Shown here piece after piece: positions 1 through 64,000 of a DNA stretch of 64,000 nucleotides (positions within the stretch are counted from its first letter, which is position 1; each line of letters begins with the position of its first letter). The notes below the pieces were generated by a model. That model was given only the letters and a program-made list of their open reading frames with translations. It was not told the origin of the DNA and did no database searches. The stretch is from Lentisphaera profundi (GTDB lineage: Bacteria > Verrucomicrobiota > Lentisphaeria > Lentisphaerales > Lentisphaeraceae): NCBI RefSeq assembly GCF_028728065.1, contig NZ_CP117812.1, positions 434,001 through 498,000 of the forward strand, written 5' to 3'. Made by a program: the position numbers and the translations under genes.

Positions 1-709
1 TGTCATGATGGATTTCAACTTCGCCATCAAGAACATGGACTTCGGGGGAAGGGCTATTCATATCAATAGCAAATTCAGTACCGAGGTCGTGGACTTGCAT
101 ATTTCCCGTGTCTACGATAAAGCCTTGAGCGGTCTCAGGGACTTTAACGTGCATTTTTCCCGAGAGGCAGGCAACTTCCATGGCACTCTTGACATTGATT
201 TCTGCGGGGCCTTCTAAAACCATGGTAGCACCCGAGAAAAATTCGATTTGGAGAATACCGGATTTGAGTGTTATCAAGCCAGGATTAAGGGCTTTAGTTT
301 TCTGAATATCCTTGCCAAAATCAACATTGATCATCTTGGTGATTTTAGCCACAGCATTATGTTTAAAGTCAAGAGTTTTTTCTTCCGTTAACTCAGGAAT
401 ATTATTTTCTTCAAGAAGTACTTCTTGATTTTCGCTAGGCTGAAATACGAGCGCAAGATTAATGATAAAAAGCGCTGCTGCAGCATAGATCCATTTATTG
501 GCTTTCTTCTTTACTTTTGATTGGGGAAAAGCAATGATATCATTTTCAGCATCGGCAATCTCTTTTAAGCCTGCATCAATATTTATATACTCGATCAGTT
601 TTTGGCGAGCGTCTGCGGAATCCGCAAGAATTTGCTCGAGTTCAATGGATTCTTTATCGCTGATGAGGCCATCGCAGTAGGAGGCAATAAGTTTGTCGCG
701 TTTATCCAT
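1..709 (-). CDS. FecR-family anti-sigma/sensor protein (3' end beyond window)
   Basis: Reading the minus strand from the ATG at 709 gives 236 residues with no stop before the window edge, so the C-terminus is missing. Residues 1-60 form a soluble, acidic helical region typical of the anti-sigma end of PVC FecR proteins. A single membrane segment lies at about 72-89 (IYAAAALFIINLALVF). The visible periplasmic part is FecR-like: an LKSGILQIEFFSGATMVLEGPA stretch is split by typical glycines, followed by DLGTEFAID and VHVLDGEVEIH. The start overlaps the sigma-factor stop by 8 nt, which implies translational coupling. In PVC bacteria such proteins often continue into a LamG or carbohydrate-binding domain, which cannot be seen here. 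It probably holds the neighbouring sigma factor inactive until a surface signal arrives. Confidence 0.82.
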   Translation of the reverse strand, partial: MDKRDKLIASYCDGLISDKESIELEQILADSADARQKLIEYINIDAGLKEIADAENDIIAFPQSKVKKKANKWIYAAAALFIINLALVFQPSENQEVLLEENNIPELTEEKTLDFKHNAVAKITKMINVDFGKDIQKTKALNPGLITLKSGILQIEFFSGATMVLEGPAEINVKSAMEVACLSGKMHVKVPETAQGFIVDTGNMQVHDLGTEFAIDMNSPSPEVHVLDGEVEIHHD

Positions 710-1226
710 GACTAGGAGCTCCATTTTCTTTGACGCATTGCATCAGCTTAATACGAAGGCGGTCAAGCACTTTGTAAAGAGATCCCGGTGAGCGCCCTTC
801 ATTCTCGGCGAGTTCTTTGATACTAAGGTCTCGAGAGTAAGACTGGATGAGTAAATCCTGCTGCTTTTGTTCAAGTTTAGCCACACAAGTTTTAAGGGAG
901 AGGCGTTGTTCGCTGAGTTGATCTTCCATGTTTAAACATTCTTCTGCAAGTAGCTCTAGAGTTGCATCGGAGAAGACGTGGCGATCACGACTTTTTTTAC
1001 GACGATATTTTAGGACTTCAAAGCGTGCGACCATACTGGCCCAAGCTGAGAAACTGCTGCCAGGCTCAAACTGATCAAATTTCTTCCAAAGCACCATACT
1101 AGTTTCTTGAATGACTTCATCGACATCAAACCAAGTGGGCAAAAGTTGACGCAAGAAGGCGCGCAAAGCGGGCAATGCTTTGCCGTACTCAGCAATAAAT
1201 AATCCATAATTATCTTTATCAGTCAT
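702..1226 (-). CDS. ECF RNA polymerase sigma factor, PVC (Rhodopirellula/Verrucomicrobium) type
   Basis: The 174-residue protein has the two-domain layout of ECF sigma factors. Region 2 is around residues 10-80, with WFDVDEVIQETSMVLWKKF followed by F-S-A-W-A-S-M-V-A-R-F, the core-binding and -10 recognition helix area. Region 4 is at about 115-165, with a helix-turn-helix ending SPGSLYKVLDRLRIKL. The R-F-E-V-L-K-Y-R-R-K block is typical of the PVC-expanded family. The FecR-like gene follows with an 8-nt overlap, the usual sigma/anti-sigma arrangement. In Planctomycetes and Lentisphaerae such pairs control polymer-degradation and cytochrome gene sets. The target here is unknown. Confidence 0.88.
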   Translation of the reverse strand: MTDKDNYGLFIAEYGKALPALRAFLRQLLPTWFDVDEVIQETSMVLWKKFDQFEPGSSFSAWASMVARFEVLKYRRKKSRDRHVFSDATLELLAEECLNMEDQLSEQRLSLKTCVAKLEQKQQDLLIQSYSRDLSIKELAENEGRSPGSLYKVLDRLRIKLMQCVKENGAPSHG

Positions 1227-1376
1227 AATTGTATCCAGATGATTCTTTTTACTATTATACTCCCGCCTAAATCGAAATTGCCCGCTCTTTTTAACTTTTT
1301 TTTTAATTCATGAGCTAAAGAAGCTTTTTTTTTAATCATTTGAACTAAGGTAAGTGAAATTACCTTGAGGATAAAA

Positions 1377-1844
1377 GTGAATTCACGAGCATTAGAATTA
1401 ATCAAGAAGCTAGAATTAAGCGAGCACCCCGAGGGGGGCTTTTTTAAAGAGACCTGCCGGTCGGACCTAAATGTGTTTTCTCCCACTGCAGAATCCGAAA
1501 GATCTGCAGTGACTGAGATTTACTTTCTTTTATGCAAAGGACAAGTCAGTCGCTTTCACAAAGTTCTTCACGATGAGTTTTGGCATTTCTTCGAGGGCGC
1601 CCCCTTGCGACTGATTGATGGTGATATGGAAAGTTTTGAAGAAGTTATTTTAGATCCAGCAAACTGTCAGTATCAGCATTGTATCCGCGGTGGACGTTGG
1701 CAAGCAGCGGAAAGCACCGGAGATTACACTCTTGTAGGCTGTACAGTAGCACCCGGCTTCGATTTTGCCGACTTTTCCTTTTTATCGGAAGACGAATCCG
1801 AAATAATACAGAATGATTTTGCGCAATACGCAAGATTTATTTAA
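1377..1844 (+). CDS. Cupin-domain protein, DUF985 family
   Basis: The protein (155 residues) matches the DUF985/YML079w-like cupin family. It has the opening LELSEHPEGGFFKETCRS, then EIYFLL, the cupin strand SRFHKVLHDEFWHFFEGAPL, and a final block around GDYTLVGCTVAPGFDFADFSFL. The GTG at 1377 is preferred over an in-frame TTG at 1365 because AGGA sits 7 nt upstream of the GTG and the family usually begins just before the HPEGG motif. The fold is a small double-stranded beta-helix; a sugar or sugar-nucleotide ligand has been suggested for relatives, but the reaction is unknown. The HPr-kinase-like gene follows after 15 nt, so the two are probably co-transcribed. A link to the lasso locus is inferred from position only. 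Confidence 0.85.
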   Translation: MNSRALELIKKLELSEHPEGGFFKETCRSDLNVFSPTAESERSAVTEIYFLLCKGQVSRFHKVLHDEFWHFFEGAPLRLIDGDMESFEEVILDPANCQYQHCIRGGRWQAAESTGDYTLVGCTVAPGFDFADFSFLSEDESEIIQNDFAQYARFI

Positions 1845-1859
1845 AGGGCCTCTGCTAAG

Positions 1860-2753
1860 GTGTATAAATACTTTGCTTATGGCTTAAATATCAGCTCAGA
1901 AATCGAGCTTAATGAACTCATTGCTAAAGATTTCTCTGAGGATGCTGTTCTTGAGATCGTTTTAGCTGAAGTTCCCGAGCAAATCACGGGTCAAGATTGG
2001 TATGGTGGTTGGTGGCAAGCTAATGATGATGAGCTTCTTTTTTATTATACAGACGTTATTAAAGCCTTGGTATCTCGCGATGGAAAAAAAATAAGTCTAG
2101 AAATCCTCACCGAAGATATGTTTCAGCTTCGTAGTTTTCTCTATAGTCGTGTTTTGAGCGCGTGCCTCTTGTTAAGGGGTTATTTTTTACTTCATGGTGC
2201 TTGTGTTAAAATTGGTGATAAAGCGGTGGGTTTTTGTGGGCCTTCAGGCGTTGGAAAATCCACCTTAGCTCTAGGCTTCATGAATCAAGGTGATACAGTT
2301 TATTCCGATGATGTGATCGCTTTGAAAATCGAAGAAGGGAAATTGATGATGTACCCCGGTTTCCCCCGTTTACGGATTACTGAAGAGACCATGAATGAAA
2401 GTTCAATGAAAGCTAAAGCATTTGAAGCTATTGATCATTTCCCCACAAAATTAAATTATGTAAAGAAGTTTAATTTTTGTACGCAAGTAATCGAATTAAA
2501 TGAACTACTTATTTTAAATCCTAGTGAATGCACAAAGCCAAATTTAAGGAATGTCAGTGGTTGGGAAAAATTAAATATTTTTGAAGAAGGGCGCTATCGA
2601 AAAACTTTAGAAAAATTGATTTATCGAGATGAAGAAATGCTCAAGAGACGCACAAAGGTCGCTAATGTCGCTAAGTGTCACTACCTAGATCGATCCAGTA
2701 ATTATTACTGTGTAGAAGATATGATCGATTATATCTTACTGGAGTTCAGTTAA
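1860..2753 (+). CDS. HPr kinase-like protein of the lasso-peptide locus (copy 1)
   Basis: The 297-residue protein is a P-loop kinase of the HPr(Ser) kinase superfamily. It shows HG at 112-113 (LLHGACV), Walker A GPSGVGKS at 127-134, and SDD at 149-151, then the PGFPRLRI segment typical of lasso- and PqqD-associated kinases. It is not a catabolite-repression HPrK: there is no HPr gene nearby and the N-terminal domain differs. In paeninodin-type lasso clusters, homologues (PadeK, ThcoK) phosphorylate the C-terminal Ser of the precursor. Both precursors found here end in Ser. The start is a GTG with AAGGG about 11 nt upstream. The gene converges with the cyclase gene, with stop codons overlapping by 4 nt. 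The substrate is inferred. Confidence 0.84.
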   Translation: MYKYFAYGLNISSEIELNELIAKDFSEDAVLEIVLAEVPEQITGQDWYGGWWQANDDELLFYYTDVIKALVSRDGKKISLEILTEDMFQLRSFLYSRVLSACLLLRGYFLLHGACVKIGDKAVGFCGPSGVGKSTLALGFMNQGDTVYSDDVIALKIEEGKLMMYPGFPRLRITEETMNESSMKAKAFEAIDHFPTKLNYVKKFNFCTQVIELNELLILNPSECTKPNLRNVSGWEKLNIFEEGRYRKTLEKLIYRDEEMLKRRTKVANVAKCHYLDRSSNYYCVEDMIDYILLEFS

Positions 2754-4360
2754 AAATCCTTGCGCTTAGTTATGTTTTTTTTTGCCGATGATTTATAGAG
2801 TTCTTCACAGGCAATAAGTGAATATGCGGGGATGAAAAGCTTGTCATCTTCACGAGCTTTTTTGAGGTAGTCCTGATCTATGAAAGGGAAGTTAAAGTCT
2901 TTGTTTCGTTCATTTTCGAGTGTATCCCAAATTTCCTGGAGTCCGGGGATGATACTGCCACCAATACCCTTGTCATAATTATAACGTATTGACGCCGGAG
3001 TAAGGTCGGCCATGGATTCATTACGAAAGAGGTAGCGATTTTGGTTGAGATAGATTTTGCAATGAGTGGGTAATGAATTAAAAAAATCTATAAGATGAAT
3101 ATCCATCAGCGGATAGCGGTATTGCAGGCCGAATTCAGCAGCTAATTGATAAGACTCTTCAAAGCGCTGAGCGGTATGGGTGCGGTTAGGGAGCAAGTAT
3201 TTGGTGTATTCGTAAGTACTTTTTCTGGGCAGGCCTAGACCCTGTTTTTGGGGAGCTAGGCGAAATCCTGGTTTAAGGAATTCTTGGTCGCCTGAACTAT
3301 CGAAGAAGGTAGGCTTGCTCTTAAAGAAGTATTTATAAATAATATGACAGAAAGTATAAGGCCAGAGCTTAGGGCGATAGTTTTTGGCTTCGCGGTAGAG
3401 GTGGGCCCATTGACGGTTTTGGATAAATTCTGCATGCGCACAGCTTGTAGCGCGTTGGCTGACGCCTTCGTCGCCACCAAAGCCAGAGAAAATGATTTCA
3501 GCTCCTGTCTTTCCTGCCGCTTGCATCAGTTGGCGAGCGTATTCATTAACCCCTGCACGGGGAGGCTGGGCAAGTACTTTCGTGACCCAGCGACAGTCAT
3601 CGGCTACATTAGCGCCTTTCTTTGTGATTAGTTGATGGCTTATCTTGGAGTGCATCTTCAAGAAATTATTTACTAAATGGCGCTCGTCATCTCCACTCTC
3701 CGCAGCATGTGTAAAAGCCTGAATGGGTGCGCCTATTTGTGAAGCGATTGCTGTTATGGAGCTTGAGTCAACTCCGCCGGTAAGTTCACAGGCTAGAGGT
3801 GTACCATCTTTGGGAAGTCTTTGTTTAACGGCGAGAGTCAGTTTTTCTCTAAAAATCCGACAAGCCTCTTCTCGTGAGATATCAATGGTTTCTGGTTTAG
3901 TCATTTCCCAATAGGGGCTGATTTTTAGCTGACCATTGTTGACTGTCAAAATGTGAGCAGGAGGCAAACGAAAAATATTTTCATAAGCGGTTTCGTGTTG
4001 CTCTTCTTCCCAACCATTTAAATAGCGTATGACCCAATTATCATTGATTTGAGCAGTGAATTCTGGGTGCTTAACTAAATTTTTGAGTTTTGTGGAATAG
4101 AAAACTTTGCCATTTTGAAAGCTGTAGAAAAAGGGGATAATCCCCAAATGATCACGGGCGCCAAAGTACTCATTGGTTTTTTGATTATGAATGAGAAAAG
4201 AGAAATCGCCATAGAAATTTTTGACACAGTCTTCTTGATGCTGCGAGTATAAGTCTAAAATGTATTTTTCTTCGTGATTGCAGAAGGCCTGAGGGAGTTC
4301 GCAGGTTAAACTGATATCGCCTTGGATGCTGATTTGGGAGTGAGAAATCATGGGTTTCAT
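2750..4360 (-). CDS. Asparagine synthetase-like lasso-peptide cyclase (C protein)
   Basis: The 536-residue protein has an N-terminal glutamine-amidotransferase-like domain (about 1-150; ARDHLGIIPFFYS) and an ATP-pyrophosphatase domain with TGGVDSSS at 194-201 and FSGFGGDEGVS near 295. It starts MKPMISHS rather than MCGI, so the Cys2 glutaminase nucleophile is missing. Lasso cyclases of the McjC family also do not need glutamine. The expected reaction is ATP-dependent adenylation of an Asp/Glu side chain in the core and macrolactam formation with the new N-terminus. The gene lies downstream of the second kinase gene and a repeat element. Context (B1, B2, exporter, precursors) makes the lasso role much likelier than asparagine synthesis. 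Confidence 0.88.
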   Translation of the reverse strand: MKPMISHSQISIQGDISLTCELPQAFCNHEEKYILDLYSQHQEDCVKNFYGDFSFLIHNQKTNEYFGARDHLGIIPFFYSFQNGKVFYSTKLKNLVKHPEFTAQINDNWVIRYLNGWEEEQHETAYENIFRLPPAHILTVNNGQLKISPYWEMTKPETIDISREEACRIFREKLTLAVKQRLPKDGTPLACELTGGVDSSSITAIASQIGAPIQAFTHAAESGDDERHLVNNFLKMHSKISHQLITKKGANVADDCRWVTKVLAQPPRAGVNEYARQLMQAAGKTGAEIIFSGFGGDEGVSQRATSCAHAEFIQNRQWAHLYREAKNYRPKLWPYTFCHIIYKYFFKSKPTFFDSSGDQEFLKPGFRLAPQKQGLGLPRKSTYEYTKYLLPNRTHTAQRFEESYQLAAEFGLQYRYPLMDIHLIDFFNSLPTHCKIYLNQNRYLFRNESMADLTPASIRYNYDKGIGGSIIPGLQEIWDTLENERNKDFNFPFIDQDYLKKAREDDKLFIPAYSLIACEELYKSSAKKNITKRKDF

Positions 4361-4386
4361 ATGTTGCTTATTAAACCTACTTTAAG

Positions 4387-4508
4387 ATGATTATTCAGAG
4401 GCACGATGCATCGCATACGAGATGGATGCTGTCCCCTCGAACTCCCCTTGCAAGGATTTGCCAATCCTTGACCAGGCGATTAGGGTTTTGACCGGCTTTA
4501 GGATAATT
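4387..4508. repeat. Family-alpha palindromic repeat, diverged copy
   Basis: This intergenic stretch between the kinase and cyclase genes matches the core of the 44.8 and 63.5 kb elements: GCATACGAGA, then CTCGAACTCCCC, AAGGATTTGCCAATCCTT and ACCAGGCGATTAGGG. The ends (GATTATT and GGATAATT) are degraded forms of the family's terminal inverted repeats. The AAGGATT/AATCCTT arms form a perfect 7-bp hairpin. If transcribed within the operon, it would put structured RNA upstream of the cyclase start. Confidence 0.7.
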
Positions 4509-4510
4509 CT

Positions 4511-5350
4511 TTACTTTAAAGCCTTTTTGACGAGTTCAAAGCATTCAAGGCGAGATTCTGATTGGCTTGGGCGAGAAAGTTTAAAGACTCGCAGCTCTTG
4601 CAAGATAGTGAATGACTGTTGATTGAACTGCTGCTCTAAAGCCATGGCTTCGATCACGGGACGATGATAATAAGTCTCCCAGAATGTTTTGACTTTTTCG
4701 AGGCCTTTCACTTCTTCGATGCGGGGAGAGTCTAAGGTCTCATCCGTTTCTAGATAGATCAGGAAATCTAATTTAGATTCTTGATCAAATTTTTGATTGC
4801 TCGTATCTAATTTGTATTTTTCTTCATCATCCCAAAGTTTAGAAGTTAGTAATGAATCAAATTGGTTGAAGTCTAAGTCATTTTTCCATAAGCGAAGAAA
4901 GGGGAAGCCCGGTAAAATATTATTGTTCTTGTTATCAAAGCAGATGATCTCATCACAGAAAAAAAGCGCACCCGCTTGATGAAACTGCGCGGCCAGGCTG
5001 GATTTTCCTGAGCCCGAATCGCCACAAAAAGCGATGTGTTTATTGTGCCATATACAGCTATTGCCATGTAAAAGTAAATGTCCCCGCTGCAGGAGTAAGA
5101 GCCCAGTCACAAAGCTATGGAGATAGCCTGTAAAGGAGAGTTTTTTATTGTGCAGTTCGTAGTGAATCGTTTCGCCATTTGAAACTAAGAAATCGGCGAT
5201 GCCGTCGATTTTTAGCAGCGCTTTACTTGAACTGAGCTTCAGGCAAGCATACATTTTCTGACTAGCTTTGGGAAAAGTCAGCTGATGGGAAGAGCTTAAG
5301 TTTGGCGGCGAGCCTTTGAAGTACGCGGCCTGGGGGCAAGCTTTAGACAT
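4511..5350 (-). CDS. HPr kinase-like protein of the lasso-peptide locus (copy 2)
   Basis: The 279-residue protein belongs to the same kinase family as the one at 1860-2753 but is clearly diverged. It has LLLHGNS at about 92-98, Walker A GDSGSGKS at 110-117, CDE at 132-134 in place of SDD, and PGFPFLRLW. The CDE variant keeps one acidic residue at the expected Asp position, so activity is plausible but not certain. The gene lies between precursor 1 (upstream) and the cyclase (downstream) on the same strand, so this is the kinase most tightly tied to the biosynthetic operon. The likely role is phosphorylation of the precursor's C-terminal Ser, by analogy with PadeK/ThcoK. Having two such kinases in one locus is unusual. 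Confidence 0.82.
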   Translation of the reverse strand: MSKACPQAAYFKGSPPNLSSSHQLTFPKASQKMYACLKLSSSKALLKIDGIADFLVSNGETIHYELHNKKLSFTGYLHSFVTGLLLLQRGHLLLHGNSCIWHNKHIAFCGDSGSGKSSLAAQFHQAGALFFCDEIICFDNKNNNILPGFPFLRLWKNDLDFNQFDSLLTSKLWDDEEKYKLDTSNQKFDQESKLDFLIYLETDETLDSPRIEEVKGLEKVKTFWETYYHRPVIEAMALEQQFNQQSFTILQELRVFKLSRPSQSESRLECFELVKKALK

Positions 5351-5529
5351 ATTTTGATTACTTGATTCATTTCAGTATGTTAAAGAGTTCTAGATCTAGA
5401 AAGCAAAGCCGCCATTGAAATGCAGCGAGGACTTAGCTTTATTCTAATCTCCGAATTTATAGCGCATTTACTTGAAAATCCAGTAGAGTTCTCTAAGTAG
5501 GCACAAGTAGAAGTCATTAGAGATGTGTT

Positions 5530-5670
5530 TTATGATTGAAGGTAGTGCTTCCCCTGCTTCCCATTTTTGCCTGGGGCGTCTTCATGGTCCTTAGCCTTTT
5601 TCCCTCCTGCCGTTAGTTTGATGTTTATAGCCCTTATGGAGGGAGGCTGCCATTTTGATTTCGTATTCAT
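5530..5670 (-). CDS. Putative lasso-peptide precursor 1 (46 aa)
   Basis: The minus-strand ATG at 5670 opens a 46-codon frame ending in TAA. The leader (residues 1-21) contains KWQPPSI, matching the aromatic-x-x-P-x-L pattern that RRE domains bind, and ends LTA, giving Thr20 at position -2. The core (22-46) would start GGKKAKDHE, so Gly1 and Glu9 can form the macrolactam (Asp7 is an alternative acceptor). It ends HYLQS, a C-terminal Ser suited to the two kinases. AAAGG lies about 10 nt upstream. The YkgJ gene ends 29 nt before the start and the second kinase gene follows. The core is Lys-rich and its tail has no obvious bulky plug apart from HYL. The call rests on motif, position and a matching second precursor. 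Confidence 0.74.
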   Translation of the reverse strand: MNTKSKWQPPSIRAINIKLTAGGKKAKDHEDAPGKNGKQGKHYLQS

Positions 5671-5699
5671 GTTGATATGCCTTTAGTCGTTTTTTTATG

Positions 5700-6191
5700 T
5701 CATTGGTGAAATGAACTAAGTCGTTCTTGATACAGTGCCCATTCTAATAATAATTGGCTATGCTTAATTTTAAAAGCTTTTGATTCTAGCGGAGTTTTAT
5801 TCTTTTCAAGAAATGAATTGAAGGCATCCTGAAGTCGGTCATTAGGATTGACGTCGGGAATCAGTTTATACAGTCGAGTTTTTTGTACTTTGAGCTGATG
5901 AATTAATGTTTCGAGCTCATCAAAGTCAATCTGGCCTTTGGTGAATTTTTTTAGTAAGCGGCATTTAAAGTCGCCACAGATATCGGGGCGTTTTTGTTCG
6001 TAAACAGTACAGCTTTGATCAAAATAGCTACAGGGTTGCTTGAACCAATAAGAGTCATCGATGATCTCAGTTTCCATTTTGGGGAGTAAGATTTCATCTT
6101 TGAAAGAGACTGCTCTTGTAAATAGGGTGCCATCGCAACAAAAACCACAATTTTTGCAGAGTTCTTGTTCTTTGTTTTCAGGTATAGCCAT
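5700..6191 (-). CDS. YkgJ-family cysteine-cluster protein
   Basis: The 163-residue protein has the PF03692-type metal-binding signature: CKNCGFCC at residues 12-19 (Cys12, 15, 18, 19), a second group PCSYFDQSCTVY, and a third RPDICGDFKC. Such proteins are thought to bind Zn or Fe; the biochemical role is not established. The C-terminal 80 residues are helical. The start lies 3 nt after the PqqD-like gene's stop and the stop is 29 nt before precursor 1, so the three genes form one tight unit. This is not a standard lasso gene. Two decayed copies of its start region lie beside precursor 2, which suggests that it travels with precursors and may take part in maturation. Confidence 0.83.
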   Translation of the reverse strand: MAIPENKEQELCKNCGFCCDGTLFTRAVSFKDEILLPKMETEIIDDSYWFKQPCSYFDQSCTVYEQKRPDICGDFKCRLLKKFTKGQIDFDELETLIHQLKVQKTRLYKLIPDVNPNDRLQDAFNSFLEKNKTPLESKAFKIKHSQLLLEWALYQERLSSFHQ

Positions 6192-6194
6192 TAA

Positions 6195-6473
6195 CTATTG
6201 TGTGATCAAAGTTTTTTTCTCGAGCATATCGAGGATAAAGCTCATGCAATCTTTTTCACATTGATCTTTTGGTACATCAAACTGCTCAAGAAGCAGGGGT
6301 ACTAGTTGACCTAAGGAAGCGGGTTCTTCGAGCAGTTCCCAAATGATGGATCCTATGGGGTCAAGTCCAAAATATTTGCCTTCTTCTATGCTCATCATCA
6401 CAATTTCATCGTCAATTTTACTTGAGATGATTTCCGGATTTCGAGCCAGGATTGTATCAGTAGTCAATTTCAT
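6195..6473 (-). CDS. PqqD-like leader-recognition protein (lasso B1, RRE domain)
   Basis: The 92-residue protein has the PqqD fold signature: an N-terminal beta segment (DTILARNPEIISSKIDDEIV), MMSIEEGKYFGLDPIGSIIWELLE, and a C-terminal winged-helix part (VPLLLEQFDVPKDQCEKDCMSFILDMLEKK). In lasso loci this stand-alone RRE binds the precursor leader and presents it to the B2 protease. No other PQQ genes are present, so it is not for PQQ synthesis. It is the first gene of the unit PqqD-YkgJ-precursor 1-kinase-cyclase. The oxygenase remnant is divergent from it, leaving 6474-6636 as the probable promoter region. Confidence 0.86.
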   Translation of the reverse strand: MKLTTDTILARNPEIISSKIDDEIVMMSIEEGKYFGLDPIGSIIWELLEEPASLGQLVPLLLEQFDVPKDQCEKDCMSFILDMLEKKTLITQ

Positions 6474-6636
6474 GTTTTTTCTATAATTTGGTTACTATAT
6501 AATTAATTGTAATATTTAAAATAAAGGTTTCAATATGTGGGCTATTAATAGAAGGTGAAATTGTAAAATTAAAAAGGGTCTTGTTTTACCTTGTCGATGA
6601 TGATATATAGTTTTTATTAAAATTTTAGGAATAAAG

Positions 6637-7325
6637 ATGCAGGACGATTTTGTTGAAGTAACCCAGCTATTTGTGGATAAGGAGATAGCTTTCCTTGTGA
6701 ATCTAGCCGAGGGGTAGCACCCGTTGCTTATCGAGTCTTTGAAAATGTATTCAAGCAGGATTTTAGGGATGCCTTATGGAAAGAACTTAGAGATAAACGT
6801 GACGCCTTTAGTGATTCGGAAGTTTATTCTACAGAAGGAGGCGCTGTGGATAAGGGAGTTCGCGATTCCGAGTGTCTTTATGGGAAATCTTTGGGTGGGA
6901 TAAAAGAAGTATTTCTAGAAAAAATCTGTGATTCTTATGAATCAGTCGAAAACTTTTTTGGTAGCAAGGCATCAAGTCTTTCTCCAAAGGAAATTGAATT
7001 AAATGTTTATCATAAAGGAGTGGGCTTTAAACGTCATACTGATAAAGGCAAAGCAGAAGGTGATATTGGAAGTCGTGAAATCACTTATCTTTATTATTTC
7101 TATAATGAGCCAAAAGCTTTTGAAGGTGGAGACTTAGTGCTCTTTGATACAAATAGAAAGACAGGAGCTTGTGGTGATGAGTTTACGAGAATTGCAATCA
7201 AAAATAATATGCTTTTATTTTTCCCTAGTGATTGTTGGAATCAAGTGACTCAGTTGAAATCGGAAGGCGCGGATTTCTATTCGGGGCGTTTCACGCTAAA
7301 TGGTTGGATGCATTCAAAGCCGTAA
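6637..7325 (+). pseudogene. 2OG-Fe(II) oxygenase (prolyl 4-hydroxylase-like), frameshifted
   Basis: An ATG at 6637 with TAGGA upstream starts MQDDFVEVTQLFVDKEIAF and stops at 6717. The homologous frame continues from about 6714 (VAPVAYRVFENVFKQDF) to 7325. One extra G in the G4 run at 6711-6714 would join the two frames. The rest matches the family: NVYHKGVGFKRHTDKG (His and Asp of the facial triad), FEGGDLVLFD, LLFFPSDCWNQV and YSGRFTLNGW. The distal metal His normally found in an xHEV motif is Asn here (WNQV). A GTG at 6846 with GGAGG upstream could give a shorter product. In other lasso loci such enzymes hydroxylate the peptide; here the gene is probably inactive, or the sequence has an error. 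Confidence 0.74.
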
Positions 7326-7524
7326 ATGGATTGTAGGTCATTGGTTTTCCTCATCTATGAGTCACTCAATAGTTCAGTATTAGTGAAAAAGAATATTCTT
7401 ATTAAGAATTCATATAAACCAGATTTGATGGCGCCAATTATGGATAAATATATTTGTCAGTACACTGCTTATTGATTATAAAAATGCGATCACGGATCAT
7501 TATTTTGGTTAAATGGGCAGAGAT

Positions 7525-7631
7525 TCATTTAAAATAATAAGAGTTGCCTTCCACCTTGCGGAATATAACTTCATCTTTAAAAGATTCGCCTCTGGTAAAT
7601 GAGGTGTTGTTACGCAATTTCATACAGCGTC
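7525..7631 (-). pseudogene. Relic of a YkgJ-type gene (N-terminal part)
   Basis: Minus-strand translation gives RRCMKLRNNTSFTRGESFKD, then EVIFRKVEGNSYYFK and a stop. This aligns with residues 12-54 of the intact YkgJ protein (TLFTRAVSFKDEILLPKM and DSYWFK). The Cys cluster is reduced to one Cys and there is no start codon in a suitable place. It sits just downstream of precursor 2, so it is a decayed paralogue and not an artefact of composition. Confidence 0.62.
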
Positions 7632-7718
7632 TTGATTGGTAGGAGTAGTTCACTTCTTTAGAAGTGAATTTGCACTGCCTATTGTTTTTAAGAGCTTCGA
7701 AAATTTGACGGTGAGGAT

Positions 7719-7877
7719 CTAGCTAGCTAAGCCAATTCCACGATCTTTAGGATCAGTACTGTCCGTTTTATTAGGTTTAAACCATGTTTCTACATGTCCT
7801 GGTACCGCTCCGCCTAAGGTGCCTGATCGGGTGTTCACAGTTGTAAGTTTGGGAGGTGTCCAAATTGATTTTTTCAT
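7719..7877 (-). CDS. Putative lasso-peptide precursor 2 (52 aa)
   Basis: The minus-strand ATG at 7877 opens 52 codons ending in TAG, with AAAGG 8 nt upstream. The leader has IWTPPKL and ends SGTL, placing Thr20 at -2. The core (22-52) starts GGAVPGHVE, so Gly1 and Glu9 are at ring distance, followed by TWFKPNK with bulky Trp/Phe that could act as plugs, then a charged tail ending GIGLAS. Thr20, Gly22-Gly23, Glu30 and the C-terminal Ser are at the same positions as in precursor 1, although the rest is unlike it. The product would be a 31-residue core, long for a lasso peptide, so trimming is possible. It lies between relics of YkgJ-type genes, downstream of the exporter. Confidence 0.76.
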   Translation of the reverse strand: MKKSIWTPPKLTTVNTRSGTLGGAVPGHVETWFKPNKTDSTDPKDRGIGLAS

Positions 7878-7954
7878 TTAAAACCTTTCGAGTTTGAGCG
7901 TTTTTTTGTATTATTACGATGATAGCGTGGTATGTTTGATAAATTTATCATCAT

Positions 7955-8269
7955 TCAAAGTTGCCCGAGAATGCTATTCACAAGAGTTAGCTCTGATGAA
8001 TGAGGTGCCGTAGCAGCGAAGCCACTTCTATTACAGCGCTCTTGCTCTAGGTTACGTTCGATATATTTATTTTCTTTGGGAAGGTATGAAATGAATTTTA
8101 GTTCTTGGCCGTATTGACACATGGCTATTTGATGAACTAAAAAATTGATATTATCTCTTAAATCTTGAAAAGCTTGAGTCAATTTCTCGATGTTCGGCGT
8201 CAATATTGTATCCGTTAGCACGTCAGGCTGGGCTATGGTTTCAATATGAAGTTTTGTCAGTCTAGTCAT
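7955..8269 (-). pseudogene. Decayed PqqD/YkgJ-like reading frame upstream of precursor 2
   Basis: A 104-codon frame with no clear family over its first 75 residues. Near the end it reads EQERCNRSGF, like EQELCKNCGF of the intact YkgJ. One frame over, the DNA continues C-Y-G-T-S-F-I-R-A-N-S-C-E then a stop, like CCDGTLFTRAVS. This indicates a frameshift within an old YkgJ copy. The segment VLTDTILTPNIE loosely resembles KLTTDTILARNPE of the PqqD-like gene, and the upstream sequence after CATGTTTTT is also similar. I read it as remnants of a second PqqD-YkgJ unit preceding precursor 2. A short functional protein cannot be excluded. Confidence 0.5.
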
Positions 8270-8308
8270 GTTTTTAATCTAAATTTTATGTTTGATTTAG
8301 GTCGAGAC

Positions 8309-10132
8309 TCATTCTGAATTGAGTAAGGATGAATAAGGACCGCTTGCCTTAATTAATTCTTGGTGGGAGCCGGATTCGACTATTTTTCCTTGGTCGAGGA
8401 CGAAGATTTGATCGGCGTCTTTGATGGTGCTGAGATTGTGGGCAATGATGAGGGTGATGATATCTTTTTTATTTTCGAAAACGGCTTTTTGGATGAGGCA
8501 CTCATTGATGGCGTCCAAATGGCTTGTCGCTTCATCTAAGATAATGAGGTCAGCATTGGCCGCAAAAGCACGAGCAAGGCAGAGGCGTTGTTTTTGGCCG
8601 CCAGAGAGTTTGATGCCATTTTCCCCCACATAAGAATCGAGACCCAGCTCGAGGCTTTGAATGAAATCAAAAATTTGAGCCCGTTTACAGAGCTTGAGCA
8701 ATTGTTCGTCATTCAGGTTTGCATCAGCATAACGGATGTTATCGCGAATTGTGCCATCGAAGACGAAGCTATTCTGATGAACAATGGCGAGATGATTGAT
8801 GTAATCATCTTTGTTGAGTTCTTGGATGTCGCTATTATTGACGAGAATTTGTCCTGAAGAGGGCTGTTGGAAGCCACAGATGAGATCGGCGAGAGTACTT
8901 TTCCCCGAGCCACTAGAACCCACAAGAGCGTAAGTCTTTCCTCTTTCCATAGAGAAAGAAATATGGCTGAGTGTGGGAGTGTCTTTGATGTATTCAAAGG
9001 ATAAATCCTTGATTGCGACCGTTTCGATTTTTGAATTCAACGTGGCTTTGTTTGAGTCGGGAGGATTATCAAGATCTTCTTCTAAAATGAGGTGATAGCG
9101 CTCAAGGCAGGTGAGACCCGACTGAGTCGCACTAATAGAAGAAAGGATATTAAAGATAGGACTCATCAGCTGAGCGGCAAAAAATTGTACCACGACTAAT
9201 TCACCTAGGCTCATTTTTCCACGAATGATCATAATGGCGCCACCCGCGAGGATGAGTGAAGCAGCAATGGCGTGCATAAAGGACCAGAGGCTATGAATTC
9301 CTTGGATTTGCAGGTTTGATTTGATCTTGGTGTTATTAAGGTCGCGATGACGCTGGCTGTGATTCTCAATTTCTTGTTCTTCTTTAGCATGGGAACGGAC
9401 TGTGCGAATACCTTGGAAGATCTCGCTGAGGAAGCCATGGATGACCGCTTGCTTCTCGTGCATTTCTTGGTAGAGGGGGCGAGTTTTTCGGGTGAGGTAC
9501 ATGCAGAGCACTGTCAAAACGCCAAGAATGAGGATCATGCCAAGTGAAATCATGGGGCTCAAATAAAAACAATATGCGAGAATGATAAAAAGTCTTAGTA
9601 GTGCATTAGCGGGGGTGAGGATGATTTGATTCGCTAAAGAAGTGATTTGGCTGATATCATTGGTGAAGCGTGAGATCAGTTCACCCGATTTGGTTTTGTT
9701 GAAAAAATTGAGGGGCAAGTGAAGCACGTGGCGATAGAGCTTGTCTTGTAAGCTATGGTTAAAGGAAGTTCGAAAGCGAAGTTGGATATGCTTTTGAATA
9801 ATGCCGAGAACTTCACTCAAAGTATAAGCAGCGAAAAGCGCGGCGGCCCAGAGCAGGATCGCATTTTCGCATTCTTGTGCGGGAAGCGCATTTTCACCCG
9901 TGAGGTATTGATCGACAATTTTCCCGCTGATTAATGCGGGGATAAGGCCGAGGGCATTGGCAATTATCGAGAGCAGTAGTGAGCCGCTCATTATCTTTTT
10001 GTAGGGAGCTATCTGCTCAAAGAAAGCTTTCATTTGATTGAGGAAGCTTTTGCTAAAGAAAAATTCTAGTCGTTTACGCATCGTGGGGCTCATGGGTGAA
10101 GCTATTGATAACGGTGTATTGTTCGATGCCAT
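8309..10132 (-). CDS. ABC transporter, fused membrane and ATPase domains (lasso exporter, D protein)
   Basis: The 607-residue protein is a half-size exporter. The N-terminal membrane domain has about six helices (residues 45-330), with the coupling motif LPLNFFNKTKSGELISRF. The ATPase domain begins near 365: Walker A GSSGSGKST, signature LSGGQKQRL, Walker B ADLIILDEAT, D-loop SHLD and the switch His in IAHNLS. It is a lipid A/MsbA-type exporter, the usual partner for lasso peptides (McjD-like), giving export and self-immunity. The first ATG at 10132 overlaps the B2 gene by 59 nt. An internal ATG at 10081 overlaps by only 8 nt and is an equally good start. No peptidase C39 domain is present. 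Confidence 0.9.
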   Translation of the reverse strand: MASNNTPLSIASPMSPTMRKRLEFFFSKSFLNQMKAFFEQIAPYKKIMSGSLLLSIIANALGLIPALISGKIVDQYLTGENALPAQECENAILLWAAALFAAYTLSEVLGIIQKHIQLRFRTSFNHSLQDKLYRHVLHLPLNFFNKTKSGELISRFTNDISQITSLANQIILTPANALLRLFIILAYCFYLSPMISLGMILILGVLTVLCMYLTRKTRPLYQEMHEKQAVIHGFLSEIFQGIRTVRSHAKEEQEIENHSQRHRDLNNTKIKSNLQIQGIHSLWSFMHAIAASLILAGGAIMIIRGKMSLGELVVVQFFAAQLMSPIFNILSSISATQSGLTCLERYHLILEEDLDNPPDSNKATLNSKIETVAIKDLSFEYIKDTPTLSHISFSMERGKTYALVGSSGSGKSTLADLICGFQQPSSGQILVNNSDIQELNKDDYINHLAIVHQNSFVFDGTIRDNIRYADANLNDEQLLKLCKRAQIFDFIQSLELGLDSYVGENGIKLSGGQKQRLCLARAFAANADLIILDEATSHLDAINECLIQKAVFENKKDIITLIIAHNLSTIKDADQIFVLDQGKIVESGSHQELIKASGPYSSLLNSE

Positions 10133-10523
10133 TATCGCCAGTGACGATGTATTGATGATGACGCAACCAGGCGTGAGCTTTCATTTCTCCCTTTTCTTTG
10201 AGTAGGCCAAGATAAAGGGTGGAAGAAAGATTTTTTTTATTGAGAATCCTGTGGCCGGCAATGGCCTGTGGGAAACACACACATTTCCAGGGGAGAAGTT
10301 CAGCAATGCGAAAGATGAGTCGCTTGGTCATTTTGATTTCAGGACTTATTTCTCGGCTTGCTTTCGAAGACTCGGATTCTTTCTCGCCGAATTTTCCCGC
10401 AAGAGTTTTAAATTCTTGACTTTTTAACTGCATGCAAGCCAGGCAAAGTTCCAAAAAAACTTCTAGTGCTAAAAGTTTAATTTTCATGGGGAGTTTGATG
10501 AAGGTGAGAAGGCTTCTGAGCAT
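10074..10523 (-). CDS. Lasso-peptide leader protease (B2, transglutaminase-like)
   Basis: The 149-residue protein matches the PF13471 lasso B2 family: hydrophobic N-terminal part, WKCVCFPQAIAGHRIL with the likely nucleophile Cys83, STLYLGLLKEKGEMKAHAWL with catalytic His117 in AHAW, and an acidic residue near 130 (VTGD). It should cleave the leader two residues after the conserved Thr once the PqqD-like B1 presents the peptide. It is the first gene of the leftward operon B2-exporter. The separate B1 and B2 proteins are typical of Gram-positive and some other lasso clusters, in contrast to the fused McjB. The upstream gap to hisS should carry its promoter. Confidence 0.86.
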   Translation of the reverse strand: MLRSLLTFIKLPMKIKLLALEVFLELCLACMQLKSQEFKTLAGKFGEKESESSKASREISPEIKMTKRLIFRIAELLPWKCVCFPQAIAGHRILNKKNLSSTLYLGLLKEKGEMKAHAWLRHHQYIVTGDNGIEQYTVINSFTHEPHDA

Positions 10524-10626
10524 GCTTGGTTTCGAATTAGTTTAATTAGATTTTATTGTAAACCGAGGAGGACTAAAAATCAATAGTTCCCGAGAGAGAC
10601 TGTGAGTGGATTTTGATGCTCAGCAG

Positions 10627-10671
10627 TGTATAATGCGCGGATTTTAAATAATTTGACTAAGGGGCCGAACA
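10627..10671 (+). promoter_or_regulatory. Probable hisS promoter -10 and ribosome binding site
   Basis: A perfect TATAAT occurs at 10629-10634, about 38 nt before the hisS ATG; no convincing -35 hexamer is seen at the right distance. AAGGGG lies 8 nt upstream of the start codon. Confidence 0.45.
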
Positions 10672-11979
10672 ATGGCAGATGTATTAGCAAAAATGACGAG
10701 TGGTTTCCCCGAGTGGTTGCCCGCAGCAAAGAGACAAGAAAAACGTATTCTCGATATTGTAGCAAAAGTTTATGAGAGTTATGGATTTACTCCAATAGAA
10801 ACGGCCGCAGTGGAAAAAGTCAAGAATTTGGCCACGACTGGTGATGTCAGTAAAGAGATTTTTGGTATTCACCGCTTAGCGGGTGAAGGCCAGGATATTA
10901 AAGCTGAATTTGGTTTGCACTTTGATCTGACTTTACCTATGGCGCGCTATACAGCCGATAACTTTGCGAAGCTCCAGTTTCCTTTTAAGCGTTACCAGAT
11001 TCAAAAAGTATGGCGTGGTGAACGTCCACAAAAGGGGCGTTACCGCGAATTCTACCAGGCGGATATTGATATCATTGGTGATGGGATATTGCCTTTGCAT
11101 TACGAAGCTGAAGTCGTGCAGGTGATTTACGATATTTTTAGCCAAATCAATATTGGTGACTTCACCATTAAAATCAATAATCGCAAACTCCTCGAGGGAC
11201 TCTATCGTCAGCAAGGCGTAGACGACATGAATGCGACTTTGATTATCGTTGACAAAATTGATAAGATTGGCAAGGACGAAGTTGTGCGCCTCTTGATTGA
11301 AAGTGGCCTCAGTGAAGCTCAGGCAGTCTTTTGTGCGGAACTCGCAGGAAAGAAATTCTCGATTTCACAAGCTTTGGAATTTATTAAAGATTTAGATACC
11401 AGTGACGAACTTTTAGCCGCAGCGCAAAATGAGTTAGAAACAATTTTTAGTAATCTCAGTCACTTGCCTGATGGTGCGGTGATTTTTGATTTATCGATTG
11501 CTCGCGGTTTGGATTATTACACCGGTTCAGTTTACGAATGTGTGATTGATGGCTTAGAGAGTTACGGAAGTGTTTGTTCTGGTGGTCGTTATGATAATTT
11601 AGCTGAGAAATTCTCTAAGAAAACCTTGCCTGGTGTGGGTCTTTCTATTGGCATTAGTCGTTTACTCTATGTTCTTTTTGAGACGGAACGCTTGACGGCC
11701 TTGGCGCCAACGCCAGTGCAAACTTATGTGGTGCTCTTTGATGAGAGTCAGCGTCCGAAAGCAAATGCGATGGCCGCAGAAATGCGCGCAGCGGGTATTA
11801 ATGTGGAAGTAGCTCCCTCAGTGAAAAAATTTGGGAAGCAGATTCAATTTGCGGAAAAGCGCGGTGCACAATTCATCGTTATTCCGGAAGAAGATCGTAC
11901 GGATCAAATGAAAAATTTACTTACCGGTGACCAAGAAGATTTCTCAATTGAGAAAATGGGAACTTTTTTAAACGCTTAA
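10672..11979 (+). CDS. hisS: Histidyl-tRNA synthetase
   Basis: The 435-residue class II synthetase attaches histidine to tRNA-His in the cytoplasm. Visible features are the N-terminal PEWLPAAKRQEKRILDI, the motif 2 region KRYQIQKVWRGERPQ then YREFYQADIDIIG, the histidine-binding ARGLDYYTGSVYE, GSVCSGGRYDNL, motif 3 (LPGVGLSIGISRLL) and a C-terminal anticodon-binding domain from about 345. The ATG has a good ribosome binding site. It is monocistronic and divergent from the lasso B2 gene. Confidence 0.95.
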   Translation: MADVLAKMTSGFPEWLPAAKRQEKRILDIVAKVYESYGFTPIETAAVEKVKNLATTGDVSKEIFGIHRLAGEGQDIKAEFGLHFDLTLPMARYTADNFAKLQFPFKRYQIQKVWRGERPQKGRYREFYQADIDIIGDGILPLHYEAEVVQVIYDIFSQINIGDFTIKINNRKLLEGLYRQQGVDDMNATLIIVDKIDKIGKDEVVRLLIESGLSEAQAVFCAELAGKKFSISQALEFIKDLDTSDELLAAAQNELETIFSNLSHLPDGAVIFDLSIARGLDYYTGSVYECVIDGLESYGSVCSGGRYDNLAEKFSKKTLPGVGLSIGISRLLYVLFETERLTALAPTPVQTYVVLFDESQRPKANAMAAEMRAAGINVEVAPSVKKFGKQIQFAEKRGAQFIVIPEEDRTDQMKNLLTGDQEDFSIEKMGTFLNA

Positions 11980-12128
11980 GATCAAGACTTTGTGTTATTT
12001 TATTTTGTTAAGTAATGACTTAGTACAAAGTTATAAGATGTTTAAAAAATGGGTGTTTTAGTTTTAATTTATAAAACATCCACTATAGTCACGCGATTTT
12101 TTAACCTATGGATCTTTGTGTATAAATT

Positions 12129-12356
12129 ATGGATGCTTTAATAAATATAGTGATAGCAGCAGTCGTTTTCGGCGGCCTCTTTTTCGGTGTGGGACTCAAA
12201 TTTCTCGCTAAAAAAGATGATGAAGTCAAGGGTAGTTGCGCATCTCGCAATCAATTTTTGAATGAAGGTGGTTGTTCTATATGTGGGAAAGAGGATCCTT
12301 CCGGATGTGATGGAAGTCCTTTAGATGAAGCAAAAAAAAGCGAAGAAACAAGTTAA
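12129..12356 (+). CDS. nqrM: Na+-NQR maturation protein NqrM (DUF539)
   Basis: The 75-residue protein has one N-terminal membrane helix (INIVIAAVVFGGLFFGVGL) and a Cys-rich C-terminal part (KGSCAS, GGCSICGKEDPSGCD). This is the NqrM layout; the conserved Cys residues are thought to deliver iron to the NqrD/E intramembrane site. It is normally found at the end of nqr operons; here it precedes nqrA by 79 nt, separated by a hairpin. Confidence 0.8.
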   Translation: MDALINIVIAAVVFGGLFFGVGLKFLAKKDDEVKGSCASRNQFLNEGGCSICGKEDPSGCDGSPLDEAKKSEETS

Positions 12357-12374
12357 ATACATTTTTTTTAAATC

Positions 12375-12398
12375 GAGCTGTTAAATAAATAACAGCTC
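12375..12398 (+). terminator. Hairpin between nqrM and nqrA
   Basis: GAGCTGTTA pairs perfectly with TAACAGCTC across a 6-nt loop. The following ATTATTTTCG is only partly T-rich, so this is a weak terminator or a processing/attenuation site. Confidence 0.5.
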
Positions 12399-12435
12399 AT
12401 TATTTTCGAAAACAAGCAAGGAAAACAAACAAGCC

Positions 12436-13797
12436 ATGAGCAGTTACAAACTCAAAAAAGGCTATGACCTGAGAATCAAAGGAGAAGCGGAAGCGACTCT
12501 CGAGACTCTACCTCGACCGACCCAAGTGGCGCTCGATGGTCGTGAATTTCACGGTCTACGCCCGAAGATGATGGTTAAAGCAGGAGACAAGGTCAAAGCC
12601 GGATCCCCGCTTTTTTTGCAGAAAGGGACTGAGAATTTTTATTTCACAAGCCCTGTCAGCGGAACAGTAAAAGAAGTTCAGCGTGGAGCACGTCGTGTCC
12701 TACAAGAAGTTATTGTAGAAGCAGACGAGAAAGATGAGTTTGAAGAATTTCAAACTATCAGTTCAGGTGACTTACTTAACACCAGCCGTGAAGTTATTCT
12801 CGAACAAATCCTCAAATCGGGTTTATTCGCACAGATTCTAGCTCGTCCATTTGCGATTATCGCAGATCCGGCAGTTGAACCACGCGATATTTTCGTATCA
12901 GCATTCTTAACTGCACCTCTAGCACCAGAGATCAACCTTATCTTGGAAGGCAACGAAGCTGCATTCCAAGCAGGTATCAACGCTCTTTCAAAATTGACTT
13001 CAGGTTCAGTGAACCTCGGTATTGAAGGCGGTCGTGCAGATCTCTCAGAAGCACTTAAGAATCCAGCTAATGCGAAAGTGAACCAATTTAATGGTGCTCA
13101 CCCAGCGGGTAACGTCGGTATTCAGATTCACCACGTTGCACCAATCAATAAAGATGAAGTGCTTTGGACTTTGAGTTCTCAAGCCGTTATCAGCATTGGT
13201 AATCTTTTCCTTCAAGGTAAAGTCGTTTCAGAGAAAGTGATTGCCTTAACGGGTGAATCAATTGATCAGCGCAAGCACGTAAAAGTCATTACGGGCGCAG
13301 CCATTGCTGAAGTTGCCAAAGGTCGCGTTAAAGCTGATGCTGATTTACGTTATATCTCTGGTGATGTTCTTTCTGGACGCACTGTTACAGGTGGTTTTTT
13401 AGGTACTACGGCATCACAAGTTACTGTGATTCCTGAGATCGAAAAAATGGAATTTATGGGCTGGGCTCTCCCAGGTGGCGAGAAAGAATCTTTCTCTAGA
13501 ACTTTCCCATCTTTTCTCTCACCGAATAAAAAATATTCTCATAACACAGGTTACCACGGTGGCGTTCGTGCCTTCGTGCAAACAGGTGCTTACGAATCTG
13601 TAGTTCCAATGGATATCTACCCAGTGCACTTAATTAAGTGTATTATGGCAGGTGACTTGGAAGCGATGGAAGGCTTAGGCATACTTGAAGTAGCTCCAGA
13701 AGACTTTGCTCTCTGTGACTTTATCTGTGTATCTAAAATCGAAGTGCAAGATTTACTCCGTAAGGGTCTTGATTTCTTCCGCAAAGAAGGGTGCTAA
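12436..13797 (+). CDS. nqrA: Na+-translocating NADH:quinone reductase subunit A
   Basis: The 453-residue peripheral subunit matches NqrA: LKKGYDLRIKGEAE at the start, the biotinyl-lipoyl-like segment GREFHGLRPKMMVKAGDKVK then FTSPVSGTVKEVQRGARR, and the central FNGAHPAGNVGIQIHHVAPI motif. The C-terminal part (PMDIYPVHLIKCIMAGDLEA) is the SLBB-like region. NqrA binds quinone with NqrB at the cytoplasmic face. First gene of the nqrABCDEF operon. Confidence 0.95.
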   Translation: MSSYKLKKGYDLRIKGEAEATLETLPRPTQVALDGREFHGLRPKMMVKAGDKVKAGSPLFLQKGTENFYFTSPVSGTVKEVQRGARRVLQEVIVEADEKDEFEEFQTISSGDLLNTSREVILEQILKSGLFAQILARPFAIIADPAVEPRDIFVSAFLTAPLAPEINLILEGNEAAFQAGINALSKLTSGSVNLGIEGGRADLSEALKNPANAKVNQFNGAHPAGNVGIQIHHVAPINKDEVLWTLSSQAVISIGNLFLQGKVVSEKVIALTGESIDQRKHVKVITGAAIAEVAKGRVKADADLRYISGDVLSGRTVTGGFLGTTASQVTVIPEIEKMEFMGWALPGGEKESFSRTFPSFLSPNKKYSHNTGYHGGVRAFVQTGAYESVVPMDIYPVHLIKCIMAGDLEAMEGLGILEVAPEDFALCDFICVSKIEVQDLLRKGLDFFRKEGC

Positions 13798-13799
13798 TT

Positions 13800-14972
13800 G
13801 TGAAATTCGTTGAAGATCAAATTCACAAGGTACGTCCGCTATTTGAAAAAGGCGGCAAGTTCGAAAAACTCTATTACCTTTTCGAAGCAGGTGAATCATT
13901 TCACCTCGTAACAGACAAACGTACTGATCGCGGTGCTCACGTTCGTGATAACATCGATTTAAAAAGAATGATGATTACTGTGGTTTTGGCCATGGTTCCC
14001 TGTATTCTTTTTGGTATTTATAATACTGGTTTCCAGCATTATACGGCATTACTTAATGATGGCCAAATAGACGCTTTACCAGGAATGGTAGATATGATTG
14101 TCTACGGCGCGATCATGGTAGTCCCAGTGATATTAACAGTGTATATAACTGGTGGTATTGTTGAAGGTATATTTGCGATAATTCGCAAGCACGAAATTAA
14201 TGAAGGTTTCCTGGTGACAGGTATTCTGATTGCCATGGTAGTTCCTGCAAGTATTCCACTTTGGCAGGTTTCACTTGCCACTATTTTCGGTGTATTCATC
14301 GGTAAAGAGTGTTTCGGTGGTACTGGCATGAATATTCTTAACCCTGCATTAACTGCACGTGCATTCCTCTTCTTTAACTTCCCTTCACAGATTTCTGGTG
14401 ATAAAGTATGGGTAAGTTTTGACAAAGCTCAAGAAGTTGTGGCTACAGCGACTCCAATGGGTGTTGCTGCTTCAGGTGAAGCGCTTCCAGAGGCTTACTC
14501 AACAATGAATATGTTCCTAGGTCTAATCCCAGGCTCAATTGGTGAAACCTCTGTTATCGCCTGTTTAATCGGTGCGATCATTTTACTCATCGCTGGTGTC
14601 GCTTCATGGAGAACCATGATCGGCATGCTCGTCGGTGGTTTCTTATTCGCATGGCTCATCAGCCTCGGCAACAACACCAATCCAAACGATCTCGCAGCAC
14701 TTGGCGCAGTTAAGCACCTTTGCATGGGTGGTTTCGCTTTCGGTCTTGTGTTTATGGCAACTGATCCGGTTTCATCTGCAAATACCAACGTAGGTAAATG
14801 GATCTATGGTTTTGGTGCAGGTGCAATGTCTATGCTTTTCCGTATTGTCAACCCAGCTTACCCTGAGGGTGTGATGCTCGCCATTCTACTGATGAATGTC
14901 TTTGCTCCGCTCATCGATCACTACGTGGTTAAGGCCAGCATTAAAAGGAGATTGAACCGTGCCAGAGTCTAA
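13800..14972 (+). CDS. nqrB: Na+-NQR subunit B (flavinylated membrane subunit)
   Basis: The 390-residue membrane protein has about ten helices and the NqrB hallmark FGGTGMNILNPALTARAFLFF. The GTG at 13800 is chosen over a GTG at 13791, because AGAAGG is well spaced for the former and the latter lies inside the nqrA end. NqrB carries a covalent FMN on Thr and riboflavin, and forms the Na+ channel. The flavinylation site, usually S-G-A-T-P after an Asp, reads VATATPMG here: Thr is kept but the Ser-Gly is not. The stop overlaps nqrC by 14 nt. Confidence 0.94.
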   Translation: MKFVEDQIHKVRPLFEKGGKFEKLYYLFEAGESFHLVTDKRTDRGAHVRDNIDLKRMMITVVLAMVPCILFGIYNTGFQHYTALLNDGQIDALPGMVDMIVYGAIMVVPVILTVYITGGIVEGIFAIIRKHEINEGFLVTGILIAMVVPASIPLWQVSLATIFGVFIGKECFGGTGMNILNPALTARAFLFFNFPSQISGDKVWVSFDKAQEVVATATPMGVAASGEALPEAYSTMNMFLGLIPGSIGETSVIACLIGAIILLIAGVASWRTMIGMLVGGFLFAWLISLGNNTNPNDLAALGAVKHLCMGGFAFGLVFMATDPVSSANTNVGKWIYGFGAGAMSMLFRIVNPAYPEGVMLAILLMNVFAPLIDHYVVKASIKRRLNRARV

Positions 14973-15714
14973 TGTAAAAACCATGACTTTCGCAACGATT
15001 GTTACAGTCGTGTGCGCAGTCATCCTCGGAGCAACTGCTACGGCACTTAAGCCTCAGCAAGAGCTTAATGCTAAAGTATTCAAACTTAAAAACATTGTTC
15101 AGGTTTTCGGCTTAACAGCTGAGACTAATAAAGATGTAGAAGCTTACTTTTCTGAAGTAGGTAAAGACGGCAAGTTCATTGTCCGTATTATCAAAGATTC
15201 AAAAGGCAATGTTGTCGACATGACTGAGCTTGAATACAAAGCTCTTGATCTCTACAAGCAAGAAAAGACTGCGGTAGAAAAACGCAGATATCCTTATTTC
15301 CTGATGTTTGAATCAGCAGCAGATAAAGCAGCTGATAAGCCCTCCGCAATCGTACTTCCTACGCAAGACTTCGGTCTTTGGTCAGTATGTTATGGTTACT
15401 TATCACTTGAGTCTGATGCGACTACAATCAAAGGAATTGTTTACTACGACCAAAAAGAAACTCCTGGTCTTGGTGCAGAGATTGAGCAAGAATTCTGGAA
15501 AGATTCCTTCATCGGCAAGAAAATTGTTGATGCTAAGGGTGAGCTTCTAGCTCCCAAAGCATCGAAAGAAGCTGCTCTAGCTAAAGATAGTCCTCATCAC
15601 TACATATCAGTTAGTGGTGCGACTTTCACAATGGACGGCATCGATAAAGGTCTTGTAGATACACTTAAGAACTATAAGAAAGTTATTGAACACTATCGTG
15701 GAGGTAACAAATAA
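14959..15714 (+). CDS. nqrC: Na+-NQR subunit C (covalent FMN)
   Basis: The 251-residue protein has one N-terminal membrane helix ([21 protein letters not shown]) and a periplasmic FMN-binding domain with [10 protein letters not shown] at about 167-176 and SGAT at 219-222, where Thr222 should be FMN-linked by ApbE. It passes electrons between the NqrD/E iron site and NqrB. Its stop overlaps the nqrD start by 1 nt. Confidence 0.94.
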
Positions 15715-16349
15715 TGTCTGATACCATGAAAGCTTTTAAAGATCCTTTTGTCATTAATAACCCGATTGCGGTTCAAGTACTTGGTATTTGTTCAGCTCTA
15801 GCGGTTACGACACAGATCAAGCCCGCCTTTACAATGGCAATTGCTGTAACAGCAGTTATGGGCCTTTCTAATTTAACTGTTTCTCTTTTAAGAAAACAGA
15901 TTCCAAATAAGATTCGTATCATTATCGAATTAACGATTATTTCAACACTGGTAATTCTTGTTGACCAAATCTTAAAAGCCTATGCTTACGATATTTCTCG
16001 TCAGCTCTCCGTTTTTGTTGGTCTCATTATTACAAACTGTATCGTGATGGGTCGTGCAGAAGCTTATGCACTTCACAACCCACCAGTACCAGCACTAATG
16101 GATGGTATCGGTAATGGTCTCGGTTATGGTATAGTTCTTGTTATCGTTGCTTTCTTCCGTGAGCTATTCGGTGTGGGTAAACTTCTTGGTTACGACATTC
16201 TTACGACAAGTGAGAACAGTCTAATCACAGTAAGTGCTGACAGCTGGTATAAACACAATGGTCTGATGGTAGTTCCTACTGGTGCCTTTGTGATTATTTC
16301 CTTGATTGTTTGGATCCACCATAATTACACTAAAAAGTTCGAGGATTAA
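15714..16349 (+). CDS. nqrD: Na+-NQR subunit D
   Basis: The 211-residue membrane protein has six predicted helices and normal length. The conserved cysteine segment [17 protein letters not shown] matches the RnfA/NqrD half of the intramembrane iron-sulfur site shared with NqrE. It starts on an ATG overlapping the nqrC stop and is followed 2 nt later by nqrE. Confidence 0.94.
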
Positions 16350-16351
16350 TC

Positions 16352-17122
16352 ATGTTAGAATTAGCATTAAAAGCAATCTTCATCGAAAATATGATTTTCG
16401 CACTTTTCCTTGGCATGTGCTCTTACTTAGCCGTATCAAAGAAAGTAGACACTTCAATTGGTATGGGTTGTGCCGTTTGGTTCGTTACTACAGTAACTTG
16501 CCCCGCGTCATGGCTCGTGTCTGAATACTTCCTTAAGCCTGGTCCCCAAAATATTATTGGTAGCTTATTCAATAAGCCTGATCTTGACTTAACGTTCTTA
16601 ACTTTCGTTTCTTACATTGCACTTATTGCCGCAATGGTTCAGTTCCTCGAAATGTTCATTGAGAAAATCTCTGCTAAGCTTTACGGTTCACTCGGTGTGT
16701 TCCTTCCTTTGATCGCAGTAAACTGTGCGATTCTTGGTGGTTCACTAATGATGAATGATAAAGGCTTCACTTTTCCTGAAGCGGCAATGTTCGGTTTCTC
16801 TGGTGGCTTCGGCTGGCTCATGGCGATTGTAGTTTTTGCTGCGATTCGTGAAAAAATGCAGTACTCAAACGTGCCTAAAGGCATGCGCGGTCTTGGTATT
16901 GCTTTTTTAACTTGTGGTCTTATGGCTATGGCATTCATGGGTTTCATGGGTATCAAATTCCCAGAAAAGAAAGTTTCTGAATCAAGCTCTAGTGAGCAAG
17001 TTGTTATTGAGCAATCAGCAACAGTTGAACTTAGTGCTGAAAAAGTAGCTACTGAAACAACAACTAAAGTTGAAGTTGCTGCTGAAAAAGCACCTGAAGC
17101 TCCAGTTGCAGGAGATAAATAA
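16352..17122 (+). CDS. nqrE: Na+-NQR subunit E with a C-terminal tail
   Basis: The first 205 or so residues are standard NqrE: six helices, [20 protein letters not shown] and [16 protein letters not shown], with the Cys residues of the intramembrane iron centre. The protein is 256 residues, about 50 longer than usual. After [12 protein letters not shown] it continues as an Ala/Glu/Val/Thr-rich tail ([20 protein letters not shown]) with no hydrophobic segment. The tail's codon use is like the rest, so it is a genuine extension. The stop is 2 nt before nqrF. Confidence 0.92.
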
Positions 17123-17124
17123 TT

Positions 17125-18414
17125 ATGAATACACTTATTAACGCAATTGATGGTGGTACAGTAGGCGCAGGTATTGTCGTGTTCCTTATCATTATCATCG
17201 GTCTTACCATCGCTCTTATGATTGCTGAAGGCTTCCTTGTTACTAAGGGTAACGTAAAAATCCTTATTAACGAAGATCAAGACGCAGCACTAGAAGTGGA
17301 GAGTGGTTCGACATTACTTGATACACTTTCTAACGCAGGTATTCAGCTCCCATCAGCTTGTGGTGGTGGTGGTACTTGTGGCGTGTGTGTCTGTAAAGTG
17401 ATCTCTGGTGGTGGCGATGTGCTCCCTACCGAGAAATCGCACCTTTCACTTAAAGAGCAGCAAGAAGGCCTTCGCCTCGCGTGTCAGCTTAAAGTTAAAG
17501 AAGATCTTGAGATCGAAGTTGAGCCAGAGATTTTCTCCATCAAAAAATGGGAATGCGAAGTTGTTTCAAACGAAAACGTCGCCACTTTCATTAAAGAATT
17601 TATTGTTGAACTCCCTCCAGGCGAGACCATCGATTACCGCGCAGGTGGTTATATTCAGATCGAGATTCCTGGTTACAAGGACCTCAAGTATTCAAATTTC
17701 GATATTGAAGAGCAGTACCGTGGCGATTGGGATCACTTCAAAATCTTTGACAATGTAGCTAACAATCCAGAACCAGTTGTACGTGCTTACTCAATGGCGT
17801 CTTATCCTGCAGAGGGTAATCGCTTGATGCTTAACGTTCGTATCGCATCTCCGCCCCCACGTTTACCAAATGTGCCCCCGGGTATTGCTTCTTCTTACAT
17901 CTTTGATTGTAAGAAAGGTGACAAGGTAACGATTTCTGGACCATTCGGAGAGTTCTTCATGAAAGATAGTGATCGCGAGATCATGTTCATCGGTGGTGGT
18001 GCTGGTATGGCTCCAATGCGTTCACACATTTTCGACTTGTTCCACACTAAGAAATCTGGCCGTAAAGCTACTTTCTGGTATGGTGCACGTTCTAAGCGTG
18101 AAATGTTCTATGATGATCACTTCAAGAAAATTGAAGCTGATTTCCCGAACTTTAAGTACTACGTAGGTCTCTCTGATCCTCAGGCTGAAGATAATTGGCA
18201 GATCAAGAAAAACCTCGAAGATACTGAAGCCGATGGTTACACAGGTTTCATTCACCAAGTTATTCTTGAGAATTACCTCAATAATCATGAGGCTCCAGAA
18301 GAGATTGAATACTATCTCTGTGGACCTCCAATGATGAATGACGCGATTCAAGACATGCTCTTTAATCTCGGCGTAGAGAAAGAAATGATCGCATTTGACG
18401 ATTTCGGATCTTAA
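17125..18414 (+). CDS. nqrF: Na+-NQR subunit F (NADH-oxidising, 2Fe-2S/FAD)
   Basis: The 429-residue subunit has an N-terminal helix (about 15-38), a ferredoxin domain with Cys79, Cys85, Cys88 and Cys120 for the 2Fe-2S cluster, and a ferredoxin-reductase module: RAYSMASYP for [15 protein letters not shown] and [11 protein letters not shown] for NADH. It takes electrons from NADH at the cytoplasmic side. Last gene of the operon, followed by a strong terminator. Confidence 0.95.
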
Positions 18415-18433
18415 TCTAAGTAGATTGTATCAT

Positions 18434-18470
18434 TAAAAAAAAAGCTCGGCTTCTGCCGAGCTTTTTTTGT
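18434..18470 (+). terminator. Rho-independent terminator of the nqr operon
   Basis: GCTCGGC and GCCGAGC pair around a TTCT loop, flanked by A-run and T-run, 20 nt after the nqrF stop. The A/T symmetry allows it to work in both directions. Confidence 0.93.
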
Positions 18471-18548
18471 TTAGTCAGTAAAGCAAGAGATTGCACTTGT
18501 TTAAATAAAGTGAGCTTTTATCTTGCTCAAAAAACAAAGGATTATGGA

Positions 18549-19079
18549 ATGGAATTAGTGAAGAAAGACGATGTGCTTAGTATCGAGTACGTGATATCCA
18601 ATACCCAAGGTGTTATTTTAGATTCTTCACGTGATCAAATAATGCATTTCTTATTTGGTCATGGCCAAATGCCCATTCAAATCGAAAAGCATTTAGAAGG
18701 CTTGAAGCTTGATGATATGATTGATTTTCAGATCTTGGCAAGTGAAGAACTCTATGGGGCTTATGATAGCCGTTTAGTTTTTGAAGTCAGTCCAGAAAGT
18801 TTTGAGGAAGGGACTGAGATCAAAGTGGGTATGAGTTTTCAGAAAGGTGAAGAGATGGTCAGAGTCACAGATATTTCTGAAGATAAAATCACCTTGGATG
18901 CCAATTATCCTTTGGCCGGTCAAGATTTGAATTGGAGTGTCGTAGTCGTAGGACTCCGTTCAGCTAATGAACTAGAGTTAGAAATGGGTAAGCCCATTAC
19001 TGAAGATACTAATGCCTGCGCAACGAAGAAAAAAGCAACCTCTTGTGGCAGTCAAGGGGCTTGTGGTCACGAGCATTAA
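18549..19079 (+). CDS. slyD: FKBP-type peptidyl-prolyl isomerase, SlyD-like
   Basis: The 176-residue protein has the SlyD layout: FKBP strand DVLSIEYVISNTQGVILDSS, the MHFLFGHGQMPIQIEKHLEGLKLDD block, an inserted IF chaperone domain, and the returning ANYPLAGQDLNWSVVV. The C-terminal tail (ACATKKKATSCGSQGACGHEH) is rich in Cys and His, as in metal-binding SlyD (nickel handling). The ATG at 18549 has AAAGG 8 nt upstream. It is followed at once by the lactonase-like gene. Confidence 0.9.
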   Translation: MELVKKDDVLSIEYVISNTQGVILDSSRDQIMHFLFGHGQMPIQIEKHLEGLKLDDMIDFQILASEELYGAYDSRLVFEVSPESFEEGTEIKVGMSFQKGEEMVRVTDISEDKITLDANYPLAGQDLNWSVVVVGLRSANELELEMGKPITEDTNACATKKKATSCGSQGACGHEH

Positions 19080-19080
19080 T

Positions 19081-20166
19081 ATGTTTAGGCAAAAATACTC
19101 GGTATGGAGACTTTTGTGTCTGAGTTTATTCTGCTTAGCTTGGAGTGCCTTGGCGGATAAAGTTCTTGTTGGGACTCATTTTAAAGAAAATGAAAAGGGT
19201 CTGTATTCTGTAGATCTTCATAAGGCAGGAGATTTAGGGGAAGTACATGAAATTATTGATCGACTAGGCACAAGTATAGTGATTGCGAAGTCTAATACTT
19301 CGATTATTTATACTTGTGGAGTGGGCGAAAAAAAAGGCCTTATTCAAGCCTATGATTTAAAGGCACAGAAATTGATTGGCTCTTATTCGAGTCATGATAT
19401 GCGTCCTTGTTACTTGGCATTAAGTCACGATCAGAAATTTCTGCTAGTGAGTAATATTCGCCATGGCAGTGTTTGCAGTATTCGCATAAATGATGATGGG
19501 ACTTTAGGTGCCTTAGTAAGCAAAGTTGAGGTACCTCCAAAAGCGAAACGCTTTGCACCCCATGCTTGTGTGGTATCACCAGATGGAGATTACGTATTTG
19601 TTCCCGATATAGCGGGCAATCGTCTTTGTCGCTTAAAATTCGATAAATTAAGTGGTGAACTTAAGTACCTCGATTCAATAGCATCAAAGAGTTTTAATGG
19701 CCCACGGCATATGTCTTTTGACTCAGAGGGTAAGCGAGCCTATCTAGTCAATCAAATGGGTGAGACTATAACAGTATTTACTTATGCTGAAGGCAATTTA
19801 CTCGAAGTGGATCAAGTGCAGACTCTGCCAGATGATCAGCTCGATATTAATAATCATATTGCCGAAATCAAAATTCATCCTTCGGGAAAATTTGTCTATG
19901 TCTCCAATCGTGGACATAATAGTATCGCACTTTTACAAAGAGATATAAAAACGGGTATGATTCGTTTTGATCGTTGTTTTAGTAGTGAGGGCGAAATGCC
20001 CTGGAGTTTTGCGATTTCCGCAAAAGGCGATTTTCTTTATTGCTCAAATAATAAATCTAATAACTTAGTGAGTTTTAAAATTGATCAAGAAAGTGGTCAC
20101 TTGACTTACACAGGCAAGCAAGTTTCAGTACCGAATCCCTCATCAGTAATTTATATAACTGATTAA
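19081..20166 (+). CDS. Secreted lactonase-family seven-bladed beta-propeller
   Basis: The 361-residue protein has a signal peptide (WRLLCLSLFCLAWSALA) and repeats such as PCYLALSHDQKFLLVSN, FAPHACVVSPDGDYVFVPD, GPRHMSFDSEGKRAYLVNQ and EIKIHPSGKFVYVSNRGHNS. These match the 6-phosphogluconolactonase/Pgl propeller family (PF10282). Because it is exported, a role in cytoplasmic phosphogluconolactone hydrolysis is doubtful; many secreted relatives have unknown substrates. The ATG at 19081 gives a clean signal peptide. Confidence 0.85.
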   Translation: MFRQKYSVWRLLCLSLFCLAWSALADKVLVGTHFKENEKGLYSVDLHKAGDLGEVHEIIDRLGTSIVIAKSNTSIIYTCGVGEKKGLIQAYDLKAQKLIGSYSSHDMRPCYLALSHDQKFLLVSNIRHGSVCSIRINDDGTLGALVSKVEVPPKAKRFAPHACVVSPDGDYVFVPDIAGNRLCRLKFDKLSGELKYLDSIASKSFNGPRHMSFDSEGKRAYLVNQMGETITVFTYAEGNLLEVDQVQTLPDDQLDINNHIAEIKIHPSGKFVYVSNRGHNSIALLQRDIKTGMIRFDRCFSSEGEMPWSFAISAKGDFLYCSNNKSNNLVSFKIDQESGHLTYTGKQVSVPNPSSVIYITD

Positions 20167-20260
20167 TAATGATAAAACTGCAGAGCGAAACCCATTCTTT
20201 TACGCATGCCTTGTAGTGGCTGAAAAGTTCTTTTAAAAATTGAGTGATATAGTGTGATTA

Positions 20261-20875
20261 TCAATTTATCGAGATGAGGTTTTTTTTCTTGCGATAAAGA
20301 CTGATGATCAGAGAACTAAGCAGTAAAAAGGTAAAGCTGAAGAACCAGGCCAAATGATAGTTATGGTTATAAGAGATGATGGTATCTTCATGTATTAATT
20401 TCATATAACTCAAAGTCAACATGCTACTTTGTAAAAAGAGAGCACTTGCATAGGCTTTGATCATAATAGAATTATAATTGTCTTTCCATTTCAGGGAGCG
20501 CATTCCCAGGCTGAGAGCCCACAAGCTAGTTATTGTAAAAAGCGTTAATTCTGGAACACCAGGAAGTAAGGTCCAAAATAATGGAAAAAAAAGGTAAGCA
20601 AATGAAGCCGCAAAGATGAAACTAGCAAATTTTAAGGAAAATTTGCTGAGAAAGAATCCTACTAAAGCAGTGCTAGCACTCAAAATACAGGGTATGCACC
20701 AGTGTCCTAAAGTAATTATATTGCCAACTACCCAGCCCGCAAAGCCGAGATTTATAGCACAAATGACTGAGATTAAATTATGATAAGATCGTCTTGTACG
20801 AAATAGTAGAAATAGGCTGAGAATAGGAAGTAAACATATCAGCCATGAATTTAGGCTCTCTAAAGCGATATCCAC
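20261..20875 (-). CDS. Uncharacterised membrane protein with a CxxC motif
   Basis: The 204-residue protein has about six membrane helices. The motif GHWCIPCILS lies at the membrane border after an extended helix pair, which recalls VKOR-like or other thiol-redox membrane proteins, but the fit is weak and no partner thioredoxin is adjacent. The C-terminus is basic (LYRKKKNL). I do not recognise a defined family. Confidence 0.62.
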   Translation of the reverse strand: MDIALESLNSWLICLLPILSLFLLFRTRRSYHNLISVICAINLGFAGWVVGNIITLGHWCIPCILSASTALVGFFLSKFSLKFASFIFAASFAYLFFPLFWTLLPGVPELTLFTITSLWALSLGMRSLKWKDNYNSIMIKAYASALFLQSSMLTLSYMKLIHEDTIISYNHNYHLAWFFSFTFLLLSSLIISLYRKKKNLISIN

Positions 20876-21018
20876 ATTGATTATCCTTATACTTTCTGTT
20901 AAGTCTATTCGAATTATTTTATAAGAAAAATAGTTACTACTAATTAAGCTATTATTTTAAGATATATATGATGTAATTATTAAGGCTAATGAGCTTATAT
21001 GAATTTTGATAAAAATGA

Positions 21019-21052
21019 AAAAACCCCGAGGACAAAGTCCACGGGGTTTTTA
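21019..21052 (-). terminator. Terminator of icd
   Basis: AACCCCG and CGGGGTT arms with an inner GGAC/GTCC pairing, flanked by A and T runs, 20 nt after the icd stop on the minus strand. Confidence 0.88.
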
Positions 21053-21070
21053 AGTTGGCTCTACTTAAGC

Positions 21071-24012
<2,942 letters not shown>

Positions 24013-24222
24013 GGTCTAGTTCCTTAATTAAATTGTATTTCTAAAGTCGCAAGCAACTCTAAATGTCAATCGCTCTTTGTCAATAACTTATGTATGACAC
24101 GGCGCATGAATCAAGGGATTTTTTTACTAAGAAAGTCATTTATTGCATGCAATAAGATAAAAGGATGTTTAGATGCTTATTAATTAATTATGGAGTAAAA
24201 ATAGAGTAAGTGAATTTCTAGT

Positions 24223-25791
24223 TTAGAAAATGTCTATACTCTCTTCGCCAGTATTTGCTTTGGGGGCTTTCTCTTTTTTCGCTTTGGAGGACTTCGAACC
24301 GACGGAAGAAGGCAGGTAGCGATAGTAAACGGTGAGTTGTAGGGCGCAGAGTGTGGTAGAGTAGATTTTATTATCAATTTCTTTCATTGCTTCACGTTCA
24401 GTTTCAATTCCTTTAGCAGGACTTAACCAATAGCCATCGGGATGTTGGTTCTCCAAAAGAATCTTCTGAAAAGCCTTGTTCCATGAAGTCCAGTCGCGCC
24501 CACCGCGCTGAAACATCGCCTGTGTAGCGTAGTACATCCAATAAAGGTAAAAACCAGCTGGAGCACCGTGTTTACCATGGTACTCCCACTTCAAAAGTTT
24601 GACATCTTCTTTGACCATGAGGTCACCAAGTCGTTTGGTAATAGGGTCATTGCCTTCGCCGAGTAGTTGTAGGCAGAGGACGCCGACAGCTCGCATAGAG
24701 GGGTCTCGTTTACCTCCAGCTTCAAGACGGTAGTAAAAGCCAGTCGCAGTTGAGAATTTCTTCATGTGAGCAATGGATTTTTCAATAGCCCTTGGTAGAC
24801 TCTCAACGGTACATCCAGCCACTTTTGCGGCTTTCATGGCTTGCCAATTCCAGCAAGCATTGGAGAAATTCGAATCGCCTTTAGTTGCATAACTATACAT
24901 AAAGGCGCCGTTCTGATGTTGATTATCACAAATGAATTTTATGGTTTTATTCATTGGTGCAAGTAGCGAATAAGTTCCTGTCATTGCATAAGCTTCAGAG
25001 AGAGCGTAAGCAACAAGTGAGTGCTCATAGACGTTACGAGATTTACTTTTTCCTAAAGGGAACTTCCCGGAGTTACCCCATTTAGCGAGTTGTAGGATGC
25101 CTTTGCTGACGATTGAACCATAGCGCTTTGATTTACCTGTCTCACCATGAGCCATGAAAGTTAAAATAGCTAAACTTGTCATAGCTTCTTTATGCCCGTG
25201 ACCCCAGGAACCATCGGGGTTTTGATTTTTCGCGAGCCAGTCTAAAGCATTTCCTAGAGCTTTTTGCGCTTGCGCTGAACCACCGTACTTACGAATGGCG
25301 GTAGCCTTAGCATTAGGTGAGCGAGCACTAAACATTTTTGCTGACTGCAGTGGAGAAGTGGAAGGCTTAACATCAGAGACGAGTTCCATATCATCCATAA
25401 TCTCTGCCGCGGGAGGTTCATCACTAATTTCTTCGACGTCAGTACTGAGATCTTCGCTTATGTCGATTTGCTCAGTGACGTCGGGGTTAATGGTCTCGGC
25501 CTCAGTTTCCAAAAGCGGTTCTGGTGGCGGAGGAGGTGGCGGAGGAGGTGGTGGTGGTTCTTCCACAATTTCTTCCATCTTTTGTGTGACTTCGACATTG
25601 GCATTGCTTTCTTTAGCTTCACCTTTGAAAAGTGATGCGGCTAATATGAGCAGGACATGACAAAAAGTTGAGATTACAGGACCAATTAAATTTTCTTTTA
25701 ATTTTTCTTTCCGGTATTGTGCGTGAATCTCTTGGAGTTCTTCTGGGCTAAGAATTCCAAATGGGTCTTCATGTATTTCTTCTTCTTGCAT
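24223..25791 (-). CDS. TonB-like N-terminus fused to a prenyltransferase/squalene-oxidase repeat domain
   Basis: The 522-residue protein starts with an acidic cytoplasmic segment, one membrane helix at about 36-55 (IGPVISTFCHVLLILAASLF), and a periplasmic acidic linker with 12 consecutive prolines, as in TonB. From about residue 170 it becomes an alpha/alpha-toroid of terpene-cyclase-like repeats (ALDWLAKNQNPDGSWGHG, KFICDNQHQNGAFMYS, FYLYWMYYATQAMF). Such repeat proteins are common in PVC genomes, often near ExbB/ExbD. No exb genes are nearby here. The catalytic DxDD of squalene cyclases is not visible, so a structural or binding role is likelier. Confidence 0.8.
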   Translation of the reverse strand: MQEEEIHEDPFGILSPEELQEIHAQYRKEKLKENLIGPVISTFCHVLLILAASLFKGEAKESNANVEVTQKMEEIVEEPPPPPPPPPPPPEPLLETEAETINPDVTEQIDISEDLSTDVEEISDEPPAAEIMDDMELVSDVKPSTSPLQSAKMFSARSPNAKATAIRKYGGSAQAQKALGNALDWLAKNQNPDGSWGHGHKEAMTSLAILTFMAHGETGKSKRYGSIVSKGILQLAKWGNSGKFPLGKSKSRNVYEHSLVAYALSEAYAMTGTYSLLAPMNKTIKFICDNQHQNGAFMYSYATKGDSNFSNACWNWQAMKAAKVAGCTVESLPRAIEKSIAHMKKFSTATGFYYRLEAGGKRDPSMRAVGVLCLQLLGEGNDPITKRLGDLMVKEDVKLLKWEYHGKHGAPAGFYLYWMYYATQAMFQRGGRDWTSWNKAFQKILLENQHPDGYWLSPAKGIETEREAMKEIDNKIYSTTLCALQLTVYYRYLPSSVGSKSSKAKKEKAPKANTGEESIDIF

Positions 25792-26424
25792 AATGATAGT
25801 ACTTGCTTAAAATTTTTGATTTAAAAGTAATACGACTTAAATGTTTGAGTGATGACAGCTTCTGTATTATATACACCGAAGGGAGATGGGATTAGACAGT
25901 TGGGAGTGATTTTTTTGACAATTAATTAAGATCGGAGTTTTTTCCTTAGTTCTTCATGTTCTTAGAGGTACCTTAGTTTATCGAGGAATCTTGGAGCTAT
26001 AATAAAAATATCTGTAAATAACTACAAGCTATAATCGTCGTGGGCTTTTTACTTATGACAAAAAAGTAGAAGTAACATATTAATTCATTACATCATGCGC
26101 TCTTTTACTATATAAAATTCAATCCTGAATCCGTTGTTTACTCGTATAATCGTAAGCTATTCATGAAATTGGACCTGTGCTTATTTTAATAAACCATTTT
26201 TAAAGCCTTGCGAAACAAGAAGAATTTTTTTCATGAAAAATCACTGATAACTACATGTTTTTAGAGGGGGTGTGATACTCAAAACCTATTCTATAAATGA
26301 TTTGGAGTATCAGCAGTATTATTCATTTAATAAAATGAGATGTCACTAATGGAGTGTAGACCGTAAATGAAATGCGCGTTACTATTTCTTCTGTGTAAAA
26401 CCTTTTAGAAAGGTGTAGCAAAAT
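25792..26424. other. 633-nt gap without recognisable genes
   Basis: AT-rich and without a long frame, tRNA-like fold or repeat shared with other parts of the window. A TTGACA occurs near 25915 but has no -10 at a suitable distance. Confidence 0.6.
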
Positions 26425-27108
26425 TTAGCTGATTTGCTTAATAATCATGATTTTTTGCCAGATCTTACGCGAGAGGCTATTGCAGAGGTTCTCGACGTCA
26501 TTGACTGCAGAGAGCACTTCTGAATCGGGCATATTTTGTGCATAAAAAGCAGCAAGTTTACCGATATGAGAAAGCATCTCTGAACAGTAGTCGAGGTAAC
26601 GACTCAGTTCGTGATTGCTCATACTGCGCAAAGGGGATGATGCGGTATTATGTGCCTGACTTTCGCTATCTTTTGTGAGTTGGTGCATGTCCACGACATG
26701 AGCCAGGGCACGGAACTCATGTAAGGCTTTGAGCGCTTTAGATCGTTTGAGTCGTGTTTCAAGAGTGAATAAAAAAAAGATCGCAGCGCCAAAAATAATA
26801 AGTTCATTGAGGATGGCGTCAATCAAGGGCAGCATATCTTGTATGGCGACCTTATTTAAGTTGAAGTCCATCATACTTATACTGATGCCAATGAGAATAA
26901 AAGCAGAGGCAATAGTGAAGCCAATCAGTGTGCGTAAACCCATGTTGGGTTCTGCTATATGTTTAGCTTTTTCTTCTGTTTCGGAAGAGAGTGCTTCGAG
27001 TTCTGTGCACACATCTACTAAACCTGACTTTGGAAAACGCTCAGAAATTCTCTGTGTGAGACTCTGAAGAGTTAAGTGGGTTTTCTGAAAGTTTAACTCG
27101 CGGTACAT
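26425..27108 (-). CDS. Uncharacterised membrane protein co-transcribed with parC
   Basis: The 227-residue protein has two membrane helices (LIGFTIASAFILIGISISM and LIIFGAAIFFLFTLE) between helical, soluble ends. The layout faintly resembles MotA/ExbB-like or division-linked membrane proteins, but no signature is seen. Its ATG overlaps the parC stop by 1 nt (TAATG), so it is translated with the topoisomerase operon. Function unknown. Confidence 0.66.
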   Translation of the reverse strand: MYRELNFQKTHLTLQSLTQRISERFPKSGLVDVCTELEALSSETEEKAKHIAEPNMGLRTLIGFTIASAFILIGISISMMDFNLNKVAIQDMLPLIDAILNELIIFGAAIFFLFTLETRLKRSKALKALHEFRALAHVVDMHQLTKDSESQAHNTASSPLRSMSNHELSRYLDYCSEMLSHIGKLAAFYAQNMPDSEVLSAVNDVENLCNSLSRKIWQKIMIIKQIS

Positions 27109-29555
27109 TAAGGTTCCAGTGAAAAGGTAGAGTCAGGGTCGATTTTACGTACAAAAGTAGTTGTGCCACCACCCATGATATCAGTATCGCTTTTTTCCAC
27201 TTCGGTCTCGCTTATTAATTCCAACTCAGGTTCTTTGGCTTCAGGGGTGACTTCTTCCGCTTCGGTATCATTACTCACTTCATCGTCATTAGATGGTGCG
27301 GTTTTTTCTTCAATGATTGGTGAGCGATTTTCGTTAGATTTTACGCTATCCGCAAGACGTTTAGTTTCCAGAACTTCAAGTTCTTCTGCTTTGATTTTCG
27401 CGGCTTCTGCAGCGGCTTCTTCAACTTCATTTTGTGTGAAGTTAATTTTTGGAGCTTTCCAAGTATTGTTGTTTTTTTCTTCTTCTTCGGTCTCAGTTTC
27501 AGCTTGCTTGGCCTCCGCTTCTATTTCCGTTTTGCTTTCTGAACCACGTTTCTTTTTGAGGAACTTGGTGATGGCGCGCGAAGCTGTTTTAAAGCCTTTG
27601 GCTGTAGCGGAACGAATAGGGACATCATCAAAAATAAGCTCAGCCGTAAGACCTTTTGAACGCGACGTATCTTCCAGATGGCAATCTAGGACAATGCCGT
27701 AATGGCTGTCGATGAGTTCGAGCTTGTTGCCCTTGGGGAAGAGTAGGTACTCTTTATCGAGAATGAATTTGTTAATTTTACAGCGCTTGTGGTAGGAGAG
27801 TCCCGATTTTTTATCGGTATAAATGACTGAATAAATTTGTTCTTTATCGACCACGAAGATTTCGGTGAAGCGACCCACGAAGAGCTTGTCAGAGATATTA
27901 GTGACTTTGAATTTTCCATCCTTTGTAAGGATGATGATGCGATCGAATTCGGTACATTTGATGTGATTGCCATTATTGATTTGTGTGCCGATATAGCCAC
28001 CGACTTTATCGTAACCGAGTTTTACATTTGCTACAGCAATCTCTTTGGCGTCAACTTTTTCAATACTCTTAATTTCAGTGAGGCGTGGATATAGCTTCCC
28101 GTATTTTGCGAGGAGGTTTTTGATAAAGTTAATGGTATGATCTTTGAGGTTATCAAGACTGAAGGCCACTTCTTTCAAGGCCTTTAAAATTTCTTCAAGT
28201 TCTTTGTTGTTTTTGCTAATATCGAAAAGTGAGATGCGACGAATAGGGATTCTGAGAAGTCGATCGATATCTTCTTCTGAAATATCGCGTCTGAGTTGAT
28301 CTAAGAAAGGGTTTAGGCCTGTGCGAACGGCAGCTAATACTTCGGGCTGACTGGTGCACTCTTCAATGCGTTTGTAGATGCGCTCTTCAATAAAAATGCG
28401 TTCCAGGGTGCGGTCGTGATATTTTTCATTGAGTTTGTTTTGCTCATTGAGCAATTCCCAGCGCAGTATATTGACAAGGGTTTGGGTATTGTGGTAAAGG
28501 ATTTCACCAACGTGAACTTCGACAGGGCAATTGTTTTTGATAACCGTGATATTGGGACTTAGTGATACTTCGCATTGCGTGAAAGCGTACAAAGCATCGA
28601 GTGCCCAATCAGCTTGAACACCACGTGAAAGATTGATTTCGATCTCGACGCTTTCGGCGGTGTAATCCTGGATAGAGGAGATTTTGATCTTGCCCGCTTT
28701 GGCGGCATCCTCAATTGAGCTCATGAGTGATTCGGTGGTAGTACCAGGAGGAACTTCTTTAATCACGAGAGTCTTGTGATTGAGTACTTCGATTTTGGCG
28801 CGCACGATGAGTTTGCCATTGCCCAAATCATAATTAGTGGCATCCATGATACCGCCAGAGAGGAAATCAGGAAGGATTTCGAAGCGCTGACCACGAAGGA
28901 TCTTAATTTGCGCTTTCAGCAACTCGTTGAAATTGTGCGGCATGATCTTGGTCGCCATACCAACGGCAATGCCCTCAGTGCCACTCATTAAGAGTGAAGG
29001 GACCTTGGCGGGTAGGCAGAGTGGTTCTAGGTTACGACCATCATAGCTATCGATGAAATTTGTGGTTTCGGGATTGAACATAACTTCGAGGGCGAGTGGG
29101 GTGAGTCGACATTCAATATAACGAGCTGCGGAGGCGTTATCGCCTGTGAGGATGTTACCAAAATTACCTTGTTTGTCGATGAAATATTCTTTGTTTGCGA
29201 TATTGACGAGTGCACCATAGATTGAACTGTCACCGTGAGGGTGATACTTCATGCAATCACCAACGATATTGGCGACTTTGTGGTACTTGCCGTCATTCGC
29301 CTTGAAGAGAGTATGTAGAATACGACGTTGAACGGGTTTGAGCCCGTCATCGATATCGGGAATCGCTCGGTCTTTGATCACGTAAGAAGCGTAATCCATG
29401 AAGTAGCCGGTCATCATACGATTGAGATGATTACCGAAGGGATTGAAACCAATTTTGGAATGAAGTGGATTAAACTCAGCGGCATTTGAATGGATGATGT
29501 CGGCAATGGGCTCGTCCGTATTCATCTCTGGATCTTGCGGGGTATCGTTATCCAT
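27108..29555 (-). CDS. parC: DNA topoisomerase IV subunit A (GyrA/ParC family) with acidic tail
   Basis: The 815-residue protein has the DNA-cleavage domain of type IIA enzymes: YFMDYASYVIKDRAIPDIDDGLKP with QRRILHTLFK, YHPHGDSSIYGALV, and ASAARYIECRLTPLA carrying the active-site Tyr. Residues 1-620 or so form the breakage-reunion core and a shortened beta-strand C-terminal part. The last 170 residues are Glu/Ala-rich and low in complexity. It starts 5 nt after parE and both act in chromosome decatenation. A gyrA-like role cannot be excluded from sequence alone. Confidence 0.9.
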   Translation of the reverse strand: MDNDTPQDPEMNTDEPIADIIHSNAAEFNPLHSKIGFNPFGNHLNRMMTGYFMDYASYVIKDRAIPDIDDGLKPVQRRILHTLFKANDGKYHKVANIVGDCMKYHPHGDSSIYGALVNIANKEYFIDKQGNFGNILTGDNASAARYIECRLTPLALEVMFNPETTNFIDSYDGRNLEPLCLPAKVPSLLMSGTEGIAVGMATKIMPHNFNELLKAQIKILRGQRFEILPDFLSGGIMDATNYDLGNGKLIVRAKIEVLNHKTLVIKEVPPGTTTESLMSSIEDAAKAGKIKISSIQDYTAESVEIEINLSRGVQADWALDALYAFTQCEVSLSPNITVIKNNCPVEVHVGEILYHNTQTLVNILRWELLNEQNKLNEKYHDRTLERIFIEERIYKRIEECTSQPEVLAAVRTGLNPFLDQLRRDISEEDIDRLLRIPIRRISLFDISKNNKELEEILKALKEVAFSLDNLKDHTINFIKNLLAKYGKLYPRLTEIKSIEKVDAKEIAVANVKLGYDKVGGYIGTQINNGNHIKCTEFDRIIILTKDGKFKVTNISDKLFVGRFTEIFVVDKEQIYSVIYTDKKSGLSYHKRCKINKFILDKEYLLFPKGNKLELIDSHYGIVLDCHLEDTSRSKGLTAELIFDDVPIRSATAKGFKTASRAITKFLKKKRGSESKTEIEAEAKQAETETEEEEKNNNTWKAPKINFTQNEVEEAAAEAAKIKAEELEVLETKRLADSVKSNENRSPIIEEKTAPSNDDEVSNDTEAEEVTPEAKEPELELISETEVEKSDTDIMGGGTTTFVRKIDPDSTFSLEP

Positions 29556-29560
29556 AAAGC

Positions 29561-31369
29561 TTAAACCAAATTATCCATAATAAATTGCTTGCGGTCGCCG
29601 GTGTTACTTCCCATGAAGAAGTCGAGTACGTGGGGGACTTCGCTCATTTTTTCGATGTTGACTTGGATGATGCGCATGTCATCGCCAATGAATTGACCGA
29701 ATTCATCTGGTGAAATTTCTCCGAGTCCTTTGAAACGAGTGATCTCGTGATTCTTGAGTTTGGCCATGGCGGCATCTTTTTCTTCCTCGTCGTAGCAGTA
29801 GAGAGTTTCTTTTTTGTTGCGCACACGGTAGATAGGAGTTTCCAAAATGTAGAGGTGACCATTGGTGACTAAATTCTCAAAGAAGGTCAAAAAATACGTG
29901 AGCAAGAGGTTGCGAATGTGAAGTCCATCTTGATCGGCATCGGTTGCGAGGATGACTTTTGAGTAACGGAGGTCTTCGATATCATCTTCAATATTGAGCG
30001 CCTTCATGAGGAAGTAGAGTTCTTCATTTTTATAGACGAATTCGCGCTTGGTATTGTGACTATTCTTTGGCTTACCACGCAATGGGAAAAGGGCCTGTCT
30101 GAGTACATCACGGCATTTAACCATTGAACCAGTGGCGGAATCTCCTTCGGTAATGAAGATCATCGAGTCTTCGCCGAGCTTGGTTTTGTTATTTAAGTGG
30201 TGTTTGCAATCGCGAAGTTTGGGTATCTTGATCGAGGTTTTCTTTTGCTTATCCTTAGCGAGTTTCTTCAAGTCGGTGATGTTTTTACGCATCTTTTCAT
30301 TGAGAGTTACTTTTTCGAGTAGGCGATCAGCAATAGATTTGTTTTTATGAAGAAAATCAGTTAAGAAAGTTTTCACCTTATTGACTACTTCAGAGCGGAC
30401 CTCAGTATTGCCTAGTCTATTTTTGGTCTGTGATTCAAAAATAGGTTCTTTGACTTTTACCGCGACAGCACCAAAGAGACCATCACGGACATCGGAGCCA
30501 TCAAAATTCTTGCCGGCATAATCATTAACGCCTTTGAGGATACCTTCACGAAAAGCTTGTTGGTGAGTTCCACCATCATTGGTGTACTGACCATTGACAT
30601 AAGAATAGTAGTTTTCACCGTAGTTAGGTGTATGACAGAAGCCGAATTCTATTTTGTCATCGCGGTGATAGATAACCTCATATAATTTTTCGTCATTGAT
30701 TTCTTTTTCAATGAAATCGCGTAGTCCATTGCGAGAGTAGAATTTTTGACCATTGAGAAGAAGACTTAAGCCACGGTTAAGATAGGCATAACCCCACATG
30801 CGACGCTCAATGAAACCGAGATCAATTTTGAATTTCGGAAAAATCTCGCGGGAGGGAGAGAATTCAACTTCGGTACCATTTTCTTCATCAGTATCACCAT
30901 CGTTTTCGCTAATGAGGATACCTTCTTCAAAATAAGCCTCCTTGAATTTTCCGTCGCGAAAAGATCTAACCCGGAAAAAAGCTGAGAGTGCATTGACCGC
31001 CTTTGTGCCGACACCATTTAGACCTACAGAGAATTCGAAAGTATCACCTTCGTATTTTCCGCCAGTATTCATTTTTGATACACAGTCAACCACTGAGCCG
31101 AGTGGAATACCACGGCCATAGTCGCGAGTGTGAAAAGTACCGTCTTCAGTATCGATTTTGATGACGATTTTTGAGCCGTGATTCATAATGAATTCGTCGA
31201 TACAGTTATCGACTACTTCTTTGAGCAAGACGTAAATGCCGTCGTTTTGGTTGGTGCCATTGCCGAGGCGTCCAATATACATACCCGGCCTTTTGCGGAT
31301 GTGTTCCAAAGGATCAAGTGTTTGGATTTTGCTTTCGTCGTACTCGGCAGGATCTTTCTTAGCGGCCAT
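29561..31369 (-). CDS. parE: DNA topoisomerase IV subunit B
   Basis: The protein (602 residues from the ATG at 31369; an ATG at 31375 and TTG at 31396 are in frame) has the GHKL ATPase motifs LLKEVVDNCIDEF and YGRGIP, then the TOPRIM motif FITEGDSATGSMVKCRD and ILATDADQDGLHIRNLLL. Short length and lack of an extra C-terminal insertion fit ParE. GGAA 7 nt upstream supports 31369. First gene of parE-parC-membrane protein. Confidence 0.92.
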   Translation of the reverse strand: MAAKKDPAEYDESKIQTLDPLEHIRKRPGMYIGRLGNGTNQNDGIYVLLKEVVDNCIDEFIMNHGSKIVIKIDTEDGTFHTRDYGRGIPLGSVVDCVSKMNTGGKYEGDTFEFSVGLNGVGTKAVNALSAFFRVRSFRDGKFKEAYFEEGILISENDGDTDEENGTEVEFSPSREIFPKFKIDLGFIERRMWGYAYLNRGLSLLLNGQKFYSRNGLRDFIEKEINDEKLYEVIYHRDDKIEFGFCHTPNYGENYYSYVNGQYTNDGGTHQQAFREGILKGVNDYAGKNFDGSDVRDGLFGAVAVKVKEPIFESQTKNRLGNTEVRSEVVNKVKTFLTDFLHKNKSIADRLLEKVTLNEKMRKNITDLKKLAKDKQKKTSIKIPKLRDCKHHLNNKTKLGEDSMIFITEGDSATGSMVKCRDVLRQALFPLRGKPKNSHNTKREFVYKNEELYFLMKALNIEDDIEDLRYSKVILATDADQDGLHIRNLLLTYFLTFFENLVTNGHLYILETPIYRVRNKKETLYCYDEEEKDAAMAKLKNHEITRFKGLGEISPDEFGQFIGDDMRIIQVNIEKMSEVPHVLDFFMGSNTGDRKQFIMDNLV

Positions 31370-31534
31370 TGACATTTCCGTGTTTTTATAAATCAAGTAA
31401 TATACAGGAATATAGGCGGAAGCTTTTTCTTTGTCAATTTGAGCTCAGAAGCTTTTCTTAATCAGAAGAAGCTTTTTAGCATCAAGTAAGAGCGCTTTCT
31501 TAAGTTTTTCTTCAAAAATCTATGTATAAAGTAT

Positions 31535-31888
31535 TTAGGCTTCTGAGTTTAAATTCTGTTGACGAAAATCTTCACTTAGGGTAAGCAGCATGTGCAAAGA
31601 GATTTTTTTTTGTTCTTGGGTGAGGCCTTTGAGGCAGGAACGAATCATATCTTTGGGGTCAAGTTCTTCCCAGTTATTGATTTCTACGTAATTACTAAGC
31701 GTTAAATTTGCCTGTTGAGAAAGCTTGAAAACTTTTTCTTGAGCATAGACTCCCGGCTTACGAGAACCATTTTTCCAATTGGAAATAGTTTGTTGTGTCA
31801 CCATGCATTTTTCCGCGAGTTGTGACTGCGTTATATGCAAATGCGAAATGATATCGCTTACTAATTCTGACCAATCATAATTTTTCAT
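31535..31888 (-). CDS. XRE-family helix-turn-helix regulator
   Basis: The 117-residue protein has an N-terminal helix-turn-helix: HITQSQLAEKCMVTQQTISN then WKNGSRKPG. The C-terminal 50 residues are helical and may dimerise. It lies between parE and the leu operon; its target is unknown. Confidence 0.82.
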   Translation of the reverse strand: MKNYDWSELVSDIISHLHITQSQLAEKCMVTQQTISNWKNGSRKPGVYAQEKVFKLSQQANLTLSNYVEINNWEELDPKDMIRSCLKGLTQEQKKISLHMLLTLSEDFRQQNLNSEA

Positions 31889-32200
31889 ATATGCTCCTAC
31901 TCACACATTATTGTGATTAAAGCTATAAGGCTAAAATTTCAAAACCAAAAAAAGGAGGCTGTTTTTTAGTGTCAAACAGCGATTTTAACCAAAGATTTAT
32001 TTAGGGAGAAGAACTTTTATGATTCGGCTGTCGATTTAAAAGTCTTTGTAGGAGAGTTCAATATGCTTTTAGAGCATCAAATTCGAGTTGATTTTTTATC
32101 GGCTTGTGCTAAAACTATGGGCGATTATTTATGTCACTTAAGATTCATTATTTTAAAGGCATAAGAGACTTTTATTAAAAAAACTAATGGAGACTTCCTC
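31889..32200. other. Upstream region of leuC
   Basis: A 312-nt AT-rich gap that should carry promoters for leuC and the XRE gene. I see no leucine-rich leader peptide or T-box-like structure. GGAGA lies about 10 nt before the leuC start. Confidence 0.5.
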
Positions 32201-33502
32201 ATGGGAATGACCTTAACAGAAAAAATTATTGCCAATGCTGCAGGGCGTGAATCTGTAAAAGCTGGCGAGAATGTGTGGTTGGACGTCAATGTTCTTATGA
32301 CTCACGACGTTTGTGGGCCTGGTACTATTGGCATTTTTAAAGATAAATTTGGTGCAGACGCCAAAGTATTTGATAAAGAAAATGTCGTTATTATTCCAGA
32401 TCACTACATCTTTACTGAAGATAAACGTGCAATGCGCAATATCGATATCCTCACTGAATTTGCAAAAGAGCAAGATCTTCCTCATTACTATCAGCCTGGC
32501 ACTGACAACTACATGGGCGTTTGCCATGTAACTCTTCCAGAGAAAGGTCATGTTCGTCCTGGTGAGATCATCCTCGGTACTGACTCACATACTTGTACGC
32601 ATGGTGCTCTCGGCGCTTTCGCTACTGGTATTGGTAATACTGATGCTGCTTTCACAATGGGAACTGGCCGTACTTGGCTCAAAATTCCTGAGACAATTAA
32701 ATTTGTTCTCAATGGTAAGCTTCCTAAAACAATGATGGCCAAAGATCTCATCCTTCACATGATTGGTGAAATCGGTTTCTCTGGTGCGACTTACTGCGCG
32801 ATGGAATTTGAAGGTCCCGTCATTGACGAGCTTTCAATTGAAGAACGTATGACTATCTGTAACATGGCGATTGAAGCTGGTGGCAAAAATGGCGTTATTG
32901 CGGCTGACGCAAAAGTCGAAGCCTATGTGAAAGAACGTACTAATGTTCCGTACACACTGCTCAAAGCTGATGCCGATGCCCACTACAAAGACGTTTACGA
33001 AATCAACGTCTCTGAACTCGAGCCTACTGTAGCTATTCCTTCAGCTCCCGATAAACGCAAAGGCGTTAGCGAAATCGCAGGTACTAAGCTCACACGTGCT
33101 TATATTGGTTCTTGTACTGGTGGTAAAACAGAAGATTTTGCCGCAGCTGCCGAAATCATGTATGGCCAAAAAGTGGCTATGGATACTTTCGTAGTACCTT
33201 CTACAACTTTCGTAGAGAAAGATATGAATACACTCAAGTTTAAAGATAAAACCTATATGGAAATCTTTCTTGAAGCGGGCTGCCGTATCGGACCTCCGGG
33301 TTGCGCGGCTTGCCTCGGTGGACCTGAAGATACTTTCGGCCGTGCAAATGGCCAAGAAATCGTAGTTTCTACGACAAATCGTAACTTCCCTGGTCGCATG
33401 GGTTCTATGCAAGCAAAAGTTTTCTTGGCGTCTCCTTACGTTGCCGCAGCAAGCGCGCTCACGGGCGTGATCACCAAACCTGATTCCTACTTGGAGGATT
33501 AA
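32201..33502 (+). CDS. leuC: 3-isopropylmalate dehydratase large subunit
   Basis: The 433-residue aconitase-family protein has the LeuC (short, archaeal/HacA-like) form: TDSHTCTHGALGAFATGIG, YIGSCTGGKTEDF and PGCAACLGG, which supply the three Cys ligands of the 4Fe-4S cluster. It isomerises 2- to 3-isopropylmalate with LeuD in leucine synthesis. The start has a GGAGA site. leuD follows after 2 nt. Confidence 0.95.
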   Translation: MGMTLTEKIIANAAGRESVKAGENVWLDVNVLMTHDVCGPGTIGIFKDKFGADAKVFDKENVVIIPDHYIFTEDKRAMRNIDILTEFAKEQDLPHYYQPGTDNYMGVCHVTLPEKGHVRPGEIILGTDSHTCTHGALGAFATGIGNTDAAFTMGTGRTWLKIPETIKFVLNGKLPKTMMAKDLILHMIGEIGFSGATYCAMEFEGPVIDELSIEERMTICNMAIEAGGKNGVIAADAKVEAYVKERTNVPYTLLKADADAHYKDVYEINVSELEPTVAIPSAPDKRKGVSEIAGTKLTRAYIGSCTGGKTEDFAAAAEIMYGQKVAMDTFVVPSTTFVEKDMNTLKFKDKTYMEIFLEAGCRIGPPGCAACLGGPEDTFGRANGQEIVVSTTNRNFPGRMGSMQAKVFLASPYVAAASALTGVITKPDSYLED

Positions 33503-33504
33503 TC

Positions 33505-34056
33505 GTGAATACATCAATTAAAGGTAAGGCATTTGTTCTCGGCGATAATATCGATACTGACCAAATTATCCCCGCAAAATATCTTTCTTACGACCCTTCA
33601 AACGCAGAAGAGAAAAAGTACTTCGGTAAATTTGCTCTCTTCGGTGTGCCCGAAGGTGAATCTGGTTACCCGAGTGGTGACAAGCGTTTCGTTACAGAAG
33701 GTTATGCTTCTGAGTACAAAATCATTATTGCTGGCGAAAACTTCGGCTGCGGTTCCTCACGTGAACACGCACCACTCGCATTAGCAGAAGCCGGCGCTGA
33801 AATCGTCGTGGCGCAATCATTCGCACGTATTTACTTTCGTAATAGCGTCAATGGTGGCTACCTCGTTCCTTCTGAGACGCCCGTAAAAATCAACGAAGAA
33901 ATCGCCACTGGCGACGAACTCGAAATCAATCTTGAAAATAATAAACTAAAGAATCTGACTTCAGGTAAAGAATACGATCTCAATCCACTTGGCGATATCA
34001 AAGCCATTCTGGAAGCGGGTGACGTCTTCAAATACGCCAAGCAGATGGGAGAATAA
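33505..34056 (+). CDS. leuD: 3-isopropylmalate dehydratase small subunit
   Basis: The 183-residue swivel-domain partner of LeuC has the markers [15 protein letters not shown] and [18 protein letters not shown]. It starts with GTG 2 nt after leuC with GGAGG upstream, and leuB follows after 2 nt. Confidence 0.95.
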
Positions 34057-34058
34057 TT

Positions 34059-35135
34059 ATGGACTTAAATATCTGTGTATTACCTGGTGATGGAATCGGA
34101 CCCGAAATCATTGAACAAGCTGTTGTCGTTCTTGAAAAAGTATGTGAGAAGTTTGGTCACAAGCTTTCACTCGACGAAGCTCAAATCGGTGGCGTCGCAA
34201 TCGATGCTCACAATACGCCACTTCCACAAGCAACTATCGATAAGTGTCTCGCTTCTGACGCAGTACTCATGGGCGCTATCGGCGGACCTAAATGGGACAA
34301 GATTGACAAATCAATCCGTCCTGAGCGCGGTCTTCTCGGTATTCGTAAGGCTCTCGGTCTTTACGCAAACCTTCGTCCTGCTAAACTTTGGGACGAGCTC
34401 AAAGATGCTTCATTCCTCAAAGATTCTGTAATCGGTGATGGCCTTGATATCATGGTTGTTCGCGAACTTATCGGTGGCATCTACTTCGGTGAGCCACGTG
34501 GTGAAGGCGTTGACGAAAATGGTGAGCGTTATGCTTACAATACAATGGTCTACAAAGAGTCAGAAGTTAAGCGTATCGTAAAGCTCGCTTTCGAAATCGC
34601 TCGCAAACGTGGTAGCAAGCTTCACTCAGTAGAGAAAGCTAACGTGCTTGACGTTTCTCAGCTTTGGAATGAAGTTGCAGAAGAAGTATCAAAAGATTAC
34701 AGCGATGTTGATTACCACACCATGTACGTCGATAACTGCGCAATGCAGCTCGTTCGTAATCCAGGTCAATTCGACACAATCGTGACGGGTAACCTCTTCG
34801 GCGATATCATCTCCGACGAAGCTTCTATGATCACTGGTTCAATTGGTATGCTTCCTTCAGCGTCAATTGGCGATGGTAAAGTATCACTCTTCGAGCCAAT
34901 TCACGGTTCTGCTCCGGATATCACGGGTACTGGCAAAGCCAACCCACTCGCGACTATCCTCTCTGTTTCAATGATGCTCCGTTACAGCTTCGATCTCGAT
35001 GCTGAAGCTGACCTCATTGAAGCTACAGTAGCAAAAGTTCTCGCTGAGGGCTACCGCACTGCAGATATCATGGAAGACGGCAAAGAATGTCTCTCATGTT
35101 CTGAAATGGGCGCACTTGTAGCATCTAAACTCTAA
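34059..35135 (+). CDS. leuB: 3-isopropylmalate dehydrogenase
   Basis: The 358-residue beta-decarboxylating dehydrogenase has [54 protein letters not shown] and [20 protein letters not shown]. It oxidises 3-isopropylmalate to 2-oxoisocaproate. Last gene of leuCDB. Confidence 0.95.
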
Positions 35136-35153
35136 GTTTAGTTCGCTTCAATT

Positions 35154-35190
35154 AAAAAAGCTCCGTGGCCTCAGGCGACGGAGCTTTTTA
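35154..35190 (+). terminator. Terminator of leuCDB
   Basis: AAGCTCCGT and ACGGAGCTT arms with an 11-nt loop, followed by a T-run, about 20 nt after the leuB stop. Confidence 0.88.
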
Positions 35191-35208
35191 GTGTCTAGGT
35201 GATTTAAA

Positions 35209-35856
35209 TTAGCGAACTTCTTGTGTGGGCTTACCAGCAATTTTGAGTTCTTTGACCCAGATGACTTCACAGGCTCCGTTGCCAGTGTCGTTACGGGTTT
35301 CAGAGCTCTTCCAAGTCCAGTTATCTTTGTTAGATGAGACCTTGACTAGGCTACCAGTGATTTCGATGATGTCACCTTTTTGGGTCGCGTCTATTTGAGT
35401 TTGTACTGCAGGCGTAGCGGGGATGAGGTGCATATTGGCACTGAGCGTTTCAATTTCTCTTCTGGGGATAGGGAAGTTAGAAGTATTCCAGAAGTACCAA
35501 CGACCTGATTGCGAGATAGTGATTTTTTCTAAAACCTTCAAGTCAGACATTTTGCCCCAGCCCAAAGCAAGATCAGTGGTAGATAAATCCGTTTCGCGAC
35601 CGGTAGCGTAATTTTTCTTGGACAGTATCCGGGCGCGAATGCGAAAACTATGTAATTCATTAACTGTATAATCATCAACTTTGTGATGACTTGAAGCACT
35701 TACTTTTAGCTGTTGAGGCATGACTTTGACAATGCCTGGGTGAGGCTCTTTTTTGGGACTGGTACTATCAGCTTTGAAGAAATTAGCGATACTCGGATTG
35801 GTGAAAATTTGCCAAGTACAGGCAATTAAAATGAGTGCACTAATAAGTTTTTTCAT
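35209..35856 (-). CDS. Exported protein of unknown function
   Basis: The 215-residue protein has a signal peptide (MKKLISALILIACTWQIF). The mature part contains HSFRIRARILSKKNYATG, GWGKMSDLKVLEKITISQSGRWYFWN and GDIIEITGSLVKVS. Beta-rich with an OB-like ending (ITGSLVKV...WVKELKI) is a guess. No catalytic motif is seen. It converges with leuB. Confidence 0.66.
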   Translation of the reverse strand: MKKLISALILIACTWQIFTNPSIANFFKADSTSPKKEPHPGIVKVMPQQLKVSASSHHKVDDYTVNELHSFRIRARILSKKNYATGRETDLSTTDLALGWGKMSDLKVLEKITISQSGRWYFWNTSNFPIPRREIETLSANMHLIPATPAVQTQIDATQKGDIIEITGSLVKVSSNKDNWTWKSSETRNDTGNGACEVIWVKELKIAGKPTQEVR

Positions 35857-35894
35857 AATTTCCTTCGAGTCCTTTAGCGGTAATTTTAAAACGA

Positions 35895-36413
35895 TTAAAT
35901 GGCGTGCCAGGTTTTATATATGCCTTTAATACCTGATTTAATCAACTTTTGGTTTTCTAGTTGCTTAAGTGTTTTGAGAATGAGTGGTTGTCCCTGCTTA
36001 CGGAATTTGCCTATGATTTTGTCTTGGATTTTGGGTGATTCACAAAAAGCGAGAATTTCTTGGCCGAGTAAATCAGTAAAGATAGCCATACTTTTTAAGG
36101 GGTAAATCGTCGTGTAGCCCGGGTTGCCATCAATCTCTTCGCCAAAGGTGAACTTCATTTTATCTTTATTGTCTTCAAGTATAGATCTAAGTCGTCGCAT
36201 GATTTTTCCGCCGATGCCCGTAGAGCCATAACCGTGTATAAGAAGGAAGGGCAGCTTATCAGCAACGCGAGCATTGTAGTAGGGGATGAAGCATTTGACG
36301 GCTTCATCGACAGTGAGTTCATGTAAATCTAGTTTATCCATAGGATTGAACTTACTTAAAAAAATCTCATTTGGCAATACGTCTATCGGATTTTTTTCAG
36401 CTCTTGAAGTCAA
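35895..36413 (-). CDS. Smr-domain protein
   Basis: The 172-residue protein carries an Smr domain at about 27-100: LDLHELTVDEAVKCF, then LLIHGYGSTGIGGKIMRRLR, and GNPGYTTIYPL. Smr domains are nucleases acting on DNA or RNA. The C-terminal third is basic and helical and is not part of the core domain. It could start at a later ATG (residue 25, MDKLDLHEL). Confidence 0.78.
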   Translation of the reverse strand: MTSRAEKNPIDVLPNEIFLSKFNPMDKLDLHELTVDEAVKCFIPYYNARVADKLPFLLIHGYGSTGIGGKIMRRLRSILEDNKDKMKFTFGEEIDGNPGYTTIYPLKSMAIFTDLLGQEILAFCESPKIQDKIIGKFRKQGQPLILKTLKQLENQKLIKSGIKGIYKTWHAI

Positions 36414-36478
36414 GGACTTGTAGATTGTGCGATTTCACGCATTTTCCTTATCGTTGATATGTGAAATTTGGGATGATG

Positions 36479-37555
36479 ATGAAAAAGTTTATATGTATAT
36501 TTTTATTGCTAGGAGTATTAGGCAGTTCTTGCGTGCGTCGCAAAAAAACGAGTGCCCATGGTGGAGTGAAAACGCGCTTGAAGATTGCCTCAGCTTATAA
36601 TACCGCCTTGCCAATATTGGGTGACTCAGTAAAGACGATGGCTGAAAAAATAGAGAAATCGAGTGATGGTGCGGTAACGGTACGACTTATGGAACCACAA
36701 GACGTCGGTGGCTTACAAGCAATCTTAGAGGCAGTGAGTTCAGGTAAAATAGATGCAGGTTATGGTTCTGCAGGATTTTGGGCGGGTAAGATGCCTGCTG
36801 CACCTTTGTTTTCTTCTGTTCCATTTGGACCAGAGGCGGGGCCTTACTTAGCGTGGATGAAGCATGGTAATGGACTCAAACTCTATCAGCAAATGTATGA
36901 TGATGCGGGCTATAATGTAAAAGTTCTGCTATGTACGGTCTTGCCTCCCGAGACTTCGGGTTGGTTTAGAAAAGAAATTAAAGATGAAGCTGATTTGAAA
37001 GGACTCAAGATGCGTTTCTTTGGCTTAGGCGCACGGGTAATGGAGAAAATGGATGTCTCCACCATGCTTTTAGGTGGCAGTGAAATTTATCCGGCCATGG
37101 AGAAGGGTGTGATTGATGCGACTGAATTTTCTATGCCTTCAATTGATCAGAAAATAGGTCTCTATAAAATTGCGAAATATAATTATTTTCCTGGCTGGCA
37201 TCAGCAATCAACTTTACTGGAACTCATAATTCATAAAGATACTTGGGAGAACTTACCCGAATCGCAAAAAGCTTTAATAGAGATGGCCTGTAATGAAAGC
37301 CTTGTGAATTCATTGGCGCGTGGTGAGGCAAGTCAATTTCAGGTCATGAAAGATAACGTCAATAAATACGATGTGAAAATTAAACGCTGGAGTGAGCACA
37401 TGCTCAAGAAATATGAGCAGGCCTGGGCTGAAGTCGTTGCAGAAGAATCGGCCAAAGATATCTTTTTTAAAGAAGTATGGCAAGATCTCTCAAAGTTCCG
37501 AAAAGATTATGCGCTCTGGGAAGATAACGCTTATTTGCCTAGGAAGAGGAAATGA
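36479..37555 (+). CDS. dctP: TRAP transporter solute-binding protein (lipoprotein form)
   Basis: A DctP-family protein of about 358 residues from the ATG at 36479; upstream in-frame ATGs at 36473 and 36476 and a GTG at 36461 exist. The start gives MKKFICIFLLLGVLGSSC with a lipobox at Cys18. Family motifs include EAVSSGKIDAGYGSAGFWAG, DEADLKGLKMRFFGLG and YPAMEKGVIDATEFSMPS. The last resembles mannitol/keto-acid binding relatives. It binds the substrate and delivers it to DctQM. The stop overlaps dctQ by 4 nt. Confidence 0.9.
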   Translation: MKKFICIFLLLGVLGSSCVRRKKTSAHGGVKTRLKIASAYNTALPILGDSVKTMAEKIEKSSDGAVTVRLMEPQDVGGLQAILEAVSSGKIDAGYGSAGFWAGKMPAAPLFSSVPFGPEAGPYLAWMKHGNGLKLYQQMYDDAGYNVKVLLCTVLPPETSGWFRKEIKDEADLKGLKMRFFGLGARVMEKMDVSTMLLGGSEIYPAMEKGVIDATEFSMPSIDQKIGLYKIAKYNYFPGWHQQSTLLELIIHKDTWENLPESQKALIEMACNESLVNSLARGEASQFQVMKDNVNKYDVKIKRWSEHMLKKYEQAWAEVVAEESAKDIFFKEVWQDLSKFRKDYALWEDNAYLPRKRK

Positions 37556-38058
37556 CGAGAGTCGCAGACCTGATTGAAGGCCTTCTTAAAAAGTTTTGTG
37601 AATTGTGTTTATGGGCAAATTTTTTACTGATCTTTATCATCGTTTTTCAGGTGGTGGCACGTTATGCTTTTGATTTTACTTGGGCTTCATTAGAAGAGCT
37701 CCAATGGCATCTTTTTGCCGTGGCGATGTTTACTGGTGTTGCTTATGCGATTGTCGAGGGTTGCCATGTACGAGCGGATATTTTATTTAATAAGTTCACT
37801 CAAAAATGGCGCGATGTGGTCGAGTTATTGACCATGGCCTTATGCGTCATCCCATTTTTCTCTCTGATTTTCTTTTATGGCCTGAGTTTTGTGGAGCGAT
37901 CTTATTCAGTGAGTGAGATGTCGAGTTCGCCCGGAGGTCTACCTCATCGTTGGCTCATTAAAGCTCTTATCCCCTTGGCCTGCCTACTAATCATATTTGC
38001 TGCCATCGCAAAAATACTACGAGCACTAGCTAGTTTGAGAGGCAAAAATGTATCCTGA
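37552..38058 (+). CDS. dctQ: TRAP transporter small membrane subunit
   Basis: The 168-residue protein has four helices and the DctQ motifs ARYAFDFTWASLEELQWHLF and EGCHVRADILFNKF. It starts at ATGA over the dctP stop and overlaps dctM by 11 nt. Confidence 0.91.
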   Translation: MTRVADLIEGLLKKFCELCLWANFLLIFIIVFQVVARYAFDFTWASLEELQWHLFAVAMFTGVAYAIVEGCHVRADILFNKFTQKWRDVVELLTMALCVIPFFSLIFFYGLSFVERSYSVSEMSSSPGGLPHRWLIKALIPLACLLIIFAAIAKILRALASLRGKNVS

Positions 38059-39412
38059 AGAACTGATGCTTTTTGCCATGTTTGGGATTTTACTACTTTT
38101 TATCTTTCTGGGTGTACGCATTGCTTTTGCGATTGCGGGAACAGGAATGCTGACCACGGCACTTTGCGTCTTATGCAATAAGTTTTTTGAAACGAATTTC
38201 TTTGCGGATTTTAATAATTTAGGCTTGTTGGTGAATCGTACTTATTCACTGATGTCGAGTAGTCTCTTGGTGGCTTTGCCAATGTTTATTTTTATGGGGA
38301 TAATGCTGGAGAAATCTGGGATAGCAGAAAATTTAATGGAGTCATTTCAAAAGATTTTCAGTTCAGTTCGTGGGGGCTTGGCACTTGCCGTTACGCTAAT
38401 TGGCTTATTACTGGCAGCTTCAACGGGCATTATTGGTGCATCAGTTGTTTTATTGGCAGTGATGTCGATTCCCACCATGCTAAACAATGGTTATTCCAAG
38501 GAATTGGCCTGTGGCACCGTATGCTCTGCGGGTTGTTTAGGGATTTTGATTCCCCCGAGCATCATGCTGATTTTATTAGCAGATCAAATGGGAATATCAG
38601 TGGGAGACCTCTTTCACGCGGCAGTGATTCCAGGCTTATTACTTACAGGTAGTTATTTAGTCTACATATTTTTCAAAGCTCAAAAAGTTGATAAGAGTCA
38701 AGTGAAAGCTTTAGAGAAAGGAGATTTGAGTCAACTCTTTTTTGCAATCATCCCGCCAATGGCCCTAATGCTCTTGGTTTTAGGTTCGATCTTCTTTGGC
38801 ATTGCCACACCAACGGAGGCGAGTGGTTTGGGAGCTTTTGGCGCTTTTGTACTGGCTTTAATTAGTAAGAAACTCAATTTCAAAAAGCTGCGTAGCAGTG
38901 TTTTAGAAACGGGAAAAACCACAAGTTTTATCATGGCCATTTTGATTGGTGCCTCCTGTTTTTCTTTGACTCTAAAAGAATTGGAGGGAGATGATATCAT
39001 TCGTCAAAATATTATGGCCTTACCTTTTGGTTCTACAGGAATTATTATAGCGATTTTAGCCTTGGTATTCCTTTTAGGTTTTTTCCTGGATTGGATCGAA
39101 ATTACTTTAGTGATAATCCCCATTGTGGCACCTATTATTTCAGCAATGGCCTTGGATATGCCTGGGCATGGCCTGGAACAAGCAGAGCTTATTTGGTTTG
39201 CGATCTTGGTGGCAGTAACACTACAAACTTCTTTTCTTACCCCACCGGTAGGCTTTGCCTTATTTTACCTCAAGGGGGTGACGCCACCAGAGATTGAGCT
39301 GAAACATATTTATAAAGGAGTTCTGCCTTTTATTATCCTCCAGGTATTGGTTTTGATCCTAATTTTCCTCTTTCCCTCCTTAGTACTGTGGCTACCTTCC
39401 TTAGCGGCTTAA
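38048..39412 (+). CDS. dctM: TRAP transporter large membrane subunit
   Basis: The 454-residue, about 12-helix protein is the DctM symporter: GIMLEKSGIAENLM, AASTGIIGASVVLLAVMSIP, LGILIPPSIMLILLADQMG and the C-terminal LTPPVGFALFYLKGVTPPEI. It drives solute uptake with a sodium gradient, which fits the Nqr operon upstream. Last gene of dctPQM. Confidence 0.93.
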   Translation: MYPEELMLFAMFGILLLFIFLGVRIAFAIAGTGMLTTALCVLCNKFFETNFFADFNNLGLLVNRTYSLMSSSLLVALPMFIFMGIMLEKSGIAENLMESFQKIFSSVRGGLALAVTLIGLLLAASTGIIGASVVLLAVMSIPTMLNNGYSKELACGTVCSAGCLGILIPPSIMLILLADQMGISVGDLFHAAVIPGLLLTGSYLVYIFFKAQKVDKSQVKALEKGDLSQLFFAIIPPMALMLLVLGSIFFGIATPTEASGLGAFGAFVLALISKKLNFKKLRSSVLETGKTTSFIMAILIGASCFSLTLKELEGDDIIRQNIMALPFGSTGIIIAILALVFLLGFFLDWIEITLVIIPIVAPIISAMALDMPGHGLEQAELIWFAILVAVTLQTSFLTPPVGFALFYLKGVTPPEIELKHIYKGVLPFIILQVLVLILIFLFPSLVLWLPSLAA

Positions 39413-39598
39413 TGGTTACATGCTTCATAAGCTATGAGAGCTTTTTGTCCTTGCGATGATTAGGAAATACGACGATTTATATAAAACTCTTGATTTAATT
39501 TTGTCACTTTGTCAGATGAGAAGCGTTTCTTAAGTATAGAGAGATTGAGAAAGGCTGCGTGACTTTGCGTATGAGCTCAAAATTATAAATCAGGAGAA

Positions 39599-41146
39599 GT
39601 GATGTTTAGATCTTTAATGAGTAGCATGATTTGCGGTGTAGGATTATGCCTAACGGCGGCAGAGAAACCCAATATAATTATTATCTATGGTGACGACATT
39701 GGTTACGGTGACTTTAGCTGCTATGGTGGCACTGGAGTGGATACTTATAATATTGATACCTTGGCCGTAAATGGGCAACGCTTTTTATCTGCGTATGCGG
39801 CGGCGGCCACTTGTACCCCTTCACGTTATTCGCTGATGACCGGTGAGTATGCTTTCCGCAATAAAAAGGCAAAAATTCTTCCAGGAAATGCACCACTTAT
39901 TATTGATACTAAACGTACAAATATGCCCGCGTTTATGCGAGATAAGGGCTACGCTACTGGCCTTGTAGGCAAATGGCATTTAGGCTTGGGTTTATCAAGC
40001 GAGCCCTTGAACTGGAATCAAGAGATCAAGCCCGGCCCCAAAGAAGTAGGTTTTGATTATTCTTTTTATATGGCAGCGACTGCTGACCGCGTGCCTTCTG
40101 TGTACATAGAAGATGGCCATATCGTGAACCTTGATCCCAAAGACCCTGTGCAAGTTGATTATGAAAAACAAGTGGGCAATGAACCCACAGGTGTATCTCA
40201 TCCACACTTGTTGAGAATGCAGGCCGATTTACAGCATAGCGGAACCATTATTAACGGTATAAGTCGCATCGGCTTTATGACCGGCGGAAACAAGGCTCGT
40301 TTCAAAGATGAAAGTATGGCGGATACCTATTTAGGAAAAGCGATTGATTTTATCGATAAAAATAAATCCAATCCATTTATGCTTTATTATGCCCCCAACG
40401 AGAATCACGTGCCACGGGTGATTCATCCACGTTTTAAAGGCTCAACCAGCTTGGGTCCAAGAGGAGATGCTTTAGCATTATTTGACTGGTGTGTAGGGCG
40501 TGTCGTGGAAGAACTTAAAGCTAAGGGAATCTATAAAAATACCATCATCATCATTTCCTCAGATAATGGCCCCGTACTTTTTGATGGTTACTGGGAAGGC
40601 GCCATAGAGAATCAAGGGGCGCATCAATCTAATGGTCCTTGGCGCGGCGGTAAGTACTCACGTTGGGAAGGTGGTACCCGTATGCCTTTTATCGTATCTT
40701 GGCCCGGGAAAGTAAAACCAGGGATTAGTAATGCACTGATTAGCCAAACAGATTTATTTGCGAGCTTCGCAGCTTTGCTCGGTGAAGAAGTGCCCGCGAA
40801 CAGCGCAAAAGATTCGGTGAATGTTTTACCTGCACTCTTAGGGGAATCCGATAAGGGCCGTGACTTTGTGATTCAAGAAGCCTTAACACAACTGGCTATT
40901 CGTAAGGGTGAATGGAAATATATTCCGCCGGGCACAATTACGGAACGTTTGGGTATTGGTCGCTTTCAGAAAACTGAGGTACTTGAACCAGGACTTTTAT
41001 ATCACCTTTCTGAAGACCCGAGTGAACAAAATAATTTGGCGGGACAATACCCGAATAAAGTTCGCGAGCTTCGCAAAATTATTCACGATATAGATCCTTC
41101 AAAAGCGAAGATGGGAAAATTTAGCAAGAAGCAACTTGGCTTTTAA
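39599..41146 (+). CDS. Secreted sulfatase (arylsulfatase A family)
   Basis: The 515-residue enzyme has a short signal peptide (MICGVGLCLTAAEK), metal-binding GDDIGYGD, the formylglycine site C72-T-P-S-R (ATCTPSRYSLMTG), GKWHLG, and SSDNGPVL. It hydrolyses sulfate esters after conversion of Cys72 by a formylglycine-generating enzyme, and probably acts on sulfated polysaccharides in the periplasm. GGAG lies about 7 nt upstream. It is not directly next to any of the pseudopilin genes. Confidence 0.92.
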   Translation: MMFRSLMSSMICGVGLCLTAAEKPNIIIIYGDDIGYGDFSCYGGTGVDTYNIDTLAVNGQRFLSAYAAAATCTPSRYSLMTGEYAFRNKKAKILPGNAPLIIDTKRTNMPAFMRDKGYATGLVGKWHLGLGLSSEPLNWNQEIKPGPKEVGFDYSFYMAATADRVPSVYIEDGHIVNLDPKDPVQVDYEKQVGNEPTGVSHPHLLRMQADLQHSGTIINGISRIGFMTGGNKARFKDESMADTYLGKAIDFIDKNKSNPFMLYYAPNENHVPRVIHPRFKGSTSLGPRGDALALFDWCVGRVVEELKAKGIYKNTIIIISSDNGPVLFDGYWEGAIENQGAHQSNGPWRGGKYSRWEGGTRMPFIVSWPGKVKPGISNALISQTDLFASFAALLGEEVPANSAKDSVNVLPALLGESDKGRDFVIQEALTQLAIRKGEWKYIPPGTITERLGIGRFQKTEVLEPGLLYHLSEDPSEQNNLAGQYPNKVRELRKIIHDIDPSKAKMGKFSKKQLGF

Positions 41147-41162
41147 TTTAATGGGTGGGGAC

Positions 41163-41400
41163 TTAAGGATTTTCATACGTGCGGCTACCTTTTTTAGTAG
41201 GGCCCCGAGGGCTCCTCGGCCACCGGAGGTGTTTATACTGGGGCGGAGCCCCAAGTTTGACTAAATGAGGGACGAGTCCCTCACACTCCCACCAAGGACT
41301 TGCCAGCCCTTGACCCGGCGACTGGTGCGGAGCCCCATATATTTTTATCCGCCTGTGTGGCAACACCCTTGACCAGGCGACGAGAGATCTTTTAATGACT
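41163..41400. repeat. Family-alpha-like hairpin repeats (diverged, compound)
   Basis: This stretch contains several GC-rich inverted repeats: GGGGCGGAGCCCC twice, GGGACGAGTCCC, CCGAGGGCTCCTCGG, and the family core AAGGACTTGCCAGCCCTTGA then CCGGCGA and ACCAGGCGA. The same motifs recur in the opposite orientation at 41640-41780. Confidence 0.7.
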
Positions 41401-41412
41401 GAGAACTTAAGT

Positions 41413-41605
41413 ACATGCCGAAGGTATGTAGTATGGTAGCCACCGGATTTATCCGGTGGGTATTGTTAAATAAATGATATTAATGCCGAAGGTATGAAGC
41501 TAAATTTCTGCAGCGTACCTTCGGCACGCACGATGCTGTTATTCAAAGACCACGGACTTAGGTCCATGGCTACCTTCCTAAGCTCTTCGAGCTCAAATAT
41601 CTCTT
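41413..41605 (+). repeat. Direct repeat copy 1 of a palindrome-rich unit
   Basis: A unit of about 190 nt holding perfect or near-perfect palindromes: CCACCGGATTTATCCGGTGG, ACGGACTTAGGTCCATGG, TGCCGAAGGTA with TACCTTCGGCA, and GAGCTCTTCGAGCTC. It matches 41810-41995 over nearly its whole length. No coding frame. Confidence 0.85.
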
Positions 41606-41639
41606 AAGATGAAATCCATACTCAATACGCATTATCTGA

Positions 41640-41785
41640 TTGTTCAGGTAGGTACTGGAGCGAAGCTCCGAGTGTTGGGATTATCAAGGGTGCCAGCACC
41701 CTTGAGCGGGGTGTGGGGCGGAGCCCCAGGTATAAATGCCTCCGGCGGCCGAGGAGCCCTCGGAGCCATACTAAAAAATGTATAC
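41640..41785. repeat. Inverted-orientation hairpin repeats
   Basis: Reverse-orientation counterpart of 41163-41400: CAAGGGTGCCAGCACCCTTG, GGGGCGGAGCCCC and GCCGAGGAGCCCTCGG. Together with the direct repeats on both sides it makes a nested structure of about 830 nt. Confidence 0.68.
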
Positions 41786-41809
41786 ATGAGCTCAAACATC
41801 TCTTAAGAA

Positions 41810-41995
41810 TATGCCGAAGGTATGTAGTAGGGTAGCCACCGGATTTATCCGGTGGGTATTGTTAAAAAATGATATTAATGCCGAAGGTATGAAGCTAAAT
41901 CTCTGCAGCGTACCTTCGGCACGCACGATGCTGTTATTCAAAGACCACGGACTTAGGTCCATGGCTACATTGCTAAGCTCTTCGAGCTCAAATTT
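41810..41995 (+). repeat. Direct repeat copy 2 of a palindrome-rich unit
   Basis: Same order of palindromes as at 41413-41605 with a few substitutions (for example TAGTAGGG for TAGTATGG), so the duplication is recent or kept alike by conversion. Confidence 0.85.
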
Positions 41996-42079
41996 CTGTC
42001 AACATCCCTTAAGTTCCCACTCATTAGGGGCGCCTCCAGTTACTTTATATAAGAGAGCGGAAATTCACCTCATTTAAAC

Positions 42080-42116
42080 AAAAAAAATCCCGTGAAGTGA
42101 TTCACGGGATTTTTTT
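42080..42116. terminator. Bidirectional-looking terminator
   Basis: ATCCCGTGAA and TTCACGGGAT arms with a GTGA loop, flanked by an A-run and a T-run, just beyond the 3' end of the small Lys-rich protein gene on the minus strand. Confidence 0.88.
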
Positions 42117-42133
42117 GTGGAAAGACTTAAATT

Positions 42134-42457
42134 TTACTCTTCTTTCTTTTTCTTAGGAGCTTTGGCTTTTTTAGCGAGTTCTTTGATTTCAATAAGAGTC
42201 GTTGCATCAGCAGGATCAGTTTTAATTGAAGCCATTTTGAATTTTACATCCGCAGGCGCAACCGCAGCACCATCTTTATCGAGAATTTTTGTATCTGCAG
42301 TGACTTTATATTGTTTTTCATCTTTTTTGATTTTAAAAGTGGCGGCCTCGGCAGTGATACTAACGACTTTGCCTTTGAGTGCTTTAGCTTTTTTTTCTTT
42401 TGCCATGATTGGTGATGCAATGAGTAAAACAAGTAGGATAGTAATTAACTTTTTCAT
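42134..42457 (-). CDS. Small secreted Lys-rich protein
   Basis: The 107-residue protein has a signal peptide (MKKLITILLVLLIASPIMA) and a mature part of short beta segments (GKVVSITAEAATFKIKK, KQYKVTADTKILDKDG), ending in a very basic AKKAKAPKKKKEE. It loosely resembles DUF5666-like small periplasmic proteins. Function unknown. Confidence 0.72.
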   Translation of the reverse strand: MKKLITILLVLLIASPIMAKEKKAKALKGKVVSITAEAATFKIKKDEKQYKVTADTKILDKDGAAVAPADVKFKMASIKTDPADATTLIEIKELAKKAKAPKKKKEE

Positions 42458-42631
42458 TTTGGACCTTTTATATTTTTGATAAATTCATTCTAACAGAATG
42501 TATTAAGTAATACTGCTAAACGGGAATAAATATTACAGCTGAATAGAAAAAAGTGATAAAATCACTTGTGTAGGAGGAGATCTAATGGATCTTTTAGCTG
42601 AGGCTCCTCACAGCAATGGAGTCCGCAGGCT

Positions 42632-43390
42632 TCATTTATTATTGAGTAAGTCTATTGCGGCTTCGGCGAAACGAGTGCCAAGAATCTTGTAGCCTTCAGC
42701 ACTCATGTGCAAATCATCTACGTATTTACGAACCTGCTTGGTCTTCCAGTTTGGGTTTGAGTCGCCGGTATTGAGATCATGGCATTCGATAGTCTTACAA
42801 TTGGCTGTGTCGCGAGCCACTTTTTCTTGGGCAGCAATGATTTCTTCCCATTCCGGGTAAAGGGCTTCTTTATTGCCTTTGCCATAGTCACTGAGTTTAC
42901 CAATGACAAAAACGATCGGCGTATCAGGAAAGTCCGCTTTGAGTTGAGCAAAGAGGCTTTTGAGGCTACGTTCATAGACCGCTGAATGACGTTCGCGGGA
43001 ATCCCGTTCACCCTGCATCCAGCAAAAAGCAATCGCCTTGGGTTTAAGCCCTTGAGTTGCTTTAGTAATTTTCTTCATCATGCTTTTGTACATGATGCCA
43101 TTTTCTTTTAATTTGGGTTCTTTTGTATTGGGGATATTAGGATCTATTTTCCAATTGGGAGCAGGTTTCCAGTCGTGAACCCACATGCGAATGGGACGCC
43201 CACCAATGGCTTCTTTGACAATGAGAACATTATCTTTTCCGTACTCTTTGTTAACACGTGGTTCGAAAGTCAATTTTTGATTCATGCCCTGCATATTAGA
43301 CTGGCCAGAGAGGATAAAGAGGTACTTGCCTTCTTGGGCATAAGTGGAGATCAGAGAGAAGAAACAAATGATTAATGTACTGAATTTCAT
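42632..43390 (-). CDS. Sialate O-acetylesterase-like (SASA/GDSL) esterase
   Basis: The 252-residue exported enzyme has a signal peptide and the motif FILSGQSNMQG, with Ser31 as likely nucleophile, CWMQGERDS, and DDLHMSAEGY with the Asp-His pair. The family removes acetyl or other acyl groups from glycans, which fits the nearby sulfatases. It follows the serine hydrolase gene on the same strand after 11 nt. Confidence 0.85.
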   Translation of the reverse strand: MKFSTLIICFFSLISTYAQEGKYLFILSGQSNMQGMNQKLTFEPRVNKEYGKDNVLIVKEAIGGRPIRMWVHDWKPAPNWKIDPNIPNTKEPKLKENGIMYKSMMKKITKATQGLKPKAIAFCWMQGERDSRERHSAVYERSLKSLFAQLKADFPDTPIVFVIGKLSDYGKGNKEALYPEWEEIIAAQEKVARDTANCKTIECHDLNTGDSNPNWKTKQVRKYVDDLHMSAEGYKILGTRFAEAAIDLLNNK

Positions 43391-43401
43391 GATGTGAGTC
43401 C

Positions 43402-44544
43402 TTATTTATCTAAGATTTGAATAAAATGATCACCGATAGCCTTTAAAGGCGAATCGATATTTTTCTTGTTATGCGAGGTCGCTACGATGACCATATTATG
43501 ATCGGGGTAGATACTCATGTACTGTCCGCCTGCACCAATGCCACTAATGAAGTTTACTTTTTCTTCTGTGGTGAATTTACGGCGATTATGGAAGTAATAA
43601 AAGTAGCCTTCACCCTTGTTTGTATCCATGATGAGTTTTACATAATCGGGTGAGAGCCATGGCTCACCATTGAGTTTGCCCCCATTTAAAATTGAAGTGC
43701 CAACTTTTACCAGAGTACGAGAAGTGAAATTGCTGCCAGCACCGCAGGAGGGGATTCCGCTGTCTTGTTCATTCCAGCAATAAACGGTGCCGAGCTTAGC
43801 GATGACTTCTTCTTTGATGAATTTTTGGACATTGCCATTGGATTTAATATCAAGGATCATCATGATCATCGAGGGATCAGTGCCCGCATACTTATATTCT
43901 TTGCTCTCAGAAGTGATGGCTGCGGTGTTCTCAAAGAGTGCTTGGAAATAGGCTTGTTTTTGGAGCTTATTTCGAGTGATGCTTTTATTTTTAAAACGCA
44001 GGCCAGATTTCATGTATAAGGCATCGCGAAGGGTGATACTTTCGACGCCTGCTTGGATTTTACTACGATCAATTTCGGGCATAAAATCAATGACGGGCTT
44101 ATCGAGATCATTTATGGAAAGAAGTCCCAATTGAATGGCTCTGGCTAAAACAACTGAAGTCATGGTTTTGGTGACTGACATGGTGTAATGAGGGCCATCA
44201 ACGCGACCACGACGGTTATACATTTCAAAAATGAGTTTGCCATCTTTGTGAATGAGCAGGCTATCCAAGTTATGATATTTACCTTCTTGGTCATCGCCAA
44301 TAAAAGCCTCGATAGCTTGCTTCGCACCTGGTGCGTTCCATTCACCCACACTTATGCCATCTTTGAGATCAGTAGGGGAAGTACTAACATAAGCCTTGGC
44401 TAAATCGGGGATTGATTTTTGTTCTTTACTCGTTTGATTTTCAGCATCAGAACCCTGAGCTAAACCTGGAGCAGCTTCCGCTAGTAGGCTTAATGAAAAA
44501 AAGGATAAGAGTATGAGCCATGATTGTTTGGTGTTTAATTTCAT
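43402..44544 (-). CDS. Serine hydrolase, beta-lactamase/class C family
   Basis: The 380-residue exported protein has the S-x-x-K motif at 123-126 (TMSVTKTMTS), YKYAGTDPSMIM for the Tyr motif region, and a C-terminal GIGAGGQYMSIYPDHNMVIVA. Family members are esterases, amidases or penicillin-binding-like enzymes, so the substrate is open. It is probably co-transcribed with the SASA esterase. Confidence 0.86.
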   Translation of the reverse strand: MKLNTKQSWLILLSFFSLSLLAEAAPGLAQGSDAENQTSKEQKSIPDLAKAYVSTSPTDLKDGISVGEWNAPGAKQAIEAFIGDDQEGKYHNLDSLLIHKDGKLIFEMYNRRGRVDGPHYTMSVTKTMTSVVLARAIQLGLLSINDLDKPVIDFMPEIDRSKIQAGVESITLRDALYMKSGLRFKNKSITRNKLQKQAYFQALFENTAAITSESKEYKYAGTDPSMIMMILDIKSNGNVQKFIKEEVIAKLGTVYCWNEQDSGIPSCGAGSNFTSRTLVKVGTSILNGGKLNGEPWLSPDYVKLIMDTNKGEGYFYYFHNRRKFTTEEKVNFISGIGAGGQYMSIYPDHNMVIVATSHNKKNIDSPLKAIGDHFIQILDK

Positions 44545-44643
44545 AGAAGGCCTTGGAGTTAATCTAATAATTGATTTATTGGGAAGAGTGACTTGTGATA
44601 AGCACTACGTTTCCAAAAACATAAATCTAACATCAACTCAGAG

Positions 44644-44674
44644 ATTTAGCTTATTGTTGGCTTTCAACTAAGCC
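44644..44674 (+). repeat. 31-bp direct repeat, distal copy (duplicate of gene 3' end)
   Basis: Identical over 31 nt to 45029-45059, which contains the last codons of the membrane protein gene at 45035-45970. The two copies bracket a repeat block of about 354 nt. Confidence 0.82.
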
Positions 44675-44679
44675 AAGGT

Positions 44680-45015
44680 TGTGAGAACTAGGGGTGATAA
44701 ATACTTGAATAACTGAGTTCTGAAGCAAGGGATCAAAGCCCTAATCCATGCTTACAGCATTCATAATATATCACGATCACCCACAATAAAGGGCATTATG
44801 CTTCGCATACGAGAAGGACGCTGTCCCTCTCGAGCTCTCCCTGTAAGGATTTGCCAATCCTTAACCAGGCGATTAGGGGCGGTGCCCCGCTTTATGGGTA
44901 ATCGTTTAATATATTGACAATCATATTTCCCAAGGCTTACGCCATTGGGCTTTATTAAATTCATGCTTTCAGCATTATTAGCTAATACTTTTTCACTCTA
45001 AATTATTGCCGGATT
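44680..45015 (+). repeat. Repeat R1 copy c, interrupted by a family-alpha element
   Basis: Starts GTGAGAACTAGGGGTG and matches the right part of the 50.5 and 52.3 kb repeats (TGAGTTCTGAAGCAAGGGAT, then CATAATATAT). It breaks off for the element at 44772-44904, then resumes ATATATTGACAATCAT. Confidence 0.82.
44772..44904 (+). mobile_element. Family-alpha MITE-like element with identifiable empty site
   Basis: About 133 nt. The ends CACGATCACCC and GGGTAATCG are inverted, with ATAAAG/CTTTAT just inside. The core has CTCGAGCTCTCC and the hairpin AAGGATTTGCCAATCCTT. The host sequence CATAATATATTGACAATC, intact at about 50551 and 52331, is split here with TAATATAT on both sides, as expected of a target-site duplication of about 8 bp. 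No transposase is encoded, so mobilisation would be in trans. Confidence 0.8.
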
Positions 45016-45034
45016 AATAGTTCTATTATTTAGC

Positions 45035-45970
45035 TTATTGTTGGCTTTCAACTAAGCCGAGATCAAGGGGGGCATTTTTAATACTTTCAGTATCGTAGTT
45101 GAGACTGCCTTTGGGGGCGCCTTCAGTTTGGAGACTACTACCCGTGAGTTCCAGCAGACGGAATTGCTTTTTCTCGCTATGATCGACGTAAGTTGAATAA
45201 ATGACAGAATCAAAGCCTTCTTCTTTGAGTTCGACAAAGACGACGTATTCATCACCATCAGACTTGAGATATTTTTCCAAAGAAAAAGTGTGGCTCGAAG
45301 TGGCGCCACTCATGAGGTCGAGTTCGCCATCGGGATCAATCCCTGTGAGTAGGGTGTAGCGCTGGCGCCAGATGGGAAGAAGTTTGTGACGTTGAGTCTT
45401 TTTTCCATTCCAGCTAACTTCTTCGGAATAAGCGAGCTCGGGGCTGAGATAGATATTTTCGATAATAGTTCCCGCTTTGGACTCGGCCCAAATGGCCATT
45501 GCGGGAGCGGACTCTAGTTCTGAATTGAAATTCAAATGGATCGCCAGAGCTTTATCCTCGGTATTTTCTTTGAGGCGAGTGCTATTGTGAATATTTTTTT
45601 CATTGAGTGACTGCATCAGTGGATTTGTGCGTACAATTTCATGTGCACGTCGAGATTCATAGCTCTGAGAGATAATTTGTTTTGCGGGGCTCGCATTCAT
45701 GAGTGAAGCAATGAGCAGTGCCAACCAAATGACAACAATCAAGACGAGGTTTTTCTTGGGAAGCGAAATCTTTGATTTGGAAGACAAGACAGCTTTGAAA
45801 TATTTGCCCTTGCCAATCAAGTGCAGACCAATGAGTATGAGCGTGGCTAAACCAAAAATAATATGCACGCGTGCGGTATCAATATCAAAGGGCAGGACAT
45901 AGGACATGATGCCACTAGTTGCGAGGGTCGCAAAGCAGAGCAGTAAAGCAATATTAACAAAATGGCGCAT
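45035..45970 (-). CDS. Membrane-anchored protein with DUF4405-like and DUF2271-like parts
   Basis: The 311-residue protein has three or four helices in the first 95 residues (IALLLCFATLATSGIMSYVL, HIIFGLATLILIGLHLIG, LVLIVVIWLALLIASLM), recalling DUF4405 membrane domains. The C-terminal part has WNGKKTQRHKLLPIWRQR and DLMSGATSSHTFSLEKYL, like DUF2271 or FMN-binding periplasmic domains. A heme or flavin redox role is possible but unproven. Its 3' end is duplicated at 44644-44674. Confidence 0.7.
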   Translation of the reverse strand: MRHFVNIALLLCFATLATSGIMSYVLPFDIDTARVHIIFGLATLILIGLHLIGKGKYFKAVLSSKSKISLPKKNLVLIVVIWLALLIASLMNASPAKQIISQSYESRRAHEIVRTNPLMQSLNEKNIHNSTRLKENTEDKALAIHLNFNSELESAPAMAIWAESKAGTIIENIYLSPELAYSEEVSWNGKKTQRHKLLPIWRQRYTLLTGIDPDGELDLMSGATSSHTFSLEKYLKSDGDEYVVFVELKEEGFDSVIYSTYVDHSEKKQFRLLELTGSSLQTEGAPKGSLNYDTESIKNAPLDLGLVESQQ

Positions 45971-46103
45971 AATTTTTAGTTGATACCTCGGGGCCAGCCC
46001 CGAACCCCGTGAGGAATGCCTCCCTCAACGGGCAGATTGATGTGGGGAAGAAGTTTGATTGTATGTCCTTTTGTATGCCAAGCAGGTGCTTGGCGTTCCC
46101 AGC

Positions 46104-47905
46104 TTAGCTATAACCGATTAGTGAACGTAGTTCTTTGATATGACTTTTGCCAACTTCGCGAGGAGTAGAATTATGCTTTTTACAGAGAGCAGCAGCATAA
46201 CCCGTGGCAATACCCATTTGCGCACAAGTATTCATAACACGTGGACCCGTTAGGCCAACATGAGTGCAGCTGAAGCAACGGCCTGCCATCATTAGATTAG
46301 AGATGTCCTTGGAATAAAAGCTTCGGAAAGGGATATAGTACATGTCTACATGGTGAAAGAGTGCAGTGGAGAGATAGTCTGCAGAGTGACCTTTTTCCTT
46401 CTTCTGGTAGTGAGTGTCCAATTCTCGTTTTTCCTCTACCACAGTGTCATCGAAATAAGTGCCGCTTGTGGCGTCACTCATCTTGTAGATATGATCACCC
46501 ATGAGGCGTCGAGATTCCCGCCGACCTCCAATGTGAGCCACAAATTTGAGCTCTTGTAAGGCGTGCTTGGGCTGTTTTTTAGCATTGGCGAAGTTGCCGT
46601 AAATGGCACGAAACATGTGGTCACGGATTTGTTCAGCGTCATCAATTTGATTGAGATTATTATTTGAGTATTCCCAGAACCACTCACCTTGAATTTTATC
46701 AGAATTTTTAGCTACAGCTTTCGCCCAAGGTATAGAGGGGAAACGGGAGGGATTTTTACCTTTATGTGAATTCCAAAGCACGCTTGTTCCCATAACTTTG
46801 TTGTCAGCTACTTTGGGGCTCCATAAGTCTCCATGTTTCTCCCAACTTTCATTAAATTCACTTGCGGCTTCACGGCCATAGCGGAATTCTGCGCCGGCCC
46901 AAAAACCGAGCCAGCCATCGCCCGTAGCATCCACAAAAACGGGGGCATTAAAGCGGGTGATGATACCAGTCTTAGTGTGGCGTACGTCCACAGAATTGAT
47001 GGCGTCGCCAGTTTTACTTAAACCTATAGCGATTTGATTGGGGAAGAGTTCAACGCCACTTTCGGCCATATTTTTTCACGTTTGGCCTGATCTTTAATAG
47101 CTTTGGCATCACCATTAGGCCAGTGTTTTGTGTCGATGAGGTCAATGATTGATTTGCTTTTTCCTTTGATGCCAAGTGTATGCACACGGACTTCTGAACT
47201 GGCATTGCCACCAAAGAGGGGACGGTCTTGAATGAGTGCTACTTTGAGGCCAGCTTTCTTGGCGGCAATTGCAGCGCCACAGCCCGACATACCACCGCCT
47301 ACAACGACAAGGTCAAAATCTTTTTCTTCGACTTTGAGTTTGTTGCGGCCTGAGGCTTCGTCTTTCCAGTTAATAACTTCTGCAGCATCATTTGGGAGTT
47401 GAGGTTTTGCTTCTTTCGAAAAGTAGATGGCATCAATACGGCCCTCAAAACCTGTGAGGTCATGAAGCTGAACTTTGTTGGCCCCCTTTTTGAGTTCTAT
47501 TGAACCACCCTTCTGCCACGCCCAGCCAGCTTCTGTACCAAAAGTAGGGGACAGCTTTTGATTGTTGACAGAGACCTTAAATTGTCCAGGAGCATCCCAT
47601 TGACCTGGGCACCAATCACGAGTACGGATGTGAAGGTGATATTTTCCTGCATTGGGTATATTGACTGTTGTCAAAGCGTCAGCTACTGGCTTGCCCATAC
47701 CATGAGCGAGAAGTTGTATACCACCCATCTGTTGATAGAACTGAGTATCTAAAACCCATCCAGCTGTTTTTTGAAATTGGCAGGCTTCGACGAGAATGCC
47801 ATCGCTAGAAAATTTTGATTGACTTGCGCCATAAGCAGGAGCGATGGTACTTACAATTGAAGTGCCACCGATGATTCGAATAAATTGTCTTCTGTCCATA
47901 ATCAA
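46104..47905 (-). pseudogene. FAD-dependent oxidoreductase with Tat signal, split by a frameshift
   Basis: The first frame (47905-47024) has a Tat-type signal (MDRRQFIRIIGGTSIVS), a beta-sandwich-like segment at about 35-175, and the Rossmann motif FDLVVVGGGMSGCGAAIAAK with FGGNASSEVRVH. The second frame (47069-46104) continues with PVFVDATGDGWLGFWAGAEF and NLMMAGRCFSCTHVGLTGPR. One more A in the run at 47071-47076 (T6 on plus) would join them as REKNMAESGVELFPN. Both halves are otherwise intact, so this is a very recent mutation, a slippage site or a sequencing error. The family (FAD_oxidored) includes enzymes of uncertain carbohydrate-linked function. Confidence 0.84.
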
Positions 47906-48019
47906 TACCTTATGTTTATTGTCTTATTATAAGGGAATTGTCATCAACAGATAACTTGACACATTAATTGGTGATTTTTTTAAACATGACGTAAAATCAG
48001 CGTGTTTCTGAAAGAGGAT

Positions 48020-48811
48020 TTATTTTGTGACATCCCATATAGTACCGCGAACATCGTTCGTTGCGGCTACAGAGCCATCAGTCGTAATCATTGATTGAAC
48101 AAAGGTTAATGGCTCGACGTGGCCATCGCCCAAAAGGAAATTGAATTTCAAATCTTTATGGATGGCTTCGTTATTTTGAAACCACGCAGCATTCACTCGG
48201 CTGTTGTGATATGAGCCGCCTTGTGCAAATCTTAGATGAGGATTAATCCCAGGGTTATATGTTTCAGCAATAAAGCCAGCAGTGCTTAAATTATTTATCT
48301 CTGATATATTTCTAGTGAAACCATAATACCAACTAGCTTCGCCATCAGGGCCTGGATCAGCAGAAAACCCAGCCACACCTTGTAATGAATTATGTGTGCC
48401 AGAGCCACTACCATCCGTTGGTCCATAAGACCTTAAGTAGCCATCTGGGACAGTGGTTCGTGTGTCCAAAGGACAAGTGTATATATTCGAGTTAAGTCCA
48501 CTGGCGGCAGCAAAACCTGTCCACTGATTGCCACTTTTCATTTCATCACTGGACAAGTTTCGACCATCATAGGCGCCTAAGGCACCATCCCAACTAATAT
48601 CAGTAATTTGTCCAGGAAGCGGGAATTTTCCATTATTGCTATCCATATACATGTAGATGGCTAAACCAATTTGTTTTTGATTATTCTTACATATAGTTAC
48701 TTGTGCTTTTTCCCTTGATTTACCTAGCGAGGGTAGAATAAAGGATGCAAGAATACCGATAATGGCAATAACGACTAAAAGTTCGATCAGAGAAAATTTT
48801 TTCATATTCAT
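48020..48811 (-). CDS. Type II secretion-like pseudopilin, copy 1
   Basis: The protein (263 residues from the ATG at 48811) has the class III prepilin N-terminus [20 protein letters not shown] with Glu at +5 if cleaved before Phe, then ILPSLGKSREKAQ, a variable beta domain with SWDGALGAYDGRNLSSDE, and the terminal motif FNFLLGDGHVEPLTF. This is the Lentisphaerae/Planctomycetes H-X9-DG type. Residue -1 is Lys, not Gly. The ATG at 48811 parallels the start of the 53.2 kb copy. Its upstream neighbour at 48941-49702 is another copy. Confidence 0.88.
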   Translation of the reverse strand: MNMKKFSLIELLVVIAIIGILASFILPSLGKSREKAQVTICKNNQKQIGLAIYMYMDSNNGKFPLPGQITDISWDGALGAYDGRNLSSDEMKSGNQWTGFAAASGLNSNIYTCPLDTRTTVPDGYLRSYGPTDGSGSGTHNSLQGVAGFSADPGPDGEASWYYGFTRNISEINNLSTAGFIAETYNPGINPHLRFAQGGSYHNSRVNAAWFQNNEAIHKDLKFNFLLGDGHVEPLTFVQSMITTDGSVAATNDVRGTIWDVTK

Positions 48812-48940
48812 ATTCCCGTTACAATTATATGACACTACAATAATAAGTAACCGTGTGTTATGTGGTGGCGCTACACTCGTTAGAAAAAAACACCAGTATT
48901 ATATTTTTGTAAATAATTGGAATTCATATTTTTATACATG

Positions 48941-49702
48941 TTAATCTCTCGTAGCGCTAGCATCCCACATGGTATTTGAGATATTATTTGTACTCGCCAT
49001 TGAACCGTTGGACCTTATCAATGTCTGATTTGTGCTTAATGACTCTACATGACCATCAGTCAATAGAAAATTGCCTTCACTATTATGCGGAGTATTGCCT
49101 TGTTGATCATTGGAATTATACAATTGAGCTCGTTTATTATCGTTCCAACCGTTACCTAATAAATTTCTTGAGTTGTGAAATTCTACCAATAATAGAGTCT
49201 GGCTGGCTTTATTGAGTTCATTAAATCCTCGGGTTACAGTGCCGTGAGACATACCTAAAAATCTTTTGTTATTATCATTGGTTCTCATTTCTGTTATTGA
49301 GTAACTTCTCCCGAGTGCAGTCGTATTATTGCCGTATGCCCAAGCTGAATCATCGGAGGCACAACGATAAATATTTGTTGAGCCCTCCCCAAAGCTATTG
49401 CTGCTGAGTAATGCAGCGGCTACTTGTGCTGTGCTTAGAGTTTCACGCCCGTCGTAGCCAGATAAGAAATCGTCATAAGTTTGTCGGCCACCCCATGCGC
49501 GACTTGTAAAAGGGGCCTTATAATTATTGTCATCTGCATACATCATCATGCTAAGACCTAGCTGTTTCAAATTACTCTTACATAGAGCTTTTTTACTTTT
49601 TTCGCGTGCTTTCCCTAATGTGGGAAGAATGATAGAAGCTAAAATTCCGATGATGGCAATCACGACTAAGAGTTCGATGAGTGAAAATCTTTTTTGTTTC
49701 AT
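48941..49702 (-). CDS. Type II secretion-like pseudopilin, copy 2
   Basis: The 253-residue protein starts [19 protein letters not shown], then [20 protein letters not shown], and ends with a H-X9-DG motif (HNSEGNFLLTDGHVESLS). Residue -1 is Arg. It resembles the 52.5 kb copy in the middle part (FLSGYDGRETLSTAQ against [15 protein letters not shown]), so the two are closer paralogues. Confidence 0.89.
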   Translation of the reverse strand: MKQKRFSLIELLVVIAIIGILASIILPTLGKAREKSKKALCKSNLKQLGLSMMMYADDNNYKAPFTSRAWGGRQTYDDFLSGYDGRETLSTAQVAAALLSSNSFGEGSTNIYRCASDDSAWAYGNNTTALGRSYSITEMRTNDNNKRFLGMSHGTVTRGFNELNKASQTLLLVEFHNSRNLLGNGWNDNKRAQLYNSNDQQGNTPHNSEGNFLLTDGHVESLSTNQTLIRSNGSMASTNNISNTMWDASATRD

Positions 49703-49908
49703 GGTGGTTCTCCTTATTTAAAATAACTGACTTGGGAGAATACTAAGAAAACTTGGTGCACTAAAATAAATAAAAGTTGTAATATGCTTGTTATTAACAT
49801 CTTATGCTTTTAAATATACGCAATTTATCCATGTGTCACATAGGCGGTGTGCGTTATTTGTGATTGCTGGCAAGGCATATAAGTGTAGGGAAAAGGTGTT
49901 TTTATTTA

Positions 49909-50075
49909 CACGATTACCCATAAAGCAGGGCAAAGCCCCTAATCGCCTGATCAAGGGTCTTGCCAGACAGGCGGATAAAAAGCATTTGCCCATACGGCCA
50001 TATCTTGCTGGGAGAGCTCGAGGGGGGCAGCATCTCTCTCTCTTTCTCTCTCTCGTACGGGCCGCACCAATAGAG
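49909..50075 (-). mobile_element. Family-alpha element, inverted and degraded at its right end
   Basis: Starts CACGATTACCCATAAAGC, then GCCCCTAATCGCCTG and GGGAGAGCTCGAGGG in reverse orientation to the other copies. A CT-dinucleotide tract of about 27 nt (near 50033-50054) interrupts the right end, which no longer shows the full terminal repeat. Confidence 0.7.
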
Positions 50076-50660
50076 GGCTTTATTTGGAGCTATTACTTTG
50101 GCAATGAATTAGATTTACTCTTGAATTCTGAAGCAATGGCTTAATCAAGCCTAGCTCATGAGAGGCTGTGTGAAAAATAAATAATAAACGAATTAGGGCC
50201 TACAACTTTTAGCATACATGAAAACTGCATGACTCTGAAGATCTAAATTGACAGGGCTCACGTGTGAGTCCGCTAGAAAGTAGCATGCTCCGTCAGGGGC
50301 ATGAAAATGGGTTCGGAATTAATCTAGGGCCCAATCTTGGGTCCGACACTCTATGCCGGACTCACATCCGCGAGCCCTGATTTTTATCAAATCATTTTTC
50401 GTGCGGCTCACGCCACACGCTGATTTATACCGGTACTTTGTACCTTTAAAAACTGTTTTTCACACAGCCTCGTGAGAGCTAGGGGTGAAAAATACTTGCA
50501 TAGCTGAGTTCTGAAGCAAGGGATCAAAGCACTAATCCATGCTTACAGCATTCATAATATATTGACAATCATGTTTCCCAAGGCTTAAGCCATTGGGCTT
50601 TATTAATTCATGCTTTCAGCATTATTAGCTAATATTTTTTTACGCTATTTTTTTATTATA
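50060..50660 (+). repeat. Long direct repeat R1 copy a
   Basis: Begins GCCGCACCAATAGAGGGC and stays nearly identical to 51850-52430 for about 590 nt. It contains the family-beta palindrome. No coding frame. Confidence 0.9.
50150..50483. mobile_element. Family-beta MITE-like palindrome, copy 1
   Basis: About 334 nt with terminal inverted repeats of roughly 28 bp: CCTAGCTCATGAGAGGCTGT at the left, and ACAGCCTCGTGAGAGCTAGG at the right. A second inner pair (CAGGGCTCACGTGTGAGTCC with GGACTCACATCCGCGAGCCC) adds another stem. Without coding capacity, it fits a non-autonomous element. Confidence 0.76.
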
Positions 50661-50746
50661 AGTTAATTAACATCAATTATTTATAATAAATTCGTCAATA
50701 TTTTGTGGAATCTGATCAGGACTGTAGGCTGTTCTTCAAAAAATAC

Positions 50747-50862
50747 TTAGGCGAGAATACCCTTAATGACTTTGGCTGGGCCTACATCCGTGAGGCGCAT
50801 GTCGAGGTCCAGCAGAGTGTATGATGGTCAAGGCCCGTAAGCATGGCTGCTGATGAACAAAG
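50747..50862 (-). pseudogene. Relic of a DUF1501 C-terminus
   Basis: Minus-strand frames read GLDHHTL then, one frame over, LDLDMRLTDVGPAKVIKGIL and a stop. This matches the end of the 53.4 kb relic (LDMRLTVVKPTKVIKDIL). Only the last 40 residues or so remain. Confidence 0.68.
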
Positions 50863-50865
50863 AGT

Positions 50866-51612
50866 TTATTCGCCTTTGTGGGCATCCCACATGGTATTGG
50901 CAATCTGATGCAGGGCAAAGCCGCTACTCGGAGTTGTTGTGGTGGCATAAAAACTCAAGTGTTGTACGCTTCCATCGACCATTAAATAGTTAGACCCGTT
51001 TAAGCCTTTATGGGGGATTTGCACAGTATACTGTTGCCCTTGCCATGTTAAACTTTCAGGACCCCAGCTATTTCCTACATAGTCACCGACTTCGGGAGAT
51101 TCAGCCATGGCAATAACTTCTGAAGCATTATTAATTTCAGAAGATTTAGATGAACCTTTAGAAGGCATTTCTCCTATGCCCCAACTGGTAATACCACGAC
51201 AATAGCCCCGCCAATTTGTAGATCCCCAAACAATGCGACCTAAATTGAGTGCATAAGTCCTCGCTTGTTTAGTAGTATCAGTTCTTTGTACTTCATCAGA
51301 AGGACATTTATAAATACCCGAATTGTCACCTGTTAAACCATTTTGGTCTTTTTGATCTTCAGTAAGATTGCGACCATCGTAAGGTGATATATTATCGGAC
51401 CATGACCAACCGCCATCTTGGCTGATCGGGTAGTAGCCATCGTTATCATCATTATACATGAATATTGCAATAGAAATTTGTTTCATATTACTCTTACATA
51501 CAGCCGTTTTTGCTTTTTCACGAGCTTTTCCTAGTGTGGGAAGTAGAAGAGATGAGAGGATCCCAATAATGGCGACAACGACAAGGAGTTCGATAAGAGA
51601 GAATTTTTTCAT
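50866..51612 (-). CDS. Type II secretion-like pseudopilin, copy 3
   Basis: The 248-residue protein starts [19 protein letters not shown] with [20 protein letters not shown], has WSDNISPYDGRNLTEDQ, and ends HKGLNGSNYLMVDGSVQHLS. Lys at -1. It lies between two DUF1501 tail relics and beside the R1 repeats, so the surrounding block has been rearranged. Its 5' coding DNA is almost identical to that of the 53.2 kb copy. Confidence 0.89.
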   Translation of the reverse strand: MKKFSLIELLVVVAIIGILSSLLLPTLGKAREKAKTAVCKSNMKQISIAIFMYNDDNDGYYPISQDGGWSWSDNISPYDGRNLTEDQKDQNGLTGDNSGIYKCPSDEVQRTDTTKQARTYALNLGRIVWGSTNWRGYCRGITSWGIGEMPSKGSSKSSEINNASEVIAMAESPEVGDYVGNSWGPESLTWQGQQYTVQIPHKGLNGSNYLMVDGSVQHLSFYATTTTPSSGFALHQIANTMWDAHKGE

Positions 51613-51794
51613 GTGTGTTTTTCCTCGAGGATTATTTAAGTTATATAATAAATAACAACAGGTTTTTTAGCATCGCTACACTATTCAGAAAAAAAACATC
51701 TATTTATTGTAAATCATTATAAATAAGTATTTTATAACCTTTCCGTTTGGGGTAGGGCCGAGCTAGTGCTCAGCGTGCCCAGGGAATCTAAATC

Positions 51795-51848
51795 TAAATG
51801 GCTTTGAGTATTTTGGCAGCCTTGACTTCCGCGAGGCACATGACTAGG
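51795..51848 (-). pseudogene. Short relic of a DUF1501 C-terminus
   Basis: Minus-strand reading gives LVMCLAEVKAAKILKAI and a stop, like MRLTDVGPAKVIKGIL in the 50.7 kb relic. Only about 17 residues remain. Confidence 0.5.
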
Positions 51849-51849
51849 G

Positions 51850-52430
51850 GGCCGCATCAATAGAGGGCTTTATTTGGAGCTATTACTTTGGTAATGAATT
51901 AGATTTGCTCTTGAATTCTGAAGCAATGGCTTAATCAAGCCTAGCTCGTGAGAGGCTGTGTGAAAAATAAATAATAAACGAATTAGGGCCTACAACTTTT
52001 AGCATACATGAAAACTGCATGACTCTGAAGATCTAAATTGACAGGGCTCACGTGTGAGTCCGCTAGAAAGTAGCATGCTCCGTCAGGGGCATGAAAATGG
52101 GTTCGGAATTAATCTAGGGCCCAATCTTGGGTCCGATACTCTATGCCGGACTCACATCCGCGAGCCCTGATTTTCATCAAATCACTTTTCGTGCGGCTCA
52201 CGCCACACGCTGATTTATACTGGTCTTTGTACCTTTAAAACTGTTTGTCAAACAGCCTCGTGTGAGCTAGGGATGAGAAATACTTGAATAACTGAGTTCT
52301 GAAGCAAGGGATCAAAGCACTAATCCATGCTTATAGTATTCATAATATATTGACAATCATATTTCCCAAGGCTTACGCTATTGGGCTTTATTAATTCATG
52401 CTTTCAGCATTATTAGCTAATACTTTTTAC
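51850..52430 (+). repeat. Long direct repeat R1 copy b
   Basis: Second copy of the 590-nt repeat, with scattered substitutions and a few short deletions relative to 50060-50660. Confidence 0.9.
51950..52271. mobile_element. Family-beta MITE-like palindrome, copy 2
   Basis: Same termini as copy 1 (CCTAGCTCGTGAGAGGCTGT and AACAGCCTCGTGTGAGCTAG), about 322 nt. The internal stem is preserved. Confidence 0.76.
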
Positions 52431-52455
52431 TCTATATATTGCCAAAGTAATAGTC

Positions 52456-53256
52456 CTAGCGTGAGGCATCCCAGAAGCTATCTGATACGTCACTGGTAAT
52501 AGTGGAGAGAACACTGGTGCCACTCGTTGTCGTCAAAGTCTTATAAAAAGAGAATACCTCAACATGACCATCAGCCATAAGATAATTTGATTTTTGTTGA
52601 CTATGAGGGATCTGTCCAGTAGAAAAGCGGCCTTCATAACTTTCAGCAGTCATTGTCGGTTGCCAGCCATTGCCCAAGAGATTGCTCGTGGATTGATTTT
52701 CCACGAGAGAGATTGTCCCAGGCGCTTTATCAACGGCACTTAACTTTCGTGAATGAGGAATACCAGTATTCGTTATTCCTGTCATGCCTAGGTGTTTTCG
52801 ATAGCCAAGAGTTTCACCGATACCCCCTCCTGTGGTCATGTTTGTCATCGAATAGCTACGTGTTGAGGTGTTTGTTTCCCCCGGGCCATAGTATCTAATT
52901 CCAGGGTCTGAAGCACAGGTATAAGCAGCGCCATAATTGTCGCCATATGCCGTTTTTGAGAAACTTGGCAGTTGCAACTCAGCTGCTGATAAAGAGTCGC
53001 GACCATCATAGCCCGCTAAATGATCATCCCAAGTAGTACGGCCATTCCAGCCATAATTTGAAAAAGGCATGTAGTTATCATTGTCACCTGTATACATGAT
53101 GATGGCAATACCTAACTGCTTCATGGTACTTTTACATGAAGCTGATTTTGCTTTTTCACGAGCTTTTCCTAGTGTGGGAAGTAGAAGAGATGAGAGGATC
53201 CCAATAATGGCGACAACAACTAAAAGTTCTATCAGTGAAAATTTTTTCATATTCAT
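52456..53256 (-). CDS. Type II secretion-like pseudopilin, copy 4
   Basis: The 266-residue protein starts [19 protein letters not shown], then [37 protein letters not shown], and ends [25 protein letters not shown] precedes the first ATG. Upstream is the fused DUF1549/DUF1501 relic. Confidence 0.89.
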
Positions 53257-53435
53257 GTTCCCTGTATAATTATAAGCCCCTGTTAATAATTATTAACAGA
53301 GTGTGAGGCCGTAGTGTTACAAGATTCGAAAAAAAAATCTATTTATTTTTTTTAAATACTATGAATAAAGTATTTACAGCGTTTTGGAAGTGTGTTCCAA
53401 AGGCCTGAAATCTCTAGTGTTTAGTTCAAAAATAC

Positions 53436-53830
53436 TTAAGCCAAAATATCCTTGATGACTTTTGTGGGTTTGACTACGGTGAGACGCATGTCGAGGCCAC
53501 TGGATGGAAAGGAGAGCGTATGATGGTCGAGGCCCATGAGGTGGAGGATGGTGGCGTTGAGGTCACGGACGTGAAGGGGATTATTGACAATGTTATAACT
53601 AAATTCATCTGTTTGGCCATAGACCATACCTTTTTTACCCCTGCACCGGCAATCCAAGTGGTGAAGCAGCGAGGGTGGTGGTCAAAACTGTGAACTTGAA
53701 GCTTGCCTTTGATATCCTGTGCATCGTGACCATGACAGAAATAACATTTATCCGAAAGAATAGGGCGGATATCGCGATTGAAATTGATTTCATCAGCTGT
53801 GAAAAAACCTAAGCTTGCCAAGGAGAACAA
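53436..53830 (-). pseudogene. Fused relic: start of a DUF1549-type cytochrome joined to the end of a DUF1501 protein
   Basis: The first 40 or so residues (EINFNRDIRPILSDKCYFCH) are the N-terminus of a Planctomycetes-type c-cytochrome with a CxxCH motif. The reading then passes into FDHHPRCFTTWIAGAGVKK, typical of DUF1501 near its C-terminus. After a one-base shift in the run at 53631-53636 it continues GMVYGQTDEFSYNIV, NPLHVRDLNATILHLMGLDH and LDMRLTVVKPTKVIKDIL. The two genes are normally neighbours, so a deletion of about 4 kb between them would give this product. Confidence 0.8.
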
Positions 53831-53963
53831 AAGTGTGGCGCTGTATTTGATTATTCTCCGAGACTCATGTTCAGGTTTGAATTCATTATGAAATTGAATA
53901 AGTTCTAATGGGGAATTGTCCTCAAGCTGTTCTTTGACACCGAGATTTTCGATGAAACTTTAA

Positions 53964-54114
53964 ACGATTAGGTAGATGACGCCGTAGATTTATTATCTGG
54001 TGCTTCGCACACGAGGGAGCTCTGCCCCTCGAGCTCCCCGCAAGGACCTGCCGGCCCTTAACCCGGCGAATTGAGTACTTCGTACTCACCTTGCGGCGTA
54101 AGATGGTTAATCGT
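53964..54114 (+). mobile_element. Family-alpha MITE-like element with 10-bp flanking duplication
   Basis: About 151 nt starting ACGATTAGGT and ending GGTTAATCGT. GAAACTTTAA occurs directly on both sides (53954-53963 and 54115-54124), as expected from target-site duplication. The core has CTCGAGCTCCCC and AAGGACCTGCCGGCCCTTAA, then CCGGCGA. Confidence 0.82.
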
Positions 54115-54284
54115 GAAACTTTAAGTTTTTTGTAGCAAATCCAGAAACAAATTGTTTAAGACTGTGAATGAAGTGCATGAGGGATGCAGCTGCCGATTTT
54201 ATTATATTATGAGCCTTTATACTTATATATAAATAAATCCTAGGGGCTAAACTAAATAATAATTTTAGATGAGAACTGAGATAT

Positions 54285-57002
54285 ATGAATAAACTATTTA
54301 ATTTGGCAACGGCATTGCTTTTGACTTGTCTATGGACTCGTGAAAGCTTTGCCGCAAAAGCAGATGCGTCCTTGAATTTAACAGAAGCAAGAAAATTTGG
54401 GCGCGCAAAATCTAATTTGCTGCATACAAAAACTGAAAAGAAATCCGCTGAAGTAGGCGAGCCCAAAGCGAACCTAGCAGATTTCGAAAAGGAAATAGGG
54501 CCGATCCTAAAAGCCAATTGCATAGATTGTCACGGTCCCAAAAAAGCAAAGGGTCGTTTTCGCGTTGATACTTTAGACGCCAATTTATTAAAGGGTAAAG
54601 ATATCAATGATTGGTTGGAAGTCTTTGATGTTTTGACGAATGAAGAAATGCCACCTGAGGATGAGCCCGATTATCACTTAGCGGATAAAGAGCGTAGCCG
54701 CGTGGTTGAATGGCTCGGGGAAGAAATGAATAAGGCCTCACAAGTTCAACGCCATGAACAGCCCCATAGTTCCTTTCGTCGGATGACAAAAAATGAATAT
54801 AATTATGCTTTGCAAGATCTGCTTGGAGAAGCCTTTAGCTTTGCCGAGGATTTACCCACGGAGACGATTTCGGAAGATGGCTTTACGAATAGTTCTGAAC
54901 ATTTAACAATGAGTGCCATGCAATTTCAGGCCTATCGTGAATTGGGACTTAAAGCTTTGCAGAAAGTGATAGTGAAAGGCGAGCGGCCAGCAGTGATTAC
55001 TTATCAAATTCCGATGCAAAGAATGCTGGACTTATCGGCAAAAAACTTATCGGGAAGACTCAAAAAAAAGCGTAGCCAAAAAATTGAAAAACTCAAGAAA
55101 GAGGGCAAGGAAAAAGAAGCCAAAGACTTAATGCAGCAAGAGCTTGTTGGTATAGATGACAAGAATATTGGTGATAAACGCGGAGTGCATCTCATTGATT
55201 TGGAAACGGGCAAGGGTTGGGCCTCTAGTTATAATTATGCAAAAGCTCGTTGGGCCTTAAGACCAGATGAGGTGCAAAGCCCGACGCCAAAAGTATCGCA
55301 ATTACGAGCCGTGATCCCCAATGGTCATTCAATGAAACTTGACCTCGGGAATTTTCTCGCAGATAAAGGCGACATGCGAGTGCGTATTCGTACAGGAAAA
55401 AGAGAGTTGATAGCAAACAAATACTCGAGTCTACAGCTCATTTTTGGCGGGCAAACAAGTAATAATGCGAGTTTCGAGAAATTGGCGACTGAAGAAAATT
55501 TACTCATCGAGGCATCAGCAGAAAGTCCGCAGTTTGTGCAGTTTGATATCCCTTTGAGTGAAATGCCACGTAACCCCTTTCGCAAGAGCTCAGAGTTGGG
55601 AGGTACGCCCACGCCATCGGAAGTCCTCACACTCAAGCATGTCAGTAATGGAGCACCACCAATAGAGATTGATTATATCGAAATTAGTTCTCCCGTTTAT
55701 GAGCAGTGGCCCCCGAAATCCCATGCGAGTATTTTTATTGAGAGTAAGAATAAAAAGAATGAGCCGAAATATGCACGAGAAATTCTAGCGAAATTTACGG
55801 GCCGTGCCTGGCGACGTCCGATCCAAGATCAGGATCTCGATCCGCTCATTGTCTTGTTTAATCAGTACCGTCCGCAATTTGATAATTTTGATGATGCTAT
55901 GCTCGAAGTCTTAGCTACGGTTCTCGCATCTCCTGAGTTTTTATATATTACTAGCGAAAACTCCAAGTTAGCCTCAGCACAAGAAACAAGCCTAAGTGAT
56001 TTAGCCTTGGCCTCGCGTCTTTCTTATTTTCTGTGGTCAAGTATTCCAGATGCGGAATTACTCACTTTGGCGAAAAGTGGTCAATTGAGTCAGCCAAAAA
56101 TACTAGAAGCTCAAATTGAACGCATGTTAAATGACCCACGTGCACAGCGCTTTTCAAAAGTTTTTGTGGAAGAATGGTTAGGCTTAGAAGCCCTCAAGCA
56201 TATCAATTTAGATAAAAAATTGTTCAGTTCCTTTAATGAAGATTTCAGAAAAGATATGCTGCTTGAGCCCGTGGCCTATTTCAATCAAGTATTGAAAGAA
56301 AATAAGAGCATTATGGATTTTATTCATTCTGATTTTATCGTGGTTAACGAACGCTTGGCAAAGCATTATGGAATTACAGAAGTGTATGGTGAGGCCTTTC
56401 GTAAAGTTCAGGTCAAGGATAGCAGCCACCGCGGTGGAATCCTGAGTTCATCAGGGCTTTTGACGATGAATTCTGATGGCAAAGATTCGCATCCCTTGAA
56501 ACGTGGTATTTGGCTCTTGGAGAATATTTTACATGATCCACCACCACCGGCACCACCCAATGTACCCGAAGTGGACCTGACGGATCCTGAGATTTTAAAA
56601 ATGACTTTGAAAGAGCGTATTGAGGATCACCGCAATCAAGCGGCTTGTCGTTCTTGTCATGCAAAAATTGATCCCTGGGGCATCGCCTTTGAGAATTATG
56701 ATGCCATGGGAGCTTTTCGAAACACAGTGAAAAATAAGCCCGTGGATGCGACTTCAGAACTTTTTAATAAACAAGAGTTATCGGGGATTGAAGGTTTGAA
56801 GCGTTATTTACTTGTGGATCGTCAGGATCAGTTTACCCGAGCGATGATTCATAAAATGACTTCTTATGCCTTAGGTAGGCCGATGTCCTTCAGTGATCGC
56901 GCTGATATTGATGAAATGGCAGTAGAATTCAGGAAACAGGGCGATGGACTCAGAGATTTAATTGCCCTCATTATTAATAGTGAACTCTTCCACAAAAACT
57001 AG
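54285..57002 (+). CDS. DUF1592-family cytochrome (DUF1587/1592/1588/1585)
   Basis: The 905-residue protein is the PVC-type multidomain cytochrome: signal peptide (LATALLLTCLWTRESFA), an N-terminal CxxCH (ANCIDCHGPKKAKGRFRVD), DUF1587 at about 165 (FRRMTKNEYNYALQDLLG), DUF1592 (LASRLSYFLWSSIPDAELL), DUF1588 (RGGILSSSGLLTMNSDGKDS, then PPPPAPPNVP) and DUF1585 at the end. A second CxxCH is in CRSCHAKIDPWG. Its function is not known, but it pairs with DUF1552, whose gene follows after 14 nt. Confidence 0.93.
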   Translation: MNKLFNLATALLLTCLWTRESFAAKADASLNLTEARKFGRAKSNLLHTKTEKKSAEVGEPKANLADFEKEIGPILKANCIDCHGPKKAKGRFRVDTLDANLLKGKDINDWLEVFDVLTNEEMPPEDEPDYHLADKERSRVVEWLGEEMNKASQVQRHEQPHSSFRRMTKNEYNYALQDLLGEAFSFAEDLPTETISEDGFTNSSEHLTMSAMQFQAYRELGLKALQKVIVKGERPAVITYQIPMQRMLDLSAKNLSGRLKKKRSQKIEKLKKEGKEKEAKDLMQQELVGIDDKNIGDKRGVHLIDLETGKGWASSYNYAKARWALRPDEVQSPTPKVSQLRAVIPNGHSMKLDLGNFLADKGDMRVRIRTGKRELIANKYSSLQLIFGGQTSNNASFEKLATEENLLIEASAESPQFVQFDIPLSEMPRNPFRKSSELGGTPTPSEVLTLKHVSNGAPPIEIDYIEISSPVYEQWPPKSHASIFIESKNKKNEPKYAREILAKFTGRAWRRPIQDQDLDPLIVLFNQYRPQFDNFDDAMLEVLATVLASPEFLYITSENSKLASAQETSLSDLALASRLSYFLWSSIPDAELLTLAKSGQLSQPKILEAQIERMLNDPRAQRFSKVFVEEWLGLEALKHINLDKKLFSSFNEDFRKDMLLEPVAYFNQVLKENKSIMDFIHSDFIVVNERLAKHYGITEVYGEAFRKVQVKDSSHRGGILSSSGLLTMNSDGKDSHPLKRGIWLLENILHDPPPPAPPNVPEVDLTDPEILKMTLKERIEDHRNQAACRSCHAKIDPWGIAFENYDAMGAFRNTVKNKPVDATSELFNKQELSGIEGLKRYLLVDRQDQFTRAMIHKMTSYALGRPMSFSDRADIDEMAVEFRKQGDGLRDLIALIINSELFHKN

Positions 57003-57016
57003 AATCGGAGACCTTT

Positions 57017-58414
57017 ATGAGCACAAAAAATTATTCATTAAATCGCAGAACGTTTATTCACGGTACAGGCATGGCTTTAGCCATGCCTTGGTTCGAAACT
57101 TTTGCGGCAAAAGCTAGTCCTTTAAATGAAGCACCCAAGCGCTTTGTAAGTATTTATCATCCTGATGGAGTGGGCTTGCCACTGAAGGCCGATCCAGCTT
57201 GGAAAGATTGGGCTTGGTTTCCTGAGGGCGGAGAAAAGGATTTTCGCCTGACTAAAGTTCTTGATGTGCTGGAGCCTCTGCGCAATGAAATTAGTATTTA
57301 CTCGGGGCTTTCACATCCTTCAGCCAGAACCGTGCATGGCCACTCAAATGCGGATCAGTACTTGACCGCTGCACCCGTGGGTGGCTTTGGGCCCTACAAA
57401 AACTCAATTTCGATTGATCAAGTTTACGCCAATTTCATAGGCGAAAAAACCCGTCATAGCTCTTTGGTGATGTCGACGAATGGTGGCACCGGTGCACCCC
57501 GTGGTGCGCAAACGCAATCTTTTAATCAGCAGGGACGAGCCATTCCAGCGATGAATAAGCCGAAGCAAATTTTTGATACGCTCTTTGTGACTCAAGGAAA
57601 AGATGCGCGCGATAAATTGGCGCGCAGTAAAAGTTCCCTTGATTACCTTATTGCGAGCACACGTTCACTGAAGGGGAAACTTTCCAAGCATGATCAGCAA
57701 ACTTTACAGCAGTATCTTGATTCAGTACGTGATACAGAAGTGAAATTGACAAAAGCGCAGAAATGGATTGATACCGCGGTGCCAAGCGTTGATGCGGGGC
57801 ATTTAAATCTTGATGTTGAGCCAAAAGATCCTCGTCTTTATTTACAAACTATGTACGAATTGATTTACCTCGCTTTTTTATCTGATTCGACGCGTGTGGC
57901 AACCTATCAAATGGGCCGTGAAAATGGCGAAGGTATTCATGATTTATTAGCTCAGGCAGTGGGTTTTAATGGTTCACATAATTTGACTCACTCGGTGAAA
58001 AGTCCCGGTGGCTGGAAAAATCTTGGGACCTATAATCGTTTTCAAGCCGAAGAGTTTGGTCGCTTCGTGCAGAAATTGAAGGATACCCCCGAGGCAACTG
58101 GCGAGGGCAATATGCTCGATAATACCTTTGCGATGCAGGGTTCAGCTTCGAGTAGTTTTCACTTATCGCGTAATTATCCAATTATTTCTGCTGGTGGCAA
58201 AAACCTCGGTTTTAAAAATGGCCGTTACCTCAAATTTGGTACTGGCAATGAAGATAACCAAGCAGGTGCAGGACAAACTTCAGATGCAACTTTCCGGGGT
58301 GAGTCAAAAGTTACTGAGGAGCCTTTGGCCCATTTGTTTGTCAATGTATTACAAAGACTCGGAGTAGAAACCGATGAATTTGCGGGCTACAAAGGTGGCT
58401 TGAGCAAGGTTTAA
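57017..58414 (+). CDS. DUF1552-family protein with Tat signal
   Basis: The 465-residue protein has a Tat signal (NRRTFIHGTGMALAMPWF), then FVSIYHPDGVGLPLKADP, IYSGLSHPSARTVHGHSNAD and a C-terminal LAHLFVNVLQRLGVETDEFA. DUF1552 is a sulfatase/alkaline-phosphatase-like fold member encoded next to DUF1592 cytochromes in PVC and Myxococcota. Substrate unknown. Confidence 0.93.
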   Translation: MSTKNYSLNRRTFIHGTGMALAMPWFETFAAKASPLNEAPKRFVSIYHPDGVGLPLKADPAWKDWAWFPEGGEKDFRLTKVLDVLEPLRNEISIYSGLSHPSARTVHGHSNADQYLTAAPVGGFGPYKNSISIDQVYANFIGEKTRHSSLVMSTNGGTGAPRGAQTQSFNQQGRAIPAMNKPKQIFDTLFVTQGKDARDKLARSKSSLDYLIASTRSLKGKLSKHDQQTLQQYLDSVRDTEVKLTKAQKWIDTAVPSVDAGHLNLDVEPKDPRLYLQTMYELIYLAFLSDSTRVATYQMGRENGEGIHDLLAQAVGFNGSHNLTHSVKSPGGWKNLGTYNRFQAEEFGRFVQKLKDTPEATGEGNMLDNTFAMQGSASSSFHLSRNYPIISAGGKNLGFKNGRYLKFGTGNEDNQAGAGQTSDATFRGESKVTEEPLAHLFVNVLQRLGVETDEFAGYKGGLSKV

Positions 58415-58628
58415 CTTAAGAGTGTTTGCGAAGCTAGTCCCCATGCACTTATGCCGCAGAAAAAGCCCCAAGACGATTCTCAAAAAGCGCAAGCTGAAAT
58501 AGGGGTTGGCGGCAGAAGCCTTGGGATTCGTAAAGCCCAAGGAGGCAAACAAGCCCAGTGAAAGGAACAGTCGTTTAGGTAAAGAATTGAGAGCAAATCC
58601 ACTCTCAAGTTTTCGAACTCAGTCGTTT

Positions 58629-59321
58629 TTACTTTCCAGTGTCCCACATGCTGTCTAAAGCGTCACCTCCACTAGGCATTGTTCCATCACTTCGTACTCG
58701 AGTCGCCGAGTAAGTTAGTTTTTTGACACTACCATCGGCCATTAAGTAATTAGCACCAAATAAACCATCATGAGGAATAAGGTAATTAACATAGCTACCT
58801 GCAGGGACTGCAGCTAGACCTCTAGATCCCATGAGGTTGACTGCATCTGATACTTCGGCCATCATTAAAGTATTAGATGGCGAATTGATATCTCCCATAT
58901 TCAGTGAATCAAGATTTTGGGCAATACCTGGGGCCCAACTTTTATCTAACCTATACTCTGAGGGAGTATAAGTTCTAGTATGACTTCTTTGAAGCTCATC
59001 ACTAGGGCATGCATATATCGCTGAATTGTAAGCATTCGGGACAGCCGCGGCGCTTTTTTGTGCATAAGACATATTTCGACCATCGTAGGCGGAGACACTA
59101 TCATCCCAAGAGATATGATTAGCCCAGTCAGTGAGGGGGAAATAATTGTCGTTGTCATCTCCATACATATAAATCATCGTGCCGATCTGTTTCATGTTGC
59201 TTTTGCAAACGGCCATTCTTGATTTTTCTCTGGCTTTACCTAGGGCGGGTAACATCAAGGAAGCTAAGATGCCAATAATGGCAATGACGACTAAGAGTTC
59301 AATAAGAGTGAATTTTTTCAT
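58629..59321 (-). CDS. Type II secretion-like pseudopilin, copy 5
   Basis: The 230-residue protein starts [20 protein letters not shown] with [20 protein letters not shown], has [18 protein letters not shown], and ends [20 protein letters not shown]. Lys at -1. It lies between the DUF1552 gene and the second sulfatase, convergent with the former. Confidence 0.89.
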
Positions 59322-59565
59322 ATACGATCCTTTTTATACCTATGCCCATTGCGGGGTAAATTTAGGTCTAGTTTTATCAATGAATGACGACTACTTAAAG
59401 ATAATAAACCCGCATAATTCCCCGATTTAACAGGAGATTCAAAAAAAAGTAATAATAATTATTTCGTCTTAGGGAAGCTGACTTAATGGCTCCTAGATTG
59501 GGACTTATCTTGATCTCTTTAATTTATACTAATGTTTGCCTTCGCGCGTAAACGCAAGGCTTTAC

Positions 59566-60965
59566 TTATTTTTTGTTATTGAGTGGGATATGTGCTTCTT
59601 TCATGTATCCCTCTAATTTGGAAAGTAATTCAGGGTATTGCTTGGCGAGGTTCTTGCTTTCGCCGAGGTCATTTTTCAGATTGTAGAGTTCCATGTGCTT
59701 AAAAGAGCCAGTTTTTTTGTCTTTGACTTGAACCGCTTTCCAATCGCCACAACGTAGGGAGCGTTTTGTGAATGAGCGAGAGCGCATACCCGCTTCGATA
59801 AATTCATGATAAAGGTATTTGTGCTCTTGCTGTTTTCCTTTAGCGAGAAGCGTGGGCAAAAGAGAAATTCCATCGGATTGTTGGGGAATAGCTTGTCCAG
59901 TAATTTCTGCCATAGTGGGCAGAATATCCCAAAAGGCACTAATATGGGCACTTTTGCTTCCCTTAGCGATTTTTTCAGGCCAACGCACCATAAAGGGGGT
60001 GCGGATGCCCCCTTCATAGAGATCGCGCTTGATGCCGCGAAGGGGGCCATTGGAATTCCAGAAGTCCGGTTTATGTCCACCTTCACGATGCGCACCATTA
60101 TCACTAGAAAACATGATGATCGTATTTTTATCGATGCCCAATTCATCGAGCATAGCGAATAGCGCACCAATTTGATTATCGAAGTTTTCCATCATCCCCG
60201 CAAAACCAGCGACGGGATTTTGTACGGGCGGGCAGGGCTCGCCTTTAGGAGCGCCATACTTTGCGATGACGTGGTCAAATTGTGGATAGACTTTGCGCCA
60301 CTTTTCGTGCATCGCCGGTGGTGCATGCATCGCTGCATGAGGGATGGCGGTGGGGATGTAGCAAAAAAGGGTGTTTTGGATTCGGCATTTTCTTTAATGA
60401 AATCTAAGGCATCCTGCATAATAAGATCGTGAATATAAGTACCCTTTTTCAAAGGAACTTCTACGCCATCTCTTACGATGCTCGTCGGGTAGTAGGTATG
60501 GGCGACACCTTGATTTTTCCAGCCAGAAAAATGATCAAAACCATGGCTGAGAGGATTTGTATTTCCCTTCAAATTTGTATGACCCAGTCCCCATTTTCCG
60601 TAGGCACCCGTTGCGTAACCCGCATTTTTGAATAAGCGTGGAAGAGTAATCATTTCGGGATTGAGAGCAAAATTATTTTCACCTCCATTGCCACGACAAT
60701 GCACATGCCCGGGATGTTGGCCGGTCATGAGAACCGCGCGGGAAGGTGAGCAGACAGTATTACCGGAGTAGTGGTCGCTAAACTGCATACCCTCAGTCGC
60801 AATACTATCAATATGGGGAGTTTTGAGTTTTTCTTGACCATAGCAAGCGAGGTCACCATAGCCAAGATCATCCGCCAAAATATAGATCACGTTGGGTTTA
60901 TCGGCCGCTAGGGCTTGGCAAGCGAGAGCGAGTAAAGAGAGTGTGATGGAAAGAGTTTTTTTCAT
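59566..60965 (-). pseudogene. Secreted sulfatase, split by a one-base frameshift
   Basis: The first frame (60965-60192) has a signal peptide, metal-binding ADDLGYGD, the formylglycine site C72-S-P-S-R (NTVCSPSRAVLMTGQ) and GAYGKWGLGH. The second frame (60330-59566) carries MHAPPAMHEKWRKVYPQFDH, MFSSDNGAHREGGH, TPFMVRWPEKIAKGSK and the C-terminal subdomain. One more T in the T6 run (minus strand; plus 60363-60368) would give PFFCYIPTAIPHAAMHAPPA and a single enzyme of about 466 residues. Everything else is intact. It would hydrolyse sulfate esters of glycans. Confidence 0.86.
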
Positions 60966-61191
60966 ATCTGACTCTTTAGTTTAGCAGTGTTTTTTTTGAT
61001 TTTAAGTGGGGAGAACTTCGGGTTGAGTTGAGTTGGAACGGGGCAATTTAGCTCCGCACGCCATTTTTTTAGCATGTTGATTTTCCGGTTTAAAATTTTT
61101 GATCAAAAGTGGAGTAGGAAGACCAGTAAAATTTCAATGAATTTCTTACGAGGTCTATATGTTAAACCCTCATAAAATCAATATGTAACAC

Positions 61192-61965
61192 TTAATCGCT
61201 TCTTTGGGAATCCCACATGGTGTTAAGGGTGGGGGCATCGTAAGATGGAAGTGTCGCAGCAAACTTCATGAATTCAACATGGCCATCGACAAAAAGATAA
61301 TTCGATGAATTTTCGTGTCCAAGCCATCCGGCTTCCTGACGCTCAAGAGTAATAAACAAAGGCGCAACGCCGCCGTATTTTTTATTGCCGAGTTTATTAC
61401 CTTCATCGTGACATTCTAGAAAACTAATGACTTGGGATGGCTTCGTGACACCTTCAATTCTGCGAGAATTAAAATTTTTTCGATAAGACACATCACCTTT
61501 GGCCATTTCACCGGAAACCCCCCTGAGAAAAGGCCACACCGTCCCTTCTGCGTTAGTTGCCAAAAAATTCATAGCATAAGATCTATTAATACCTGAGCCT
61601 GTAGTTTGCGCCATACTAGGGCAACGATAGATGGCCCCCGAGTTCTCTGCTACATCATTTGTGGTCAGAGTGGCCAGTAATTTTTGGGCATTACTTAGGT
61701 TGCGGCCATCATAATCACTCAAAAAATCATCCCATGAAATATTCTGAGATGGTCCATTGTTCCATTCATAAGCTCCTCCTGGCATGTACCCTTCATAATC
61801 ATCCGTATACATAAAGACTGTTGTGCCAATCTGTTTCAAATTAGATTTACAGGTCGCTGATTTTGCTTTTCCCCTAGCACTTGATAGGCTGGGGAGGAGA
61901 AGGCTTGCAAGAATGCCGATAATGGCAATAACGACTAAGAGTTCAATAAGAGTAAATTTTTTCAT
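61192..61965 (-). CDS. Type II secretion-like pseudopilin, copy 6
   Basis: The 257-residue protein starts [20 protein letters not shown] with [38 protein letters not shown], and ends [19 protein letters not shown]. Lys at -1. It lies upstream of the split sulfatase gene on the same strand, 226 nt away. Confidence 0.89.
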
Positions 61966-62271
61966 TGGAGTCCATTCATATATATAAAGATTGCTTTCAG
62001 TACCAGGAAATAATGTATACTAAACCCCACTGATTATTATTTGTTAGAGAAAAATAGCAATATTTCTGTAAAATATGAATATCTTTAAGCTTTCACGACC
62101 CAGTAAAGTGGATGAAATATATAGCGCTTTCTCCTGTAAATGATAAATTGATACTTGAGATTATAATCTCTTGAATATTTGACAGATGTTTGAAGAAGAT
62201 TTTTTTTGCGTGTTACAAATACAATATTTAAGGGTTTAGTAAGGTAATATTAAAAAATCAAAGGATGAAAA
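61966..62271. other. Upstream region of the putative glycosidase lipoprotein
   Basis: A 306-nt AT-rich divergent promoter region. AAAGG lies 7-8 nt before the lipoprotein start at 62272. No other structure is evident. Confidence 0.5.
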
Positions 62272-63468
62272 ATGAAGTTTATACAAATGACAATTTTTAT
62301 GTGCTTAGGGCTATTTATCAGTTCTTGTCAGACAAATGGAAAACCAGAGCCTTTAATAACGACAAATGGAGTCGTATTTACCCCAAAAGATTTTTATCCA
62401 AAGTTCTCGTGGGAGACGGTACCAACTTACATGATGTTTGCGGATAATGATCGACTCTTGAAAGGCTCTGAAGTGAAGAAGATTTCTGCTGAAACAGGTT
62501 TTATTTGCATTGAAAAAAATCATGGCTTATCAACTTTGGGTGATGCGGTTTTAGGACTGAAGCACGAAGGTCAAGTATTTAAAAAAGAGCAGGAGGGTAC
62601 GGTAGTTTTGGGTTATCTAAACGGAGCCTTGACTTACCCTTTTACGCGTTATACAAAAATGCTTACGCCGGAAAAGATTGAGCAATACCCAGAAATGAAG
62701 GCTTACTTAGTTAAAGATCCTAAAACGGGTGAACTGGCGAGAACGCGTGGTCTCTATGGCTATAATGTGCTCAATCCAGCTACGCGTAAATGGTGGTCAG
62801 ATTCAGCTGCAGATATGGTTCGTGTAAGTGGAGCGGATGGTATATTCATCGATCAAATGCATGGTTTCTCCTGGTTGCACCCAAGCGAAAAACGATCTGA
62901 AGTAGTTGATGGCGTTGCCGATATGATGGCACAATTAAAAGCGAAAATTGGGCCGAATAAAATCCTCTTAGCTAATAATGGAGCTCATATCGAAAAAGTT
63001 TTTGCTGTTTCAGATGCTTTTATGTTTGAGCACTACAAACGCAAGGTGACTCACTCCAAAGAGCAGTTGCTCAGGGATTGGGCGCTGATGGAAAAGATTG
63101 CCGATGCCGGGAAAATTTGTATCTATCGTTTTGGCGCATCGCCTGACAAAGGCTCTCCCTTGGCAGAAGTGAAAAATAAAAGTACCAAACACGATGAATT
63201 CGCAGCGCTCTCGAAGAAGCAGATTGAGCTGTACTTATCGTTTTATCTCATTGGTGCTCAACCCTACTCATATTTTCAATGGAATTGGGGCTGGAACTTA
63301 AGTACCGGTCCCTTAGAACATTACCCAGAACTTCACAAACCCTTAGGAAAACCTTTAGCTAAATATAAACGCACTTACGCAGATAAATGGGAATTCACAC
63401 GTGAGTTTGAGCATGCGAGTGTTTGGGTGGATACGGATAAATACGAAGCCAAGATTACTTGGAAATAG
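62272..63468 (+). CDS. Lipoprotein, putative glycoside hydrolase (GHL-like TIM barrel)
   Basis: The 398-residue protein has a lipobox (LFISSC at 14-19). The body reads as a (beta/alpha)8 barrel: VVLGYLNGALTYPF, LYGYNVLNPATRKWWSDSAA, VSGADGIFIDQMHGFSWL with a likely acidic residue at the strand end, KILLANNGAH, DAFMFEHYKRK and YLSFYLIGAQPYSYFQWNWG. This pattern resembles the hypothetical glycosyl hydrolase family 15 type; the catalytic pair is not assigned. It probably acts on a polysaccharide at the outer membrane. Confidence 0.72.
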   Translation: MKFIQMTIFMCLGLFISSCQTNGKPEPLITTNGVVFTPKDFYPKFSWETVPTYMMFADNDRLLKGSEVKKISAETGFICIEKNHGLSTLGDAVLGLKHEGQVFKKEQEGTVVLGYLNGALTYPFTRYTKMLTPEKIEQYPEMKAYLVKDPKTGELARTRGLYGYNVLNPATRKWWSDSAADMVRVSGADGIFIDQMHGFSWLHPSEKRSEVVDGVADMMAQLKAKIGPNKILLANNGAHIEKVFAVSDAFMFEHYKRKVTHSKEQLLRDWALMEKIADAGKICIYRFGASPDKGSPLAEVKNKSTKHDEFAALSKKQIELYLSFYLIGAQPYSYFQWNWGWNLSTGPLEHYPELHKPLGKPLAKYKRTYADKWEFTREFEHASVWVDTDKYEAKITWK

Positions 63469-63477
63469 ATTATTGAT

Positions 63478-63612
63478 CACGATTACCCACAATAAAGGCT
63501 ATGATGCGACCCATACGAGAAGGACGCTATCCCTCTCGAGCTCTCCCTGTAAGGATTTGCCAATCCTTAACCAGGCGATTAGGGGCATTGCTCCGCTTTA
63601 CAGGTAATCGTG
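63478..63612 (+). mobile_element. Family-alpha MITE-like element, best-preserved ends
   Basis: 135 nt with a perfect 10-bp terminal inverted repeat CACGATTACC/GGTAATCGTG, followed inward by ACAATAAAG and CTTTAC. The core CTCGAGCTCTCCCTGTAAGG, AATCCTTAACCAGGCGATTA is almost identical to the 44.8 kb copy. It sits 9 nt after the glycosidase gene. Confidence 0.8.
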
Positions 63613-63741
63613 TTATTTATTAATAATTGAGTTTTGCTGTTACAAATGAAAATCAGTGGGGTTTAGCCTATTTAATAGTAGAATTTTTAGATCACTTTTT
63701 AGTGACTAAAAGCAATCTTTTTAATATATGATAGGACTCGA

Positions 63742-64000
63742 ATGAAAAAATTCACGTTGATTGAACTCTTGGTAGTGGTCGCCATTATCGGAATACTCGC
63801 TTCTTTGCTGCTGCCAAGTTTAGGCAAAGCAAGAGCAAAAGCCAAGATGGCGGTTTGTAAGAGTAATATGAGGCAGATTAACACATGGATATTCATGTAC
63901 AGTGATGACCATGATGGCTATTACATCGACTATGACTGGGGTAATCAGATTTCATGGGATGATAAGCTTTCAGATTACGATGGTCGTAATATGTCTGATG
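63742..64000 (+). CDS. Type II secretion-like pseudopilin, copy 7 (runs off the right edge)
   Basis: From the ATG at 63742 the reading continues to the window end (86 codons): [56 protein letters not shown]. Lys at -1. It is the only copy on the plus strand and follows the glycosidase gene and a family-alpha element. Confidence 0.88.
   Translation, partial: MKKFTLIELLVVVAIIGILASLLLPSLGKARAKAKMAVCKSNMRQINTWIFMYSDDHDGYYIDYDWGNQISWDDKLSDYDGRNMSD

Follow-up and report, generated by a model that had tools for sequence, protein, structure and literature searches.

Two short open reading frames in the window (the whole 64,000-nucleotide stretch of DNA analysed here, from a marine Lentisphaera) are, with high confidence, genuine lasso peptide precursor genes, A1 and A2, both served by one enzyme set. 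Judged from its sequence, the locus is a lasso peptide cluster by every defining feature tested, and a threaded macrolactam is the predicted product of A1 and A2 with the cluster enzymes. The original prediction had read the two frames as lasso precursors, and the genes among which they sit, encoding B1, B2, a cyclase, an exporter and HprK-like kinases, support that reading. The two precursor genes and their upstream elements are as follows.

7719..7877, minus strand: lasso precursor A1, 52 codons, with leader MKKSIWTPPKLTTVNTRSGTL (21 residues) and core GGAVPGHVETWFKPNKTDSTDPKDRGIGLAS (31 residues); predicted ring Gly1-Glu9
7884..7888, minus strand: AAAGG, candidate ribosome-binding site of A1, 6 nt before the ATG
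5530..5670, minus strand: lasso precursor A2, 46 codons, with leader MNTKSKWQPPSIRAINIKLTA (21 residues) and Lys-rich core GGKKAKDHEDAPGKNGKQGKHYLQS (25 residues); predicted ring Gly1-Glu9
5680..5684, minus strand: AAAGG, candidate ribosome-binding site of A2, 9 nt before the ATG

The translations confirm that both frames carry WxPP, Thr20, Gly22-Gly23, Glu30 and a final Ser, as had been claimed. The known lasso leader motif, [Y/W]xxPx[LVIAFY] (PMC13381572), is represented in its [Y/W]xxPx[hydrophobic] form (RRE motif) by WTPPKL and WQPPSI, and the Trp lies at -16 in A1 and at -15 in A2. Both cores begin with a small residue, Gly1, and have the acidic residue expected at positions 7-9, Glu9. 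The AAAGG that had been cited as a further shared feature is indeed upstream of both genes, but it carries no weight as evidence because the relatives' precursors do not keep it. A promoter scan found fewer sites than in shuffles.

Read down the minus strand from 10523, the gene order is B2, ABC exporter, 104-residue ORF, A1, YkgJ remnant, B1, CxxCxxCC protein, A2, K2 and cyclase, which places A2 inside the operon, with YkgJ on one side and the kinase on the other. On the plus strand, a decayed 2OG oxygenase gene lies between the YkgJ remnant and B1, and K1 lies beyond the cyclase, beside a cupin gene. The cluster adjoins hisS.

10074..10523, minus strand: B2, leader peptidase (transglutaminase-like); NF033537, 69.3 bits (cut-off 33)
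8309..10132, minus strand: D, ABC exporter; PF00664 and PF00005; 72-73% identity in both relatives
7955..8269, minus strand: 104-residue ORF, truncated copy of a 329-residue protein; first 74 residues 61% identical
7525..7653, minus strand: remnant of a second YkgJ copy; reads SFTRGESFKDEVIFRKVEG, compare TLFTRAVSFKDEILLPKME
6639..7325, plus strand: decayed 2OG-Fe(II) oxygenase gene; PF13640, 55.7 bits for 6846-7325
6195..6473, minus strand: B1, PqqD-type RiPP recognition element; NF033536, 80.2 bits (cut-off 80); PF05402, 62.9 bits
5700..6191, minus strand: CxxCxxCC (YkgJ-like) protein, 3 nt after B1; PF03692, 24.3 bits
4511..5350, minus strand: K2, HprK-related kinase in the operon; TIGR04355, 29 bits; H-GxSGxGKS-DE
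2750..4360, minus strand: C, lasso cyclase (asparagine-synthase-like); PF00733; NF033535
1860..2753, plus strand: K1, HprK-related kinase convergent with C; PF07475, 27.7 bits; TIGR04355, 39.7 bits; H-GxSGxGKS-DD intact

B1 also matches the lasso PqqD chaperone of PDB 9x90 (E=3.9e-17), and Cys83 and His117 (AHAWL) of B2 are unchanged in four species. The best NCBIfam match of the cyclase is the lasso cyclase family NF033535, at 226 bits and under the cut-off of 525; its ATP motifs, GGxDS and SGFGGDE, are invariant in the comparison.

The agreement between A1 and A2 was set against a null model of 2,576 order-2 Markov copies of the 64-kb window. The full rule (WxxPx[LIV], Thr at -2, [G/A/S]1-Gly2, Glu9 and a final Ser) occurred twice in the window versus 0 times in the 2,576 random 64-kb sequences, and dropping the final Ser from the rule gave three matches in the random set (0.0012 per 64-kb sequence). 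The position rule was worded only once the precursors had been seen, and three further checks therefore matter: leave-one-out profiles, a whole-genome profile search and a DNA pattern. When left out, each window frame scored ahead of all non-precursors among 6,547 frames (A1, E=2.7e-5; A2, E=0.0015). Profiles built from just the two window frames were poor at recovering the relatives' precursors. Outside the clusters, the whole-genome profile search returned one best new match, located in the window's own genome, that agrees with the rule at all positions and has Ser as its last residue. The DNA pattern matched eight times in three genomes (16.7 Mb), three times with in-frame stops; the five stop-free matches (A1, an orphan, ara1, ara2 and mar1) are all short ORFs with a terminal Ser, four in clusters and one the orphan. 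A2 falls outside this fixed pattern, its spacing being one residue shorter. The reversed pattern gave no match in the same three genomes, and a profile search over 388 genomes of the phylum found nothing else better than 7e-4. A1 is thus supported by motif and null model, profile and genome-wide DNA pattern, and A2 by motif and null model and by profile.

Two genomes of the same genus, L042 (Lentisphaera marina) and L043, hold an orthologous cluster beside hisS, at 62-78% identity. Their operon runs without interruption as B2-D-B1-YkgJ-K-C and contains no precursor; precursors built to this plan are found outside the operon.

L043:405-548: precursor ara1, same plan
L043:863-1021: precursor ara2, same plan
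L042:13011-13160: precursor mar1, same plan
L042:11814-11951, minus strand: mar2, a partial fit that lacks Gly2 and ends in Lys; adjoins an intact 2OG-Fe(II) oxygenase gene (L042:12028-12888, minus strand)

A kinase-lasso cluster in G282 (L073), from another family of the class, has the precursor ...KKYTPPELIKLSFDKTE/GGWIHWWYEDSPWFQS, with Tyr for Trp in the motif. The comparison with related Lentisphaera genomes that had been suggested as a check found the Thr, Gly and Glu positions recurring there in other precursors. Because precursors of the same plan were found in other genomes, the position rule of the original prediction had predictive value. Its further claim, that processing and ring positions are kept while cores diverge, extends to two congeners, one genome of another family and one orphan in the same genome. 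The cluster, the motif and this recurrence can be read directly from the DNA. Thr at -2 is present in 8/8 precursors, encoded variously as ACC, ACG, ACT and ACA; the codons AGC, AGT, TCA and TCC are all used for the final Ser. Since synonymous codons differ between precursors at the Thr, Gly, Pro and Ser positions, the agreement is not explained by recent copying; it is residues, not DNA, that are retained. Searches by tblastn with A1 and A2 found no ortholog of either core in the two congeneric clusters, and tblastn of A1 against 60 relatives and plasmids was likewise negative. Low-similarity lasso-like loci elsewhere in the phylum (L065-L078) mostly had no clear precursor. Additionally, a truncated precursor leader, MKKKWLKPTVISLSR followed by a stop, lies at L043:2684-2729 on the plus strand beside an IS element/transposase gene. 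In this relative only, a PRMT/PrmA-like methyltransferase gene (L043:10866-12065, minus strand) lies between hisS and B2, and the core of the second precursor there is Arg-rich.

We are slightly less sure of A2 than of A1 as a lasso precursor, its Lys-rich core having no bulky plug residues near the ring and no bulky tail residue until the His-Tyr at its end. It is unlikely, in our judgement, that only A1 functions as a precursor, with A2 a degenerating copy, or one that does not thread, whose Lys-rich core the enzymes do not accept. Such a reading would draw on the composition of the core, on a Trp-Thr interval shorter by one residue, on a leave-one-out score that is the weakest of the window pair, and on the decayed genes nearby (2OG oxygenase, second YkgJ). 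However, A2 retains every diagnostic residue, including a terminal hydrophobic-x-Ser, has an AAAGG, and occupies a mid-operon position between YkgJ and kinase; furthermore, the G282 precursor has the same short spacing.

In known systems, phosphorylation takes place on the C-terminal Ser, a residue conserved in clusters that include a kinase gene (PMC9266682). In our set it is found in 7/8 precursors, both window ones included, and the same seven share an [L/I/V/F]-x-Ser ending, a feature absent from the original prediction that is a possible kinase determinant. Because the final Ser and the kinases occur together, the predicted +80 Da form of the products is sensible. K1 has the complete His/Lys/Asp-Asp set and is 65-72% identical in the relatives. 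In all three genomes, K2 carries Asp-Glu in place of the Asp-Asp of characterised kinases. A kinase scan of genome contigs gave matches solely in Lentisphaera marina. The departure of K2 from the canonical pair, the location of K1 outside the operon with a cupin gene, and the precedent of BsfK, which phosphorylates Ser3 (PMC10368454), would all be compatible with real precursors whose C terminus is not phosphorylated, the kinases having a different target or modifying some other residue of the core. This is improbable, as the C-terminal Ser is kept in those seven precursors despite otherwise unlike tails, while no Ser near the ring is conserved in the eight.

The two frames are best read as precursors of phosphorylated lasso peptides akin to paeninodin, with a system expected to work like the paeninodin kind. 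The clusters of paeninodin (Paenibacillus dendritiformis), ThcoK, SyanK and PsmK similarly combine split B1/B2, a cyclase, an ABC exporter and an HprK-like kinase with a C-terminal Ser and a Trp in the WxxP leader motif. In contrast, gene order in the paeninodin kind is C-A-K-B1-B2-D (PMC5067487), whereas here it is B2-D-A1-B1-YkgJ-A2-K-C, and the present system has in addition a YkgJ-like gene, a second kinase, scattered precursors and cores of 21-32 residues. The Trp leaders had raised the suspicion of a paeninodin-type Gly signature in B1 (LppB N33 position; PMC13381572), but alignment with PbaB1 and LppB shows Asp38, and Asp75, where PbaB1 has Gly42 and Gln79. Because B1 lacks the Gly signature, the cluster is not filed in the paeninodin subfamily. 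B1 also aligns with TbiB1 (PDB 5v1u, E=3.1e-15), which likewise has YFGLD at the leader pocket. The Bradymonas bsf cluster (BsfK) is likewise a kinase-bearing lasso cluster outside the classical phyla, but has Ile at -2, phosphate on Ser3 and a C-terminal Asp, in contrast to Thr at -2 and a terminal Ser here. Canucin (CanE 2OG hydroxylase) offers a precedent for a 2OG-Fe(II) oxygenase gene beside lasso genes; unlike canucin, the window copy is decayed, and the intact copy in L042 adjoins mar2, whose product is possibly hydroxylated.

By analogy with paeninodin and related systems, from which each enzymatic step is taken, B1 would bind the leader through WxxPx[L/I] and an HprK-like kinase would probably phosphorylate the linear precursor at its C-terminal Ser. 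B2 would cleave after the residue next to Thr(-2), the cyclase would join the Gly1 amino group to Glu9 around the threaded tail, and the ABC protein would export the lasso product. The cores themselves vary freely, but the anchor in the leader, the cleavage site, the ring residues and the Ser at the end are retained.

The orphan precursor, MKKIADRAGSKRQWMKPTVTSLDLLLNTY/AGRREADIEKVSPGVSKKIRS (G000:C2:2199919-2200005; L091:1459-1611, minus strand), lies on the same chromosome, 1.76 Mb from the cluster. Its start overlaps the stop (ATGA) of a gene for a 1,238-residue DUF4347/FG-GAP exoprotein, and in the L043 genome a related FG-GAP protein gene (L079:11561-15048) is followed by ara1 at a distance of 135 bp. 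At E <= 1e-20, those two are the only members of the FG-GAP family in the three genomes, and the two linkages hint at a functional tie between precursor and exoprotein but do not prove it. ISL3-like transposases adjoin both FG-GAP/precursor pairs. The distant orphan and the relatives' operons without an internal precursor might hint that A1 and A2 are chance ORFs within a lasso cluster whose true precursors lie elsewhere, but this is most improbable given two full motif matches in the window against 0/2,576 random sequences and a whole-genome DNA pattern that yields almost nothing else. The sequence rule finds precursors with unlike cores, including one invisible from the cluster itself.

In each of the three genomes, the YkgJ-like gene is fixed between B1 and the kinase. 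Homologues elsewhere in the phylum, among those examined, were never in a lasso cluster, and the embedded gene had no counterpart in the lasso literature searched. Its structure model is poor (pLDDT 59). The second copy, a remnant in the window, is intact at L042:14610-15116. The decayed oxygenase gene has an open catalytic domain and a 5' part that is shortened and out of frame; an intact homologue is the mar2 neighbour noted above. The 329-residue protein is full-length at L042:13514-14503, matched no Pfam or NCBIfam family, and gave a medium structure model (67.7) with no fold match in the PDB better than E 0.3. Four further genomes of the phylum have homologues of it, which adjoin a secreted protein of about 200 residues, mostly with a PEP-CTERM-like end. 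More tentatively, one immobile lasso enzyme set may serve shifting precursors, some encoded at a distance, in trans, and co-translated with very large DUF4347/FG-GAP exoproteins, and B1 and the kinase may depend on the CxxCxxCC protein, a partner new to the description of such systems; we hold this broader scheme to be possible but doubtful.

No report of a kinase-bearing lasso pathway in Lentisphaera/Lentisphaerota was found in the open literature searched. Several precursors per cluster with divergent cores and one leader motif are known (PMC13381572). The system is thus a lasso system of known kind, new to Lentisphaerota in the literature searched, and its variant traits are the YkgJ gene fixed between B1 and kinase, the two kinases, and precursors that are scattered, not operon-fixed. 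Together, the results place a complete kinase-bearing lasso pathway in Lentisphaera and supply a natural set of at least seven Ser-ending cores for the study of kinase specificity. Lasso mining usually searches beside the enzymes only, and the orphan, which lies 1.76 Mb from the cluster and is coupled to a surface-type protein, indicates that substrates may be missed in this way.

Follow-up and report, generated by a model that had tools for sequence, protein, structure and literature searches.

With reference to the available part of a review (PMC8498205), the tailoring enzymes of lasso peptides, among them kinases, a methyltransferase, a hydroxylase and an epimerase, work on the linear precursor, and the lasso kinase of the paeninodin type phosphorylates the precursor's C-terminal Ser. 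The kinase-type clusters of paeninodin and pseudomycoidin described there resemble the loci of this study in having PqqD, B2, a cyclase, an HprK-like kinase and precursors that end in Ser, as well as in the nucleotidyltransferase or sulfotransferase that stands alongside in some of the clusters with YkgJ; they differ in that YkgJ goes unmentioned for them in the same part of the review. Among open-licence PMC papers, a body of literature outside which subscription journals mostly lie, we found nothing that joins YkgJ with lasso peptides or RiPPs, no text that combines an 'iron-chelating domain' with a lasso peptide, and none that combines CxxCxxCC with a biosynthetic gene cluster. The closest experimentally characterised Cys-cluster protein found was FliB. 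In the available part of its description (PMC8598068), the CX4CX3CC motif of FliB binds an oxygen-sensitive [4Fe-4S] cluster that is needed for the SAM-dependent methylation of flagellin Lys, and the authors connect this motif to PF03692. FliB and the YkgJ protein reported here have in common a related N-terminal Cys motif and eight conserved Cys, and both would handle a protein substrate before its export (PMC8598068, same part), whereas the spacing differs, being CX4CX3CC in FliB and CX2CX2CC in our protein, where the FliB pattern was not found.

In this study, a window of 64,000 nt, the whole stretch of Lentisphaera profundi DNA that was analysed, was investigated, and a lasso-peptide cluster was observed at 2750-10523 of its minus strand, comprising B2, an ABC transporter, PqqD, YkgJ, a precursor, an HprK-like kinase and a cyclase (Table 1). 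Its assignment as a lasso cluster stands on precursors with the leader motif and a T-x-G junction, on PqqD and B2 matches over the cut-offs of their models, and on a cyclase whose top match is the lasso model. The HprK-like kinase, together with the C-terminal Ser of both precursors in the window, places it among the kinase-type (paeninodin-like) clusters, with phosphorylation of the peptide predicted.

Table 1. Features of the lasso-peptide cluster and its surroundings, in positions of the window.
Feature	Position	Strand	Evidence
Second HprK-like protein, flanking the cluster	1860..2753	+	NCBIfam search; conserved in L009 and L011
Lasso cyclase, asparagine-synthase type	2750..4360	-	NF033535 top match, 226 bits, under the 525 cut-off
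HprK-like kinase	4511..5350	-	Closest NCBIfam models HprK-related kinase B and A, far under cut-offs
Lasso precursor 1	5530..5670	-	W-x-x-P-x-I leader motif, T-A-G junction, Lys-rich core, C-terminal Ser
YkgJ-family (PF03692, CxxCxxCC) protein, 163 aa, eight conserved Cys	5700..6191	-	PF03692 match; ATG start
PqqD-like RRE protein, lasso type (B1)	6195..6473	-	PF05402 62.9 bits; NF033536 80.2 bits, cut-off 80
2OG-Fe(II) oxygenase, N-terminal part missing or out of frame	6716..7325	+	PF13640 55.7 bits
Apparent relic of another YkgJ gene, retaining part of the N-terminal half without CxxCxxCC	7525..7653	-	Sequence match
Lasso precursor 2, core with C-terminal Ser	7719..7877	-	ORF, motif
N-terminal stub (104 aa) of a 329-aa orphan protein	7955..8269	-	61% identity, residues 1-74
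ABC transporter	8309..10132	-	ORF; orthologues in L009 and L011
B2 leader peptidase, transglutaminase fold	10074..10523	-	NF033537 69.3 bits, cut-off 33

The ykgJ gene lies 3 nt from the PqqD stop codon (which ends at 6195, with the YkgJ start at 6191) and 29 nt from precursor 1 (5700 to 5670), exactly the spacing reported in an earlier note on this DNA. The product passes the curated PF03692 cut-off narrowly, with 24.3 bits against 23, and its Cys layout, C12-x2-C15-x2-C18-C19 followed by C54/C61 and C72/C77, agrees with the CxxCxxCC and two further Cys groups noticed earlier. All eight Cys are invariant across the four Lentisphaera YkgJ proteins; in a wider alignment of 23 family proteins, C12, C15, C18, C19, C61, C72 and C77 are invariant and C54 is nearly so, the segment with C54 being absent from the YkgJ of two near-identical genomes (G601 and G465). 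The R-P motif and the Cys pattern are retained throughout these 23 proteins, free-standing members included. Thus the window protein shares with the YkgJ/PF03692 family the over-cut-off match, CxxCxxCC with four more Cys and the R-P motif, and differs in lying within a lasso operon, whereas the free-standing relatives examined are outside lasso loci. Because pairwise pN among the Lentisphaera copies is low (0.17-0.20) against a pS near saturation, similar to B2 (pN 0.12-0.18), the gene is under purifying selection. The source genome consists of two contigs and harbors one further PF03692 gene, on the other contig.

The AlphaFold model built from the 23-row alignment reached a pLDDT of 83, with a confident C-terminal helical part and a C-terminal half that is mostly helical, while with four rows in the alignment the model was poor (pLDDT 59). 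Foldseek returned nothing from the PDB for the YkgJ model at E<=0.001, and VIA-align returned weak helical matches only (Z up to 5.0), so the fold gives no function. Among PDB chains, the sequence search yielded nothing credible as a relative, the top entry being ribosomal protein mL63 at E 0.014, and a SAM-binding motif was not identified in YkgJ. The 23 members matched eight NCBIfam families at E<=1, none of them named for FliB, in a collection that may or may not include a FliB model.

Within Lentisphaera, the PqqD-YkgJ pair was observed in all three genomes, 2-3 nt apart and with kinase and cyclase next; the kinase of the window is conserved in both other clusters (L. marina, L009, and G004, L011). 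The position of YkgJ between PqqD and a precursor, which the earlier note had stressed, is therefore conserved on its PqqD side only, as in the two other Lentisphaera clusters YkgJ adjoins the kinase directly with no precursor between. The precursors are at 13314-13451 and 14511-14660 of L009 and at 3905-4048 and 4363-4521 of L011, and L. marina has a second YkgJ (YkgJ2) inside the same cluster. The three genomes from other genera of the family gave no match.

Beyond the genus, YkgJ is not universal, and few lasso clusters overall carry it. When the four Lentisphaera proteins were used as a profile against 387 genomes of the phylum, 13 additional genomes matched at E<=1e-6, and none of these matches has a PqqD, B2, ABC, HprK-like or cyclase gene within up to about 6 kb on either side. 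Searching the same 387 genomes from B2 gave ten loci outside Lentisphaera (nine genomes), with YkgJ in 0 of the 10 within fetched stretches of about 7 kb either side. Of 299 Pseudomonadota genomes, 35 yielded a total of 46 loci in the B2-first search, and two of these loci carry YkgJ within the same distance (L106 and L118). With the L118 protein as query, this YkgJ type was found in four of 78 genomes of the order of G457, all four being among the five with B2. In total, Pseudomonadota contribute YkgJ in lasso clusters of five genomes, equal to four distinct loci. YkgJ terminates the kinase-kinase-sulfotransferase-PqqD-B2 strand in L106 and follows 99 nt behind a nucleotidyltransferase in L118; in L152, L153 and the near-copy L154 it stands between sulfotransferase and cyclase with the kinase upstream. 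The order in L152 and L153 is HprK-sulfotransferase-YkgJ-cyclase, where YkgJ overlaps its neighbours or is at most 10 nt away, and in L153 it overlaps both the sulfotransferase and the cyclase genes. Run against 398 Pseudomonadota genomes, an eight-protein profile of the lasso-type YkgJ matched 13 at E<=1e-15: the five at 236-250 bits are the five already known, from which four of the eight profile rows derive, and the other eight scored 60-76 bits, lasso-like genes being seen round only one of them, G618. In Bacteroidota, two of 247 genomes matched, G976 and G388. The former (L170) has a complete single-strand lasso operon, HprK-B2-precursor-cyclase-YkgJ-PqqD, in which gaps of 10 nt and 15 nt separate YkgJ from the cyclase and from PqqD, respectively; among 95 more genomes searched for the order of G976, G976 alone matched, and the order of G390 consisted of a single genome, G390 itself. 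Against the Pfam cut-off of 23, the other lasso copies scored 25.7 (L118), 26.6 (L152), 22.1 (L170), 21.0 (L106) and 18.5 bits (L153).

Two loci were not counted. The YkgJ contig of G388, a Flavobacteriales MAG, shows no lasso gene, PqqD-HprK-cyclase being on another contig; G618 is ambiguous, with a free-type YkgJ convergent with a lasso-like cyclase and no B2 or HprK seen (L172, where 8005-10854 holds the lasso-like cyclase and a Ser-ending precursor-like ORF). In addition, L106 carries at 4846-4986 a 46-aa ORF without Pfam match, which overlaps the B2 stop and lies 3 nt before YkgJ.

The earlier note had looked to recurrent PqqD-YkgJ pairing for support, and this pairing is found in the three Lentisphaera genomes and in the Bacteroidota lasso operon; the outcome it had named as contrary, that no other lasso or RRE locus has a YkgJ neighbour, is contradicted by counter-examples in Lentisphaera, Bacteroidota and Pseudomonadota. 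Since YkgJ recurs inside the lasso clusters of two other phyla, it is probably a real, uncharacterised part of the biosynthesis of some lasso peptides. The same recurrence largely refutes the view that an ordinary free-standing YkgJ came into these clusters by chance drift, without any role in them. Such drift could draw on the wide spread of PF03692 genes, which are in nine of 14 control genomes, on the 13 distant relatives of the phylum scan, on the convergent free-type YkgJ of G618, and on the genome-contig collection, in which, of three YkgJ loci (L. marina, a Flavobacteriales MAG and a Rhodobacteraceae MAG), the two distant relatives lie away from lasso genes; the viral-contig and plasmid collections held no YkgJ relative. 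Against it stand the same-strand, overlapping or near-overlapping placement in three phyla and the purifying selection on ykgJ, and we regard chance drift as very improbable.

One clade of the tree tells further against drift. The tree was built from 29 proteins (L037 and L041 were left out of alignment A4 and the tree, and L154 was dropped as near-identical to L153), and the four Pseudomonadota lasso copies form a firm clade with 100/99 support, apart from the free-standing rows. The four Lentisphaera copies form a clade at 95/90. All nine lasso copies group with one free-standing Flavobacteriales copy (G388), on a weak branch with 62/33 support. The lasso label requires two changes on the tree against a shuffled mean of 7.9, with none of 500 shuffles as low; recruitment into lasso clusters once and recruitment a few times both fit.

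Comparatively, the HprK-like kinase was noticed in all eight tabulated YkgJ lasso loci (window, L009, L011, L106, L118, L152, L153 and L170), against 24 of 46 B2 loci in Pseudomonadota and five of 10 in Verrucomicrobiota. A C-terminal Ser ends 12 of the 13 precursors of YkgJ loci, the exception being L. marina 13314-13451, and 10 of 17 precursors from loci without YkgJ (strict-motif search). Some YkgJ copies are also accompanied by sulfotransferase (PF00685) and nucleotidyltransferase (PF14907) genes. At L118, positions 10779-11459 carry three precursors in tandem, each with a basic core that ends in GS; the ring of these may be atypical, because no acidic residue was seen at the usual ring positions 7-9.

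We consider it about an even chance that YkgJ is a dedicated accessory protein of HprK-kinase lasso clusters, whose eight Cys hold a metal or Fe-S centre and which takes part, directly or as a helper, in modifying the linear precursor while it is bound to PqqD. The metal would follow from the family to which YkgJ belongs, and action on the linear precursor from the manner in which other lasso tailoring enzymes work. PqqD would hold the precursor leader, YkgJ would work on the core, perhaps on its lysines, the kinase would phosphorylate the C-terminal Ser, and B2 would cut before the cyclase closes the ring. The earlier suggestion of a new tailoring or metal-binding lasso component thus gains support from recurrence in lasso clusters, its role being read from sequence. 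Counting against the accessory reading are the lack of YkgJ in the majority of lasso loci, a modelled fold with no counterpart among solved structures, and the weak tree branch that joins the lasso-type copies.

The lysines were considered since every core of the YkgJ loci has one (13 of 13), against three of 17 cores without YkgJ, in a comparison in which some core starts were read by eye and the YkgJ-minus set includes L107, a doubtful precursor from another contig of the YkgJ-bearing genome G601. Lys is the strongest of the 20 residues, with a raw p of 4.8e-6 over rows of which several are near-copies and whose genomes differ in G+C; with one vote per lineage the counts become five of five against three of 11 (p 0.026), in a post hoc test conceived after the cores had been seen. 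This could suggest that the lasso YkgJs use a [4Fe-4S] cluster and SAM to alkylate lysines of the core, in the way FliB methylates those of flagellin. That specific chemistry we hold to be unlikely. The analogy is weakened by being one motif with different spacing. FliB is longer than YkgJ.

A somewhat less doubtful alternative, though still an improbable one, is that YkgJ serves as a non-catalytic Zn- or Fe-binding scaffold, docking on PqqD or the HprK-like kinase and aiding the presentation of the precursor. The small size of the protein, its C-terminal half modelled as mostly helical, the direct adjacency of its gene to PqqD in Lentisphaera and Bacteroidota and the presence of HprK in all eight tabulated loci are all in keeping with such a scaffold. 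PqqD is not adjacent to YkgJ in L118, L152 and L153, however, and the Cys and R-P core matches that of free-standing members, an indication that the chemistry proper to the family has been retained.

A metal, redox or self-protection role for the producer, such as immunity or metal supply, which would leave the peptide untouched, appears decidedly unlikely. The family name 'zinc- or iron-chelating' and the Fe(II)/2OG enzymes nearby in Lentisphaera and in L170 of Bacteroidota (PhyH) speak for it; against it, ykgJ in L153 overlaps with its sulfotransferase and cyclase neighbours, and no 2OG oxygenase is among the identified genes of the Pseudomonadota YkgJ loci. For the latter reason, YkgJ as the partner of a 2OG oxygenase was also rejected.

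Were the lasso YkgJs indeed [4Fe-4S] SAM enzymes acting on core lysines, the chemistry held above to be unlikely, they would represent a new kind of RiPP tailoring enzyme whose Cys-cluster fold belongs to neither the radical-SAM nor the Rossmann families, in kinase-type lasso pathways from three or more phyla. To judge from the literature searched here, this accessory protein had not earlier been assigned to kinase-type lasso clusters. Proteins with a YkgJ-type Cys cluster occur widely, and most have no assigned function. Here the lasso operon links one of them to a peptide substrate that is small and definable, which opens the family's biochemistry to testing by mass spectrometry. In cluster mining, ykgJ is a candidate accessory gene beside the kinase, sulfotransferase and nucleotidyltransferase.

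The surroundings of precursor 2 were also investigated. The relic copies of YkgJ claimed for this place proved to be a single relic, located downstream of the precursor. It matches the window ykgJ at 43 of 58 nt (E 6e-7) and 16 of 39 aa (E 8e-4), and the window's own YkgJ is its top match with a score of 69, while the best of 1000 shuffles of the relic peptide scored 42 and none reached the real score. Since it resembles the window YkgJ and not L. marina YkgJ2 (score 23, no match), the relic looks like a decayed duplicate of YkgJ1 and not of the second type. The ORF at 7955-8269 had been a candidate PqqD, which was rejected as Pfam shows no PqqD there; it is the stub of an orphan protein whose intact 329-aa form precedes YkgJ2 in L. 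marina, after a lasso precursor (L009 15014-16003), and has no Pfam match. The module of precursor, orphan protein and YkgJ is accordingly whole in L. marina and ruined in the window, and the orphan family is possibly a second unknown lasso component. The oxygenase of the window has 41% identity to residues 83-285 of its L. marina counterpart (L009 13528-14388), which sits between two precursors.

Beside the cluster, window positions 702-2753 hold a sigma-factor-like ORF, a cupin-like ORF and the second HprK-like gene; the cupin-like and kinase-like genes are also in L009 and L011, and the sigma-like ORF is in L009, where it is cut by the stretch end. In the G004 cluster, a PRMT-like methyltransferase (L011 14366-15565) stands immediately upstream of B2, and its N-terminal stretch resembles, by eye, a candidate PqqD domain.
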